This document shows, piece by piece, positions 1 through 44,686 of a stretch of 44,686 nucleotides of DNA. The stretch spans positions 1-44,686 of the forward strand of contig JAPONS010000010.1 of the NCBI GenBank assembly GCA_026713825.1, given 5' to 3'. Each line of letters opens with the position of its first letter. The first letter of the stretch is position 1. This DNA is from Chloroflexota bacterium (GTDB taxonomy: Bacteria; Chloroflexota; Dehalococcoidia; Lucifugimonadales; UBA1127). The notes under the pieces were generated by a model. It was not told the origin of the DNA and did not search any database. It saw only the letters and a list, made by a program, of their open reading frames with translations. The position numbers and the translations under genes were made by a program.

Positions 1-191
1 AGGCCCTCATCCGCAACTTCGTGGAGGGCATCGAGGTCAATGGAGACGAGGCCGTACTGACGTACACCGTGCCCATGCCCAGCGACGGCGTGAGGCGAGA
101 AAAGGCGTCGGTTCTTGATTTCGTCCAGTCCAGCCCACCAACGTGTACGGTAGACAGAACCGTCTTCGAACTTTGGCTCGGGGGCCTATGA
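1..191 (+). CDS. Large serine recombinase, C-terminal end (cut by window edge)
   Basis: The frame open from base 3 to the TGA at 189-191 encodes about 62 residues ending in WLGGL. Its middle contains LTYTVPMP, the beta-strand segment typical of the extreme C-terminus of large serine recombinases, and it ends with TVDRTVFELWLGG. The same tail occurs on the other strand at 27611-27970 (YTIPMPDD, TVDGTIFEMWLGG), so the two are homologous. The catalytic resolvase domain must lie left of the window, so activity cannot be judged. The last 80 bases contain a 52-bp imperfect palindrome that may be an attachment site. This may be the integrase of the island or a relic of an earlier insertion. Confidence 0.7.
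   Translation, partial: ALIRNFVEGIEVNGDEAVLTYTVPMPSDGVRREKASVLDFVQSSPPTCTVDRTVFELWLGGL
133..162 (+). repeat. Candidate att-type direct repeat, left copy
   Basis: GCCCACCAAC, then three bases, then TACGGTAGACAGAACCG occurs here and again in the same orientation at 27664-27693, with 28 of 30 bases identical; the mismatches are at 143 and 144. It forms the right half of a 52-bp imperfect palindrome (110-161) with GGTTCT and AGAACC at its outer ends. The site lies inside the recombinase 3' end. An attachment-site role is inference. Confidence 0.5.
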
Positions 192-460
192 TTCCCTAGT
201 ACCTCGATCCACTTCCGGAAACGCTCCGAGAAGCCGCTGAAGACCAGTCACTTCTCAATAGACCTCTATGCTCCTGCGAGAACTAAACCGCCTTGCTGGC
301 GGGGCGCAGGTAGCAGGTCGGAGGCAACTCTGATTGTTGGTACCCGACGAAGCGCACCAGGCGGAGCCCCCGCTATGCCCTTGGCCGTTCCGCTTGGCGG
401 AACGTGCTATTGGTATCTAAACCGTTTCACAGAGAATCCTCAGGAAACCGACTAACTAAA
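192..460. other. Non-coding stretch with one hairpin
   Basis: No convincing gene was found. There is a perfect 8-bp inverted repeat, CGTTCCGC and GCGGAACG with a 3-nt loop, at 386-404. It lies just past the end of the minus-strand helicase gene but has no T-run on either side, so it is at best a weak terminator. Confidence 0.4.
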
Positions 461-2983
461 TCAACTCGATCCGGGGATATCCTCCAGGGAGCTCCCATAC
501 AAGCTGGCGAATACCTTGGGGTACAACAAGTTCCGGCTCTTCATCGCTTCACTTAGTTCGTGTTCGAGACTCAACGGTAATGCGCGTTGAGCTACGTCTT
601 GCAATGCAGCTATCAGCCGCTGGCTGAGCTCGTGGAACTGCTGCAACTCTATGACCTTCATGTCTGGCGACGGGCTTGCCTCCTTGGAGGGCGGCACTAA
701 GGGCCCTACGAACGTCGGAACGGTCTGCGAGACCTCATGGTTGTCCTTGACCCACTGAATGTGATTGTGCAACTGCCCAACGTCCTCTTTGCGGTAGTAT
801 GAAGAGCTTTGCTTGTCGGTCTTTACCTCGATACAGGCAGCATACCCCTCTTCCGACATCCAAAGGACGTCGGGCCCAGTCCCATATTCCTTGTCCGGCC
901 TTGTGGACCTCAGGCCGAGGTACTGGCCGAGACACCGTATGGCCTCCTCGACCTGGGCTGATGATCCATTCCCATTGAGCGGCGTGAGGTCTTGGACAAG
1001 TGTCCTGGGCGGTTGAACGAGAAGGGAATCTGAGTGTCCGATACGCATCTGCTCCGAGATGCGGGTCACCTGCGCAGGAACCGAGGTGCCTGTGCTGGGC
1101 GTGACCGAGTGGGACCGGGGCATGTTTGATTGGTTCGCGCAGGCTTTCCGATAGAAGTAAGATGCGTTCTGATGGTCGCCGCTCATTTCCAAGCTGTAGC
1201 CCAGCCAGAAGCTCAGCCACGCTCCACTGAATTGGCTGAATTCGAAGGCTTCTTCAAGGACAGCGTTCAGAGCAGCAGCTGCGCCCTCATAGTCCCTATC
1301 CCAAAGAGCCTTTCCGAAGCGAGCCTCGGCCAGTGCGATATCGAGAGCTTTGTCCTGGCCAGTCGATGCGCCGTCGGAAGGCAAGTCTCTCATGTTGTTG
1401 GTGTAAGCCTGAATCCACTCGGGACCCCTTGCCAAACAGGCAGAGGCGATGGACTTTAGGTTGCCGGTACCTGACGCTCCTTTGGATAGCTGCTCCCCAA
1501 TCTCCATCTGCTTTTGTAGAAAGCGCGGCAACAAGGCCCGGTTGCGGGGAACGAGAAGCCATTCCACCAGTCCCCTGCCCGTGATCAGCACGACTCCATG
1601 GTCACTCATGCCTCTTGAGATGCGCCCGAAACTTTGCACAATGCGCGACGCCAGCAGGCTGCGAAAGCTGTTCTGCATATTGAGCCGTTCCCATTGGAAC
1701 CGTTCCAAAGGACCCGCACCTTGCGGGAGCTCGTCCAGCACCATCATTCGGCAAGTGTCGCCCGGCAGGTCGAGCCCATCATACCTGGCAGCGAGTGTCA
1801 ACTTCGCAGGTGGTTTGGCCTCCCTAAAGGAGCCTATGGCCTCGGAGACACTTTCCCTGGGTGGAGGCGCAGCAATATCAGCCCACTTCTCACTTCTGTA
1901 ATAGCTGGGGACCAATATCAATGCCTTGTGGTCCGCGATGACCTCTTTGGCAGAAGCCAGGTCATCATCCACTCCCTCAACGGCACGCGGAATCAGTATC
2001 ATCCGCTCGCATTCGCCCGCAGTGGTGGAGGGAGATATTATCTCGTCGGGCTGCCGGCCAAAGGCTCTGACAAAGCTGTCAGGAGCACTCAATGTTGCTG
2101 AAAGATAGATGCGCCTAACACCGTTCCTGAAATACGGCAGCGAGAAGACGGGCGCGACCGGGGGCGTAAGCGTTACCTCTCTATTGGAGATCAAGAGACA
2201 GCACAGGTCTTCGTGGTCTCGAATGTGCTCCCATTCGAACATCGTGCTTCTGCGTTCGCCAAGACCGGCCTCAACAAGCAGCCTGCGTAATTCTGACAGA
2301 TTGCGTTGTATCTCGAATGGGGGGACGAGAAACTCGCGGGAAGCCTCACCATTGATAACCTCTGCGAAGCTGGACGCGAGGCCCACCGAGTTGTGATACG
2401 GCTGAAACAACGCCAGAATCTGGTCGAAAGTCTCAGTCATCTCGCCGCGAGTTATCGAAAGCGAAAACTGGTCTCTCAGAATCTGGTCGGCAGTGTGGGC
2501 ATCGTCGAAGATGACCGCGGCTATGTCGTCGGACCTGAACCGACTCCATCCGTTGAACAACGCCTGGTAGGTGGTCACGCAAGGCGCCTCGGCGCGGTGG
2601 TACAAGTCGCCTTGGGAGAACCCCTGCCGGAAGTACGTGGCGGCCGGCAACCCGTAGCCCTGAGCTTTGGCGGCGGTCTGTTCGACGAGTTGAATGGAAC
2701 TGCACGCGTAGACTACCTGCCGCTTGGTCTCATTGACCAGTGACTGAGCAATGAGCAGTCCCACCAGGGTCTTTCCAGCTCCCGTATTCAGGACCACTGC
2801 CACATCATCTTTGTCCCTGTTGGTGTGCCACCCGCGCAAAGCATCCCCTTGGCCGAGCCAGAGGTCGTTGATGCTGCCGTCGGTAATGGCAGCCCCTTGG
2901 AATATCTCGATCGGATCCGTTGGCTTGGCCTGTTGGCCGGTTACCTTGATCTTTGAGAAGTCGAAGGTCATGTTCCTATTCAC
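461..2983 (-). CDS. Superfamily 2 helicase with C-terminal nuclease-like domain
   Basis: An 840-residue protein. Walker A is GAGKT (68-72), the Walker B/DEAH-type box is FDDAH (159-163), a SAT motif follows near 295, and a motif VI-like QSFGRISRG lies further on. The last 170 residues include GPDVLW followed by CIEVKTDK, which fits a PD-(D/E)xK nuclease core (D, then E-x-K). It therefore looks like a DNA or RNA translocase fused to a nuclease, as in restriction-like defence proteins. Start: GTG at 2983 or ATG at 2971, the latter with AGGAA just upstream. It lies 162 nt downstream of the metallo-beta-lactamase gene on the same strand and may be the last gene of that cluster. The substrate is unknown; helicase call strong, nuclease call moderate. 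Confidence 0.8.
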   Translation of the reverse strand: MNRNMTFDFSKIKVTGQQAKPTDPIEIFQGAAITDGSINDLWLGQGDALRGWHTNRDKDDVAVVLNTGAGKTLVGLLIAQSLVNETKRQVVYACSSIQLVEQTAAKAQGYGLPAATYFRQGFSQGDLYHRAEAPCVTTYQALFNGWSRFRSDDIAAVIFDDAHTADQILRDQFSLSITRGEMTETFDQILALFQPYHNSVGLASSFAEVINGEASREFLVPPFEIQRNLSELRRLLVEAGLGERRSTMFEWEHIRDHEDLCCLLISNREVTLTPPVAPVFSLPYFRNGVRRIYLSATLSAPDSFVRAFGRQPDEIISPSTTAGECERMILIPRAVEGVDDDLASAKEVIADHKALILVPSYYRSEKWADIAAPPPRESVSEAIGSFREAKPPAKLTLAARYDGLDLPGDTCRMMVLDELPQGAGPLERFQWERLNMQNSFRSLLASRIVQSFGRISRGMSDHGVVLITGRGLVEWLLVPRNRALLPRFLQKQMEIGEQLSKGASGTGNLKSIASACLARGPEWIQAYTNNMRDLPSDGASTGQDKALDIALAEARFGKALWDRDYEGAAAALNAVLEEAFEFSQFSGAWLSFWLGYSLEMSGDHQNASYFYRKACANQSNMPRSHSVTPSTGTSVPAQVTRISEQMRIGHSDSLLVQPPRTLVQDLTPLNGNGSSAQVEEAIRCLGQYLGLRSTRPDKEYGTGPDVLWMSEEGYAACIEVKTDKQSSSYYRKEDVGQLHNHIQWVKDNHEVSQTVPTFVGPLVPPSKEASPSPDMKVIELQQFHELSQRLIAALQDVAQRALPLSLEHELSEAMKSRNLLYPKVFASLYGSSLEDIPGSS

Positions 2984-3145
2984 CGCTTTCTTGTAGTCGT
3001 GAGCCGCCTCCCAGCGCTCCCATCCTTGTGGTTGCCTCTGCTGACTGACTAAAGGCTCCTGATGTCCAGCGTGGTCATCCTCTCTAGCACCCCTTTGTTG
3101 CCTTGTCCTCTAGCGCAGGGCAAGGCCATGCTGCACCCAGCACCC

Positions 3146-4147
3146 CTACCAAGTCCGTCTGCACAGGGCAGATGTGGTGTTAGCGGTGATGAAACTCTGG
3201 TGGTCCTGCAGGGGAGGAACGTACTGGATTGCATTGGGCCTAAGGATCATGCGCATTGAACCTGCGCAGCATGAGCGACTGACGCGACCTCTTGCAGCAA
3301 ATAAGGCTAGATGAGTTGGGGAGGTGGAAGGCACGCCTACAGAGCAATGTGCCGACAGCTGCGTACAAGCAATGGTGGCTTCTGGTAGTGCGCTCCGTAT
3401 CCCCGCTACGATTTCGGGCCTTGGAGTTTGGTACTTGCCCCGGCCTATCGAAAAAACGACTACCTTGGGCTCCACAGCCCGCCCCAGAGTGCTTGCAAAC
3501 TCGGCTGGGTCAGCGCGAGATGGGCGCCCACCGTGATGAGGGAAGACCAATACATCTGACCGAAGGGAGGGTAGTCCCTCAAGCAGGTTCTCCAGTCCCA
3601 CAGCGTCCAGGTCTCCCGTGAGAAGCATTCTTGGTATCGACTGGTAGCTTACGCGGGCGACGATGGACATGGAATTGGATGTCAATTTTCGCCCCTTGAG
3701 GTCTGAGCCACCAGGCCCTGCCATGGCCAAGGCAGGGCCCGGGTAGAGTATCTCGATTTCGATGTCCCCCCTTGTAAACTCCTGAACACTAGTGGTGGTG
3801 GTCACTCCGACAGTCACATTCGTTGCCGCTCTCGCGGTAGCGTCCTCTACTGCGTACCGAAGATCCTCCCATATGTCGGAATCCTTCGTGGCGTCAGAGT
3901 TCAAGAGCACATGGCGGACCTGCACTGTTGCTGCCGATAGGAGGGACAGGAGCCCCGATAGGTGGTCAGCATCCGCATGAGAAATCACCACCGCATCAAT
4001 CTCAGTTATCGCGCTGTCGTGCAGGAACTCCAACAATGTGGACCCGGAACCCGCATCGAAGATGATGGTTCCTGTGGCATCTTGAAGGACCACGCACTGC
4101 CCATGGCCCACATCTAGGACTGTGAGATTAGGAGAGACTGTTGCCAT
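3146..4147 (-). CDS. ComEC/Rec2-like metallo-beta-lactamase-fold hydrolase
   Basis: About 333 residues from ATG 4147, which overlaps the upstream gene by 20 nt; an earlier in-frame start exists at 4171. The N-terminus LDVGHGQCVVL is typical of the stand-alone relatives of the ComEC C-terminal domain, which act on nucleic acids or phosphoesters. The metal site is clear: SHADADH (H57, D59, D61, H62), a later LTGDLD and FPHHGGR. No membrane segments are visible, so unlike ComEC it should be cytoplasmic. The tail carries several Cys residues (SCCAGS). It is translationally coupled to the 158-residue protein before it. Such lone enzymes recur next to unknown proteins in defence islands; the substrate here cannot be told. 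Confidence 0.8.
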   Translation of the reverse strand: MATVSPNLTVLDVGHGQCVVLQDATGTIIFDAGSGSTLLEFLHDSAITEIDAVVISHADADHLSGLLSLLSAATVQVRHVLLNSDATKDSDIWEDLRYAVEDATARAATNVTVGVTTTTSVQEFTRGDIEIEILYPGPALAMAGPGGSDLKGRKLTSNSMSIVARVSYQSIPRMLLTGDLDAVGLENLLEGLPSLRSDVLVFPHHGGRPSRADPAEFASTLGRAVEPKVVVFSIGRGKYQTPRPEIVAGIRSALPEATIACTQLSAHCSVGVPSTSPTHLALFAARGRVSRSCCAGSMRMILRPNAIQYVPPLQDHQSFITANTTSALCRRTW

Positions 4148-4604
4148 TCTGTGGCTCGATGGCGGGCTCAAAGCCCTCTAGGAATAAGTCGCCGGCATCC
4201 TCGGCGCCGATGTTGACGCTCGCATAGAAGCGAAGTCCAAGCTGGTCACTTCGCCCCTCAGGTAGCGCATTCCTGTGATGGCCAAGAAGTACGGCCGGAA
4301 ATCGCACTGCTTCAGCTGGACGCCAGCCTGGAATGATGGCATCGACTACGTCTTCGCCATGCTCAACATCCTTGGCGACCACGCGGACGAGGGTCCGCCA
4401 GCCTCTTCGATTTGGCAAACGCCGGCCGTCGATCTCGTCTGAGCAAATCCTGATAGCATCGGCAAGTTGGTCTGGCCCAACTTCGTCCCGAGCAAGCAGC
4501 ATCGGGATCCTGCTCCTGTACTTTCGAATCGACGCGTTCTGGTCGACCTTGAAGTATTGGCTGATCAACACAGCCGGAAATGCCGTCGAATACAGCTGGG
4601 CCAC
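4128..4604 (-). CDS. Unrecognised protein of the metallo-beta-lactamase cluster
   Basis: A 158-residue soluble protein of unknown family. It is rich in charged residues, has a predicted helical first half (RKYRSRIPMLLARDEV) and a mixed second half with a LLGHHRN segment. No signal peptide or membrane helix is visible. It starts 13 nt after the stop of the 334-residue protein, and its 3' end overlaps the start of the metallo-beta-lactamase gene by 20 nt, which implies co-translation and a shared role. The short gap upstream leaves open that it was once the C-terminal part of the preceding protein. Confidence 0.6.
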   Translation of the reverse strand: MAQLYSTAFPAVLISQYFKVDQNASIRKYRSRIPMLLARDEVGPDQLADAIRICSDEIDGRRLPNRRGWRTLVRVVAKDVEHGEDVVDAIIPGWRPAEAVRFPAVLLGHHRNALPEGRSDQLGLRFYASVNIGAEDAGDLFLEGFEPAIEPQNGNSLS

Positions 4605-4617
4605 AAGTTCTGCCCCG

Positions 4618-5622
4618 CTAAAGATTGCCCAGATCTGTTTCGTTCAAATCAAATAACGGTTGGTCTCCGGGCGAAACCGTCACGACGCCCGTCTGCAAAT
4701 CGGTGCTCTGGCTCCAGCCGGGCTTCAACTGGCTTGTCAAACTGGATCCAGACCTCGCCCAAGTTGAACTGTTGCGAGTAGGGAATACTTCCCGCAGGTC
4801 GCCGTAATCGTTCCATTGAAATGCGACTTCTACGAAGTCGTCCGACTCCAGTGCCAGCGCCTCACAAACGGCATCGACATCTACAATTGATTGAGTCGAT
4901 GCCTGTACTGGATTGCGAACTCCATCCGGCCCCGGTCGAAACAAGGCCGGAGTCGCTATCGTATCGACGCAAATGATTGTCCTACCAAGATAGTCCTCTG
5001 GAGCACTGGATGCGGGAAGCGGCAAGTCATCAGGTAGGTCGTCAGACGACCAAGGCAGTGGTGCGATTCTAATACCCGCCACGGGTTCGAGAGGCGCCTT
5101 GACGTTTATCCCGTTCAATACAGCGCAGGTGCGATATTGCACAGGCCGACCTTCTACCCAATCGGCGAGCAAAGAGCCTACTGTTGGTGAACCTACTAGC
5201 GCCGACCCCTTCACGAGGGCTCCTGCAAGAGCCTCCAACCCGGTAATGCAAGACATGGCGCTCAGACCGTCGGCCTGAAGTGTCGTTGTCTCCTTGGCGT
5301 AATCAAGGCTAACCTTGGGAAACGCGTGGCCTATAGTTTCGTTCTCCGTGTCAACGTAATCGTTCAAAAGAACTCGAAGGTGCTCTACTAAGAGTGAAAT
5401 GGTTGCTTCTGGACAGATCAACCGGGCTTCTTTGACTCCGTCAGGGTCTAAAGCGCCTGAGTCATTGCGTCCTAACAACTGACGCAGTTCGTCGGTTGAA
5501 ATCACTTCCCCAGGTCTTGAAGCCCATGACCTTGACGAATGTCCTCGTGCCGTCTCTGCGTGGCCAAGGTCGAATCGGGATTGGTCCAAGATGTATTCGA
5601 TGATTTGCTCAACGCTTTCCAT
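4618..5622 (-). CDS. Unrecognised 334-residue protein of the cluster
   Basis: The ATG at 5622 (MESVEQIIEYIL) is chosen because the frame extending further upstream overlaps the preceding gene and has low-complexity, Arg/His-rich codons unlike the rest. The protein has a helical N-terminal region with an acidic, Leu-rich segment (LLVEHLRVLLNDYVD), a Gly/Ala-rich middle, and an acidic Pro/Asp/Leu stretch (DDLPDDLPLP) before a predicted beta-rich end. No catalytic motif was recognised. It follows the 280-residue protein by 32 nt and precedes the 158-residue protein by 13 nt, so all belong to one transcript. The function is unknown. Confidence 0.6.
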   Translation of the reverse strand: MESVEQIIEYILDQSRFDLGHAETARGHSSRSWASRPGEVISTDELRQLLGRNDSGALDPDGVKEARLICPEATISLLVEHLRVLLNDYVDTENETIGHAFPKVSLDYAKETTTLQADGLSAMSCITGLEALAGALVKGSALVGSPTVGSLLADWVEGRPVQYRTCAVLNGINVKAPLEPVAGIRIAPLPWSSDDLPDDLPLPASSAPEDYLGRTIICVDTIATPALFRPGPDGVRNPVQASTQSIVDVDAVCEALALESDDFVEVAFQWNDYGDLREVFPTRNSSTWARSGSSLTSQLKPGWSQSTDLQTGVVTVSPGDQPLFDLNETDLGNL

Positions 5623-5654
5623 AGACGGACTCCATTTAGCGAATTTGAATGTGC

Positions 5655-6497
5655 CTACTCGATCAGGTGGGCCAGTGCCCTCAGTTCTTCGGTGATGATC
5701 AAATCCAGACCTCTCTCTTTCGGATCGCCCGACCCACCGATGGATATGACGAACCTGTATTCCTTCTGCCCGGAGAAATGGGTGCGCTTCACAAACGGAG
5801 TTACAAGCCCCCATGACGATTTAGGGAATCTCTCGATTACCTCAGAGGGTGAATCTGTGTATACCACCGGGCCATGGTCCACGAAAACCTGTCGTAGCAA
5901 CGCCCACCATGTCGGACCTGGATGCTCTAAATCATCCGGGCGTAAGGCACTTCCGAAATCGATCCCCAATTGCTTGGCGAATCGCGATGGGTCTGCGATC
6001 AATGTCGCGGCATCGTAATCCCGGCAAACACTCGCCCGCATATTGTCTAAACCTGTCCGCGACGTTGGGTTAGTCGAGGTGCAGAGAATCCAGCACTCAC
6101 TCCTGTAGGTCAAGGTAGTCTGAACGTGGTGTGCGCCGGAGATTGGAGTTTGGCTGGATTCCTGCTGGAGGGTGGCGAGGTCAGTGTTCCGCCGAAGGGT
6201 CGCTTCCTCCGGATCACCTATTCCGCACTCGTCGGTCTCCTCCCAATGGCGGTAATAAGCAGCGGTGCGAAGCTTGATGTTCACGGAATTGGGTATGGCG
6301 TACTGGCTTTCGGAGAACCTGACTACCTTTGACGTGCTGGCGAGAAAAGCTGGACTCGATACGTTCACTCGACGAACCACGACATGGAAAGCAGATGGGC
6401 TATCGACCCGTACCGCCTGCTCAGTCCTGCAGTAAGGACCATCGTTCGCACGCCTGAACTCCTGCGTGATGGGGAGGTCTTCAAACTTATGCTTCAA
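5655..6497 (-). CDS. Unrecognised protein, first gene of the cluster
   Basis: A 280-residue frame whose only early start is TTG at 6497, overlapping the stop of a broken response-regulator gene, so the N-terminus is uncertain or borrowed. The C-terminal third has a pattern seen in DUF2971-like proteins: a hydrophobic segment with WILCTSTN, then VFVDHGPVVYTD, and FSGQKEYRFVI near the end (family resemblance from memory, weak). It lacks signal or membrane segments. As the first gene of a tightly spaced set ending in a metallo-beta-lactamase and a helicase-nuclease, it is a candidate sensor or effector of a defence system. Confidence 0.55.
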   Translation of the reverse strand: MKHKFEDLPITQEFRRANDGPYCRTEQAVRVDSPSAFHVVVRRVNVSSPAFLASTSKVVRFSESQYAIPNSVNIKLRTAAYYRHWEETDECGIGDPEEATLRRNTDLATLQQESSQTPISGAHHVQTTLTYRSECWILCTSTNPTSRTGLDNMRASVCRDYDAATLIADPSRFAKQLGIDFGSALRPDDLEHPGPTWWALLRQVFVDHGPVVYTDSPSEVIERFPKSSWGLVTPFVKRTHFSGQKEYRFVISIGGSGDPKERGLDLIITEELRALAHLIE

Positions 6498-6779
6498 CGC
6501 ATCCTCCGCATATTAAGGTAAGCTCGCTCCGCCCTCAGAGAGTCGCGGGCTGTTCCCCCCTGCGTCTCCCCCTTCGGCATGAGGAAGCCGACGCGGGGCT
6601 CGGTGAAGATGTAGGTGGGGTTGCCGGCGTCGTCACACAGCTTTCGGCGGAGTTTGCTGACCATGGTGTGCATGGGCCGCGTGCTGCCGTCGCCCCTCTC
6701 TTTCCAGACCCGTTCCAACAGACGCTCGTGGGTCAGCACCCGTCCGGCGTGGGCCCGATAGCTCGGACAGCATCTGGTG
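6494..6779 (-). pseudogene. Broken OmpR/PhoB-type response regulator (C-terminal remnant)
   Basis: The frame encodes LTHERLLERVW and, after a gap, MHTMVSKLRRKL, NPTYIFTEPRVGFLMPKGE: the recognition-helix half of a winged-helix Trans_reg_C domain. The expected preceding segment (LLSEL-x-AGRV) is split between two frames, HQMLSELS in one and AHAGRVLTHE in the other, so there is a frameshift near 6750. The receiver domain and the rest are missing. Its stop overlaps the TTG start of the next minus-strand frame. The remnant marks a breakpoint where defence genes joined older sequence. Confidence 0.7.
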
Positions 6780-6790
6780 ATTCACTTCGG

Positions 6791-7042
6791 CTAGCTAAGG
6801 AAGTTGCTTATTAGCTGCAAGAGAAACCCGATCACGAGACACCCCAACCCAATACGAGACATTCGCTTGTAGTGCCGATATTCCCCTTTTGCCTCTTCGT
6901 CGCTCTTACCTCCTCCCCACACGATTGTGGTACCTCCCGTCTCTTTGACGTCCGCCGGCAACCCATACTTGAATAACAAGGCGACGCCGGCGATGTCTAG
7001 GATCAGACCCATTGAGCTAACAATGTCGGGGCAGTTCATCAC
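6791..7042 (-). CDS. Small two-helix membrane protein
   Basis: About 82-83 residues. GTG at 7042 and ATG at 7039 are both possible behind AAGGAG. The protein has one hydrophobic helix near the N-terminus (SSMGLILDIAGVALLFKYG), a central hydrophilic loop with Gly/Lys/Glu, and a second helix at the C-terminus (GLGCLVIGFLLQLISNFL). Proteins of this layout, starting MNCPD followed by a Gly/Leu-rich helix, are widespread but uncharacterised. It is a single-gene unit, divergent from the interrupted membrane-protein gene at 7205. No function can be assigned. Confidence 0.65.
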   Translation of the reverse strand: MMNCPDIVSSMGLILDIAGVALLFKYGLPADVKETGGTTIVWGGGKSDEEAKGEYRHYKRMSRIGLGCLVIGFLLQLISNFLS

Positions 7043-7204
7043 TCATCACTCCTTAATCTATTGAGGTAGCCAACATTCGCAATTCATAGTAGGAACGAAT
7101 ACTTAGATACTCGTGGGCCGACGACCCCATTCCTGTGGGGTACTATCGTCCTTCACCGAACCCCGCGTCGGCTTCCGTATGCCCAAGAGGGAGGGGGGCG
7201 AAAA

Positions 7205-7558
7205 GTGAAGCTCAAATTCGTTCGCGGTGCTTACGAGGAATTTCGTCCTCGCCTACCGGGTGTCTTGCTGGTCACTCTGATTCACTGCGTGCCAATCTAC
7301 GCCTTTACTTGGTATTTCAGCCTGATTGACGACCTGTCCGCACGAATCTCGCTAAGCCTGCTTGTCACCATGTTGCCGGTGTTAGAGCTCCTGTCTGAAC
7401 CAAGACCCTTGAAGTCGAGAGGGGAGCAATTCTGGCTCGCACTATTCTTTGCACTCGCATTGCTGCTTGTAGCTAGCACCGAGTTCAATTGGCAAGGTTT
7501 GGCAGGCAACGCGGCTATTTTGGTGCTCGTACTCCCTTACGTGTGGATAGTTTGGAAA
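7205..7558 (+). pseudogene. Multi-spanning membrane protein, 5' part, split by insertion element
   Basis: The first 118 codons of a membrane protein (GTG start behind a GGGAGGGGGG stretch), read in frame to the exact edge of the mobile element. It contains several hydrophobic helices. Its sequence continues without loss at 10705: removing the element and one 8-bp target copy gives WIVWKLMRHNWLL, which aligns with GWVVWKLIRRNWLL in the intact paralogue at 24770-25618. As it stands, the frame runs into the element's terminal repeat and stops at 7579. The intact relative lies beside a HEPN-like gene, so a defence-linked role is possible but unproven. Confidence 0.85.
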
Positions 7559-7586
7559 GGGAATTATATCGAATTTTAGCCAAACC
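7559..7586 (+). repeat. Left terminal inverted repeat of the element
   Basis: It starts GGGAATTATATCG and matches the reverse complement of 10669-10696 over all 28 bases. The target duplication TTTGGAAA precedes it directly. Homology ends after base 7586 (A here, C in the other copy). Confidence 0.95.
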
Positions 7587-7588
7587 AC

Positions 7589-7617
7589 TTGACAACCGGC
7601 CCAAGGTCGGCTAAGAT
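7589..7617 (+). promoter_or_regulatory. Probable transposase promoter
   Basis: TTGACA (7589-7594), a 17-bp spacer and TAAGAT (7612-7617), just inside the left terminal repeat and 32 nt before the transposase ATG. Both boxes are close to the sigma-70 consensus. It probably drives the whole passenger operon. Confidence 0.65.
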
Positions 7618-7649
7618 AAGTACAGAATTCAGATAGGGGAACGGCGCGA

Positions 7650-8624
7650 ATGGCAAGCACAACGGGACCCGGCAAGAGCTACCGCAGGGGCATCAGTCTC
7701 ATAGAGGCCGTGAAGCGGTTCGACACCGAGGAAAAGGCCGAGGCGTGGTTCGTGGCGCAGCGGTGGCCGGAAGGGTTGACGTGCCCCTTCTGCGGTAGCG
7801 ACAAGGTCTCCGAGGTCGCCAACCGCAAGCCCCAGCCCTTCCGGTGCAGGCGGGCAGATTGTCGGCGGCTGTTCTCGGTCAAGACGGGAACGCTCCTGCA
7901 CAGCTCCAACCTTCCCCTGAGCAAGTGGGCCATTGCGTTCTTCCTCTACAGCACGAGCCTGAAGGGTGTCAGCAGCATGAAGCTGCACCGTGACCTTGGC
8001 ATCTCGCAGAAGGCGGCATGGTATATGGGCCACCGGATCCGGGGAATGTGGGACGCGTCGGCGGAGAGGTTCGCCGGCCCGGTCGAGGCGGACGAGACGT
8101 ACTTCGGCGGCAAGGAAGCCAACAAGCACGCGGCCAAGAAGCTGCGCGCTGGACGCGGCGCGGTGGGCAAGGCCCCGGTGGCGGGCGTGAAGGACCGGGC
8201 GACGAACAAGGTGAAGGCCAAGGCGGTAGCCCGCACGGACGCGCCCACGTTGCAGGGGTTCGTACACGGCAATACAGAGCCCTCTGCGGTGGTGTACACG
8301 GACGAGGCGCGGGCGTACGATGGCCTCCGACGGACCCGCGACGTGGTGAAGCACAGCGCGGCGGAGTACGTGAAGGGCAAGGCCCACACGAACGGGATGG
8401 AGAGCTTCTGGGCGGTGATGAAGCGCGGACACAATGGCGTCTACCATCACTTCAGCACGAAGCATCTCGACCGGTACGTGCAGGAGTTCGCGGGTCGGCA
8501 CAATGCGCGTCCGATGGACACGGACGCGCAAATGTCCCGCATGGTCAGCGGGGCCGATGGGAAGCGCATGACGTACGAGGGGCTGATTGGCCCCGAGACC
8601 ACGCGCAATCCTCGGATGCTGTAA
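7650..8624 (+). CDS. ISXO2-like (IS1595 family) DDE transposase
   Basis: A 324-residue protein. An N-terminal zinc ribbon is formed by C45, C48, C66 and C71 (CPFCGS, then CRRADC). A helix-turn-helix-like segment precedes the catalytic domain. The acidic triad fits D148 (VEADETYFGG), D218 (VYTDEARAY) and E251 (HTNGMESFWAVMKRG), the signature of the ISXO2-like/IS1595 group. It mobilises the element bounded by the 28-bp repeats. The start ATG at 7650 follows AGGGGAACG. The frame appears complete, so the element may be active. The long frame on the opposite strand is an artefact of GC-rich codons. Confidence 0.93.
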   Translation: MASTTGPGKSYRRGISLIEAVKRFDTEEKAEAWFVAQRWPEGLTCPFCGSDKVSEVANRKPQPFRCRRADCRRLFSVKTGTLLHSSNLPLSKWAIAFFLYSTSLKGVSSMKLHRDLGISQKAAWYMGHRIRGMWDASAERFAGPVEADETYFGGKEANKHAAKKLRAGRGAVGKAPVAGVKDRATNKVKAKAVARTDAPTLQGFVHGNTEPSAVVYTDEARAYDGLRRTRDVVKHSAAEYVKGKAHTNGMESFWAVMKRGHNGVYHHFSTKHLDRYVQEFAGRHNARPMDTDAQMSRMVSGADGKRMTYEGLIGPETTRNPRML

Positions 8625-8639
8625 TGGAGGTGTACGCTG

Positions 8640-9650
8640 ATGGCGGTTGTCCAGCATGAACAACTCATCAAGCTACGGGCAGCGGTCAACGTCTGGATTT
8701 CTGAAACGTTTCCTGAGTACCGTCGATTTCTGATGCACACTGCGCCCGAATACAGCCCAACCGATGGCGCGTGGGTGGTAACACTCACGACTAAAGACAC
8801 TGAAGGCCGGACTATCCGGTTGGGCCGTGTACTGGTAGACGATGAGGGCGGGCACATAAATGGGCAGAACCCCGAGAGCATCACTGAGCAAATCCACAGC
8901 ATTCTTACCAGAAGCCCGGAAGCGCGCATGGATGTGGATCGACTTACAGGGCCGGGGTACGACTTCATCTTTGGGGACGGCATTGCGGCGACTGGTGCGC
9001 TCTCAGCCAATTCCATCGACCTGTTATTAACAGACCCTCCTTATGGCATCAGTTCGCCGTACACCGCAGAGGGGCAAGTACCTCGGCGGCTGCGCAGGGA
9101 CGGTAGAGACTTCATCATGCCTCGCGGAGACTTTGGCGCGTGGGATGATGGGCTTGCCCCGTCAGCATGGCTTCCAGTCATGTTGTCCAAAGTACGGGGA
9201 TGGGCGGTCACGTTCTGCGCGCAAGCACAAATAGGCGAATACTGCGAACTGATGAAGGCCAACAAGTTTGTGGCCGTGGGGACGATAGTCTGGCAAAAGA
9301 CTAACCCCGTGCCATTCAACCATCGCTTTAAGCCTATCAACGCATGGGAGGCTATCGTGGTGGGAAAGCGGCCCGGCACCCCCTTCCACGGCAATACCGT
9401 GCACAATGTCCTTCGTTACAAGTCACCATCACCGCAACAGCGCATCCATACAACACAGAAGCCATTGCCATTGGTCGAGCGTTTGATCGAGCTTTTCAGT
9501 GCTCCTGGTGACACCATCCTGGACCCCTTCGCTGGAAGCGGCACGACGGTCATTGCAGGCGCGCGGATGGGACGTAAGGTGCAGGCATTCGAGAATAACC
9601 GGGACGTCTACCGTGCTGCGTGTGCCCGGATTGCGGCGGCGATGGCATGA
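8640..9650 (+). CDS. DNA N6-adenine or N4-cytosine methyltransferase (beta class)
   Basis: A 336-residue protein. The catalytic motif TDPPYG (131-136) precedes the AdoMet-binding motif DPFAGSGTT (295-303), the beta-class order. The final segment KPLPLVERLIELFSAPGD is typical of site-specific DNA methyltransferases. The first 100 residues are an additional domain not recognised. It starts 15 nt after the transposase stop and overlaps the endonuclease-like gene by 4 nt (ATGA). Next to an HNH protein it most likely supplies the protective methylation of a type II restriction-modification system. The recognition sequence cannot be told. Confidence 0.88.
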   Translation: MAVVQHEQLIKLRAAVNVWISETFPEYRRFLMHTAPEYSPTDGAWVVTLTTKDTEGRTIRLGRVLVDDEGGHINGQNPESITEQIHSILTRSPEARMDVDRLTGPGYDFIFGDGIAATGALSANSIDLLLTDPPYGISSPYTAEGQVPRRLRRDGRDFIMPRGDFGAWDDGLAPSAWLPVMLSKVRGWAVTFCAQAQIGEYCELMKANKFVAVGTIVWQKTNPVPFNHRFKPINAWEAIVVGKRPGTPFHGNTVHNVLRYKSPSPQQRIHTTQKPLPLVERLIELFSAPGDTILDPFAGSGTTVIAGARMGRKVQAFENNRDVYRAACARIAAAMA

Positions 9651-10351
9651 TGATGGATGAGTTTGAAGCCATCTTCGACAAGAAGCGCATCAACTACTTG
9701 GTCTTCCTCGTGCTGAAAGACCAACAGTGGCATTGCCGGGAGCATGAGTACACGCACACGCGCTCGACGCAGATCGCCGGTGGTGCGGGGATTCAGGGCC
9801 TTCAGCGTGGCACACAGACGCGGCCCGGGATGGTGATTGAGAGCGCGAACCATTTCTGTGTGCAATGTAAGAAACAGACACGACACGACCGGTGGCAGGG
9901 TGGCTTCGTGTCATCGGTACAGGGTAAGTCCATGCCTCCAGCATTCGCCCGCCGCGTGTTTGCCATACTAGGGAACCGGGACATCGTGGAGAATGTCGAG
10001 CGGACCCGGCATGAACTGACCATTGACCACAAGCTGCCGATGCTGCGATGGACTGACGAAGAGGCTATGCGGCAAACCGACTACGCGGCCATGACTGACG
10101 ACGACATTCGGGCCAACTTTCAGTTGCTCAAGAAGTCCAATGGCAGCATCAGCCACAACCTACTCAAGAGCCGCGCTTGCGAGCGGTGCTACCAGTCAGG
10201 GCAACGCGGGCAGCCGTTCGGCATTGACTTCTACTACGCTGGAACTCGACGCTGGGCACCCGTCGACAAGAACGACCCAAGCGGATGCGAGGGCTGCGGG
10301 TGGTATGACTTTGCCAAGTGGCGCGACGCGCTGAATGACAAGACGCGATGA
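9647..10351 (+). CDS. Putative HNH-type type II restriction endonuclease
   Basis: About 234 residues; the ATG at 9647 overlaps the methyltransferase stop, and further ATGs follow at 9650 and 9653. It has two parts. An N-terminal helical half carries a Cys pair (FCVQCKKQTRHDRW). A C-terminal half has the HNH-like order LTIDHKLPMLRW, then NFQLL, then HNLLKSRACERCYQSGQRG, and ends in GCEGCGWYDF. The DHK.P...N...N..K..CE.C..G.RG pattern matches ββα-Me restriction enzymes, in which the first His is catalytic and the Cys residues hold zinc. Context next to a methyltransferase supports a restriction partner. Recall-based; the site cleaved is unknown. Confidence 0.7.
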   Translation: MMMDEFEAIFDKKRINYLVFLVLKDQQWHCREHEYTHTRSTQIAGGAGIQGLQRGTQTRPGMVIESANHFCVQCKKQTRHDRWQGGFVSSVQGKSMPPAFARRVFAILGNRDIVENVERTRHELTIDHKLPMLRWTDEEAMRQTDYAAMTDDDIRANFQLLKKSNGSISHNLLKSRACERCYQSGQRGQPFGIDFYYAGTRRWAPVDKNDPSGCEGCGWYDFAKWRDALNDKTR

Positions 10352-10364
10352 ATGGAGCGGCATC

Positions 10365-10664
10365 ATGACCAAGAAGACAGGAACACGAAAGACCGCGCGC
10401 ACAAACACCTTCACAACGACCACAACGCGTAAGGGAGTGGGCACGGCAAGGTCGAAGACGCGGGGACGGCCACTAGGCCGCACGTACCCGCCGCGCATCA
10501 ACGCGACGCCGGAGGAAATCGCGGCGCGGGTGCTGGGGGCCAAGCCCAACCCCGTCTTGAAGGTGCGAGCATACCACTGCGCGGTGTGCGAGCGGGTGGT
10601 TGCGTACCCGGAGACGCTGTACGAGGACGGGCGCTGCGAGACGTGCCACGCCCTGCCCGCCTAG
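10365..10664 (+). CDS. Small basic protein with AT-hook-like motif and zinc ribbon
   Basis: 99 residues from ATG 10365 (the frame opens slightly upstream, but that ATG lies 13 nt after the endonuclease stop). The first 40 residues are Thr/Lys/Arg-rich, then RGRPLGR resembles an AT-hook. A short helical ATPEEIAARVL follows, and the C-terminus is a two-pair zinc ribbon (CAVCERVV, then CETCHALPA). It ends only 5 nt before the right terminal repeat. It may be a DNA-binding controller of the restriction module or a transposition accessory; there is no direct evidence for either. Confidence 0.6.
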   Translation: MTKKTGTRKTARTNTFTTTTTRKGVGTARSKTRGRPLGRTYPPRINATPEEIAARVLGAKPNPVLKVRAYHCAVCERVVAYPETLYEDGRCETCHALPA

Positions 10665-10668
10665 GTGG

Positions 10669-10696
10669 GGTTTGGCTAAAATTCGATATAATTCCC
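10669..10696 (-). repeat. Right terminal inverted repeat of the element
   Basis: The exact reverse complement of 7559-7586 over 28 bases. It is followed directly by the second copy of the target duplication TTTGGAAA at 10697-10704. Confidence 0.95.
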
Positions 10697-10704
10697 TTTG
10701 GAAA

Positions 10705-11163
10705 CTGATGCGCCACAACTGGTTGTTGCTAACAGCGTTGATGCTTGCTCTAGCTTTGATGATGATCTACTGGTCTGCGGCACTGGCCGGGGACGATAGT
10801 TGGTTCGACCTTCTGTTGTTGCCGCTACCGGTGGTGATAATCGGAGGGATTATCTGGGCGCCGGTGGCGCGGCAGGTATTGGACACCGCCAAACTACGGA
10901 AAGATTGCCCATTGAGCGGTCCTGGAATGCAGGCGCTGGCTATGGCTATTCTGTTTCTGCCGGTCATTGTCGTCGCAGTCGCCGTTCCTGGGATCCTTGA
11001 CCTCAGTCCGGCCTGGTCGGCGGTATCTCTGACCATCGTTTGAGTCCTGCTGAGCTCCGTGGTTTCGGACCCTTTGAGGCGCTTCTTGCTGGAATGGGGA
11101 AAGCTATCGCCGAACTCTACCGAATGTGCGGAAAAGACGCAGATGGATATTCACAGTGAGTAG
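10705..11163 (+). pseudogene. Multi-spanning membrane protein, 3' part, also broken by a TGA
   Basis: The continuation of the gene begun at 7205. It has hydrophobic helices (NWLLLTALMLALALMMIYW; QALAMAILFLPVIVVAVAV) and SAVSLTIV followed by TGA at 11041-11043, where the intact paralogue reads SLMLVGFLLSVV. Reading on in the same frame gives VLLSSVVSDPLRRFLLEWGKL up to TAG 11161, matching the paralogue's AEPLRRFLLEWGNL. The TGA therefore looks like a GGA-to-TGA nonsense change. Joined to the 5' part the ancestral protein would be about 270 residues, against 282 in the paralogue. Confidence 0.85.
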
Positions 11164-11196
11164 ATGGGGCAGCCGTACGCACCCTCATCCTCGGTA

Positions 11197-12828
11197 CTAT
11201 AGTGCCGCGTGCCTTGCGCCCAAGGCCCGACTGAACCTGTCGACTTCGCCCAAATGGCACCGCTTGTATTTTCGGCCACTCCCGCAGGTACAGAGGTCGT
11301 TCCTACCCAAGCCGCGCCTGGCTATGTCGGCAAGGTCAGACAGGTACTCCCGAAGGCCCGGTTCGCCGTGGGAGTATTCGCCCCAGAGGTGCCGCCTGGC
11401 AGCTTCCAGGCCATGTATCTCGGTGTAAGAGAGCCTGTAGAAGAATGGCACGACCAATTCGTCGATGAATTCTTTCAAGGTCGTCCGGCGGTCGGCCAAA
11501 GGCTGGAGGCCCAGACAGCAAGCCCCATCAGGGTAGAAATGCAGATCGATGGCATCGACCTGCTCCGTCTCCGCGATCCGTGCATGCCTGTCGCCGACTT
11601 CGTACACGGCGGGCCAGCCATTACGGTCGAGGGCGGCTAGCTCGATCCTTATGGAGAACGAGTCGCAGAGATACGAGTCCATGCCCACAGTCGAGTCATC
11701 ACCACCTATGTGCAGCTTCTCCCGTTCACTGTCGTAGGCGGCCCGCAGCTCGAGCTCGCCGGCGATGACGCCAGACTCCCGGTCGTAACGGAGACCTGGG
11801 AAGCTGACTCCCAGCCACTCAAGGTCCCTTTGCCCCAAGCTGAGTCGGCCCGCATCCCGCTGAGCCGAGGCGGTGGCCCAGGGCTTGCTGGGCTTGACTA
11901 CCCGAGGCGCCGCTACAGACGCAGCGGCGGAGGCAGAGACGCTTAGGCTACCGAATCCGTCCCCGAACAGGTCCCTCCACTTTCTGACGCTGGACTCATC
12001 ATCTTCGTCAGAGTACGCGTCCTCTATCCTTCTGGCGTAGCTGGAGATCATATCCCTAAAGTGACTGTACTTGGCCTGGTCCCAGTGCCGTGTGAAGGTT
12101 TCGGTTGGAAGAGCGGGATTGTGGATCTCGGGCATGGATGGGTGGGACTGCAGGAACTCATTCATGCGTGTGATTACGGTCAGCAGCGCGTCTGGAGTGG
12201 TCTTGAACTGAGTGTCACCTTCCCAGTCATGCACCGTATTTCCAATGAGCGTCGTCAGCAGGATAGACGGAGCGGTGAAGGTCTTCTTGTGGTCTCTCAA
12301 ATACTTGAGGAGCCGGGTAACGAGCTTGAGGTTGCCGTTGGTGCCCCGGTTCTTCCCGTTGAACCAGTCGCGGAATCCAGTACCGTCCGTGACCTCGTAC
12401 TCGTTCGTCTTCCTGTTGCAGATGAAGTGGTGGCCGTTGTAGGTGATGCAGGGAACCACGTCTATCTTGAACTCCCCCGCGTAGTTCACCGTGACGCACC
12501 TCGTGTTCCTCTGCACCTTGTCGGCGTAGTTGCCATTGGCCTTTAGGCACCAGTACACGTCATCGATGTAGTCCTTCGGTCCCTTGGAGCTGTCGTACTC
12601 CACGTAGACGAGGCGGTCCACGTCGTACTCGTCGGTGTCCTTGACGGGCCTGATGGTCGTACCAAGGGCGTATGACCCCTGCCGTTCGGTCCTCCTGTAC
12701 CCGACCAGATTCTGGCTCAGGTACTCAGAGACAGCCTTGTCGCTCCTCTTCAACCTCTCGTACCGCGAGGGGTTGAGATTCACGTGGTCTCTCATGAATT
12801 CGTTGAAGTCGTTCACTCGTCTTGTCAT
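11197..12828 (-). CDS. CD-NTase (CBASS cyclic oligonucleotide synthase) with C-terminal SEC-C motif
   Basis: A 543-residue protein. The nucleotidyltransferase signature is GSYALGT (51-57), then YDVD (D69, D71) and KIDVVP (D123), the three acidic ligands of the CD-NTase fold. In CBASS these enzymes sense infection and make cyclic di- or trinucleotides that switch on an effector. After the catalytic core comes a long Ser/Ala/Val linker (near 300-330), an unrecognised middle domain, and a SEC-C zinc motif (NDLCTCGSGRKYKRCH) close to the end. The start overlaps the CapV-like gene by 4 nt (ATGA), so the two are co-translated. The nucleotide product cannot be predicted. The SEC-C tail is an uncommon addition. 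Confidence 0.87.
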   Translation of the reverse strand: MTRRVNDFNEFMRDHVNLNPSRYERLKRSDKAVSEYLSQNLVGYRRTERQGSYALGTTIRPVKDTDEYDVDRLVYVEYDSSKGPKDYIDDVYWCLKANGNYADKVQRNTRCVTVNYAGEFKIDVVPCITYNGHHFICNRKTNEYEVTDGTGFRDWFNGKNRGTNGNLKLVTRLLKYLRDHKKTFTAPSILLTTLIGNTVHDWEGDTQFKTTPDALLTVITRMNEFLQSHPSMPEIHNPALPTETFTRHWDQAKYSHFRDMISSYARRIEDAYSDEDDESSVRKWRDLFGDGFGSLSVSASAAASVAAPRVVKPSKPWATASAQRDAGRLSLGQRDLEWLGVSFPGLRYDRESGVIAGELELRAAYDSEREKLHIGGDDSTVGMDSYLCDSFSIRIELAALDRNGWPAVYEVGDRHARIAETEQVDAIDLHFYPDGACCLGLQPLADRRTTLKEFIDELVVPFFYRLSYTEIHGLEAARRHLWGEYSHGEPGLREYLSDLADIARRGLGRNDLCTCGSGRKYKRCHLGEVDRFSRALGARHAAL

Positions 12829-13742
12829 TCGCTATCCTCCAGATTGGCCATGATGGCCTTGCTGTAATGGGTGAAGTCTCTGTCGGCCAGGGCCTTGAGG
12901 GTCTCCAGGTTCTTGGTGTCATCCAGCTTCCATGACTTGATCTGCGGGTCCAGACGCACGTGCCGGTCCCCGAGCAGCAGCTTGGCCATGTTGGTTGATG
13001 CCTGGGACTGTAGACCCAGCACATACGGGACCAGCTTCGCTCCGCCCCAGCCGGTCAGAAGACCCCAGGCTCCGCACCGAGTGTAGAAGCTGGCGGTCCG
13101 TCCGGTTCCGACGGACAGGACACGGATGCTTCCGAGGGGCTGGTGGAACCTGGAAAGCGCCTCGATGACGGCGATGATGGTGGGATTGTTGGCCCACAGC
13201 CCCCCGTCCGCCAGCAGGTACTGCCCAACCTGCCTGGGGTCGAAGTATGTAGGCGCAGCGCACGATGCCAGGATCGCGTCTCTGAGCCGCACCTCGCCGT
13301 CTCGCGTGTAGGTCTCTCCAAGTTCTTCCAGGTACCGGGACTTGAAGACATGCACCCCCCCGGTCGAAATGTCCGAACTCGTAATCATGAGCGGGGTCGA
13401 CACTTCTCCCATCGTTACCTCGGGCAAGTACTCGCCAATGACCTGGTCAAGGGGATGTGTTGAGTAGCGGCTCCGAATGAAGGGGAAGAGGCTGAACCTT
13501 CTCCTGCTGAAGATGCGGTCGGCCTGACTCTCGAACAGGCCTACCAGAGTCTTCATCGGGATGTTCATTGAGGCCGCACCCGCCAGGATCGATCCTGTAC
13601 TGGTTCCCGCGATGAGGTCGAAGCGCTCTCGTATAGGCGCGCTCAGGGTGTCCTCCAACCTGGCGAGGACGTGCGCACCGTACACACCCCTGATGCCGCC
13701 GCCGTCGAGTGCCAGTATGTTGAACGCATCGTCGCTTCGCAT
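12825..13742 (-). CDS. capV: CapV-like patatin phospholipase, CBASS effector
   Basis: A 305-residue patatin-fold lipase. The oxyanion loop DGGGIRG (13-19), the nucleophile elbow GTSTG (46-50, Ser48) and the catalytic Asp in ADGGLW (D179) are all present. The length fits CapV-type effectors, which degrade membrane phospholipids when bound by a cyclic dinucleotide and so kill the infected cell. It is the first gene of a two-gene operon with the CD-NTase. Start ATG 13742; the leader is about 140 nt. No signal peptide is seen, in line with cytoplasmic action on the inner membrane. The symbol rests on context as much as on sequence. Confidence 0.88.
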   Translation of the reverse strand: MRSDDAFNILALDGGGIRGVYGAHVLARLEDTLSAPIRERFDLIAGTSTGSILAGAASMNIPMKTLVGLFESQADRIFSRRRFSLFPFIRSRYSTHPLDQVIGEYLPEVTMGEVSTPLMITSSDISTGGVHVFKSRYLEELGETYTRDGEVRLRDAILASCAAPTYFDPRQVGQYLLADGGLWANNPTIIAVIEALSRFHQPLGSIRVLSVGTGRTASFYTRCGAWGLLTGWGGAKLVPYVLGLQSQASTNMAKLLLGDRHVRLDPQIKSWKLDDTKNLETLKALADRDFTHYSKAIMANLEDSE

Positions 13743-13886
13743 GGCGAGCTAGCTCCGTCCGCGTACATCGGCGGCTTCCGCACCGGGCGCCACTGCCGTG
13801 CGACCCGGGTGAGACGCCCTTGGGACTCCAAAACGCTCTACCGAATCATCCGCACAGATATGCTCAAGTGCTTCACACATGCGACC

Positions 13887-13895
13887 ATTATACCA
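13887..13895 (-). promoter_or_regulatory. Probable CBASS promoter (extended -10)
   Basis: On the minus strand TGGTATAAT gives a perfect -10 with the TG extension. No good -35 is seen, as is common for extended -10 promoters. It faces away from the Ubl operon promoter that begins 14 bp to the right. Confidence 0.5.
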
Positions 13896-13908
13896 CAGAC
13901 TCACGGAC

Positions 13909-13937
13909 TTCACTTTGTTTAATGAAGATGGTATGAT
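13909..13937 (+). promoter_or_regulatory. Probable promoter of the DUF2604-type Ubl operon
   Basis: TTCACT (13909-13914), a 17-bp spacer and TATGAT (13932-13937). AGAAGGAGG (13954-13962) is a strong ribosome site before ATG 13970. The divergent layout with the CBASS promoter would allow one regulator to control both sides. Confidence 0.5.
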
Positions 13938-13969
13938 AGCGTTAGATCAAAGCAGAAGGAGGCTTACAG

Positions 13970-14236
13970 ATGTCCGATCCAAAGAAGGCCGAGGTTACTG
14001 TTGTCGTCAACGGAAAGCCCACGGAGGTTGTCGCCGTCAAGGACCGGCCCCTCGGCGACATCATTCAAGACGCTCTGGAGCAAACAAGGAACACGGGCCA
14101 GCCGGCAGAGAACTGGGAGCTCAGAGACGCCGATGGGAATCTGTTGGACCCGAGCAAGAACTTCGGAGACTATGCATTCCCGGAAAAGGTGACCCTCTTT
14201 CTAAACCTCAAAGCGGGGGTCGGGGGCAGTGGCTAA
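13970..14236 (+). CDS. Ubiquitin-like protein, DUF2604 type
   Basis: An 88-residue single beta-grasp domain. VTVVVNGKPTEV, LGDIIQDALEQT, NTGQPAENWELRD and VTLFLNLKAGVGG follow the DUF2604 pattern known from predicted bacterial ubiquitin-like pathways. The C-terminus is GVGGSG, so a Gly-Gly pair is followed by two further residues. It could be trimmed by the JAB protease two genes downstream to expose Gly-Gly, or used with its terminal Gly. It heads an operon with a CEHH protein (8-nt overlap), a JAB protease and an E1 enzyme. Targets are unknown. Confidence 0.85.
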   Translation: MSDPKKAEVTVVVNGKPTEVVAVKDRPLGDIIQDALEQTRNTGQPAENWELRDADGNLLDPSKNFGDYAFPEKVTLFLNLKAGVGGSG

Positions 14237-14840
14237 AAGTACCGGTCAGTACATGGATCCCTCGGTATCCCGCACGAAGTTCGACCGAGAAATCGCCGAG
14301 TACCGTGTCTTGGAGGCCGACTACCGGGCCCGCGGCTGGTTCTTGGTGAAGGCTGAATGGCCTGTGGTAATCGTGGTCCTGGCTTCGGACAAGACCAAGC
14401 CGCCACCCATAGTGGCCGCCGTCCAGTTCGAGTACACCAACTGTGACGCCGAGCCGCCTTCCGTTCGCTTCATTGATCCATTCTCGGGTCGGGTTCTTAC
14501 CTTCAAGGAGTTGCCGACCCGTCTCCCCCAGGGGGTTCCCGGCCAGGAATTGGCATCGCCTATTCCCGGTGGTCCCATGGTTCAGGTCATGGTGGCGCAG
14601 GACCTGATGCAAGCCAATTCCCCAGAAGACGTACCCTTCCTCTGCATTGCCGGGGTAAAGGAGTACCATGACCACCCGGGCCATTCTGGTGACCCGTGGG
14701 AGCTACATCGGTCCTCGGGCGGAGGTCGGCTTGTTCGCCTGTTGGAGGTAATATCCAAGTACGGCCTGGAGACGGTGAATGGTTTCAACGTCAACCTCCA
14801 GCCCCATGTTTCACTTGCATTCTCGGAACCTCCTCAATGA
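14229..14840 (+). CDS. CEHH-type predicted metal-binding protein of a Ubl pathway
   Basis: A 203-residue protein starting with GTG inside the end of the Ubl gene. Near the C-terminus FLCIAGVKEYHDHPGHSGDPW supplies C139, E145, H147, H149 and H152. This matches the CEHH predicted metal-binding domain described beside JAB and E1-like genes in bacteria. Its position where an E2 gene would be expected, and the lone conserved Cys, raise the possibility that it does E2-like work, but that is inference. There are no membrane segments. The next gene (JAB) starts in its stop codon (ATGA). Confidence 0.7.
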   Translation: MAKSTGQYMDPSVSRTKFDREIAEYRVLEADYRARGWFLVKAEWPVVIVVLASDKTKPPPIVAAVQFEYTNCDAEPPSVRFIDPFSGRVLTFKELPTRLPQGVPGQELASPIPGGPMVQVMVAQDLMQANSPEDVPFLCIAGVKEYHDHPGHSGDPWELHRSSGGGRLVRLLEVISKYGLETVNGFNVNLQPHVSLAFSEPPQ

Positions 14841-15328
14841 GTCTACGAGGAGTACAGCGGTTTCGAGTCAAAGCGGACTCCATACGTGCAACCGTGGAGG
14901 CAATTCGCGCAGCTGGGGTGAACGGCTACGAGTTGTTCGTAATCTGGTCGGGAACACCGGACGGCGACGTGTTTACAGTTGCCGAGGTGCACATCCCTGA
15001 TCAGGTCTCCTACAAACTCGGCGACGGACTTTGCGTGAGGATCGACGGCTCTGAACTCCATCGGTTGAATGTATGGCTCTATGAGGCCCAGCAGGTCGTC
15101 GGCGCTCAGGTCCATAGTCATCCCCGTGATGCCTACCACTCGGATACGGACAACGCATACCCGGTCGCCACGCTCGACGGCAGCCTGTCGATAGTCCTCC
15201 CGTACTTCGGTCGCGACGGTTGGGAATCAGATGAGATAGCCGCATACCGCCTCGGGCGAGACGGTTGGAACAGGGTGAGCGGCCCACTTAGCGATTTGGT
15301 TGAGGTTGTCGGTGATGGCGTTAGCTGA
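14837..15328 (+). CDS. JAB/JAMM-family Ubl protease
   Basis: 163 residues from ATG 14837. The zinc protease signature is complete: E32 (GYELFV), H93 and H95 (QVHSHP), S102 and D105 (HSDTDNAYP), that is E...HxH(x6)SxxD. Such enzymes remove ubiquitin-like tags or trim Ubl precursors, as Cap3 does in type II CBASS. It overlaps the CEHH gene by 4 nt and the E1 gene by 14 nt. The likely substrate is the DUF2604 Ubl or its conjugates. Confidence 0.87.
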   Translation: MSLRGVQRFRVKADSIRATVEAIRAAGVNGYELFVIWSGTPDGDVFTVAEVHIPDQVSYKLGDGLCVRIDGSELHRLNVWLYEAQQVVGAQVHSHPRDAYHSDTDNAYPVATLDGSLSIVLPYFGRDGWESDEIAAYRLGRDGWNRVSGPLSDLVEVVGDGVS

Positions 15329-16853
15329 CTACTTTCCCCGCGACGCGCTCGCTATATCTCAAGTTCTCCAGGGGTTCGACACCGACACCTTCACTGAAGA
15401 GCTTGAAGGTGTGCGAGTTGCAATCGCATTCGACGAAGAGGCGGCAACCAGCCGCGACGGACGCTACCTCCTTGACCTCTCTGTCAGGCTAGCGGCTCGC
15501 CTGTACCCGAGCCTTACGTTTTTCCCAGTTTCTGCCCGTGCCGAGTTCCCCGACGATCTCATCGCGTTGGCCATTAGAATTAACCCCAACATCGAAACCT
15601 CCAAGTCGGGTAACGCCTACGTTGCTCTTTCAGTCGGGGTACATGCACCTGCCGTCGATGCACCGACCGTACACGCCGGCTGCGACGGCTGGGTTGCCAC
15701 GGTTGGGACTGAGGGACCATACAGCACGAGCGACCTGGGCAACCCCTTCGGAGCTGGCTTTGCGGCCTGCATAGCGGCAGCCAACTTGTTTCGCTTCCTC
15801 TTCCTCCCTGATGGCAAGACTTCGCTGGACACCGATGCCAGCTTTCCTCCCGACGCGGACTCTTTCCCCCGTCTAGTGGCCTCCAATCTGACAGACCCCT
15901 TGGTGTTGTTCGGCGTTGGAGCAGTCGGCAATAGCACCGCCTGGTCCCTGGCGCGGACGCCGCTCACCGGGCAGATTCACCTAGTCGATCCACAAGTCGT
16001 CGAGCTTAGCAATCTCCAGCGCTATATCCTTTGCGCCCGGAGCGACGAGGGTGGTATCAAAGTCGACATCGCCGGCCAGGAGTTTGGAGGAAGGCTAAGG
16101 GCGCTTCCTCACAAGGAAGCTTTGGCCTCCTTCCTCGAAGCCAACGGTTACAGGTGGGAACGCATTCTGGTTGCTCTCGATTCCGCTCATGACAGGAGAG
16201 CTGTACAAGCGAGCCTGCCTCGTTGGATCGCCAACGCCTGGACCCAATTGGGTGATCTCGGCGTGTCCTCTCATTCCTTTTTGGGGCAAGATGCCTGTCT
16301 TGCATGCCTGTACTTGCCGTCCCAGAAATCCAAGAGCGACGACCAAATTATCGCTGAAGGCCTCAAGATACCCCAATTCCAGACCCAAGTCCGTTTCCTA
16401 CTGGGGAACGGCCAGGCGACAGGCAAGGAAATCTGTGACGCGGTTGCCAGCGCTTGGGGCATTCCCACCAAAAACCTTGATCCCTATGCAAATAGGCCGA
16501 TACGTGAGCTTTGGGTGGAGGGCATCTGTGGCGGCGGCATCATTCCTCTCGGTGAGGCCGGACCTGCTCCGAGAGAGTTGCAAGTTCCCCTTGCTTTCCA
16601 ATCGGCTCTTGCTGGCGTGCTGCTGGCCGCGGAAGTGGTCATCGACGTGTTGACCGGCGGGGCCCGACGCAAGACCCTGTTGCGCCAGATGGACGTCTTG
16701 AGTCCTCTAGGAGAACTCTCTCCCCAGCCGGCACTCAAGGCGGGAACGGGGCTATGTATCTGTGAGGACGACGATTTTGTCGCCACCTATCGAGCAAAAT
16801 ACATGGCAGAAGAAGAAATCCCCGTTGGGGTCGGCTTAGGCCAAGTGGATTGA
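15315..16853 (+). CDS. E1-like Ubl-activating enzyme (ThiF/MoeB fold)
   Basis: 512 residues from ATG 15315, overlapping the JAB gene. The Rossmann adenylation domain starts with LVLFGVGAVGNS (198-207), then HLVDPQVVELSNLQRY, the N-Q/R pair typical of ThiF-fold E1 enzymes. C328 and C331 (DACLACLYL) are candidates for zinc or thioester Cys. The first 190 residues form a separate N-terminal domain of unknown fold, and the C-terminal part has GICGGGIIPLG. No E2 domain is fused, unlike Cap2 of type II CBASS. It should adenylate the Gly end of the DUF2604 Ubl. Confidence 0.85.
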   Translation: MALADYFPRDALAISQVLQGFDTDTFTEELEGVRVAIAFDEEAATSRDGRYLLDLSVRLAARLYPSLTFFPVSARAEFPDDLIALAIRINPNIETSKSGNAYVALSVGVHAPAVDAPTVHAGCDGWVATVGTEGPYSTSDLGNPFGAGFAACIAAANLFRFLFLPDGKTSLDTDASFPPDADSFPRLVASNLTDPLVLFGVGAVGNSTAWSLARTPLTGQIHLVDPQVVELSNLQRYILCARSDEGGIKVDIAGQEFGGRLRALPHKEALASFLEANGYRWERILVALDSAHDRRAVQASLPRWIANAWTQLGDLGVSSHSFLGQDACLACLYLPSQKSKSDDQIIAEGLKIPQFQTQVRFLLGNGQATGKEICDAVASAWGIPTKNLDPYANRPIRELWVEGICGGGIIPLGEAGPAPRELQVPLAFQSALAGVLLAAEVVIDVLTGGARRKTLLRQMDVLSPLGELSPQPALKAGTGLCICEDDDFVATYRAKYMAEEEIPVGVGLGQVD

Positions 16854-16970
16854 GTCATCTACTCTTATAGCGTAGGTGTAAGGAGAATCAGGGCCTTGGA
16901 GGGCTACAGAATCCCATAACCTAGGTGCGCTTTGACACGACTCTTTCGCCGGTTATACAATTCCGCCACT

Positions 16971-17642
16971 ATGACTGAGGCTCCGAAAGCATGGAGCGTC
17001 TTTCTGTCGAGACTGATCTCGGAGTCTTCCGACAGGGATCAGGCTGACCCGCTCTTGCTCAAAGACCGAGACGTTGCGGCAGACATCCGCGATTTTATCG
17101 CTGCGCAGCTCAACTCTTCTGATAGCCCGCAGGTTCTTGTCTTGGATCTTGGGGGAAGCGCGTTCACCCCCTTAGCCTTGCAAGAACTGATTCTCCCGCT
17201 CGCTCAGAGGATTCGCGGTGGTGAGTATGGAGTCATGCGGCTGGTCATCAGCACCTCCGACCCGGGTGTTGGAAACTACATTCGCTACATGGCGCAAGCG
17301 CATGAGTTGCCGCTTTACCTTTCTCCCTCGCCTTCCAATCTATGGGATAGCCATCCAGTCGGTGGCCTGACAGAAACTGAAATAGCGACCCTGGATACCA
17401 TCATCGCGTTTGGCGGCCGACTGACTGCGTCCAGCTTGGCGGCCATAGATAGCATAAGGCCGAGTGCTGCGACGAATAGACTGGTGAAACTGGACCGAGA
17501 GGGTTATCTCCTCCGACAGCCTCGTGGACGCCGAGAGGGTGACATCTACATCGAGCCCCGTTCCGCAACGGCGACTCCGAGGGTTTTCGAAAGGCCACTG
17601 GCAGTTAGTGAGAGCAGCACCGGACCCAGTACAGTCGCCTGA
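16971..17642 (+). CDS. STAS-like and winged-helix protein
   Basis: 223 residues from ATG 16971. The N-terminal half has the beta-alpha pattern of STAS-like domains of the DUF4325 kind (VLVLDLGGSAFTPLALQELI; GVMRLVISTSD). Residues 145-195 look like a winged helix (LDTIIAFGGRLTASSLAAI; NRLVKLDREGYLLRQPRGRREGD). It lies 117 nt after the E1 gene on the same strand, so it could belong to that operon or stand alone. A regulatory role for the neighbouring systems is plausible but unproven. Confidence 0.6.
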   Translation: MTEAPKAWSVFLSRLISESSDRDQADPLLLKDRDVAADIRDFIAAQLNSSDSPQVLVLDLGGSAFTPLALQELILPLAQRIRGGEYGVMRLVISTSDPGVGNYIRYMAQAHELPLYLSPSPSNLWDSHPVGGLTETEIATLDTIIAFGGRLTASSLAAIDSIRPSAATNRLVKLDREGYLLRQPRGRREGDIYIEPRSATATPRVFERPLAVSESSTGPSTVA

Positions 17643-17695
17643 GGGACCGTCCACCGTAGGGCGGTGTCAGGATCACCTTTTGATTCGATTCCTGT

Positions 17696-17719
17696 GCGCC
17701 AGTACGTCTGCCCTGGCGC
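17696..17719. terminator. Hairpin between convergent genes
   Basis: GCGCCAG and CTGGCGC form a 7-bp perfect stem with a 10-nt loop between the ends of the STAS-like gene (+) and the AbiEii gene (-). There is no T-run, so efficiency is uncertain. Confidence 0.4.
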
Positions 17720-17756
17720 GGGGACAGCGGCGGGAACTAGGGCCTAGACGCCGGGT

Positions 17757-18821
17757 TCACCGGCGGCTCTCAATTCCGTTGACAGTGGCTTCGGCATGTT
17801 CAATCTGCGCCATAATCCAGTCGAACGTCGGGACCTCTCCGAGAATCATGCCCCCCATGGCGTCATAGTCGGCTTCGATCATTGCGCGAAGTTCGCTCTG
17901 TGGGACGAGTCTGAGCGATCCGGGAACTGCTTCCTGGAATCGCTTCCAGGCTTGGCGGAACGCGATAAGATTGTGATCCCGGACTGCAGCCAGCATTGAA
18001 ACGTTGGACAGGGCGGACATGCCACTCTCGGTCGCCGTGATCATGGCTACATCGTAATAGTGGCGCGAGACCCGATCCCTATCAAGTGGCAGCCTCTGTT
18101 GGTCGCGGTATCCACAGTGCAGCCCGTGCAGAATCAGCAGCTTCTCCCAATAGGTCCGCTCCGGCGCAATCACTTGAATATTGCTCACCTCAAGTGACCT
18201 GGAAGGCAGTTCTTTGGCCAGTATAGGGGTAACAGTACAGTTTAGGTTTGGATCCAGCGCTGATCTCGCTCCCGCCTCGATCTTCACGCGAGGGGCCACG
18301 TAGGAGCCAACACCACTCGGATACTGGGTGGAGTACTCGATCAGTAACGACTGCCTGTCGACATCATTCTCATCCGGTATGACCCGGCACCCCTCCACAA
18401 TCTGGTTAATCGATGAAGTCAGTCCATCCGACAGGTCTCCTAGGATATAGCTGCTGCATGCATCGCTTAGCTTCCCAAAGAGGTCGCTCCGCGCTCTATT
18501 CGAGAGATTCTCCGCGATGGTCGGATCGTCGGCGCCCGCAAAGCCCAAGTCGTCACGATAGACGACGAGATCTATGTCTTCCGAGAACCTTTGAATGAGC
18601 CCAAAGGCCTTGGACAGGGAGGTCCCACCCTTGAATAGCAGTCTCGGATGCCCGACGGGCAGCTGGTTGTAGAGCACTTCCAGCACAAGACAGACCCAGA
18701 GGTCCTTTTCTACGTAGCTGGGCAACGTATCGAGTCGGCTCGCTGCGGCTTCGAACACGTCTCGCTTATCTAGCTCCGGAAGAGCGAGAAACCATTCGAG
18801 CGATTTGAGGGTTTCATTCAT
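17757..18821 (-). CDS. AbiEii-type nucleotidyltransferase toxin
   Basis: A 354-residue protein. FKGGTSLSKAF (63-73) and SEDIDLVV (D82, D84) are the nucleotidyltransferase motifs of the AbiEii/MenT family, whose members block growth by modifying tRNA or other RNA. The middle and C-terminal helical regions (PERTYWEKLLILHGL; DRVSRHYYDVAMI) match the family's usual order. It starts 4 nt inside the antitoxin gene, so the pair is co-translated. The pair forms an abortive-infection type toxin-antitoxin system. Confidence 0.88.
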   Translation of the reverse strand: MNETLKSLEWFLALPELDKRDVFEAAASRLDTLPSYVEKDLWVCLVLEVLYNQLPVGHPRLLFKGGTSLSKAFGLIQRFSEDIDLVVYRDDLGFAGADDPTIAENLSNRARSDLFGKLSDACSSYILGDLSDGLTSSINQIVEGCRVIPDENDVDRQSLLIEYSTQYPSGVGSYVAPRVKIEAGARSALDPNLNCTVTPILAKELPSRSLEVSNIQVIAPERTYWEKLLILHGLHCGYRDQQRLPLDRDRVSRHYYDVAMITATESGMSALSNVSMLAAVRDHNLIAFRQAWKRFQEAVPGSLRLVPQSELRAMIEADYDAMGGMILGEVPTFDWIMAQIEHAEATVNGIESRR

Positions 18822-19441
18822 GCGGCAACAGTCAGTTCAGCCGCTATACTGTGTGCCAACGGCAATGCCCAGCCGGGTAAACCCCCACTGTTCTGCACCA
18901 GGTCCCGTTTCACATCGTCAGGGAGATCCCGCTTCAGAGTCGAAATGACCTGGGGGTCTGAGGCCTTGTCAGGACCAAGCCATCGCAGTGCCTGTGCCAC
19001 AGGTGCCGCCGGTTTTCCAGCCCACTGCATGACTCTAGGGCCCGCATGTTGGAACCGGACCGTTCGTCCGTCTATTACGAGTGTCCTCGTGGAGCCGTCC
19101 GTCACATAAGAGGCCTTCGCGGGCACTGCGTTAGTGAGACCGAGCTGGTTGGCAGCCACTAAGCCATCCGGAATAATTCGGAAACCGTCCCGCCGTGCTA
19201 GTGCTGCGATGGCGGCATCCCAGTCGACCGGAGCAGGTCGTTTCAGCATGTCGCTCATCCTGGGCATATCGTAAAGCCCGTGGCCGACCCGGCGCAGTTG
19301 GCCCGCTTTGACGAGGCGCGACAGCGCCTGATCGACAGCCTCACGGCTGCCGAGACCGAGGAAGTCCTTTGGGGTACCTACCCACTTTCCTCTACCACGC
19401 TTGGACATCCTCTTCATGATCTTGTGGGCTATGGGAGTCAT
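18818..19441 (-). CDS. AbiEi/DUF6088-type antitoxin
   Basis: A 207-residue protein. The N-terminal 70 residues form a winged helix (DFLGLGSREAVDQALSRLVKAGQLRRVGHGLYDMP), and the rest is the DUF6088 domain (RIIPDGLVAANQLGLT; LVIDGRTVRFQHA). In AbiE systems this gene precedes the toxin, neutralises it and represses the operon. ATG 19441 follows GAAAGGGTGG. A minus-strand promoter with consensus spacing lies 38 to 66 bases upstream. Confidence 0.85.
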   Translation of the reverse strand: MTPIAHKIMKRMSKRGRGKWVGTPKDFLGLGSREAVDQALSRLVKAGQLRRVGHGLYDMPRMSDMLKRPAPVDWDAAIAALARRDGFRIIPDGLVAANQLGLTNAVPAKASYVTDGSTRTLVIDGRTVRFQHAGPRVMQWAGKPAAPVAQALRWLGPDKASDPQVISTLKRDLPDDVKRDLVQNSGGLPGWALPLAHSIAAELTVAA

Positions 19442-19478
19442 TAGACCACCCTTTCACACAGTCATTCTTCTTGTCAGA

Positions 19479-19507
19479 AATTTACCGGCTATATCTTACT
19501 TTGTCAA
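19479..19507 (-). promoter_or_regulatory. Promoter of the AbiE operon
   Basis: On the minus strand TTGACA (19507-19502), a 17-bp spacer and TAAATT (19484-19479) lie about 38 nt before the antitoxin ATG. The match to the sigma-70 consensus is strong. No clear inverted repeat for autoregulation was noticed. The rest of 19508-19727 holds nothing recognisable. Confidence 0.65.
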
Positions 19508-19727
19508 GGATGTCCCACCGGTACTTGCCAGCCTATTCCGTGGTTCGGTGGGATCGTGTGCAGAACCTAGCGCTCACCAGGGACTAGGTTGACTGTCTGA
19601 TGGACGAGCTGCCGAAGACCGACGCGGCCACGGGTTACGATCACGTTCACCCCAACCCGTCTCCATACGACAAGCCTTGCTACAAGACGTTCGCCATATC
19701 CAAATGGAAATCGCATCAACCAAGACA

Positions 19728-19756
19728 TTGACTAAATTTAGCTAATAAGCTAATCT
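19728..19756 (+). promoter_or_regulatory. XRE/ImmA operon promoter with palindromic operator
   Basis: TTGACT (19728-19733), a 17-bp spacer and TAATCT (19751-19756). The palindrome TTAGCT-AATA-AGCTAA (19738-19753) fills the spacer and touches the -10 box, so a bound protein would block RNA polymerase. The same TTAGCT-N4-AGCTAA palindrome sits in the same place in the promoter of the multiubiquitin operon at 21119-21134. The regulator is most likely the XRE protein encoded immediately downstream. Confidence 0.75.
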
Positions 19757-19796
19757 TCCAACCAAGTCCGGCTAAGCCAGAGAGGAGGGACAGGTC

Positions 19797-20153
19797 ATGG
19801 CAGAGCGATTCGGAGATACCCTCAGAAGGTCCCGGCAGAAGGCTGAGATGACCCTGGGGGATGTTGCGAGGCTATTGGACGTCTCCGTGGTCTACGTCTC
19901 AGACGTGGAGCGCGGCAACCGCAGACCGTTTAGCAACGAGCGCATCCTGAAAGTCGCGAGGTTGCTGAAAGCAGATCCAGCACCGCTGATTGCCGCGGCA
20001 GATGTCGAGAAAGGTGTCATCGAGTACGACATCTCCAAGGCCAAGCCGCTGGAGGCCAGGGTTGTTGGAGACCTTGTCAGCGGACTGGCCCGTGGCGGCA
20101 TCTCGGAGGATCAGCTGGAGAGGATCAGGACGATCCTGAAGGACTCCGAGTAG
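19797..20153 (+). CDS. XRE-family transcriptional regulator
   Basis: A 118-residue protein. The N-terminal helix-turn-helix is plain: FGDTLRRSRQKAEMTLGDVARLLDVSVVYVSDVERGNRRP (residues about 5-44). The C-terminal half is helical (VVGDLVSGLARGGISEDQLERIRTIL) and probably mediates dimerisation. AGGAGGG precedes ATG 19797. It is followed by an ImmA/IrrE protease after 4 nt, a classic pair in which the protease cleaves the repressor on a stress or infection signal. It very likely binds the two TTAGCT-N4-AGCTAA sites. Confidence 0.9.
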   Translation: MAERFGDTLRRSRQKAEMTLGDVARLLDVSVVYVSDVERGNRRPFSNERILKVARLLKADPAPLIAAADVEKGVIEYDISKAKPLEARVVGDLVSGLARGGISEDQLERIRTILKDSE

Positions 20154-20157
20154 GTAG

Positions 20158-20793
20158 ATGACGATGTGGCAGGGACTAGTGGGAGTGCGTGCAGATCGCG
20201 GCTACAGCTACCGGAAGCTGGAGAAGGTTGCCTCCTACGTTCGCGACCGGCTCGAATACTCTCCGACTGAAGCGATCAATACGCTGCTGCTGTTCGACGG
20301 CCTAAACATCAAGGTGCGGGACAGGACAGGCCGGGACATCCCGATACACGGCAGCGTGATCGAGCTCAACGGTTCTGAAGGATTTGCGAAGTATGATGGA
20401 GACCGCCGCGTCATTGAGATTCTGGCGTCGCCCGAGACCTACGACTGGTTGGAGACGGGTCACCCACGCGGCGGTTTTTTCGTTGCCCACGAGCTGGGAC
20501 ACTGCCTGCTGCATACCGACCAGCTTGTGCGCTTGGCCCAGATGCCCAAGGCGAAGCAGGCTGCGCTCCATCGGGGTGGGCAGGAGGTCAGACACGAAGC
20601 CTACCGGGACACCGAGTGGCAGGCCAACGCGTTCGCCGGCGCCCTGCTGATGCCCGTCCAAGGGCTCGTGATCCTTGAGCAGGAGCACGGTGAGCTCTCA
20701 CAGGACATTATCGTCGAGCACTTCGACGTCTCTACCGAAGCCGCGGGCTATCGGCTTGAGCTGTACAACGATAGGAAGAAGGAGTTGCTCTAG
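20158..20793 (+). CDS. ImmA/IrrE-family metallopeptidase
   Basis: A 211-residue protein with the zinc motif HELGH (111-115) and the third ligand in TEWQANAFAGALLMP (E153), the hallmark of ImmA/IrrE peptidases. In other systems these enzymes cleave a partner XRE repressor to turn on phage or stress genes. The XRE gene directly upstream is its obvious substrate. No membrane helix or signal is present, so it is cytoplasmic. An intrinsic terminator lies about 105 nt after the stop. Confidence 0.88.
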   Translation: MTMWQGLVGVRADRGYSYRKLEKVASYVRDRLEYSPTEAINTLLLFDGLNIKVRDRTGRDIPIHGSVIELNGSEGFAKYDGDRRVIEILASPETYDWLETGHPRGGFFVAHELGHCLLHTDQLVRLAQMPKAKQAALHRGGQEVRHEAYRDTEWQANAFAGALLMPVQGLVILEQEHGELSQDIIVEHFDVSTEAAGYRLELYNDRKKELL

Positions 20794-20899
20794 CCGCAGC
20801 TTCCAGGGCGGCCACGAGTCCAGCTTCCACCCGCCGCCGGCCTGAGCTGGCGGCCTGCGGCCGACTCTGTGGCGTGACGCTGCGGTCGTAATGCAGACT

Positions 20900-20931
20900 C
20901 CCGGTAGTTCTACCTGCCGGGGGTGCTTTTT
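20900..20931 (+). terminator. Intrinsic terminator after the XRE/ImmA operon
   Basis: CCCGGTAG and CTGCCGGG pair over 8 bp (one G-T pair) with a 6-nt loop, followed by GGTGC and five T residues (20927-20931). It separates the XRE/ImmA operon from the multiubiquitin operon, so the two are transcribed independently from similar promoters. The remaining stretch from 20794 to 21107 shows no gene. Confidence 0.7.
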
Positions 20932-21107
20932 CCCCCTCGCAGGACTGGGGACGCAGTGAACATGCCCTGACAGGTTGGCTGCTGCCCCTCCCGTCAATAC
21001 TCTTCTTCCGTGGAAGCTGAGGTCGACCCGGGATACTCGGAAGGGAGGGAAGTCAACCGACGTACCTTGCCGGAGGAATCGGTTGACGGGTCTCTCTACG
21101 CAGGTGG

Positions 21108-21137
21108 TTGACAGATACTTAGCTCATTAGCTAAAAT
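21108..21137 (+). promoter_or_regulatory. Multiubiquitin operon promoter with XRE-type operator
   Basis: TTGACA (21108-21113), an 18-bp spacer and TAAAAT (21132-21137). TTAGCT-CATT-AGCTAA (21119-21134) overlaps the spacer and the -10 box, as at 19738. The two promoters therefore share both the operator and its position, which is direct support for common repression. Confidence 0.75.
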
Positions 21138-21212
21138 ACTAATTACGGTCTCCAAACGAGAGGCCGCCGGTCCCCAAACCAAATCCTTATTTCAGTCAAC
21201 GGAGGCTGACTC

Positions 21213-21497
21213 ATGGTAGCAGAAGATCAGAAGCCCATCCCCATCGATGTGGAGGACCACAAGACGACCACGATCGTCGTGGAGGGCACTCCCCACAAGT
21301 GGTTCGAGGAGTACATCACCTATGAGCAGGTGGTCACGCTCGAAGTGCCCGACTACGCGCAGAACCCGCAGATTACCTACACGGTGATCTACAAGCGAGG
21401 CCCCCGCGACAAGCCCGAGGGCACCCTCTCCAAGGGCGGCACCGTTAAGGTCGTCGAGGGAATGGTGTTCAATGTTACACCGACTGGTCAGTCATAA
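21213..21497 (+). CDS. Multiubiquitin-domain ubiquitin-like protein
   Basis: A 94-residue protein with one beta-grasp domain of the multiubiquitin type (HKWFEEYITYEQVVTLEV, ITYTVIYKRGPRDKPEGTL, GMVFNVTPTG). The C-terminus is TGQS rather than Gly-Gly. A strong GGAGG site lies 7 nt before ATG 21213. The E1 gene begins inside its last 26 nt. Multiubiquitin genes next to a ThiF-fold E1 and DUF6527 form a recognised predicted conjugation module in bacteria. The target and whether the tail is processed are unknown. Confidence 0.82.
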   Translation: MVAEDQKPIPIDVEDHKTTTIVVEGTPHKWFEEYITYEQVVTLEVPDYAQNPQITYTVIYKRGPRDKPEGTLSKGGTVKVVEGMVFNVTPTGQS

Positions 21498-22665
21498 CGA
21501 CGACCTCCGGCGTCTGCTCGAAAAGGGCTACGCCGTAGCCGTCGACAGCAATCACCTCGTCGTCCGGGATATTCCGTACCTGAACGGCGAGGTCGGGCTG
21601 TAGTGGGGTGCACTCGTCGCGAAGCTGGAGTTCATTGACAAGGTGCGCGTCACCCAGGACGACCACCAGGTGTACTTTGCCGGGTCAGTGCCCCACGGCT
21701 TGGACGGCAATCCGATCCCGAACCTGGCCGGGGGTCCCACCACCATCGTCCTGAGCGAGGCCTGTAGCGACGTGGTCGTGCAGCGGTCGTTCTCCAACAA
21801 GCCCAAGGCCACGGGCAGGTTCGAGGACTTCTTCCACAAGATCGAGAGCTACGTCGCCATCATCTCGGGGCCGGCGATGGAGACCCACGGCGCCAACCCC
21901 TACACGTTCCGCTCCGTGCAGGAGGCCCCAACCGATTCGGTGTTCAAGTTCCACGACACCCTGACCACCCGAGCGGAGATCTCGGACCTGGCCGCGAAAT
22001 TCAAGGACGATGTGATCGCCATCATCGGCCTAGGCGGCACGGGCGCATACGTACTGGACTTCCTAGCAAAGACGCCCGTTCGGGAGATTCGGGCGTTCGA
22101 CCTGGACCCCTACCACGTGCACAACGCCTTCCGGTCCGCCGGACGGCTGGAGGAAGGTGAACTGGGGAAGTCAAAGGCGGCGGTCTACGGCGGCCGCTAC
22201 GAGAACTTCCGCACGGGCCTGTCGGTGACCCCCGCGTTCATCGACGCGTCCTGCCATGAAGAGGTGGACGGGGTTACCTTCGCCTTCGTCTGCGTCGACA
22301 AAGGTTCATCCAGGGCGGGCATCTTTGACCTGCTCATATCCAAGGGCATCCCCTTCATCGACGTGGGGATGGGGCTGAACCGCAAGAGGGGCCCCATCAG
22401 CGGCCTGCTGCGCACCACCTACTACTCGACGGAGCACGGGCAAGGGGTCAGGGAGAAAGACCTGGCCCCGCTTACGGATGACCCGGATGACATCTACCGG
22501 ACGAACATCCAGATCAGCGAACTGAACGCCCTCAACGCATGCCTGGCGGTGGTTAGGTTCAAGCAGCTCAGGGGCTTCTACTTCGAGGACACTCCCTACC
22601 ACCACCTGGTCATGGACGTCAGCGACCTCAAGACGGCGGGGGAGTGTGGGCTTGGCGAAGATTAG
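21472..22665 (+). pseudogene. E1-like ThiF-fold enzyme interrupted by an in-frame amber codon
   Basis: From ATG 21472 the frame reads SHNDDLRRLLEKGY and HLVVRDIPYLN, the usual N-terminal domain (DUF6791-like) of E1 enzymes in multiubiquitin operons, up to codon 43. TAG at 21601-21603 then interrupts a segment where relatives read Leu-Gln-Trp-Gly; here it is CTG-TAG-TGG-GGT, so a CAG-to-TAG change is likely. The frame continues without shift: VTQDDHQVYFAGS, then the adenylation domain IAIIGLGGTGAYVLDFL and AFDLDPYHVHN. A GTG at 21643 could restart translation of a 340-residue form lacking the N-terminal domain. It may be a true pseudogene, a read-through gene or a base error. Confidence 0.75.
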
Positions 22666-23035
22666 GCTGGAACGAGTCCACTACATGCCGCAGCACCTGA
22701 GTCCCGGGGTGCTCTACGTCTCGGAGGAGTTCGGTGCCGCGGCACACCTGTGCGCCTGCGGATGCGGCACAAAGGTCAGGACGCCCCTCGGTCCCACCGA
22801 ATGGTCCCTGAAGGAGACCGATGGTGGGCTAACGCTTCGCCCGTCGGTCGGCAACTGGCAGCAAGCCTGCCAGTCCCACTACCTGATCACGGACGGTGAG
22901 GTGGTCTGGGCAGAGCGGTGGACCGCTGAACAGATCGCCGACGGGCGGCGCCGCGAGGAGGAGCGTCGGCGCAGGTACTACGACTCCCTCATGCGCAGAC
23001 TATGGCGGTGGATTAGAGGCCTGTTCAGACGCTAG
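22646..23035 (+). CDS. DUF6527 family protein
   Basis: A 129-residue protein whose GTG start overlaps the E1 end by 20 nt and follows GGGGGAG. It has HYMPQHLSPGVLYVSEEF, the Cys cluster CACGCG (C36, C38, C40), PSVGNW, and CQSHYLITDGEVVWAERW, the order of DUF6527 proteins that accompany multiubiquitin and E1 genes. The Cys and His residues suggest zinc binding. The C-terminal 40 residues are highly basic (Arg-rich helix). Its biochemical role is unknown; it may act as an E2/E3-like or reader component. Confidence 0.85.
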   Translation: MGLAKIRLERVHYMPQHLSPGVLYVSEEFGAAAHLCACGCGTKVRTPLGPTEWSLKETDGGLTLRPSVGNWQQACQSHYLITDGEVVWAERWTAEQIADGRRREEERRRRYYDSLMRRLWRWIRGLFRR

Positions 23036-23091
23036 GAGCGCAGCAACCGGTTCGGGAAGGAAAGAAGACCGAGGGTGACGGAGCATTACCT

Positions 23092-23676
23092 ATGAGCTAC
23101 CGGATATGGGAGATAGACTACGCCGGGTCGCCAAAGGTCCTGTGGAGTGGGCTCAAGCCCACGCCGGAGCAACGGGCCATCGCCGACCAGCTGGGGATTC
23201 AGGTGACGCCCGACGACACGTTCGGAGCGGTGGCCTCCGCCATCTTGGAAAGGGTCGCCGATGCGATAGGCTGCCCTCCCCGTGTCGTGTCGGAGCGCCA
23301 ACGGGAGCTGGCGGATGAGCTGGAGATCGACGTGACGGACTGTGCCTCCGCTTGGCGCGCGTTTATGAGAATCCAGGAGGCGATTCAGCTCTCGAACCTG
23401 GAGGCGGTGAGGCGAATGGGGTTGAAACCCGGCGACATAGTCTTCAAGCCGGACGACCGGATTGAACAGAGCCTGATGGAAGCGTTGGGTGAGAGATGGG
23501 AGTCCGTCGCCGGAGAATTCCCCAGGGAGTACGAGGTGTCCAGCATCCGGGAGGACGGCCAAGTCTACTTCAAGGGTGGTACCGAGCAGGCCCCCGCGCG
23601 CTATCTGGAGAAGCGCACCACTCCCGAAGAGGCTGGGCAGCCAGATGTGCAGACAGATCAGTCGGAAGGAAGGTAG
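23092..23676 (+). CDS. Unrecognised protein with two SAP-like helical repeats
   Basis: A 194-residue protein. Two related segments, TPEQRAIADQLGIQVTPDDT (about 24-43) and SERQRELADELEIDVTDCAS (about 67-86), share the T/S-x-x-Q-x-x-x-A-x-x-L-x-I-x-V-x-x-D pattern. Each is followed by an Ala-rich helix. The remainder is predicted beta-rich (GDIVFKPDD; REYEVSSIREDGQVYFKG). It lies 56 nt after DUF6527 and 6 nt before the next gene. The repeats could bind nucleic acid or protein. No function is assigned. Confidence 0.6.
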   Translation: MSYRIWEIDYAGSPKVLWSGLKPTPEQRAIADQLGIQVTPDDTFGAVASAILERVADAIGCPPRVVSERQRELADELEIDVTDCASAWRAFMRIQEAIQLSNLEAVRRMGLKPGDIVFKPDDRIEQSLMEALGERWESVAGEFPREYEVSSIREDGQVYFKGGTEQAPARYLEKRTTPEEAGQPDVQTDQSEGR

Positions 23677-23682
23677 CCCCTG

Positions 23683-24747
23683 ATGCCGTCGCAACAGCAC
23701 GAACAGTGGAAGCAAGACCTCTTCGACCACCTGGATTGCAAGTTGAGCGGGTGTATCTCGTGCGAGTTCGGAGAGAGCAGGGGCAGTCACGCCCCCACGC
23801 ATCGCGGGAGACACCGGGAGCCTTCCCAGCAGGTCCTGTGGACGTGCGAGCGAATGCATCCTCACAGCTACGACCTGCTGCGGGGGGCCGGGTTCGTGGT
23901 GATGGAGCAGCAGCAGTCCGCCCCAATCGGCGGCCGATGCCGCCCGGATCTCACCATCCTGGACACCCATCGCGACCCCTTAGCCTTCATAGAGATTGTA
24001 CGCTCCAACCGTCCCAGCAACTCCCTCCGCGTGGCGGAGGAGCTTGGCATTCCGCTCTTCACGATTCTCGCTCCTCACAGGCGGTCCCTTGTTCCAGGAC
24101 TCAGGCCGTCCCGGCCCTGGTGGGACTTCGACCCCAGCCTGCCGACAGACGCCAAGCAACAGATGTACTTCATGGAGCAGGTGGCAGACGAGTTGATGCG
24201 CCGTAATGGCGATGGCGACTCAACGTGGGCCAACCTGGACATGATGCTGGATGACGACGGGAAGCTGGTTTTCGCCAGCTTCCGCGGCTCTCCACCCGAC
24301 TTGGCGGGAGCCACGTTTCCGAGGACGGGTGACCTCATTGTGGCGGAGCTGTGCTCTTGGGGCTGCGACAACGCAATGGAGGTGCTTCAGCGCGAGCGGC
24401 ATATGGACCAGCAGAGCGCCATGGTCTCTTTGCGCGAGACTCTGGAGCAGGATCTAGGGAGGATCCTGCTGGGAGCCATTCGTGGTGCGAAAGATGGGAC
24501 GAGCCGGTTCGTGGTACCGGTCGGGTCAGAGGAGGTCCACGTTGAGATGAGCCTGAATCCTCTCAACCCGCACGTGGGCGCCAGCGACCCCACAGTCCTC
24601 AACTTGATGGCCCATGTGGTCGAGGCAACCGACAAAGTTCGTACCCGTCATAGGCGAAAAATCGCCACCTCAATCGCAAACGAGCGTGAGATCACAGCCC
24701 TGACGGAGATGAGTGGCCCACAAACCGAGAACTGGGTCGGGAACTGA
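23683..24747 (+). CDS. Putative nuclease-like protein of the second Ubl operon
   Basis: A 354-residue protein. The N-terminal 60 residues include Cys/His pairs (SGCISCEF, WTCERMHPHSY) that may bind zinc. Residues 86-107 read CRPDLTILD, then LAFIEIVRSN: a D89 to E104 pattern reminiscent of PD-(D/E)xK nucleases, but the expected Lys is replaced (E-I-V-R), so activity is doubtful. The rest is unrecognised. It follows the repeat protein by 6 nt and overlaps nothing downstream. It may be the effector of the multiubiquitin system. Confidence 0.5.
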   Translation: MPSQQHEQWKQDLFDHLDCKLSGCISCEFGESRGSHAPTHRGRHREPSQQVLWTCERMHPHSYDLLRGAGFVVMEQQQSAPIGGRCRPDLTILDTHRDPLAFIEIVRSNRPSNSLRVAEELGIPLFTILAPHRRSLVPGLRPSRPWWDFDPSLPTDAKQQMYFMEQVADELMRRNGDGDSTWANLDMMLDDDGKLVFASFRGSPPDLAGATFPRTGDLIVAELCSWGCDNAMEVLQRERHMDQQSAMVSLRETLEQDLGRILLGAIRGAKDGTSRFVVPVGSEEVHVEMSLNPLNPHVGASDPTVLNLMAHVVEATDKVRTRHRRKIATSIANEREITALTEMSGPQTENWVGN

Positions 24748-24769
24748 GAGGAGACGGCGGAGGACACAG

Positions 24770-25618
24770 GTGGTGCCAACAAGGATTGACTTGGAACGAA
24801 TTAATAGAGAGTGGTCTTTGCATTGGCACCGCTCTTACCGCTTCATATATTGTCGGCTCAGCAGGCTTTTCTTCTTTGTAACAGCTTGCTGTGCGGCTGT
24901 CACCGCCCTCATCTGGTACCTTGCTCTATTCGACGACCTGCAGGTTCGAATCTTCATGAGCGCAGTGATTGTCCTAGTGCCAATGTTCGAGTTCCAGCCC
25001 CCACCTAAAACCTGGGCATCGCGAGAGGAGCTGCTCTGGGTCTCGTCATTTCTTGCCCTAACTGTGCTGCTCGTGGCTAGCGAAAGGTTCGGCTGGGCTG
25101 GTGTTGGAATCCATGTTGTCCTATTGCTAGTGGCACTTCCTTACGGGTGGGTGGTCTGGAAGCTGATACGCCGCAACTGGCTGTTGATGACCGGATTGAT
25201 ACTGGCACTGGCCGCCATGATGGTTTACTGGGTGGCGGCGTTGGTCGGCGAGCAAGATTCCCTAGATGTGCTGCTATTGCCTCTCCTGGTGGTGCTTTTC
25301 TTTGGGGTTGCCTGGACACCGGTGGCATCGCGGGCATTGGACCTTGCCCAACGATGGAAGAACCGTAGAGTCGGCGGTCCTGGTATGCGTGCAGTTGCCA
25401 TGGCCATCCTATTCTTCCCCGTAATCCTGGTTGCGATGGCCGTACCCGGCATGGTCGGTCTCAGTGCAACCTGGTCGGCCGTATCCCTGATGCTCGTAGG
25501 ATTCTTGCTAAGCGTAGTAATTGCGGAACCGTTGAGACGCTTCCTCTTGGAATGGGGAAACCTAATGCCGGATAGGGAACCAGTACAAACTGAAGAGGCA
25601 CGTAATGTGGGCCGATGA
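24770..25618 (+). CDS. Multi-spanning membrane protein (intact paralogue of the split gene)
   Basis: 282 residues from GTG 24770, 6 nt after GGAGG; a second GTG follows at 24773. At least seven hydrophobic helices are visible (FFFVTACCAAVTALIWYLAL, LLWVSSFLALTVLLVA, NWLLMTGLILALAAMMVYW, AVAMAILFFPVILVAMAV and others). It ends in a cytoplasm-type polar tail after AEPLRRFLLEWGNL. It aligns along its length with the interrupted gene at 7205-11163. It begins a three-gene operon and overlaps the HEPN-like gene by 14 nt. The function is unknown; a membrane effector or anchor is possible. Confidence 0.75.
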   Translation: MVPTRIDLERINREWSLHWHRSYRFIYCRLSRLFFFVTACCAAVTALIWYLALFDDLQVRIFMSAVIVLVPMFEFQPPPKTWASREELLWVSSFLALTVLLVASERFGWAGVGIHVVLLLVALPYGWVVWKLIRRNWLLMTGLILALAAMMVYWVAALVGEQDSLDVLLLPLLVVLFFGVAWTPVASRALDLAQRWKNRRVGGPGMRAVAMAILFFPVILVAMAVPGMVGLSATWSAVSLMLVGFLLSVVIAEPLRRFLLEWGNLMPDREPVQTEEARNVGR

Positions 25619-26294
25619 CCTTTCGCCGGACACCTCATGGACTAGTCTCTGGTCCGGGTACATTCGGTGCGGCAATTGTTCAGGTATTCGCACATTCTAT
25701 GATCCTTGTCCTGCCTGTGGAACTGCTCTACCAAGGGAGAGGCACACCCTTATGGTTGATGATGGACGAGAAATCTCGGCCTCACCCGTCTACATGGGGG
25801 CAGAGACACGGTATGAGGACTATGTCTATTTGCAGCTGATGGAGCGCGAATGGCAACGCATGACACGCGACTCGGTGTCAAAGATTCGATTGCAGCACAC
25901 GGAGCAGGTTTCCACAGGCGCTTCACTGGTGCTGTTGTTTTGGACATATTTTGAAACTCGGCTCGAACACCTTCTTCGCAATGGCCTTCGCCATGTTCCC
26001 CCCTCGTTCTTGGAAGACGCACTCAATCGGTATTCCTCTGTCGGTGCGCGACTGGATAGGTTCTACAGAATCGCATTTGACTCGACGTATCACTCGGATC
26101 TCGTGTCCTTAGGACATTCCGACGTAAGTACCCACCTAGCTAGGGTTCAGGAACAACGAAACTCGTTCGTACATGGATCGCCCCAGAGCATTGACGACTC
26201 CCTCGCCGTTTCTGTTGTGGAAATGCTCAAGCGAGAGCACGAGGCATGGATTGCAGTCTTCAATCATCGTGTCTCCAGACCGCAAACGAGATAG
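25605..26294 (+). CDS. Zinc-ribbon protein with HEPN-like RNase motif
   Basis: A 229-residue protein. The N-terminal zinc ribbon has C22, C25, C35 and C38 (RCGNCSGI, PCPACG). The C-terminal half is helical and contains QRNSFVHG: R185-N-x3-H190, the R-polar-x3-H motif that forms the active site of HEPN ribonucleases. HEPN proteins cut RNA in many abortive-infection systems. The start lies inside the membrane-protein gene and the stop touches the next GTG, so the three are co-translated. HEPN assignment is by motif only. Confidence 0.6.
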   Translation: MWADDLSPDTSWTSLWSGYIRCGNCSGIRTFYDPCPACGTALPRERHTLMVDDGREISASPVYMGAETRYEDYVYLQLMEREWQRMTRDSVSKIRLQHTEQVSTGASLVLLFWTYFETRLEHLLRNGLRHVPPSFLEDALNRYSSVGARLDRFYRIAFDSTYHSDLVSLGHSDVSTHLARVQEQRNSFVHGSPQSIDDSLAVSVVEMLKREHEAWIAVFNHRVSRPQTR

Positions 26295-27491
26295 GTGACG
26301 GCAAGTACGGTTGCTGCCGAGAGTACAGGAGTAAGTCAAGTGAGATCCCGAAAACAAGGCTGGACCGGCCTACTGAAACGAGAAGGAGCTGACTTCCTTG
26401 CTTGGGCTAGGGAAGAACGGGTGCTTTCGAATAGGCTCCTCCTCCTTGCCACGGCTCTTTCGACTCAGCTACGTGGGAGTGTTCTCACGCCAGAAGAAGC
26501 TCACGATGTTTGGGAAGCCGTGCCAGCGGTGCTTAGCCGTTGCAATGAACAGGCGACCTATGAAATGCCCGGGGCTGCGTGCGCATACGCGTGGCTACAT
26601 ATGCTCGAACGGTACGTACGGACATGGCTTGCGTTGGAGAGACTCGTTGAGAAGAATTGTCTCCCAATGGGCACGAATGGGGTACGCGCCCTGGACGTAG
26701 GGACGGGTCCGGGGCCAGCCGCATTCGCGATTCACGACTTCTATGTCGCCATGGTCGGCTATTCCGAGGTGACAGGTAACCCCAAGTGGAGACAGCCACC
26801 ACAGGTGATCTGCGTCGAATCCAAGAGGAGACCCAATCATTTCAGACACCAACTAGCTGAACTGCTATTTCAGCAGGCCGGGCGAGAGCCGAAAAGTGTA
26901 CTTTCGATGGCTTCCACGCTGGGTGATTTTCTGGAGTTTGAACCGACACAGGAACGCAAGCAATACCTTGAGGTCCTGCGGAGTGAGGAGGACGAGTACT
27001 TTGACGACCTAGCCGGCCGGTGGGATTCGAATCGTGTTTACTTGCCGGATGAAGCAAATGACATGGCTCAATCGCTGCACCGCTACCGGCTAGTAACGTT
27101 CAGTAATTTCCTTACTACTCCCGGTTTAGTGAAATCCGTTGAACCTAATCTGGTCGAGGTGCTACACGATGCTGCCCCAGGAACGGTGGTGCTTGTTCTG
27201 GGTGGCAGCGGTGACCGATATCAGAAAATCTACGATTGCGTTGATCGTATGGCCAACCCTTCCGGGTTTGAACTAACAGTTGAGGGTGATTTAGTCTCTT
27301 GTTCGGACAGCGAACTTGCGGGCCAAGTCTATGAACAAGGACGGCTATTCTACGAAATCCTTCAGGGACTTGATCACAACGAAGATGAAGCCACAGAGAC
27401 TGTTCGCAGGTATTTCGAGCGTGGTGCTCCAATTGACTTCCGCTCAAGTCAGATACGAGCATACCGGAAGCGGCGATTCTCGAAGACTTGA
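26295..27491 (+). CDS. SAM-dependent methyltransferase-like protein
   Basis: A 398-residue protein starting with GTG directly after the HEPN-like stop. ALDVGTGPGPAAFAIHDFY (132-150) is a class I AdoMet-binding motif I, and VICVESKRRP fits motif II. The helical region before it and the motif spelling recall Rsm22-type rRNA methyltransferases (weak). The C-terminal part (VLVLGGSGDRYQKIYDCVDRM) keeps the Rossmann order. In this operon it could modify an RNA that the HEPN protein would otherwise cut. The substrate is unknown. Confidence 0.65.
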   Translation: MTASTVAAESTGVSQVRSRKQGWTGLLKREGADFLAWAREERVLSNRLLLLATALSTQLRGSVLTPEEAHDVWEAVPAVLSRCNEQATYEMPGAACAYAWLHMLERYVRTWLALERLVEKNCLPMGTNGVRALDVGTGPGPAAFAIHDFYVAMVGYSEVTGNPKWRQPPQVICVESKRRPNHFRHQLAELLFQQAGREPKSVLSMASTLGDFLEFEPTQERKQYLEVLRSEEDEYFDDLAGRWDSNRVYLPDEANDMAQSLHRYRLVTFSNFLTTPGLVKSVEPNLVEVLHDAAPGTVVLVLGGSGDRYQKIYDCVDRMANPSGFELTVEGDLVSCSDSELAGQVYEQGRLFYEILQGLDHNEDEATETVRRYFERGAPIDFRSSQIRAYRKRRFSKT

Positions 27492-27610
27492 GGGAGGTGG
27501 ATGCGGAACCGCTGGCACCGGCAATCGTAACGTCGGTGTGGTTCGCGTCCGATCAGAGTATCCGGGGCCGCCTACTCCCCGACACCTGAGATCAAGGAGG
27601 CCTGGCAGGG

Positions 27611-27970
27611 TCACGGACCACCCAGCCACATCTCGAAGATGGTGCCATCTACCGTCCCCTTCGGCCCACCAACCGGTACGGTAGACAGAACCGAGCCGTT
27701 CTGCGTCATCTCCTCGACGTCTCTCCCCGGTATTGGGCTGTCATCGGGCATCGGAATCGTGTAGCGCACCACGGCATTGTCGGGCACCACCACGATCTCC
27801 TTCACGAAGCTCTCGATGAAGGCCCTGCGCTCGGTCAGCTCGCTCTCGTTCAGGAACACTCTCAGGTCTTGGGCGTAGGCCGTCATAGTCAGGACCTCTC
27901 TGCTCTGGGAGAGGGGCGCTCTCGCCTCTGCCCGATGCCTCAAACCCTCCTGACGCTCCCTGTGGTCGCG
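27611..27970 (-). pseudogene. Large serine recombinase, C-terminal remnant
   Basis: On the minus strand the last 118 codons encode a recombinase tail: RERQEGLRHRAEAR, a helical linker SELTERRAFIESFVKEIVV, VVRYTIPMPDD, then GSVLSTVPVGGPKG and a WLGGP end. The upstream catalytic and zinc domains are absent: beyond about 27970 the frame encodes no recombinase-like sequence. It is homologous to the tail at 1-191 but inverted with respect to it. The two mark the edges of the defence island. Confidence 0.78.
27664..27693 (+). repeat. Candidate att-type direct repeat, right copy
   Basis: 28 of 30 bases match 133-162 in the same orientation. It is the right half of a 52-bp imperfect palindrome (27641-27692), exactly the span seen at 110-161; its outer arms, 15 bases each, match at 12 positions. 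It lies inside the recombinase remnant. Confidence 0.5.
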
Positions 27971-28399
27971 GGTGTGGGAATGTGGAGATTTCATTGAGCA
28001 AGTTCCAGACGGCCACGCTGGAAAACTAGTACCCGGTGAGGGCGAGACGACCAATGCCGTTCGGCGCAGGATCAGGGCTGTGGCTGCCGCGCTGGGCAAC
28101 GCGTTGACGGTCGCCGAGTCGAGAACGCCGGGCACCTCTGGACCGCCACTGGCGACGGTCGCCACGGCCGGGTAGAGACGCCGCCAAGACCAGACGCCTT
28201 TCGGGAAGGGACGCCGCACCGCTGAACAGGTTCATTATCTGTACCAGTTTGTGCTAATGTGTGTAGGCCTTACCAGTAACGAGGTTGGTAAGCGGCGGAG
28301 GTAACTGTTACGGCTACGGCGTCCCGAAACCCAAAGTTTGAGGCGCATGAGAGACCGCCTCTGCTCACCTCACTTGGCCTCGGCGCGCAGTTCAGCCTC
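27971..28399. other. Island-to-core junction, no complete gene
   Basis: About 430 bases without a convincing gene. A + strand frame (27972-28175) reads GETTNAVRRRIRAVAAALGNALTV, possibly a fragment of a small DNA-binding-like protein. CTTACCA and TGGTAAG (28269-28275, 28286-28292) form a 7-bp hairpin just before GGCGGAGGT, which could act in the leader of the permease gene. Confidence 0.4.
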
Positions 28400-30076
28400 A
28401 TGGCCACGGCCACGCTGTTGGTCACGCCGGTCATCGTGGCAAACGAGTCGGGCCACGGCGAGGACTACCTGATTTGGATGGTCTTCGCCTCTCTGGTGGT
28501 CGTCGGGCTGTCTACGTTGCTGCAGGTCCGGCGCGTTGGGCCCGTAGGTGCGGGGGCCGTGCTCCCCATGTTCACCGCGGCCGTCTCCATCCCTTTCTGC
28601 ATCACGGCAGCCTTTGAGGGCGGTCCTGCTGCGCTCACCACCCTTGTAATTGCCACTGCGGTCGTGCAACTCATCATCTCTCGGTGGCTCATCATCCTGC
28701 GCCGCGTCGTGACGCCCACCGTGGGTGGCATTGTCATCCTCATCCTGTCTATTACCCTCGCGTCTGTCGTGTTCAAGCTGCTGGATGACGCGGCGCAGGA
28801 AGACCCCGTAGCAGCGCTCGTACCTGCGGCGGTGACTCTGGCCGTTGTGGCCGCGGTCACCCTTCGGGGGGCGGCGCTGCTTCGGCTGTGGGGGCCCGTT
28901 GTCGGGATCGTCGCCGGCACGGCAGTTGTCGCGATAATGGGAGGCTATGACGCAACCCGTGTCCTCGACGCCTCATGGATAGGCGTTCCGGCGTCTGCCC
29001 CCGGCCTGGCCTTCGACTTCGGCATCACCTTCTGGACGCTGCTGCCGTCATTCCTTTTCCTCGGCGTCATCTTCTCCATTCACTCGAACGGCGAGTCCAT
29101 CTCCATGCAGCGCGTTGCCTGGCGAGAGGACCGTGCCATCGACTTCAAGGAGGTGCAGGGCGCCCTCGCAGGGAGCGGCGTCAGCAACCTCATGGCCGGC
29201 TTCGGCGCCACCGTGCCGAACATCATCAACTCGGGCATCATTTCCTTTGTGCGGACCACGGGCGTTGCCTCACGGAGCGTCGGGTACAGCATCGGCATCA
29301 TCCTGCTGGCGCTCGCATTCACGCCAAAGGTGTCTGCGATATTCAGCACAATCCCCGGCCCGGTGATGGCGGGTTACCTCATGTTGGTGTGCGGCACGTT
29401 GTTCGTCGACGGCGCACGCACCATCATTCTGAACGAGCCCAATCGCGAGAAGGTGGTGGCGGGCGGGATCTGCTTCTGGATCGGCGCGGCATTCCAGTTC
29501 GGGCTTATAACGCTGCCGGACGTTGGGCCGGTTGTTGGCGGGCTGTTCAAGAGCGGCATCACCACTGGCGGCTTTGCGGCAATCCTGATGATCCTGTACC
29601 TGGAGCTGACGAACCCGCGGCGGATGCGCTTTCAGTCCCGGCTCAACGTGGAGTCGCTGCCTGAACTGAACGAATTCATCGACAAGTTTGCGACGAGACG
29701 CAAATGGAACACAGCCATGAAGAACAGGCTCAGCGCCGTAGCCGAAGAGACGCTGCTCACCCTCGCCCCGCTCGATCTCGAAGGGGAGCGCGAACCGCGG
29801 GCGCCGGATGCGGAACAAGTCCCGGAAACCGAGCGCAGTCTTGTTGTGGTGGCGTCCAGCGAGGGGCTCTCAGCCGATCTGGAGTTCATCGCAGGCCCCA
29901 GCGGGGAACTGAACATTGAAGACCGCATCCGGCAGTTGCAGCAGTACGACGCCGAGTCCGTCGTGGAAGACGAAACGTCTTTGGTGCTGCTGAGGGCATA
30001 CGCCAGCTCGGTCCGCCACCAGCAGTTCCATGGCACAGACGTGGTCACCGTTCGGGTGAGTCCCCCTGCCCAGTAA
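28400..30076 (+). CDS. NCS2-family purine/pyrimidine permease with C-terminal ATPase-like domain
   Basis: 558 residues from ATG 28400, but family-like sequence (ERPPLLTSLGLGAQFSL) runs in frame for about 24 codons upstream and no ATG, GTG or TTG lies between the in-frame TAA at 28289 and 28400, so the true start may be a rare codon near the GGAGGT at 28297. Residues 1-420 hold the permease: many helices, with the family segment NGESISMQRV and GFGATVPNIINSGI. Residues 430-558 form an added domain with AMKNRLSAVAEETLLTL and a Gly/Val end, resembling a histidine-kinase-like ATPase fold. The substrate is probably xanthine, uric acid or uracil. Confidence 0.82.
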   Translation: MATATLLVTPVIVANESGHGEDYLIWMVFASLVVVGLSTLLQVRRVGPVGAGAVLPMFTAAVSIPFCITAAFEGGPAALTTLVIATAVVQLIISRWLIILRRVVTPTVGGIVILILSITLASVVFKLLDDAAQEDPVAALVPAAVTLAVVAAVTLRGAALLRLWGPVVGIVAGTAVVAIMGGYDATRVLDASWIGVPASAPGLAFDFGITFWTLLPSFLFLGVIFSIHSNGESISMQRVAWREDRAIDFKEVQGALAGSGVSNLMAGFGATVPNIINSGIISFVRTTGVASRSVGYSIGIILLALAFTPKVSAIFSTIPGPVMAGYLMLVCGTLFVDGARTIILNEPNREKVVAGGICFWIGAAFQFGLITLPDVGPVVGGLFKSGITTGGFAAILMILYLELTNPRRMRFQSRLNVESLPELNEFIDKFATRRKWNTAMKNRLSAVAEETLLTLAPLDLEGEREPRAPDAEQVPETERSLVVVASSEGLSADLEFIAGPSGELNIEDRIRQLQQYDAESVVEDETSLVLLRAYASSVRHQQFHGTDVVTVRVSPPAQ

Positions 30077-30130
30077 GTCTAAGCCGGCAGACGGGCTGAC
30101 TCGGCGCAGGCCGGAACAGAGAGTTGCACC

Positions 30131-31609
30131 ATGCGATTTGTACCCAAGGTGATGAGCACCCAGCATCCGGACAACGCCACGCCTGCACCCTTCGCAGACG
30201 CTGAGGGCGTGCTGAAGGGCGAGGGTGAGGTGGACGAGGCCCACGAGATCTTCGCCCTTGGCTGCAATGAACAGATGTGGGACTCGGAGGGCAAGGAGGC
30301 GGACAACCACGTCGTCCAGAAGCTGCTGACCGGCTACCCCGACTTCTTCCAGGACGACCGCCGCCTTGGCCACGACGTCATCCTGACCTTGCGCGTTCCA
30401 AACCCCTCAGTGGAGCGCGACATGCGCAAGTCTATGGTGGAGGCGCTCCAGAGCGTGCCCTCGGCATGGGACGTGGCCAGCGGCTTCTACGCCGGCATGG
30501 AGGAGGAAAACGCCCCCATCCAGGAGGTCATCCTGCCTTTCACCACCAGCGCGCAGGAGCTCACGCTTGTCGAGGCCTACTACCGCCAGGTCATCGTGGG
30601 GCAGGAGACGCATGCGCTGCCCGGCGGCCGTACGATACGGGACTGGATTGGCGAGTTTTCTCCCAAGCGCATCCGTCTCATCCCGCTCGTTGAGGACCGC
30701 GACAACCTGCTGCGCATTGATACCATCGTCGACGAGTACCTGCGCGGCCGGGACCTACCCTACCAACGAGTGTTCCTTGCGAGGAGCGACCCTGCCCTGA
30801 ACTACGGCATTGTAGGCGCAGAGCTCATCCTCAAGGTGGCATTGCAGCGGCTCCACAGGTTGGAGGGGCAGATCGGCATTCCGCTCTACCCCATCATCGG
30901 CGCCGGCTCCGCGCCCTTCCGCGGCCACCTGACGCCGCTGAACATCGATCGTACCTTCCTCGAATATCCCAGCGCGCAGACCGTCACAGTCCAGTCCGCG
31001 TTCAAGTACGACTATGACAGGGAGACGGTCCGTGACTCTATTGCCTTGTTGCGGGCGCACACCCGCCGAGACCCTCGGCCGGTGGACGAGCAACGGGCGC
31101 TGGAGATCATCGAGAAGACGACAGCCGCATATCAGGAGCGCGTCGTGCAGCTTACTGACGTCATAGCTGCGGCATCTGCCCACGTGCCACGGCGCCGCGA
31201 GCGCAAGATGCACGTCGGACTGTTCGGCTACGGGCGCTCTCTCGACGGCGTTGGCGGCGCGACGCTCCCGCGGGCCATCGGTTTCGCGGCATCTCTGTAC
31301 TCCATCGGCGTCCCGCCGGACCTTCTCGGCTTGAGCGCACTCGATGAGGACGACTGGGCATTTGTGCGGGAGAGCTACCCAAGCGTCGCCGAGGATCTTC
31401 GAGCCGCGCTGCGCTTCACCAACGAGCGGCACGTCCGAGAGCTCCTCGGTGAAGACTCGATGCGAGTCGTCGCGCGGTTCACAGATGAGGTTGACCGCAT
31501 CCACGAGGGGCTGACGAGCGCCATCTGGGCCGCCATCAAGGACGACGCGCCGGTCGAGGTGCGGCACTACGTTGAACAGGCTGCCAAGATCCGGCGGTAT
31601 CTTGGATAG
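30131..31609 (+). CDS. ppcA: Archaeal-type phosphoenolpyruvate carboxylase
   Basis: A 492-residue protein. It opens with KVMSTQHPDNA, the signature of the short archaeal-type PEP carboxylase (about 500 residues against 900 in the bacterial type). FGYGRSLDGVGGATLPRAIGFAASLYSIG, late in the protein, is another family hallmark. It makes oxaloacetate from PEP and bicarbonate to refill the TCA cycle. It lies 54 nt after the permease gene on the same strand. In bacteria this form is scattered, including in Clostridia and Chloroflexota, which fits the proposed host. Confidence 0.93.
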   Translation: MRFVPKVMSTQHPDNATPAPFADAEGVLKGEGEVDEAHEIFALGCNEQMWDSEGKEADNHVVQKLLTGYPDFFQDDRRLGHDVILTLRVPNPSVERDMRKSMVEALQSVPSAWDVASGFYAGMEEENAPIQEVILPFTTSAQELTLVEAYYRQVIVGQETHALPGGRTIRDWIGEFSPKRIRLIPLVEDRDNLLRIDTIVDEYLRGRDLPYQRVFLARSDPALNYGIVGAELILKVALQRLHRLEGQIGIPLYPIIGAGSAPFRGHLTPLNIDRTFLEYPSAQTVTVQSAFKYDYDRETVRDSIALLRAHTRRDPRPVDEQRALEIIEKTTAAYQERVVQLTDVIAAASAHVPRRRERKMHVGLFGYGRSLDGVGGATLPRAIGFAASLYSIGVPPDLLGLSALDEDDWAFVRESYPSVAEDLRAALRFTNERHVRELLGEDSMRVVARFTDEVDRIHEGLTSAIWAAIKDDAPVEVRHYVEQAAKIRRYLG

Positions 31610-31723
31610 TTGAGCGAAACGATTGCCGAGTGGGCCATTTCGATATTGCCATGAACCGCTACAATTCGGCCTAACGGTGATGCCGTCAATGGTCAGTGGA
31701 TGAGTCCACAGGATGGAGTGCCG

Positions 31724-32989
31724 ATGCTGACCGCAGAGGAGAATGAACTCTTCACCCGGGTAGGGCCAGGCACCCCGATGGGCAGGCTGATGCGCTGGTA
31801 CTGGCATCCCATCGCGGCCGTGTCCCAGCTCGACGAGAACCCGGTTCGGGCGGTCCGCCTGCTGGGTGAGAACCTGGTGCTCTTCCGGGATAGGTCGGGC
31901 AGGATGGGTCTCATCGAGGGACGCTGCGCCCACCGGCGCGTTGACCTGCGGTTCGGTATCCCTGAAGCCCAGGGGCTGCGCTGCCCCTACCACGGCTGGC
32001 TGTACAGCCCCCAGGGGCAGTGCCTGCAGATGCCGGACGAGTCAGCGGACAGCACCTTCCCCAGTCGCGTGAAACTACAGTCGTACCCGGTGCAGGAGCT
32101 CGCAGGGATTGTCTTCGCCTACCTTGGGCCAGAGCCGGCGCCGCTGCTGCCGAACTGGGACCTCTTTGTGCTGGAGAACGTGGCGCGGGACGTGGGATTC
32201 CAGGTGCTCAACTGCAACTGGCTGCAGGTGCAGGAGAACGACATGGACCCGGCGCACTTGGAGTGGCTGCATGGCAACTTCTCCAACTATGCTCTCGAAC
32301 GCATCGGGCGGAATGACCTGCAGCGTCCGCCTCGCAACCCTGAAGGGGTGCGCAAGCCGGTGGGCGAACGCCGCGATTGGGCTGTGTATGAACAGGGCGT
32401 CATGAACTACGCCAAGACGCCCGACGGACTTCGCGAGGTGCGTCCTTCCATCTTCCCCAACGTCAACAGCTTCACCACGGACTTCATGTACCGTGTGCCC
32501 ATGGACGACTCCCACACGCTCCACGTTTTCTTCACGTCCTACGCGCAGGACCCGGATGAGCCTCCGCAGGAGAGTATCCCGTACTACATCGTGCCGCCTT
32601 CGGTGGACACCCACGGCAATCCTGTCTGGGACGAGCTCGACAACAACGGCGGGCAGGACGCCATGATATGGCTCGCCCAAGGGCCCATCGTCGACCGCAC
32701 GAAGGAGCGGCTCGGCGAGTCCGACCGGGGGGTGCTCATGTACCGGGAGTTGTTGCGGCAGCAGCTGCGCATCGTCGAGGACGGCGGCGAACCGATGAAC
32801 GTCGTCCGCGACTCGGCAAAGAACGTATGCATCACCGTGCCCCCGCGAGATGGATCGCCTCTCGAGTGGAATGGCCCGGACAACCATCTGATGAACCGCG
32901 TAACTGGCCCTTACAAGCACTCACCGGTCGTGCGCGGCATGGTTCGGAAGTTTAGGGGCAAGGATGCGCTGGATGGCCCCGTCTACTAA
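31724..32989 (+). CDS. Rieske 2Fe-2S aromatic oxygenase, large subunit
   Basis: 421 residues from ATG 31724 (preceded by GGAGTG; an ATG also lies 24 nt earlier). Rieske ligands are C68-x-H70 (CAHRR) and C87-x2-H90 (CPYHGW). The mononuclear iron site is ENDMDPAHLEWLHG with H178 and H183. The layout resembles the phthalate 4,5-dioxygenase-like group, which hydroxylates or demethylates aromatic acids. No reductase or ferredoxin gene adjoins it, though a flavin-type protein lies 235 nt downstream. The substrate is unknown. Confidence 0.88.
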   Translation: MLTAEENELFTRVGPGTPMGRLMRWYWHPIAAVSQLDENPVRAVRLLGENLVLFRDRSGRMGLIEGRCAHRRVDLRFGIPEAQGLRCPYHGWLYSPQGQCLQMPDESADSTFPSRVKLQSYPVQELAGIVFAYLGPEPAPLLPNWDLFVLENVARDVGFQVLNCNWLQVQENDMDPAHLEWLHGNFSNYALERIGRNDLQRPPRNPEGVRKPVGERRDWAVYEQGVMNYAKTPDGLREVRPSIFPNVNSFTTDFMYRVPMDDSHTLHVFFTSYAQDPDEPPQESIPYYIVPPSVDTHGNPVWDELDNNGGQDAMIWLAQGPIVDRTKERLGESDRGVLMYRELLRQQLRIVEDGGEPMNVVRDSAKNVCITVPPRDGSPLEWNGPDNHLMNRVTGPYKHSPVVRGMVRKFRGKDALDGPVY

Positions 32990-33147
32990 CCTTTCCAATG
33001 CCTGCCGGGCTTGGTGGGCCCGCAGCCCGAAATCTTGGCAACGTTCATGAGCAACGGCCCGCCTTGACGACAAGTATGAGGTGCGGCTAGCCGCCGCCAA
33101 TGCGCTTCGACAGCACCTGGAAGTGTTCTACAACTCATGTATTAGTG

Positions 33148-33200
33148 TTGACACAGTATATATTTCGTGTATACTTACTTACATTGATACGTTGTACAAC
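33148..33200 (+). promoter_or_regulatory. Promoter and short palindrome before the siderophore-interacting protein
   Basis: TTGACA (33148-33153), a 16-bp spacer and TATACT (33170-33175). The perfect palindrome GTTGTACAAC follows at 33191-33200, with a near copy GTTCTACAAC at 33125-33134. The AT-rich stretch contrasts with its surroundings. The two similar decamers may bind a repressor. Confidence 0.55.
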
Positions 33201-33223
33201 TTATTTTTTGAGAGGTGCCACAC

Positions 33224-34054
33224 ATGGTCTCCACCAACCCAACAAACAGCCAGCCTGTGCCGCGAAGGCGCCCCCCGCCGCGCGTCGTTGAGGTTCGCCG
33301 CGTTGAGCGGATCACGCCGCGCATGGTGCGCATCACCCTCGGCGGCAGACAGTTGAAAGGCTTTCAGTCCAAGGGGCCTGCTGAACACGTTCGCATCTTC
33401 ATGCCGGACCCGGAAACGGGCGAGTTGCTCATGCCTGTCGAGGGTCCCGAGGGGCTCGCATTCCCGGCGGACCGCCCACGCCCGATGAGCCGCGCATACA
33501 CCCCGCGGCGCTGGGACGCCGACGCTTGCGAGCTCGACGTCGACATCGCGCTGCATGAGCACGGGCCGGGCGCCGCGTGGGCGTCCAACGTGACAGCGGG
33601 CGACACCGTCGTAATCGGTGGGTCTGCCGGCGGCGCATACTTCCTCGATGCCGAGGCCGAGTGGTACGTCATCGGCGGTGACGAGGCCGCGCTCCCCGCA
33701 ATCTGCACGCTCCTTGAGGCGCTGCCGCCCACGATGCGCGCCCAAGTCTACGCCGAGGTGCACGACGCGGACGAGGAGCAAGAGCTCTCGTGCGCCGCGC
33801 CCTTCCAGGTCACGTGGCTGCACCGTGAGAACCGTTCAACGCCCGGCCGGCTGCTGGCTGAAGCAATGAAGGTGGCGGAACTGCCCGAGGGCGACGGCCG
33901 GATCTGGGTCAGCTGTGAGGCCGGCGTCATGCGGGAAATCCGTAAGCACTTCATCGAGGACCGAGGATTGGACCGCTCTGTGTTGAGGACCCAGGGATAT
34001 TGGAAGCAGGGCGAAGTCAACCACCCTGACCACGATATGGGGGACGACGTCTAG
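33224..34054 (+). CDS. Siderophore-interacting protein (ViuB-like flavin reductase)
   Basis: 276 residues from ATG 33224, 7 nt after GAGAGGTG. RVERITPRMVRITLGG starts the FAD-binding barrel, RPMSRAYTPRRW is the flavin motif (R-x-Y-T), GPGAAWASNVTAGDTVVIGG and the C-terminal SCEAGVMREIRKHFIEDRGL follow the family's order. These enzymes reduce ferric siderophores in the cytoplasm to free iron. The AT-rich promoter with paired decamers upstream suggests metal-responsive control, which is not proven. Confidence 0.9.
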   Translation: MVSTNPTNSQPVPRRRPPPRVVEVRRVERITPRMVRITLGGRQLKGFQSKGPAEHVRIFMPDPETGELLMPVEGPEGLAFPADRPRPMSRAYTPRRWDADACELDVDIALHEHGPGAAWASNVTAGDTVVIGGSAGGAYFLDAEAEWYVIGGDEAALPAICTLLEALPPTMRAQVYAEVHDADEEQELSCAAPFQVTWLHRENRSTPGRLLAEAMKVAELPEGDGRIWVSCEAGVMREIRKHFIEDRGLDRSVLRTQGYWKQGEVNHPDHDMGDDV

Positions 34055-34095
34055 CGTCCTCGTTCTTCTGCGCGCGGTGACGCAGATGCGTACTG

Positions 34096-34129
34096 ACTGG
34101 TGTGTCCCACGCGGGTTGCCCACACCAGT
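34096..34129. terminator. Bidirectional hairpin between convergent genes
   Basis: ACTGGTGTG and CACACCAGT form a perfect 9-bp stem around a 16-nt loop, between the ends of the siderophore-interacting (+) and VOC (-) genes. There is no T-run on either strand. Confidence 0.5.
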
Positions 34130-34137
34130 TCATCCGG

Positions 34138-34560
34138 CTAGGCTGGGCTGGGTTCTATGGGCAGGCCCGATCCGGTCGCTATCTCCCACTGAAACCCGTC
34201 GGGATCGGCGAAGTAGCCCGAATAGCCGCCCCAAAACGTCTCACTCGCCGGCTTGACGATGCGTGCTCCGGCCGCCGCAGCCTCTTCGAGGACAGCATCC
34301 ACTTGGGCACGCGAGGCTACGTTGTGCGCGATGGTGAAGGCATGTTTCCCAAACTCACCAATGCCAGCCTGGTCCGACGCGGCATCGTCCGCCAGAGCGT
34401 CCCGCGGATACAGCGACAACATCACATTGGTGAGCAAGAAGAACGTGATTGATGCGCTGCCTGCGTCATGCACGGGAAACCCCAGCCCGTCGCGATAGAA
34501 CCGCGTTGAAAGTTCCAGGTCAGACACACCAAGCGTGATGATGCTTATCCGAGGTTCCAT
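34138..34560 (-). CDS. VOC superfamily (glyoxalase/bleomycin-resistance-like) protein
   Basis: A 140-residue protein. IITLGVSDLELSTRFYRDGLG is the standard opening of a VOC module. The second repeat runs from KHAFTIAHNV to GYFADPDGFQWEIA, with the usual late Glu ligand. The first metal position is Thr rather than His, as in the PhnB-like branch, so it may bind a ligand rather than catalyse. ATG 34560 follows AGGAGG by 9 nt. The physiological substrate is unknown. Confidence 0.82.
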   Translation of the reverse strand: MEPRISIITLGVSDLELSTRFYRDGLGFPVHDAGSASITFFLLTNVMLSLYPRDALADDAASDQAGIGEFGKHAFTIAHNVASRAQVDAVLEEAAAAGARIVKPASETFWGGYSGYFADPDGFQWEIATGSGLPIEPSPA

Positions 34561-34672
34561 GGATCACATTCCTCCTAAGGGTGTCCCCCCAGTATGGCTC
34601 ATCAACACTGGGGTTGTCATTCAATGGCCTGCCACGGGTGAAAGAGATCGAACCTCGCTGTACTATTGACCT

Positions 34673-35236
34673 GTGAGCAGTTGGAGTGAGCGCTTTCGCG
34701 ACAAGACCCGGGATACCCTGGCCGAGGCGCTTGCCGAGCTCGGCGTGGCGGCTGAGATGGCTGAACGAGACCGGCCGGAAGAGTCTCTCGGCAAGAGGCT
34801 GTTCACCCGCTCTCTCGGCCTCGTTGACATTGCAGATGGGCCGATCGCATGGGTGAATGTCATCAAACAGGACGGCTCCGACAAGAGCCCGCCGCAATGG
34901 TGGTTCGTCTTCGGCATACCGGACAATCGGGAGATGCCGAAGGAGGGCGCCATCAAGCTGACGACCCTTCGCAAGAAGTCCTTCCCGCTGTTTGGGCGAG
35001 TTCTGGATGTCACATGGCGCGGCAAGGACATGGATACCGGGCTCATTAGCGTCCTCTCGGAGGACGCCACCGTCGACGAGATGGTGAAGCGGGTGAAGGA
35101 TATGGAGCTTCAGAATCGCTCCACCAGCTTCCAGGGTTGGACACTTCGGGCCAACAAGAACTTCGAGCTTTCCTCAGACGACTGGGAGGCGCTCCAGACT
35201 ATCGCTTACTACGTCACGATGACGCCAGTGGGGTGA
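34673..35236 (+). CDS. Conserved-looking protein of unknown function
   Basis: A 187-residue soluble protein starting with GTG. No clear ribosome site is seen, and TACTAT lies just upstream, so the message may be nearly leaderless. The N-terminal 45 residues are helical and charged (RDKTRDTLAEALAELGVAAEMAERD). The rest is a predicted alpha/beta domain (PPQWWFVFGIPD, FGRVLDVTWRGKDMDTGLISVL). Codon use matches the core genes. No family was recognised, and it stands alone between a divergent VOC gene and a small membrane protein. Confidence 0.6.
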   Translation: MSSWSERFRDKTRDTLAEALAELGVAAEMAERDRPEESLGKRLFTRSLGLVDIADGPIAWVNVIKQDGSDKSPPQWWFVFGIPDNREMPKEGAIKLTTLRKKSFPLFGRVLDVTWRGKDMDTGLISVLSEDATVDEMVKRVKDMELQNRSTSFQGWTLRANKNFELSSDDWEALQTIAYYVTMTPVG

Positions 35237-35296
35237 CATAAGCAGCATAGTAAGTGTGCGTGTACAACATCACTGGAGTTGACCAAACGAGCCCAA

Positions 35297-35317
35297 GGCG
35301 CGCCGGGTCCGCGCGCC
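35297..35317. terminator. GC-rich hairpin between convergent genes
   Basis: GGCGCGC and GCGCGCC form a perfect 7-bp stem with a 7-nt loop, between the 34673-35236 gene (+) and the small membrane protein (-). There is no T-run. Confidence 0.4.
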
Positions 35318-35339
35318 GATAAGGTGTCGGAAGGGTGCG

Positions 35340-35483
35340 CTATTCTTTGTCAGCGGACGGACGAGCGTTGCTGCCCATCCGTGCTATTGCGGTGAACACA
35401 GCCAAGGTGACCACTATCGCCACAACGGCAATCGCGATCCCTGCTGAAGCGCCAATGAACCCCGCAATCTCACTGAAGGCCAT
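35340..35483 (-). CDS. Small single-helix membrane protein, 47 residues
   Basis: On the minus strand ATG 35483 follows GTGGAGGT by 5 nt, an excellent ribosome site. The product reads MAFSEIAGFIGASAG, then a hydrophobic Ile/Val/Ala helix, and ends ARMGSNARPSADKE before TAG. One membrane segment (about residues 8-33) and a polar C-terminus are visible. It stands alone, opposite the ABC exporter operon. No family is known to me. Confidence 0.6.
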   Translation of the reverse strand: MAFSEIAGFIGASAGIAIAVVAIVVTLAVFTAIARMGSNARPSADKE

Positions 35484-35660
35484 AGCATACCTCCACGTAT
35501 GGCAAGGCCTGTCGTTCGGTGATGCGGTATTGTACCCCCGACCGTCAATCCCCGGCCAGCCTTGCTACGGACGGGATTTGAGCTATTCCGGCGCGGCGTC
35601 TGTCCGCCTATGACACCACCTCTCAAGTTCAGTGCTGCCTCTGGCGACGGACATGGTGTA

Positions 35661-35689
35661 TTGCTTTAGTTTGCATCGCAAACTAAAAT
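35661..35689 (+). promoter_or_regulatory. ABC exporter promoter with perfect 23-bp palindromic operator
   Basis: Perfect arms TTTAGTTTGC and GCAAACTAAA flank a 3-nt centre (35665-35687). They lie between a weak -35 (TTGCTT, 35661-35666) and a -10 (TAAAAT, 35684-35689) spaced by 17 bp, so a bound dimer would cover the promoter. The form resembles MarR-family operators; no regulator gene adjoins it. The remainder of 35484-35785 has no gene. Confidence 0.65.
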
Positions 35690-35785
35690 TCCCCTGCGGC
35701 GTTGAACATCTGTACACTGGATGTTGCGCAGCCGCGGACATACTCGAATGCGCTGCGCTCTGCAGCCCCTCAAGGAGCACGACAA

Positions 35786-36721
35786 TTGAATGGCGCCCGC
35801 AATCACGCGTCCCCGGAATTTGCCATTGAGGTCCGCGGTCTCCATAAAACCTATGGCAGCCACGAGGCCGTCCGCGGCATCGACCTCCAGATCGCGCCGG
35901 GCGAGGTCTTTGCGCTGTTGGGGCCCAACGGCGCGGGCAAGACGACCACCGTCGAGATCCTCGAGGGCCACCGCACCAGGTCGAGTGGGCAAGTGTCCGT
36001 GCTGGGCCACGATCCGGGCCTGAACGACCGTGCACACAAGCAGCGTGTGGGCATCGTGTTGCAGTCAACCAGCGTCGACCAGTATCTCTCCGTGGAGGAG
36101 ACTATCAACCAGTTCCGAGGCTACTACCCCCATCCCTTGCCGCTGGAGGATCTGCTGGACCTCGTCGGCTTGCAGGCCCAGCGCCGGGAGCGCGTGAAGA
36201 AGCTATCCGGCGGGCAGCAGCGGCGGCTTGACGTCGCCATCGGTCTCGCAGGCAATCCGGAGCTGTTCTTTCTCGATGAACCGACGACGGGGTTCGACCC
36301 GGCCGCTCGGCGCGGGGCCTGGGAGATGGTGCGGGGGCTCAAGTCGCTGGGCAAGACCGTGCTCCTCACGACCCACTACATGGAAGAGGCCGAGTATCTT
36401 GCGGACCGCGTCGCCATCCTGGTGCAGGGGAAGATCGTTGCTGAAGGCGCGCCTGGCGATCTCGCTCTGCGCGCCCGGGCGACCACCGTCCGCTTCCGCC
36501 TGCGCGACGGCGCACCGCCTATCCCAAGCGAACTTCAGGCAACATCCGATGGCAACGGCGCATACTCGCTCGCGGCGGACAACCCGACGCGCACCCTTCA
36601 CACCCTGACGGCGTGGGCGGTGGAGAACGGCATCGAGCTTGAGGAGCTTACCGTCACGCACCCCACGCTGGAGGACCTCTTCATCGAGCTGGTCGGCGAG
36701 ACCGGCGGGAGCGAGGAGTAG
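35786..36721 (+). CDS. ABC exporter ATP-binding subunit (DrrA-like)
   Basis: 311 residues from TTG 35786, 8 nt after AAGGAG; the open frame extends upstream but without a ribosome site. Walker A is GPNGAGKTT, the signature is LSGGQQRR, Walker B is LFFLDEPTTGFD, and the switch His is in TTHYMEEAEYLADR. The C-terminal 90 residues form the extra domain common in drug and antibiotic exporters of the DrrA class. The permease gene follows after 2 nt. The palindrome at the promoter suggests induction by a small molecule, perhaps the exported compound. Confidence 0.92.
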   Translation: MNGARNHASPEFAIEVRGLHKTYGSHEAVRGIDLQIAPGEVFALLGPNGAGKTTTVEILEGHRTRSSGQVSVLGHDPGLNDRAHKQRVGIVLQSTSVDQYLSVEETINQFRGYYPHPLPLEDLLDLVGLQAQRRERVKKLSGGQQRRLDVAIGLAGNPELFFLDEPTTGFDPAARRGAWEMVRGLKSLGKTVLLTTHYMEEAEYLADRVAILVQGKIVAEGAPGDLALRARATTVRFRLRDGAPPIPSELQATSDGNGAYSLAADNPTRTLHTLTAWAVENGIELEELTVTHPTLEDLFIELVGETGGSEE

Positions 36722-36723
36722 CT

Positions 36724-37500
36724 ATGAACTCCGTTGTGCTCGCGTTCCGGCAGGTACGCTATGAGAACAGCGCTTTCTGGCGCAACCCGGCGGCCGCCTT
36801 CTTCACCATCGTCTTCCCGCTCATGTTTCTGGTGATCTTCAACCTCATCTTCGGCAGCCAGGAGGTCACGGACGAGAACGGGAACACCTACAACCTTTCC
36901 ACCTTCTATGTACCCGGCATCATGGTCTTCGCGGTGGTGGGAGCCACGTACACCAACGTCGCGATGGGAATCGCCTTTGCACGGGACGGCGGACTGCTGA
37001 AGCGCGTGCGCGGCACCCCGCTGCCGAGCTGGTCGTACCTGGCTGGCAAAATCGTGCACTCGATATTGCTGACAGTGCTGCTGGTCGTCATCGTTGCGGG
37101 CGCCGGCTGGCTGGCCTTTGGCGTCGACTTGCCGACGAACAAGTTGCCGGCCGTCCTCCTGACGCTGGCCATCGCGGCGGCGACGTTCTGCACGCTGGGG
37201 TTGGCAGTCACCTCGATCATCCCTAACGCAGACGCGGCGCCCGCCATCGTGAACGCATCCATCCTGCCGCTGCTATTCGTGTCGGACGTGTTCATCCCAC
37301 TGGATGACGCGCCCGTCTGGCTCACCACCCTGGCCGACGTCTTCCCCGTGCGGCACATGGCGCTTGCCATGCACTCGGCCTTCAACCCATTCGAGGCTGG
37401 GGCAGGGTTCGAGTGGGCGCACCTGCTGGTGATGGCGGCGTGGCTCGTCGCCGGGGCGCTCTTTACGATTCGCTTCTTCCGGTGGGAGCCCCGGCGCTAG
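36724..37500 (+). CDS. ABC-2 type exporter permease (DrrB-like)
   Basis: A 258-residue protein with six hydrophobic segments in ABC-2 arrangement: an early helix (AFFTIVFPLMFLVIFNLIFG), GIMVFAVVGATYTNVAMGIAFARDGGLLKRVRGTPL (the conserved loop after helix 2), and the late LLFVSDVFIPLDDAPVWLTTLADVFPVRH typical of this class. It pairs with the ATPase gene 2 nt upstream to form a probable drug or lipid exporter. The substrate is unknown. Confidence 0.9.
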   Translation: MNSVVLAFRQVRYENSAFWRNPAAAFFTIVFPLMFLVIFNLIFGSQEVTDENGNTYNLSTFYVPGIMVFAVVGATYTNVAMGIAFARDGGLLKRVRGTPLPSWSYLAGKIVHSILLTVLLVVIVAGAGWLAFGVDLPTNKLPAVLLTLAIAAATFCTLGLAVTSIIPNADAAPAIVNASILPLLFVSDVFIPLDDAPVWLTTLADVFPVRHMALAMHSAFNPFEAGAGFEWAHLLVMAAWLVAGALFTIRFFRWEPRR

Positions 37501-37512
37501 CGGAAGTTTCGC

Positions 37513-38004
37513 CTAGCGCTCGTACCAGCCGGACCCGAAGATGAGACCGTCGTGTTGCCTGGCCCATGTGTGCTTTTGCGACTCATCGCCGGTTAACGGG
37601 TTCAGCAGCGTGTAGTCGACCCAGACACCGTCCTCGGTCGCGGCCAGTAGCGGCTCACCGTAGTAGTATCCCGTCGAGTCCACGCGCTCCTCCGGGTCGC
37701 GGTTCACAAACATAGGATTGTGGTGGGCGATAGTACGGCCCTCTTCATTGATGATGAACACGTACCACTCGCCGTCCACATTGGCCGGGTCACTATAGTA
37801 CTCCACAGACTCCTCGCGCCCTATGCGTTCATAGCGCTGGATCGCTTCGTCGACGAGAGCCTTGGTGTACAGGCTGGGCACGCTTTCAGTCGGTGGGGGC
37901 AGCGCGGGCGGCTCTTCGGTGAGAGCAAGGAAGGCAACCACGAGCGCCGCTACCGCGATCAAGACCGAGACACCCGCAATGCCCAACGACAAGCGATCCG
38001 ACAT
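37513..38004 (-). CDS. Membrane-anchored single Cache-domain protein
   Basis: A 163-residue protein. An N-terminal anchor (GIAGVSVLIAVAALVVAFLAL) is followed by a Pro-rich linker and an outward-facing Cache domain: EAIQRYERIGREESVEYYSD, GEWYVFIINEEGRTIAHHNP, TEDGVWVDYTLLNP. Cache domains bind small organic ligands. There is no kinase, cyclase or chemotaxis domain, so it is a stand-alone sensor or binding protein. ATG 38004 follows GGAGGG. It is transcribed towards the ABC exporter genes. Confidence 0.78.
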   Translation of the reverse strand: MSDRLSLGIAGVSVLIAVAALVVAFLALTEEPPALPPPTESVPSLYTKALVDEAIQRYERIGREESVEYYSDPANVDGEWYVFIINEEGRTIAHHNPMFVNRDPEERVDSTGYYYGEPLLAATEDGVWVDYTLLNPLTGDESQKHTWARQHDGLIFGSGWYER

Positions 38005-38269
38005 TCATTCCCTCCAATGCGCCCTTCAATCGGACGCAGGCTTCTGACGTTAACCATGGAGTCAAGGGCGCGTTGACTACGCCGTTCCGCACTCATTGTA
38101 TAGCACCATGTATTCCACCATGCAATTTACACGTGTCAGTGCCCCTCCAGGTTATCAATCGCCTTGACCCTCAAGCACTCTCGCCCTGTAACGACATCCA
38201 TCGCTCAAGCGGCTACACTGGGCAAACCGGCCAACCCACCCATTCTGACAGGAGGCTTCGACCAGACGT

Positions 38270-39346
38270 ATGGACCTGCGCGATGTCCTCGAAGGCATCA
38301 GACCCGTTGACGTCACGGCCATACGCGCCGCAGAAGCGCGGCAGGCGGCGCTGACGAAGCCGCCGGGCAGCCTGGGCCGGTTGGAGGAGCTGTCCGTGCA
38401 GCTTGCGGGCATCCAGGGCACAGACCGTCCCGTCATCCGGGGTAAGGCCATCATCGTGGCGGCCGCCGACCACGGCGTGGTGGCGCAGGGTGTGACGGCT
38501 TACCCGCAAGAGGTCACGGCGCAGATGGCGCTGAACTTCCTCGCCGGTGGGGCCGCCATCAGCGTGCTCGCGCGCAGGACCGGTGTAGACCTGGTCATCG
38601 TCGATGCCGGCGTGGCGACGCCATTGCCCGAGCACCCTGACCTGCGTATGCTCGGCATCGGCCGCGGCACGGCGGACATCACTGCGGGCCCGGCGATGTC
38701 GCGGTCGCAGGCCGAGGCGTGTATCACGGCGGGTGTGGAGCTGGCGTTGGAGGCGGCTGAGCGCGGGGCCGACGCCATCGGCACGGGCGACATGGGCATC
38801 GGCAACACCACGGCGTCGAGCGCCATCGTCGCGGCGCTGACGGGACGGCCGCCGGGTGAGACGACGGGCCGCGGCGCCGGCCGCACTGACTCTGAGCTCG
38901 CCGCAAAGGCGACAGTCGTCGAGCGCGCTTTGGCGGTCAACAAGCCGGACGCCGGTGACCCGATTGACGTGCTGGCCAAGGTGGGCGGCTTCGAGATCGG
39001 TGTGCTGACCGGCGTGGTGCTGGGCGGGGCGTACGTCCGGTGCGCCGTAGTCATCGACGGCTTCATCTCCGGCGCGGCCGCGCTCATTGCGCACCGGCTT
39101 TGCCCGCAAGTGCGCGACTACCTGGTGGCGGGGCACCTCTCGGCTGAAGCGGGTCACCGCGTCGTGCTGAAGGCGCTGGGACTGCGGCCGCTGCTGGAGC
39201 TCGACATGCGGCTCGGCGAGGGCACCGGCGCCGCGCTTGCGATGGGCCTCCTGGAGGCCGCGGCGGCGACGCTGTCCGATATGGCCACCTTCGCGGAGGC
39301 GGGCGTGTCAGACAGGCTGGCGGACGAGACGAGAGGCGCGCCATGA
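38270..39346 (+). CDS. cobT: Nicotinate-nucleotide--dimethylbenzimidazole phosphoribosyltransferase
   Basis: A 358-residue protein. KPPGSLGRLEELSVQLA, AAADHGVVAQGVTAYPQEVT, MGIGNTTASSAI and the late LDMRLGEGTGAALAM are CobT hallmarks, and the last includes the catalytic Glu. It makes alpha-ribazole phosphate for the lower ligand of cobalamin. It heads the operon cobT-cobS-cobC-cobU; the cobS start overlaps its stop by 4 nt. The upstream 265 bases show no recognisable cobalamin riboswitch; TTGACC with TGTAAC 17 bp later (near 38163) may be the promoter. Confidence 0.95.
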   Translation: MDLRDVLEGIRPVDVTAIRAAEARQAALTKPPGSLGRLEELSVQLAGIQGTDRPVIRGKAIIVAAADHGVVAQGVTAYPQEVTAQMALNFLAGGAAISVLARRTGVDLVIVDAGVATPLPEHPDLRMLGIGRGTADITAGPAMSRSQAEACITAGVELALEAAERGADAIGTGDMGIGNTTASSAIVAALTGRPPGETTGRGAGRTDSELAAKATVVERALAVNKPDAGDPIDVLAKVGGFEIGVLTGVVLGGAYVRCAVVIDGFISGAAALIAHRLCPQVRDYLVAGHLSAEAGHRVVLKALGLRPLLELDMRLGEGTGAALAMGLLEAAAATLSDMATFAEAGVSDRLADETRGAP

Positions 39347-40107
39347 GAAGCCTGCTACAGGCATTCGGCTTTCTGACCATTCTGCCTGTCGGCGGCGGGC
39401 GGGAGCGGGCGATGGGGCCATCGAGAGCGTTCTTCCCGCTGGTGGGGCTGGCCCTTGGCGGAGCGCTGGCCGGCCTCGACTGGCTGATGGACACAGCGGT
39501 GCCGCCGCTGGTCGTCGACGCGCTCCTGGTCGCCGTGCTGCTCGCGCTCACGCGGGCCATTCACACCGAGGGGTTTCTGGACGCCTGCGACGGCCTCTTC
39601 GGCGGACACTCGCGTGAGGACCGGCTGCGCATCTTGCGCGACACCCACGTGGGCGCCTTCGCCGTTGCTGGGGGCGTCGCGCTGCTGCTGCTCAAGTGGT
39701 CGCTGCTGGTGAGCGTGCCGTTGGACGTGCGATGGGAGATGCTCGTGCTGTTCCCGTGCCTCTCGCGGCTGGGGATGCTGGGGACGATGGCCGCCTTCCC
39801 CTATGCCCGCGCCGAGGGGTTGGGCACCGCCTTCCTCGAAGGCAAGGGGTGGTGGCAGGTCGTTGTCGGGCTTGTCATTGCGCTCTTCGCGGCGTGGGCG
39901 CTGCTCGGAGGCGGCGGGCTCGTGGTGGCGGGGGCGGTGGTCGCCGTATCGCTGGCGCTGGGCTGGTGGATGTCGAGGATGTTGGGCGGCATGACAGGCG
40001 ACACATACGGCGCGGTGAACGAGCTGGCTGAGGCCGCCGCGCTGCTGCTGGGCATCCTGGCCGTGTACTACTGGCCGACGCTGTTCTTCGCGCCATTCTG
40101 GGACTAG
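39343..40107 (+). CDS. cobS: Adenosylcobinamide-GDP ribazoletransferase (cobalamin synthase)
   Basis: A 254-residue integral membrane enzyme. AFGFLTILPVGGG opens it, HTEGFLDACDGLFGGHSREDRLRILRD is the metal-binding active-site segment (DxxDG), and GDTYGAVNELAEAAALL closes the family pattern. Several long hydrophobic helices lie between. It joins adenosylcobinamide-GDP to alpha-ribazole (phosphate), the last assembly step. It overlaps cobT by 4 nt. Confidence 0.95.
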   Translation: MRSLLQAFGFLTILPVGGGRERAMGPSRAFFPLVGLALGGALAGLDWLMDTAVPPLVVDALLVAVLLALTRAIHTEGFLDACDGLFGGHSREDRLRILRDTHVGAFAVAGGVALLLLKWSLLVSVPLDVRWEMLVLFPCLSRLGMLGTMAAFPYARAEGLGTAFLEGKGWWQVVVGLVIALFAAWALLGGGGLVVAGAVVAVSLALGWWMSRMLGGMTGDTYGAVNELAEAAALLLGILAVYYWPTLFFAPFWD

Positions 40108-40140
40108 AGTGGACGCTGACTTACCGCCAAGGAGTTGGGC

Positions 40141-40773
40141 TTGGGCACATGGAGGCTGGTGCGGCACGGTGAGACGGTATGGAACTTCGAGGGCCGCATA
40201 CAGGGGCACCGGCACATCCCGCTGACGGAGCGCGGCAGGACGCAGGCGCGGCAGATGGCCGAGCGGCTCGACGGGCAGGTTGCCGGGCCGATCTACAGCA
40301 GCGATCTGGGCCACGCCCTCTCGACGGCGCAGGAGCTTGCCGCGGCGTTCGCCGCCGACGTGCGCCCCGATGCCCTCTTGCGCGAGTTCTCCTACGGCGA
40401 ATGGGAGGGCCTGACGATGGAGCAGGCCAAGGCCAACAACCCGGAGGTGTACGCAATCCGCATCACCGACCGTAACACCGACTTTGCGGCGCCCGGCGGC
40501 GAGACCACCATCGAACTGCTGGAGCGCGTCCGGCGATTCACCGACGCCGTCCGCAAGCGCCATCCGGCGGACGACGTCACCATCGTGGCGCACGGCGGGT
40601 CCATCCGGGCCGTCGCCGTGTGCCTCCTTGCACTGGACAGGGAGCACTTCTGGCGGCTGCGGCTCTCGCATGGCAGCCTCTCGGTGGTGACCGTGCAGCC
40701 GGAGGCTTGCGTGCTCGATCTCTGGAATGACACCAGCCACCTCGTTGACACCCAGTCGAGGACCATCCCGTGA
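40141..40773 (+). CDS. cobC: Histidine-phosphatase family protein, probable alpha-ribazole phosphatase
   Basis: 210 residues from TTG 40141, chosen because AAGGAG (40129-40134) directly abuts the alternative TTG at 40135 but sits 6 nt from this one. RLVRHGETVWN is the catalytic motif, followed by IYSSDLGHALSTAQ and VAHGGSIRAV with the second His. Its place between cobS and cobU supports alpha-ribazole-phosphate phosphatase activity; by sequence alone it could be a general phosphatase. The last 4 nt overlap cobU. Confidence 0.85.
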   Translation: MGTWRLVRHGETVWNFEGRIQGHRHIPLTERGRTQARQMAERLDGQVAGPIYSSDLGHALSTAQELAAAFAADVRPDALLREFSYGEWEGLTMEQAKANNPEVYAIRITDRNTDFAAPGGETTIELLERVRRFTDAVRKRHPADDVTIVAHGGSIRAVAVCLLALDREHFWRLRLSHGSLSVVTVQPEACVLDLWNDTSHLVDTQSRTIP

Positions 40774-41324
40774 GCCGGCTGACGCTGGTCCTCGGCGGCG
40801 TGCGAGCGGGCAAGAGCGCCTTCGCGCAGCGGCTCGCGTCCAGCGGACGTCGCGTTCTCTTCGTCGCGACGGCGGAGGCCGGGGACGCCGAGATGGCCGC
40901 CCGCATAGCCGCACACCAGGCGGACCGCCCGCCGGAGTGGACGACGCTGGAGGCGCCGGTGGACGTCCTTGGCGCGCTGTCGCCGGTGGTGGACGACTAC
41001 GACACCGTGCTGCTGGACTGCCTGACGCTGTGGGTCAGCAACCTGTTGCTCCGGACGCCGGACCCGGCAGCCAGCGAGGTAATCACCGCGGCGGCCGAGG
41101 AGCTGCTGGCGTTGCATCGTCGCAGCGAGGCGGCGTGGATCGTCGTCAGCAACGAGGTGGGTCTCGGCGTCATTCCGCCGACGGAACTGGGGCGCGCCTA
41201 CGAGGACGCGCTCGGGCGCGTGAACCAGCTCTTTGCGGCGCAGGCCGACGCCGTGTACTTCATGGCCGCCGGGCTGCCGGTGCAGCTCAAGGGCGAGCCG
41301 GGGCCGCCGCCGGCGACGGCTTGA
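40770..41324 (+). CDS. cobU: Adenosylcobinamide kinase/guanylyltransferase
   Basis: A 184-residue protein starting with GTG inside the cobC stop. LVLGGVRAGKSAFAQRLA is the P-loop (GGxRxGKS), DTVLLDCLTLWVSNLLL is the Walker B-like segment, and IVVSNEVGLGVIPPTELGRAYEDALGRVNQ is the family C-terminal signature. It phosphorylates adenosylcobinamide and adds GMP, feeding CobS. With cobT, cobS and cobC it completes the nucleotide-loop pathway, enough to salvage cobinamide. Confidence 0.95.
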   Translation: MSRLTLVLGGVRAGKSAFAQRLASSGRRVLFVATAEAGDAEMAARIAAHQADRPPEWTTLEAPVDVLGALSPVVDDYDTVLLDCLTLWVSNLLLRTPDPAASEVITAAAEELLALHRRSEAAWIVVSNEVGLGVIPPTELGRAYEDALGRVNQLFAAQADAVYFMAAGLPVQLKGEPGPPPATA

Positions 41325-41397
41325 TGTTTTCACAGTCCACGCTAGTCGGTCGCAACAGCCTCGCGCAACGTGCCAATGTCAGTCGGGCCGTGCTGCG

Positions 41398-41727
41398 CTA
41401 CTTGGGCGGCAGCGCCAGGGCCGTCGTCGCGCCGTAGCGCACCCACTCTGCGAGGTTGGCATCGGCTTCGATGGCTTCCGGGCCTACGAGGACCCAGCCG
41501 CGCATGGGGCGGCCGGAGTAGTCCATCTCGCAGACGTGGTCAATCTCCAGCGTGGCGGCGTACTCGTCCCTGGGTACGCGCACGATGAGGTCGTCGTTGA
41601 GGACGCAGCAGGCCAGGTTGCCCTGCAGCATGAACGCCATCCCGCCAAACATGCGCTTCTGCTCGAGCGTGGGCTCGGGCCAGAGCATGCCAAGGACGCG
41701 GTTGGCGAGGTCCTGGTTGTAGGGCAT
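41398..41727 (-). CDS. TfoX N-terminal domain protein
   Basis: A 109-residue protein. RMFGGMAFMLQGNLACCVLNDDLIVRV and the C-terminal MRGWVLVGPEAIEAD are the standard TfoX-N pattern. Only this domain is present, as in many stand-alone bacterial members whose role is not known; the name refers to the competence regulator of other bacteria. ATG 41727 follows AAGGAG by 8 nt. It lies 29 nt downstream of the SRAP gene on the same strand. Confidence 0.85.
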   Translation of the reverse strand: MPYNQDLANRVLGMLWPEPTLEQKRMFGGMAFMLQGNLACCVLNDDLIVRVPRDEYAATLEIDHVCEMDYSGRPMRGWVLVGPEAIEADANLAEWVRYGATTALALPPK

Positions 41728-41756
41728 TTGGCGGCTCCTTGACGTGCAGGTTTGGG

Positions 41757-42443
41757 TCAGTCCACGCGCCGGATGACGTCCGGGACGTTGTTCTTTGGCG
41801 AGTTCACGAGGGCCGAGACCTCATAGGCCCGCATGTACTCCGCCGGGTAGGGGGCGAGGATGTCCGAGAGGATGGCGGAGTCCTTCACGTCGGGGTCAAG
41901 CCAGAGGTCCTCCAGGTCAGGCGGAAGGATGACGGGCATGCGGCCGTGGATGGCGCTGACGAGGCTGTTGGGCGTGGTGGTGATGATGGTGCAGGACTGG
42001 ATGCGCTCACCCTCGGGGTCCCGCCAGGTCTCCCAAAGGCCGGCGAAGGCGAAGGGCTCGCCGGAGCGCAGCGTGATGCGCATGGGGCGTCGCGCCTTGC
42101 CCTCGCGCTGCCACTCGTAGAAGCCGTCGGCGATGACGAGGCAGCGGCGGCGCTGCAGGGCGGTGCGGTAGCTTGGGCGTTCGGCGACGGCCTCAGCGCG
42201 GGCGTTGATCATGCGGTGGCCGACGGACTTGTCCCTGGCCCATGAGGGGATGAGTCCCCAACGCATGAGGACGGCCTCGCGGTGGCGGCGACCGTCGCCG
42301 GGGCCATCGGCGGCGCGGACGGTGAGCACGGACTGGGTGGGCGCGACGTTGTAGTCCGGCGCGAGGTCGAGGCCGCCCGCGTCGAAGTCAAAGCGCAGGG
42401 CAAGCTGGTCCGCCCCCGCAACGAGGCTGTAGCGTCCGCACAT
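41757..42443 (-). CDS. yedK: SRAP peptidase, abasic-site crosslinking protein (YedK/HMCES)
   Basis: A 228-residue protein. MCGRY places the catalytic Cys at position 2 after Met removal, NVAPTQ, INARAEAVAERPSYR, VIADGFYEWQ (Glu) and IHGRMPVILP (His) are the SRAP active-site blocks in order. The family forms a covalent link to abasic sites in single-stranded DNA and protects them. ATG 42443 follows GGAAGGAG by 7 nt. Confidence 0.95.
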   Translation of the reverse strand: MCGRYSLVAGADQLALRFDFDAGGLDLAPDYNVAPTQSVLTVRAADGPGDGRRHREAVLMRWGLIPSWARDKSVGHRMINARAEAVAERPSYRTALQRRRCLVIADGFYEWQREGKARRPMRITLRSGEPFAFAGLWETWRDPEGERIQSCTIITTTPNSLVSAIHGRMPVILPPDLEDLWLDPDVKDSAILSDILAPYPAEYMRAYEVSALVNSPKNNVPDVIRRVD

Positions 42444-43070
42444 GGTCGCGCTCCTTCCCTTGGGTGTGCGTATTTTCCTACGGCTGGACGGGTGATGTCA
42501 CGGGCGCTGGAGGTGCGACACCCACCAATTTATCGGTTTGGATTCTCAGCGGCGGGGGAGGTTGTTTGCTCTTTGTTTTGTATCCTCCTTGTCGTATTTT
42601 AGCTACAAGTCAATGAATTCTTTTTTTGGGGGGATACACCCTCCAGCGTAGCTACCCGGGGCCACAAGGGTAACAGTTTTTTTGGCGTCCCCGACTCGTT
42701 GGATGGTGTAGTTGAGTACGTCGATGTGTTCCATGGATGTGAGGGTAGCCTTGGGTTGGGCTTTCGGGCAACGTGGTTGTGGCAGGGTTGGGATAGATCG
42801 GGGCGGTCCATGTCCAGATGCCCATCCTTCCAGCGTCTTTGGATTCCTGCCTTCGCAGGAATGACGCTTGGGGGTGCAGTGGGGGTGCAGGAATGACGGT
42901 AGGGGGTGCGGGAATGACGTATGAGGATGCAGTCAGTAGCGCGGGGTACACCCCTGGTGTACACTACGCCGTCAGACGGCGGTCTCGTACGCGCGCCTGA
43001 ATGCTCTTCAATTTCCCCCAAGGCAAACGGTGGGCGCGGCGAGCGCCGCAGGCATACGCTGGAGGAAGCC
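42444..43070. other. Non-coding stretch with dispersed-repeat material
   Basis: More than 600 bases with no credible gene. The middle part includes AT-richer and G-run sequence (a run of T then G at 42620-42635), the small repeat described separately, and a leader block at 43006-43030 that resembles 44351-44375. Confidence 0.5.
42841..42920. repeat. Palindromic repeat with tandem tail
   Basis: ATTCCTGC and GCAGGAAT (42843-42850, 42855-42862) form a perfect 8-bp stem with a CTTC loop. GCAGGAATGACG then recurs at 42887-42898 and, with one change, at 42908-42919, each after a run of G and T. This looks like a dispersed intergenic palindromic repeat seen in many genomes. Confidence 0.65.
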
Positions 43071-44324
43071 ATGCCAGCATCGACGCCCACGTTCCGAATC
43101 CTCAAGGCCGACCGAGTGATGGACGGCCGCGACTCTCCCGTGCAGACCGGCGTGTCCGTGCTGCTGCAGGACGACCGCATCCGCGCCGTCGGCCCGGACG
43201 AACAGATCGCCTTCCCCGACGGCGCGTCGGGCGAGGTGCTCGAGTTTCCGGGCGGGACGCTGCTCCCCGGCCTCATCGACTGCCACACACACACGAACAT
43301 GCCCGGCACGGGCCGCCGCGGCGAGGACGTCAACCGCGAGGACACGGACGCCATTCGTGTGCTGCGCTCGGCGCACAATGTTGCCATCGCGCTGCAGACG
43401 GGCGTCACGACAGTCTGCGACTGCGGCGGCTGGAACGAGACGACCTTCTCTCTGAAGGAGGCCATCCGCGAGGGCACCGTCAACGGCCCACGCGTCCTCG
43501 CCTCCGGCCGGCCTATCACCACCACCGGCGGCCACTGCTGGTTCATGGGCTCTGAGGCGGACGGCGTCGACGGCGTCAGGAGCGCGGCGCGGCTGCTCAT
43601 CAAGCAGGGCGCGGACTTCCTGAAGGTCATGGGCACCGGCGGCAGCACCCTCGGCACGGACCCATTCCATCCTGCCTTCTCGATGGAAGAGTTGCAGGCC
43701 ATCGGCGAGGAGGGGCACCGGCGCGGGAGGCCCGTCGTCGCCCACTGCCGCACGAACGACGCCATGCGCATGGTCGTGGACGCGGGGTTCGACGCCATCA
43801 TGCACGGCTGGTTCACGGACGACACGGGGGCAAAGATGTACGACCAGGCGCTCGCCGAGCACATCGCGTCGCACGGCGTCCGCGTCAACCCGACGCTGCA
43901 GATCACGCGCAGCCGCTTCTTCCTCTGGGAGGAGCGCAAGGAGCGCGGCGAGCTCTCGCCGGACGAGGAGGCGCAGTACGAGCGCATGAAGGCCAGTCAC
44001 GGCGAGACGCTGGCCCACGCCGGGCAGCTCTTCAAGACAGGCGTCAAGCTCATGGCAGGGTCGGACTGCGGCTGGGGCTACTACCCCTTTGGCCACTTCG
44101 ACCGGGAGCTCAAGGCAATGGTCGACGCGGGCCTGACGCCCACGCAGGCCATCCAGTCGGCGACCTGCAACAACGCGGAGTTGCTCGGCGTCGCGAGCGA
44201 CGTGGGCACGGTCGACGCGGGCAAGCTGGCGGACCTGATCGTCGTGGACGGAGACCCGTCGGAAGACATAACGCACATCGGCAACGTCACCGCCGTCTTC
44301 CGCGGCGGCGAGCGCGTCAAGTAA
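43071..44324 (+). CDS. Metal-dependent amidohydrolase (imidazolonepropionase-like)
   Basis: 417 residues from ATG 43071, 6 nt after GGAGGAAG. The amidohydrolase core is complete: GLIDCHTHTN (HxH), a Lys in DFLKVMGTGG, VVAHCRTND and IMHGWFTDD (His ligands), and LMAGSDCGWG (Asp). The composite beta domain at both ends (VMDGRDSPVQTG; LADLIVVDGDPSEDI) fits prolidase/imidazolonepropionase-like enzymes. The substrate may be a cyclic amide, a peptide or a xenobiotic. A second amidohydrolase follows 100 nt later. Confidence 0.9.
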   Translation: MPASTPTFRILKADRVMDGRDSPVQTGVSVLLQDDRIRAVGPDEQIAFPDGASGEVLEFPGGTLLPGLIDCHTHTNMPGTGRRGEDVNREDTDAIRVLRSAHNVAIALQTGVTTVCDCGGWNETTFSLKEAIREGTVNGPRVLASGRPITTTGGHCWFMGSEADGVDGVRSAARLLIKQGADFLKVMGTGGSTLGTDPFHPAFSMEELQAIGEEGHRRGRPVVAHCRTNDAMRMVVDAGFDAIMHGWFTDDTGAKMYDQALAEHIASHGVRVNPTLQITRSRFFLWEERKERGELSPDEEAQYERMKASHGETLAHAGQLFKTGVKLMAGSDCGWGYYPFGHFDRELKAMVDAGLTPTQAIQSATCNNAELLGVASDVGTVDAGKLADLIVVDGDPSEDITHIGNVTAVFRGGERVK

Positions 44325-44424
44325 CTCGAAAACGTCTCCTGCGGTTCACCCTTCGATTTCCCTCAGGACGAACGGCAGGAGACGCGCAGAATAGCAGGCG
44401 AAAGACAACGGAGGAGGAAGCGCC

Positions 44425-44686
44425 ATGGCAACGGAGACGGCAATCAAGACCAAGAAGATAGACGCTGACAGCCATTTTCTGCCCCGGAGCAACTTCGGCG
44501 ACCTGCGGTCGCTGATGCCGGAGTTCACGGAGGAGGAGCTGGACATCATCATCCGCGACGCCGTGGTGTTTGCGGACCCGAACGCGCGCAGCGGCGGCTT
44601 CCGCGCGACGGCGGCCGGCCAGCGCACGTCCGGCGGCGACTCGACTATCTCGCAGGGCGTGAGCGCACCGAGGCGCGCGGGCCCCA
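44425..44686 (+). CDS. Amidohydrolase-2-like protein, N-terminal part (cut by window edge)
   Basis: ATG 44425 follows GGAGGAAG by 5 nt. The 87 visible residues begin with a short polar stretch and IDADSHFLP, the opening metal motif (DxH) of Amidohydrolase-2/TIM-barrel enzymes. The segment after it is helical and acidic (MPEFTEEELDIIIRDA). The rest lies outside the window, so the call rests on the motif and the neighbouring amidohydrolase. Confidence 0.65.
   Translation, partial: MATETAIKTKKIDADSHFLPRSNFGDLRSLMPEFTEEELDIIIRDAVVFADPNARSGGFRATAAGQRTSGGDSTISQGVSAPRRAGP

Follow-up and report, generated by a model that had tools for sequence, protein, structure and literature searches.

A palindrome common to two promoters points to an XRE/ImmA pair as the probable switch of a bacterial ubiquitin-like operon

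Does a small regulatory gene pair that lies directly upstream of a bacterial ubiquitin-like (Ubl) operon also control that operon? The window (the whole stretch of Chloroflexota DNA analysed here, 44,686 nucleotides) carries on its plus strand a gene for a putative XRE-family HTH repressor, CapH-like (19797–20153, 118 amino acids; Pfam HTH_31, 4.5e-13), and a gene for an ImmA/IrrE-type M78 metallopeptidase (20158–20793, 211 amino acids; Pfam M78, 7.4e-12). On the same strand follow the genes of the Ubl operon, which encode a multiubiquitin-domain protein (Multi_ubiq; 21213–21497, 94 amino acids; Pfam PF14452, 4.7e-14), an E1-like protein with DUF6791 and ThiF domains (21472–22665) and a DUF6527 protein (22646–23035; Pfam PF20137, 3e-23). 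A first-pass annotation had located the palindrome TTAGCT-N4-AGCTAA at 19738–19753 and again at 21119–21134, and both 16-mers are indeed found there. Operator O1 (TTAGCTAATAAGCTAA) lies at the first position, in the promoter of the XRE/ImmA pair, and operator O2 (TTAGCTCATTAGCTAA) at the second, in the promoter of the Multi_ubiq–E1–DUF6527 operon, with no strand assigned to either. Judged from sequence, the XRE/ImmA pair very likely controls the neighbouring Ubl operon, because the palindrome is exclusive to these two promoters and the arrangement recurs in five other bacteria.

Many unrelated copies of the palindrome across the genome, which the annotation had named as evidence against its reading, were not found. 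The complete assembly (96% complete, 114 contigs, 2,644,287 bases) was scanned and contains exactly two copies of TTAGCT-N4-AGCTAA, with 0.05 expected at the 60.6% G+C of the window. As a control for chance, pairs of 200-bp promoter regions were dinucleotide-shuffled, and one of 20,000 such pairs had a common palindrome with 6-bp arms. The remaining defence promoters in the window have no copy of the operator; they include that of a second Ubl operon (13970–16853), so the switch would be private to the Multi_ubiq operon.

Both operators overlap recognizable promoter elements. The XRE/ImmA promoter (19728–19756, plus strand) consists of a -35 box TTGACT (19728–19733), a spacer of 17 and a -10 box TAATCT (19751–19756), the last of these being weak with a 3/6 consensus match. 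The Ubl operon promoter (21108–21137, plus strand; TTGACA, spacer of 18, TAAAAT) is a good sigma-70 match (11/12). At both sites the -10 hexamer starts with the terminal TAA of the operator, so that a bound dimer would cover the -10 box, a position that fits repression. The palindromes had been described as lying inside -35/-10 pairs; their place in the promoters stands, but they overlap the -10 box rather than sitting cleanly between the boxes. The terminator that had been proposed between the two operons is matched by a terminator-like hairpin at 20897–20924 (plus strand; -17.1 kcal/mol), which is followed by GCTTTTT. The relatives described below showed no hairpin like it, and the terminator was dropped as a conserved part of the switch. 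Two further inverted repeats were observed in the leaders: a conserved one (CYGGCTAAGCCAG, approximately 19766–19782) between O1 and the XRE start codon, which occupies the same place in the relatives, and a small one around GGAGG in the leader of the Ubl operon.

Relatives of the XRE protein were sought in one genome per species across 84,980 species. Five were found (L005–L009), 76–93% identical in the alignment, in metagenome-assembled genomes labelled Actinomycetes, Acidimicrobiia, Caldilineaceae, Chloroflexi and Gemmatimonadaceae. Isolate names suggest that these come from sponge or similar marine samples, and the bacterium of the window is probably sponge-dwelling as well. All five relatives have the same locus order of XRE, ImmA, gap and Ubl operon, and the operator is present in both promoters of all six loci of this XRE subfamily (the window and the five relatives), which are few, related by transfer and not fully independent. 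Within the genomes of the relatives, TTAGC-N6-GCTAA occurs only at the XRE/ImmA and Ubl promoters, with slight deviations from this form at O1 of L007 and at the first O2 palindrome of L006.

When the 12 sites were aligned, columns 3–5, 9 and 12–16 proved invariant; O1 is identical in four of the six loci, with one difference in L008 and two in L007. The -10 hexamer begins with the last TAA of the operator in 12/12 promoters, and a TTGAC-type -35 box could be placed at 17–18 bp in ten of them. For the XRE/ImmA promoter, the -35 box and spacing are kept in five of six loci, L008 having no clear -35 box at O1. A third half-site, GCTAA, stands 3 bases downstream of O2 in L005, L006, L008 and L009 (NNNGCTAA) and is degenerate in the window (AATACTAA, 21135–21142, no strand assigned). 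Identity to the window 40–120 bp upstream of the sites is 0.23–0.31 (the one exception, at 0.69, is O2 of L006), and in the XRE gene the synonymous third positions are 0.61–0.76 identical; given this divergence, conservation of the operator does not merely reflect recent copying of the loci. No operator was found in 320 kb of other Ubl loci, some of which have other XRE types.

One relative differs in what follows the regulatory unit. In the Caldilineaceae locus (L007), Multi_ubiq is replaced by an operon with PADLOC matches to BilA (1.3e-37), BilB (1.6e-51), BilC (6.5e-55) and BilD (2.9e-151), which contains the complete BilABCD set of Ubl, E2, JAB peptidase and E1. BilABCD is a known antiphage Ubl conjugation system. 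The XRE protein of this locus is 76% identical to that of the window with its recognition region unchanged, ImmA and both operators are present, and the BilA promoter has the form TTGACA-17-TAACAT over the operator. This exchange, in which the payload changed while XRE and operator were kept, is the strongest argument from sequence that XRE is probably the protein recognizing the operator, and gives a hint that the role of Multi_ubiq operons resembles that of BilABCD. When BilD homologues on three plasmids were inspected, XRE/ImmA was not found upstream; a helicase gene is there instead. The first-pass idea of XRE as a regulator common to both promoters is supported: the operator accompanies the XRE subfamily across phyla and is kept at both promoters even where the payload differs. 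A role as common repressor is well supported because the operators of the relatives occur in both promoters only and because the same unit in L007 stands before a BilABCD payload.

The two regulatory proteins were then compared with characterized families. The XRE protein matches the PADLOC capH profile (1.3e-6) over residues 1–116, its HTH has distant similarity to DdrO, and residues 29–45 (the recognition-helix region) are identical in all six XRE proteins of the subfamily. ImmA matches the PADLOC capP profile (1e-12) at positions 64–155 of 242, leaving 156–242 unmatched, and its best PDB match is CapP (7t5t, E 0.027), the chain of which extends approximately 100 residues further. The zinc active site of ImmA is intact (HELGH and a downstream Glu, E153, invariant in the alignment), and the protein ends with the M78 region, with no C-terminal sensor domain recognized. 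AlphaFold2 models made from the six-row alignments were poor for both XRE (pLDDT 48) and ImmA (pLDDT 42). By analogy with the logic of CapH/CapP and DdrO/PprI, and with the active site intact and the capH and capP profiles matched, ImmA likely cleaves XRE.

Infection had also been named as the trigger that releases the Ubl system, and this goes beyond the evidence. In PprI, a C-terminal GAF-like domain is needed for ssDNA activation (PMC10904395); ImmA has no such domain, so the ssDNA trigger of CapP is not simply transferable to it. Searches of mobile DNA gave no relatives of ImmA in phages and none of XRE in viral contigs or plasmids. The matches listed for the 16-mer in viral contigs were seemingly chance ones, with no XRE or ImmA relative among them. 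A further XRE search, through 396 genomes of the phylum of one relative and 64 of that of another, recovered known copies only.

Association of such pairs with Multi_ubiq extends beyond the subfamily. Multi_ubiq was detected in 15 of 400 genomes taken to be Chloroflexota, and an XRE and ImmA pair or fusion adjoins it in 8/15 further Chloroflexota regions (L035, L036, L038, L039, L042, L045, L047 and L049, the peptidase of L042 being recognized by its HExxH motif only). Among eight plasmid Multi_ubiq–ThiF–DUF6527 operons, two (L027 and L028) carry genes for an HTH regulator and an ImmA peptidase divergently upstream, two (L029 and L033) carry another kind of pair, with a HigA-like second member that bears an ImmA-type domain, and a WYL gene lies near the remaining two with a regulator noted (L030 and L034). 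A palindrome common to both promoters was looked for in the distant tandem XRE/ImmA and Multi_ubiq loci L036 and L045 (by script) and L042 (by eye), and none was found. The divergent intergenic region of the Rhizobium leguminosarum operon (L027) holds two similar palindromes of another sequence, TCCTACG-N4-CGTAGGA. In the Sulfitobacter and Sagittula plasmids (L028 and L033), a small DUF2188 gene (4361–4582) was seen before Multi_ubiq.

Taken together, we propose that an XRE dimer would bind a 16-bp operator (TTAGC-N6-GCTAA) at each of two promoters, its own and that of the Multi_ubiq–E1–DUF6527 operon, covering the -10 box in each, such that both operons would be kept low together. ImmA, produced from the repressor's own operon, would inactivate XRE by cleavage under stress, and both promoters would then be released at once. 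Binding to the operators, repression and cleavage are what we infer from the protein families concerned, and the model as a whole, with XRE repressing both operons through one operator each and ImmA inactivating XRE under stress, is in our judgement probable. An XRE protein bound to both sites might instead act as an activator or timing controller, in the manner of restriction-modification C proteins, with ImmA ending expression; in favour of this, XRE has matches to PADLOC Control_protein profiles as well (8.8e-7), and O2 shows a stack of several half-sites. Typical activator sites, however, lie upstream of the -35 box, whereas in every promoter here the operator lies over the spacer and the -10 box, so that a dimer bound to it should obstruct polymerase. 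The -35 boxes are moreover near consensus, so an activator is seemingly not needed, and we regard this role as unlikely.

Self-complementary A+T-rich motifs do arise by chance in very large collections, and the palindromes could be a duplicated promoter piece or the sites of another host regulator, with XRE uninvolved. Such an origin is highly improbable given that the genome has two copies only, that the motif moves with the XRE subfamily across phyla whose host regulators differ, and that it is missing beside other XRE types. The pair could equally be viewed as a self-regulating toxin-antitoxin or mobile-element maintenance module from which the Ubl operon has only borrowed an operator, and one report describes an XRE and zinc peptidase pair in Brucella as a putative toxin-antitoxin system (PMC10538038). 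This would be very unlikely for a unit that a Ubl conjugation operon directly follows in 6/6 loci, of a kind that adjoins Multi_ubiq in eight of the 15 other Chloroflexota regions, and of which searches of plasmids, viral contigs and two phyla found no solitary copy of the XRE subfamily.

Under the preferred model of a shared XRE repressor, the condition of the operon it would control needs separate consideration. The E1 frame of the window is cut by an in-frame TAG at 21601–21603, where the frame is open in L005, L006 and L009, and the Ubl operon of the window may therefore be damaged. The switch could thus be intact while the Ubl pathway of the window is dead or decaying, which is compatible with the main model and which we consider a real, if minority, possibility. 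On the other side, the remaining frame stays open over 340 codons with the ThiF domain intact, and a GTG at 21643 could start a shortened E1 of 340 amino acids without roughly the first third of DUF6791; the TAG itself could reflect a true mutation, variation between strains or a consensus error in the metagenome assembly. A DUF6527 protein is also encoded by the third gene in L005, L006, L009 and the plasmid operons. The multiubiquitin operon is a putative defence system; for Bub operons, protection against phage has not been demonstrated so far according to the literature (PMC13373217). After the Ubl operon, at 23092–23676, the window encodes a conserved protein (MSYRIWEI...), which likewise comes after the Ubl operon in L009 (9231–10505), where its frame is seemingly disrupted.

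CapH and CapP, an XRE repressor and an M78 peptidase, control CBASS and other immune operons. The window pair resembles them in that the XRE gene lies directly upstream of the M78 peptidase gene and beside an immune-type operon, in that the capH profile is matched over its full length and capP over the peptidase part, and in that the neighbouring operon's promoter contains a candidate operator; in all six loci such operators overlap the -10 boxes of the two promoters. It differs in that its peptidase of 211 amino acids has no C-terminal region after M78, CapP (7t5t) having 291 amino acids, and in a tandem layout with two separate promoters and one operator each, for which the operator sequence is mapped. 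Because its peptidase is without the C-terminal domain, the pair was not filed as CapH/CapP proper, though it is CapH/CapP-like in predicted action. The Deinococcus pair DdrO and PprI/IrrE likewise combines an XRE repressor with an M78 peptidase that inactivates it, as proposed for the window; the DdrO regulon, however, is scattered whereas the window's genome has two operator copies only, and PprI carries the GAF-like domain absent from ImmA. BilABCD is placed behind the same type of XRE/ImmA/operator unit in L007, but the window operon consists of Multi_ubiq, E1 and DUF6527, with no E2 or JAB peptidase recognized and no match to BilA, BilB or BilC.

Bub operons provide a precedent for shared half-sites. 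Of 544 Bub operons, 219 have CapW, or CapH with CapP, as neighbours. CapS, which represses Bub operons, recognizes palindromes that share one half-site in two promoters, its own and that of the Bub operon, at the -10 box (PMC13373217, EMBO J 2026), an arrangement like that of the window. CapS and CapK differ as a STAS-wHTH protein and a GHKL kinase that use the half-site TTAA and phosphorylation instead of proteolysis. Given CapH and CapP beside Bub operons and the shared half-sites of CapS, the switch is of a type already described for bacterial immune operons, and the general idea is published for CapH with CapP and for Bub operons. What is new here is the mapped operator, its recurrence across phyla and the natural payload swap.

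An XRE/ImmA switch of a bacterial ubiquitin-like operon thereby gains an exactly located operator that can be mutated, together with a naturally occurring case in which the same switch would drive a proven antiphage system, BilABCD. Operator and swap make two questions directly testable: does phage or DNA damage induce the multiubiquitin operon, and can a peptidase that has no sensor domain still be the trigger? A more speculative reading, which we hold only tentatively, is that XRE, the sensor-less peptidase and the matching operator form a portable cassette, set before Multi_ubiq or BilABCD, that responds to something other than peptidase-bound ssDNA, such as a host or phage factor or the Ubl machinery.

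Several other defence-type genes were observed upstream of the XRE gene. An AbiEi/AbiEii type IV toxin-antitoxin pair (17757–19441, minus strand; PADLOC 1.8e-54 and 3.8e-90) lies directly upstream of XRE and is transcribed away from it. The second Ubl operon (13970–16853) is on the plus strand and encodes a DUF2604 Ubl, a Metal_CEHH/BilB-like protein, a JAB-like protein (BilC, 2.7e-12) and an E2-E1 protein (BilD, 1.1e-12). Divergent from it, a CBASS-type pair occupies 11197–13742 on the minus strand, composed of a cyclase with an SMODS/DncV-like domain (NCBIfam 2.3e-24, Pfam 5.9e-28) and a patatin-type CBASS phospholipase (7.9e-71).
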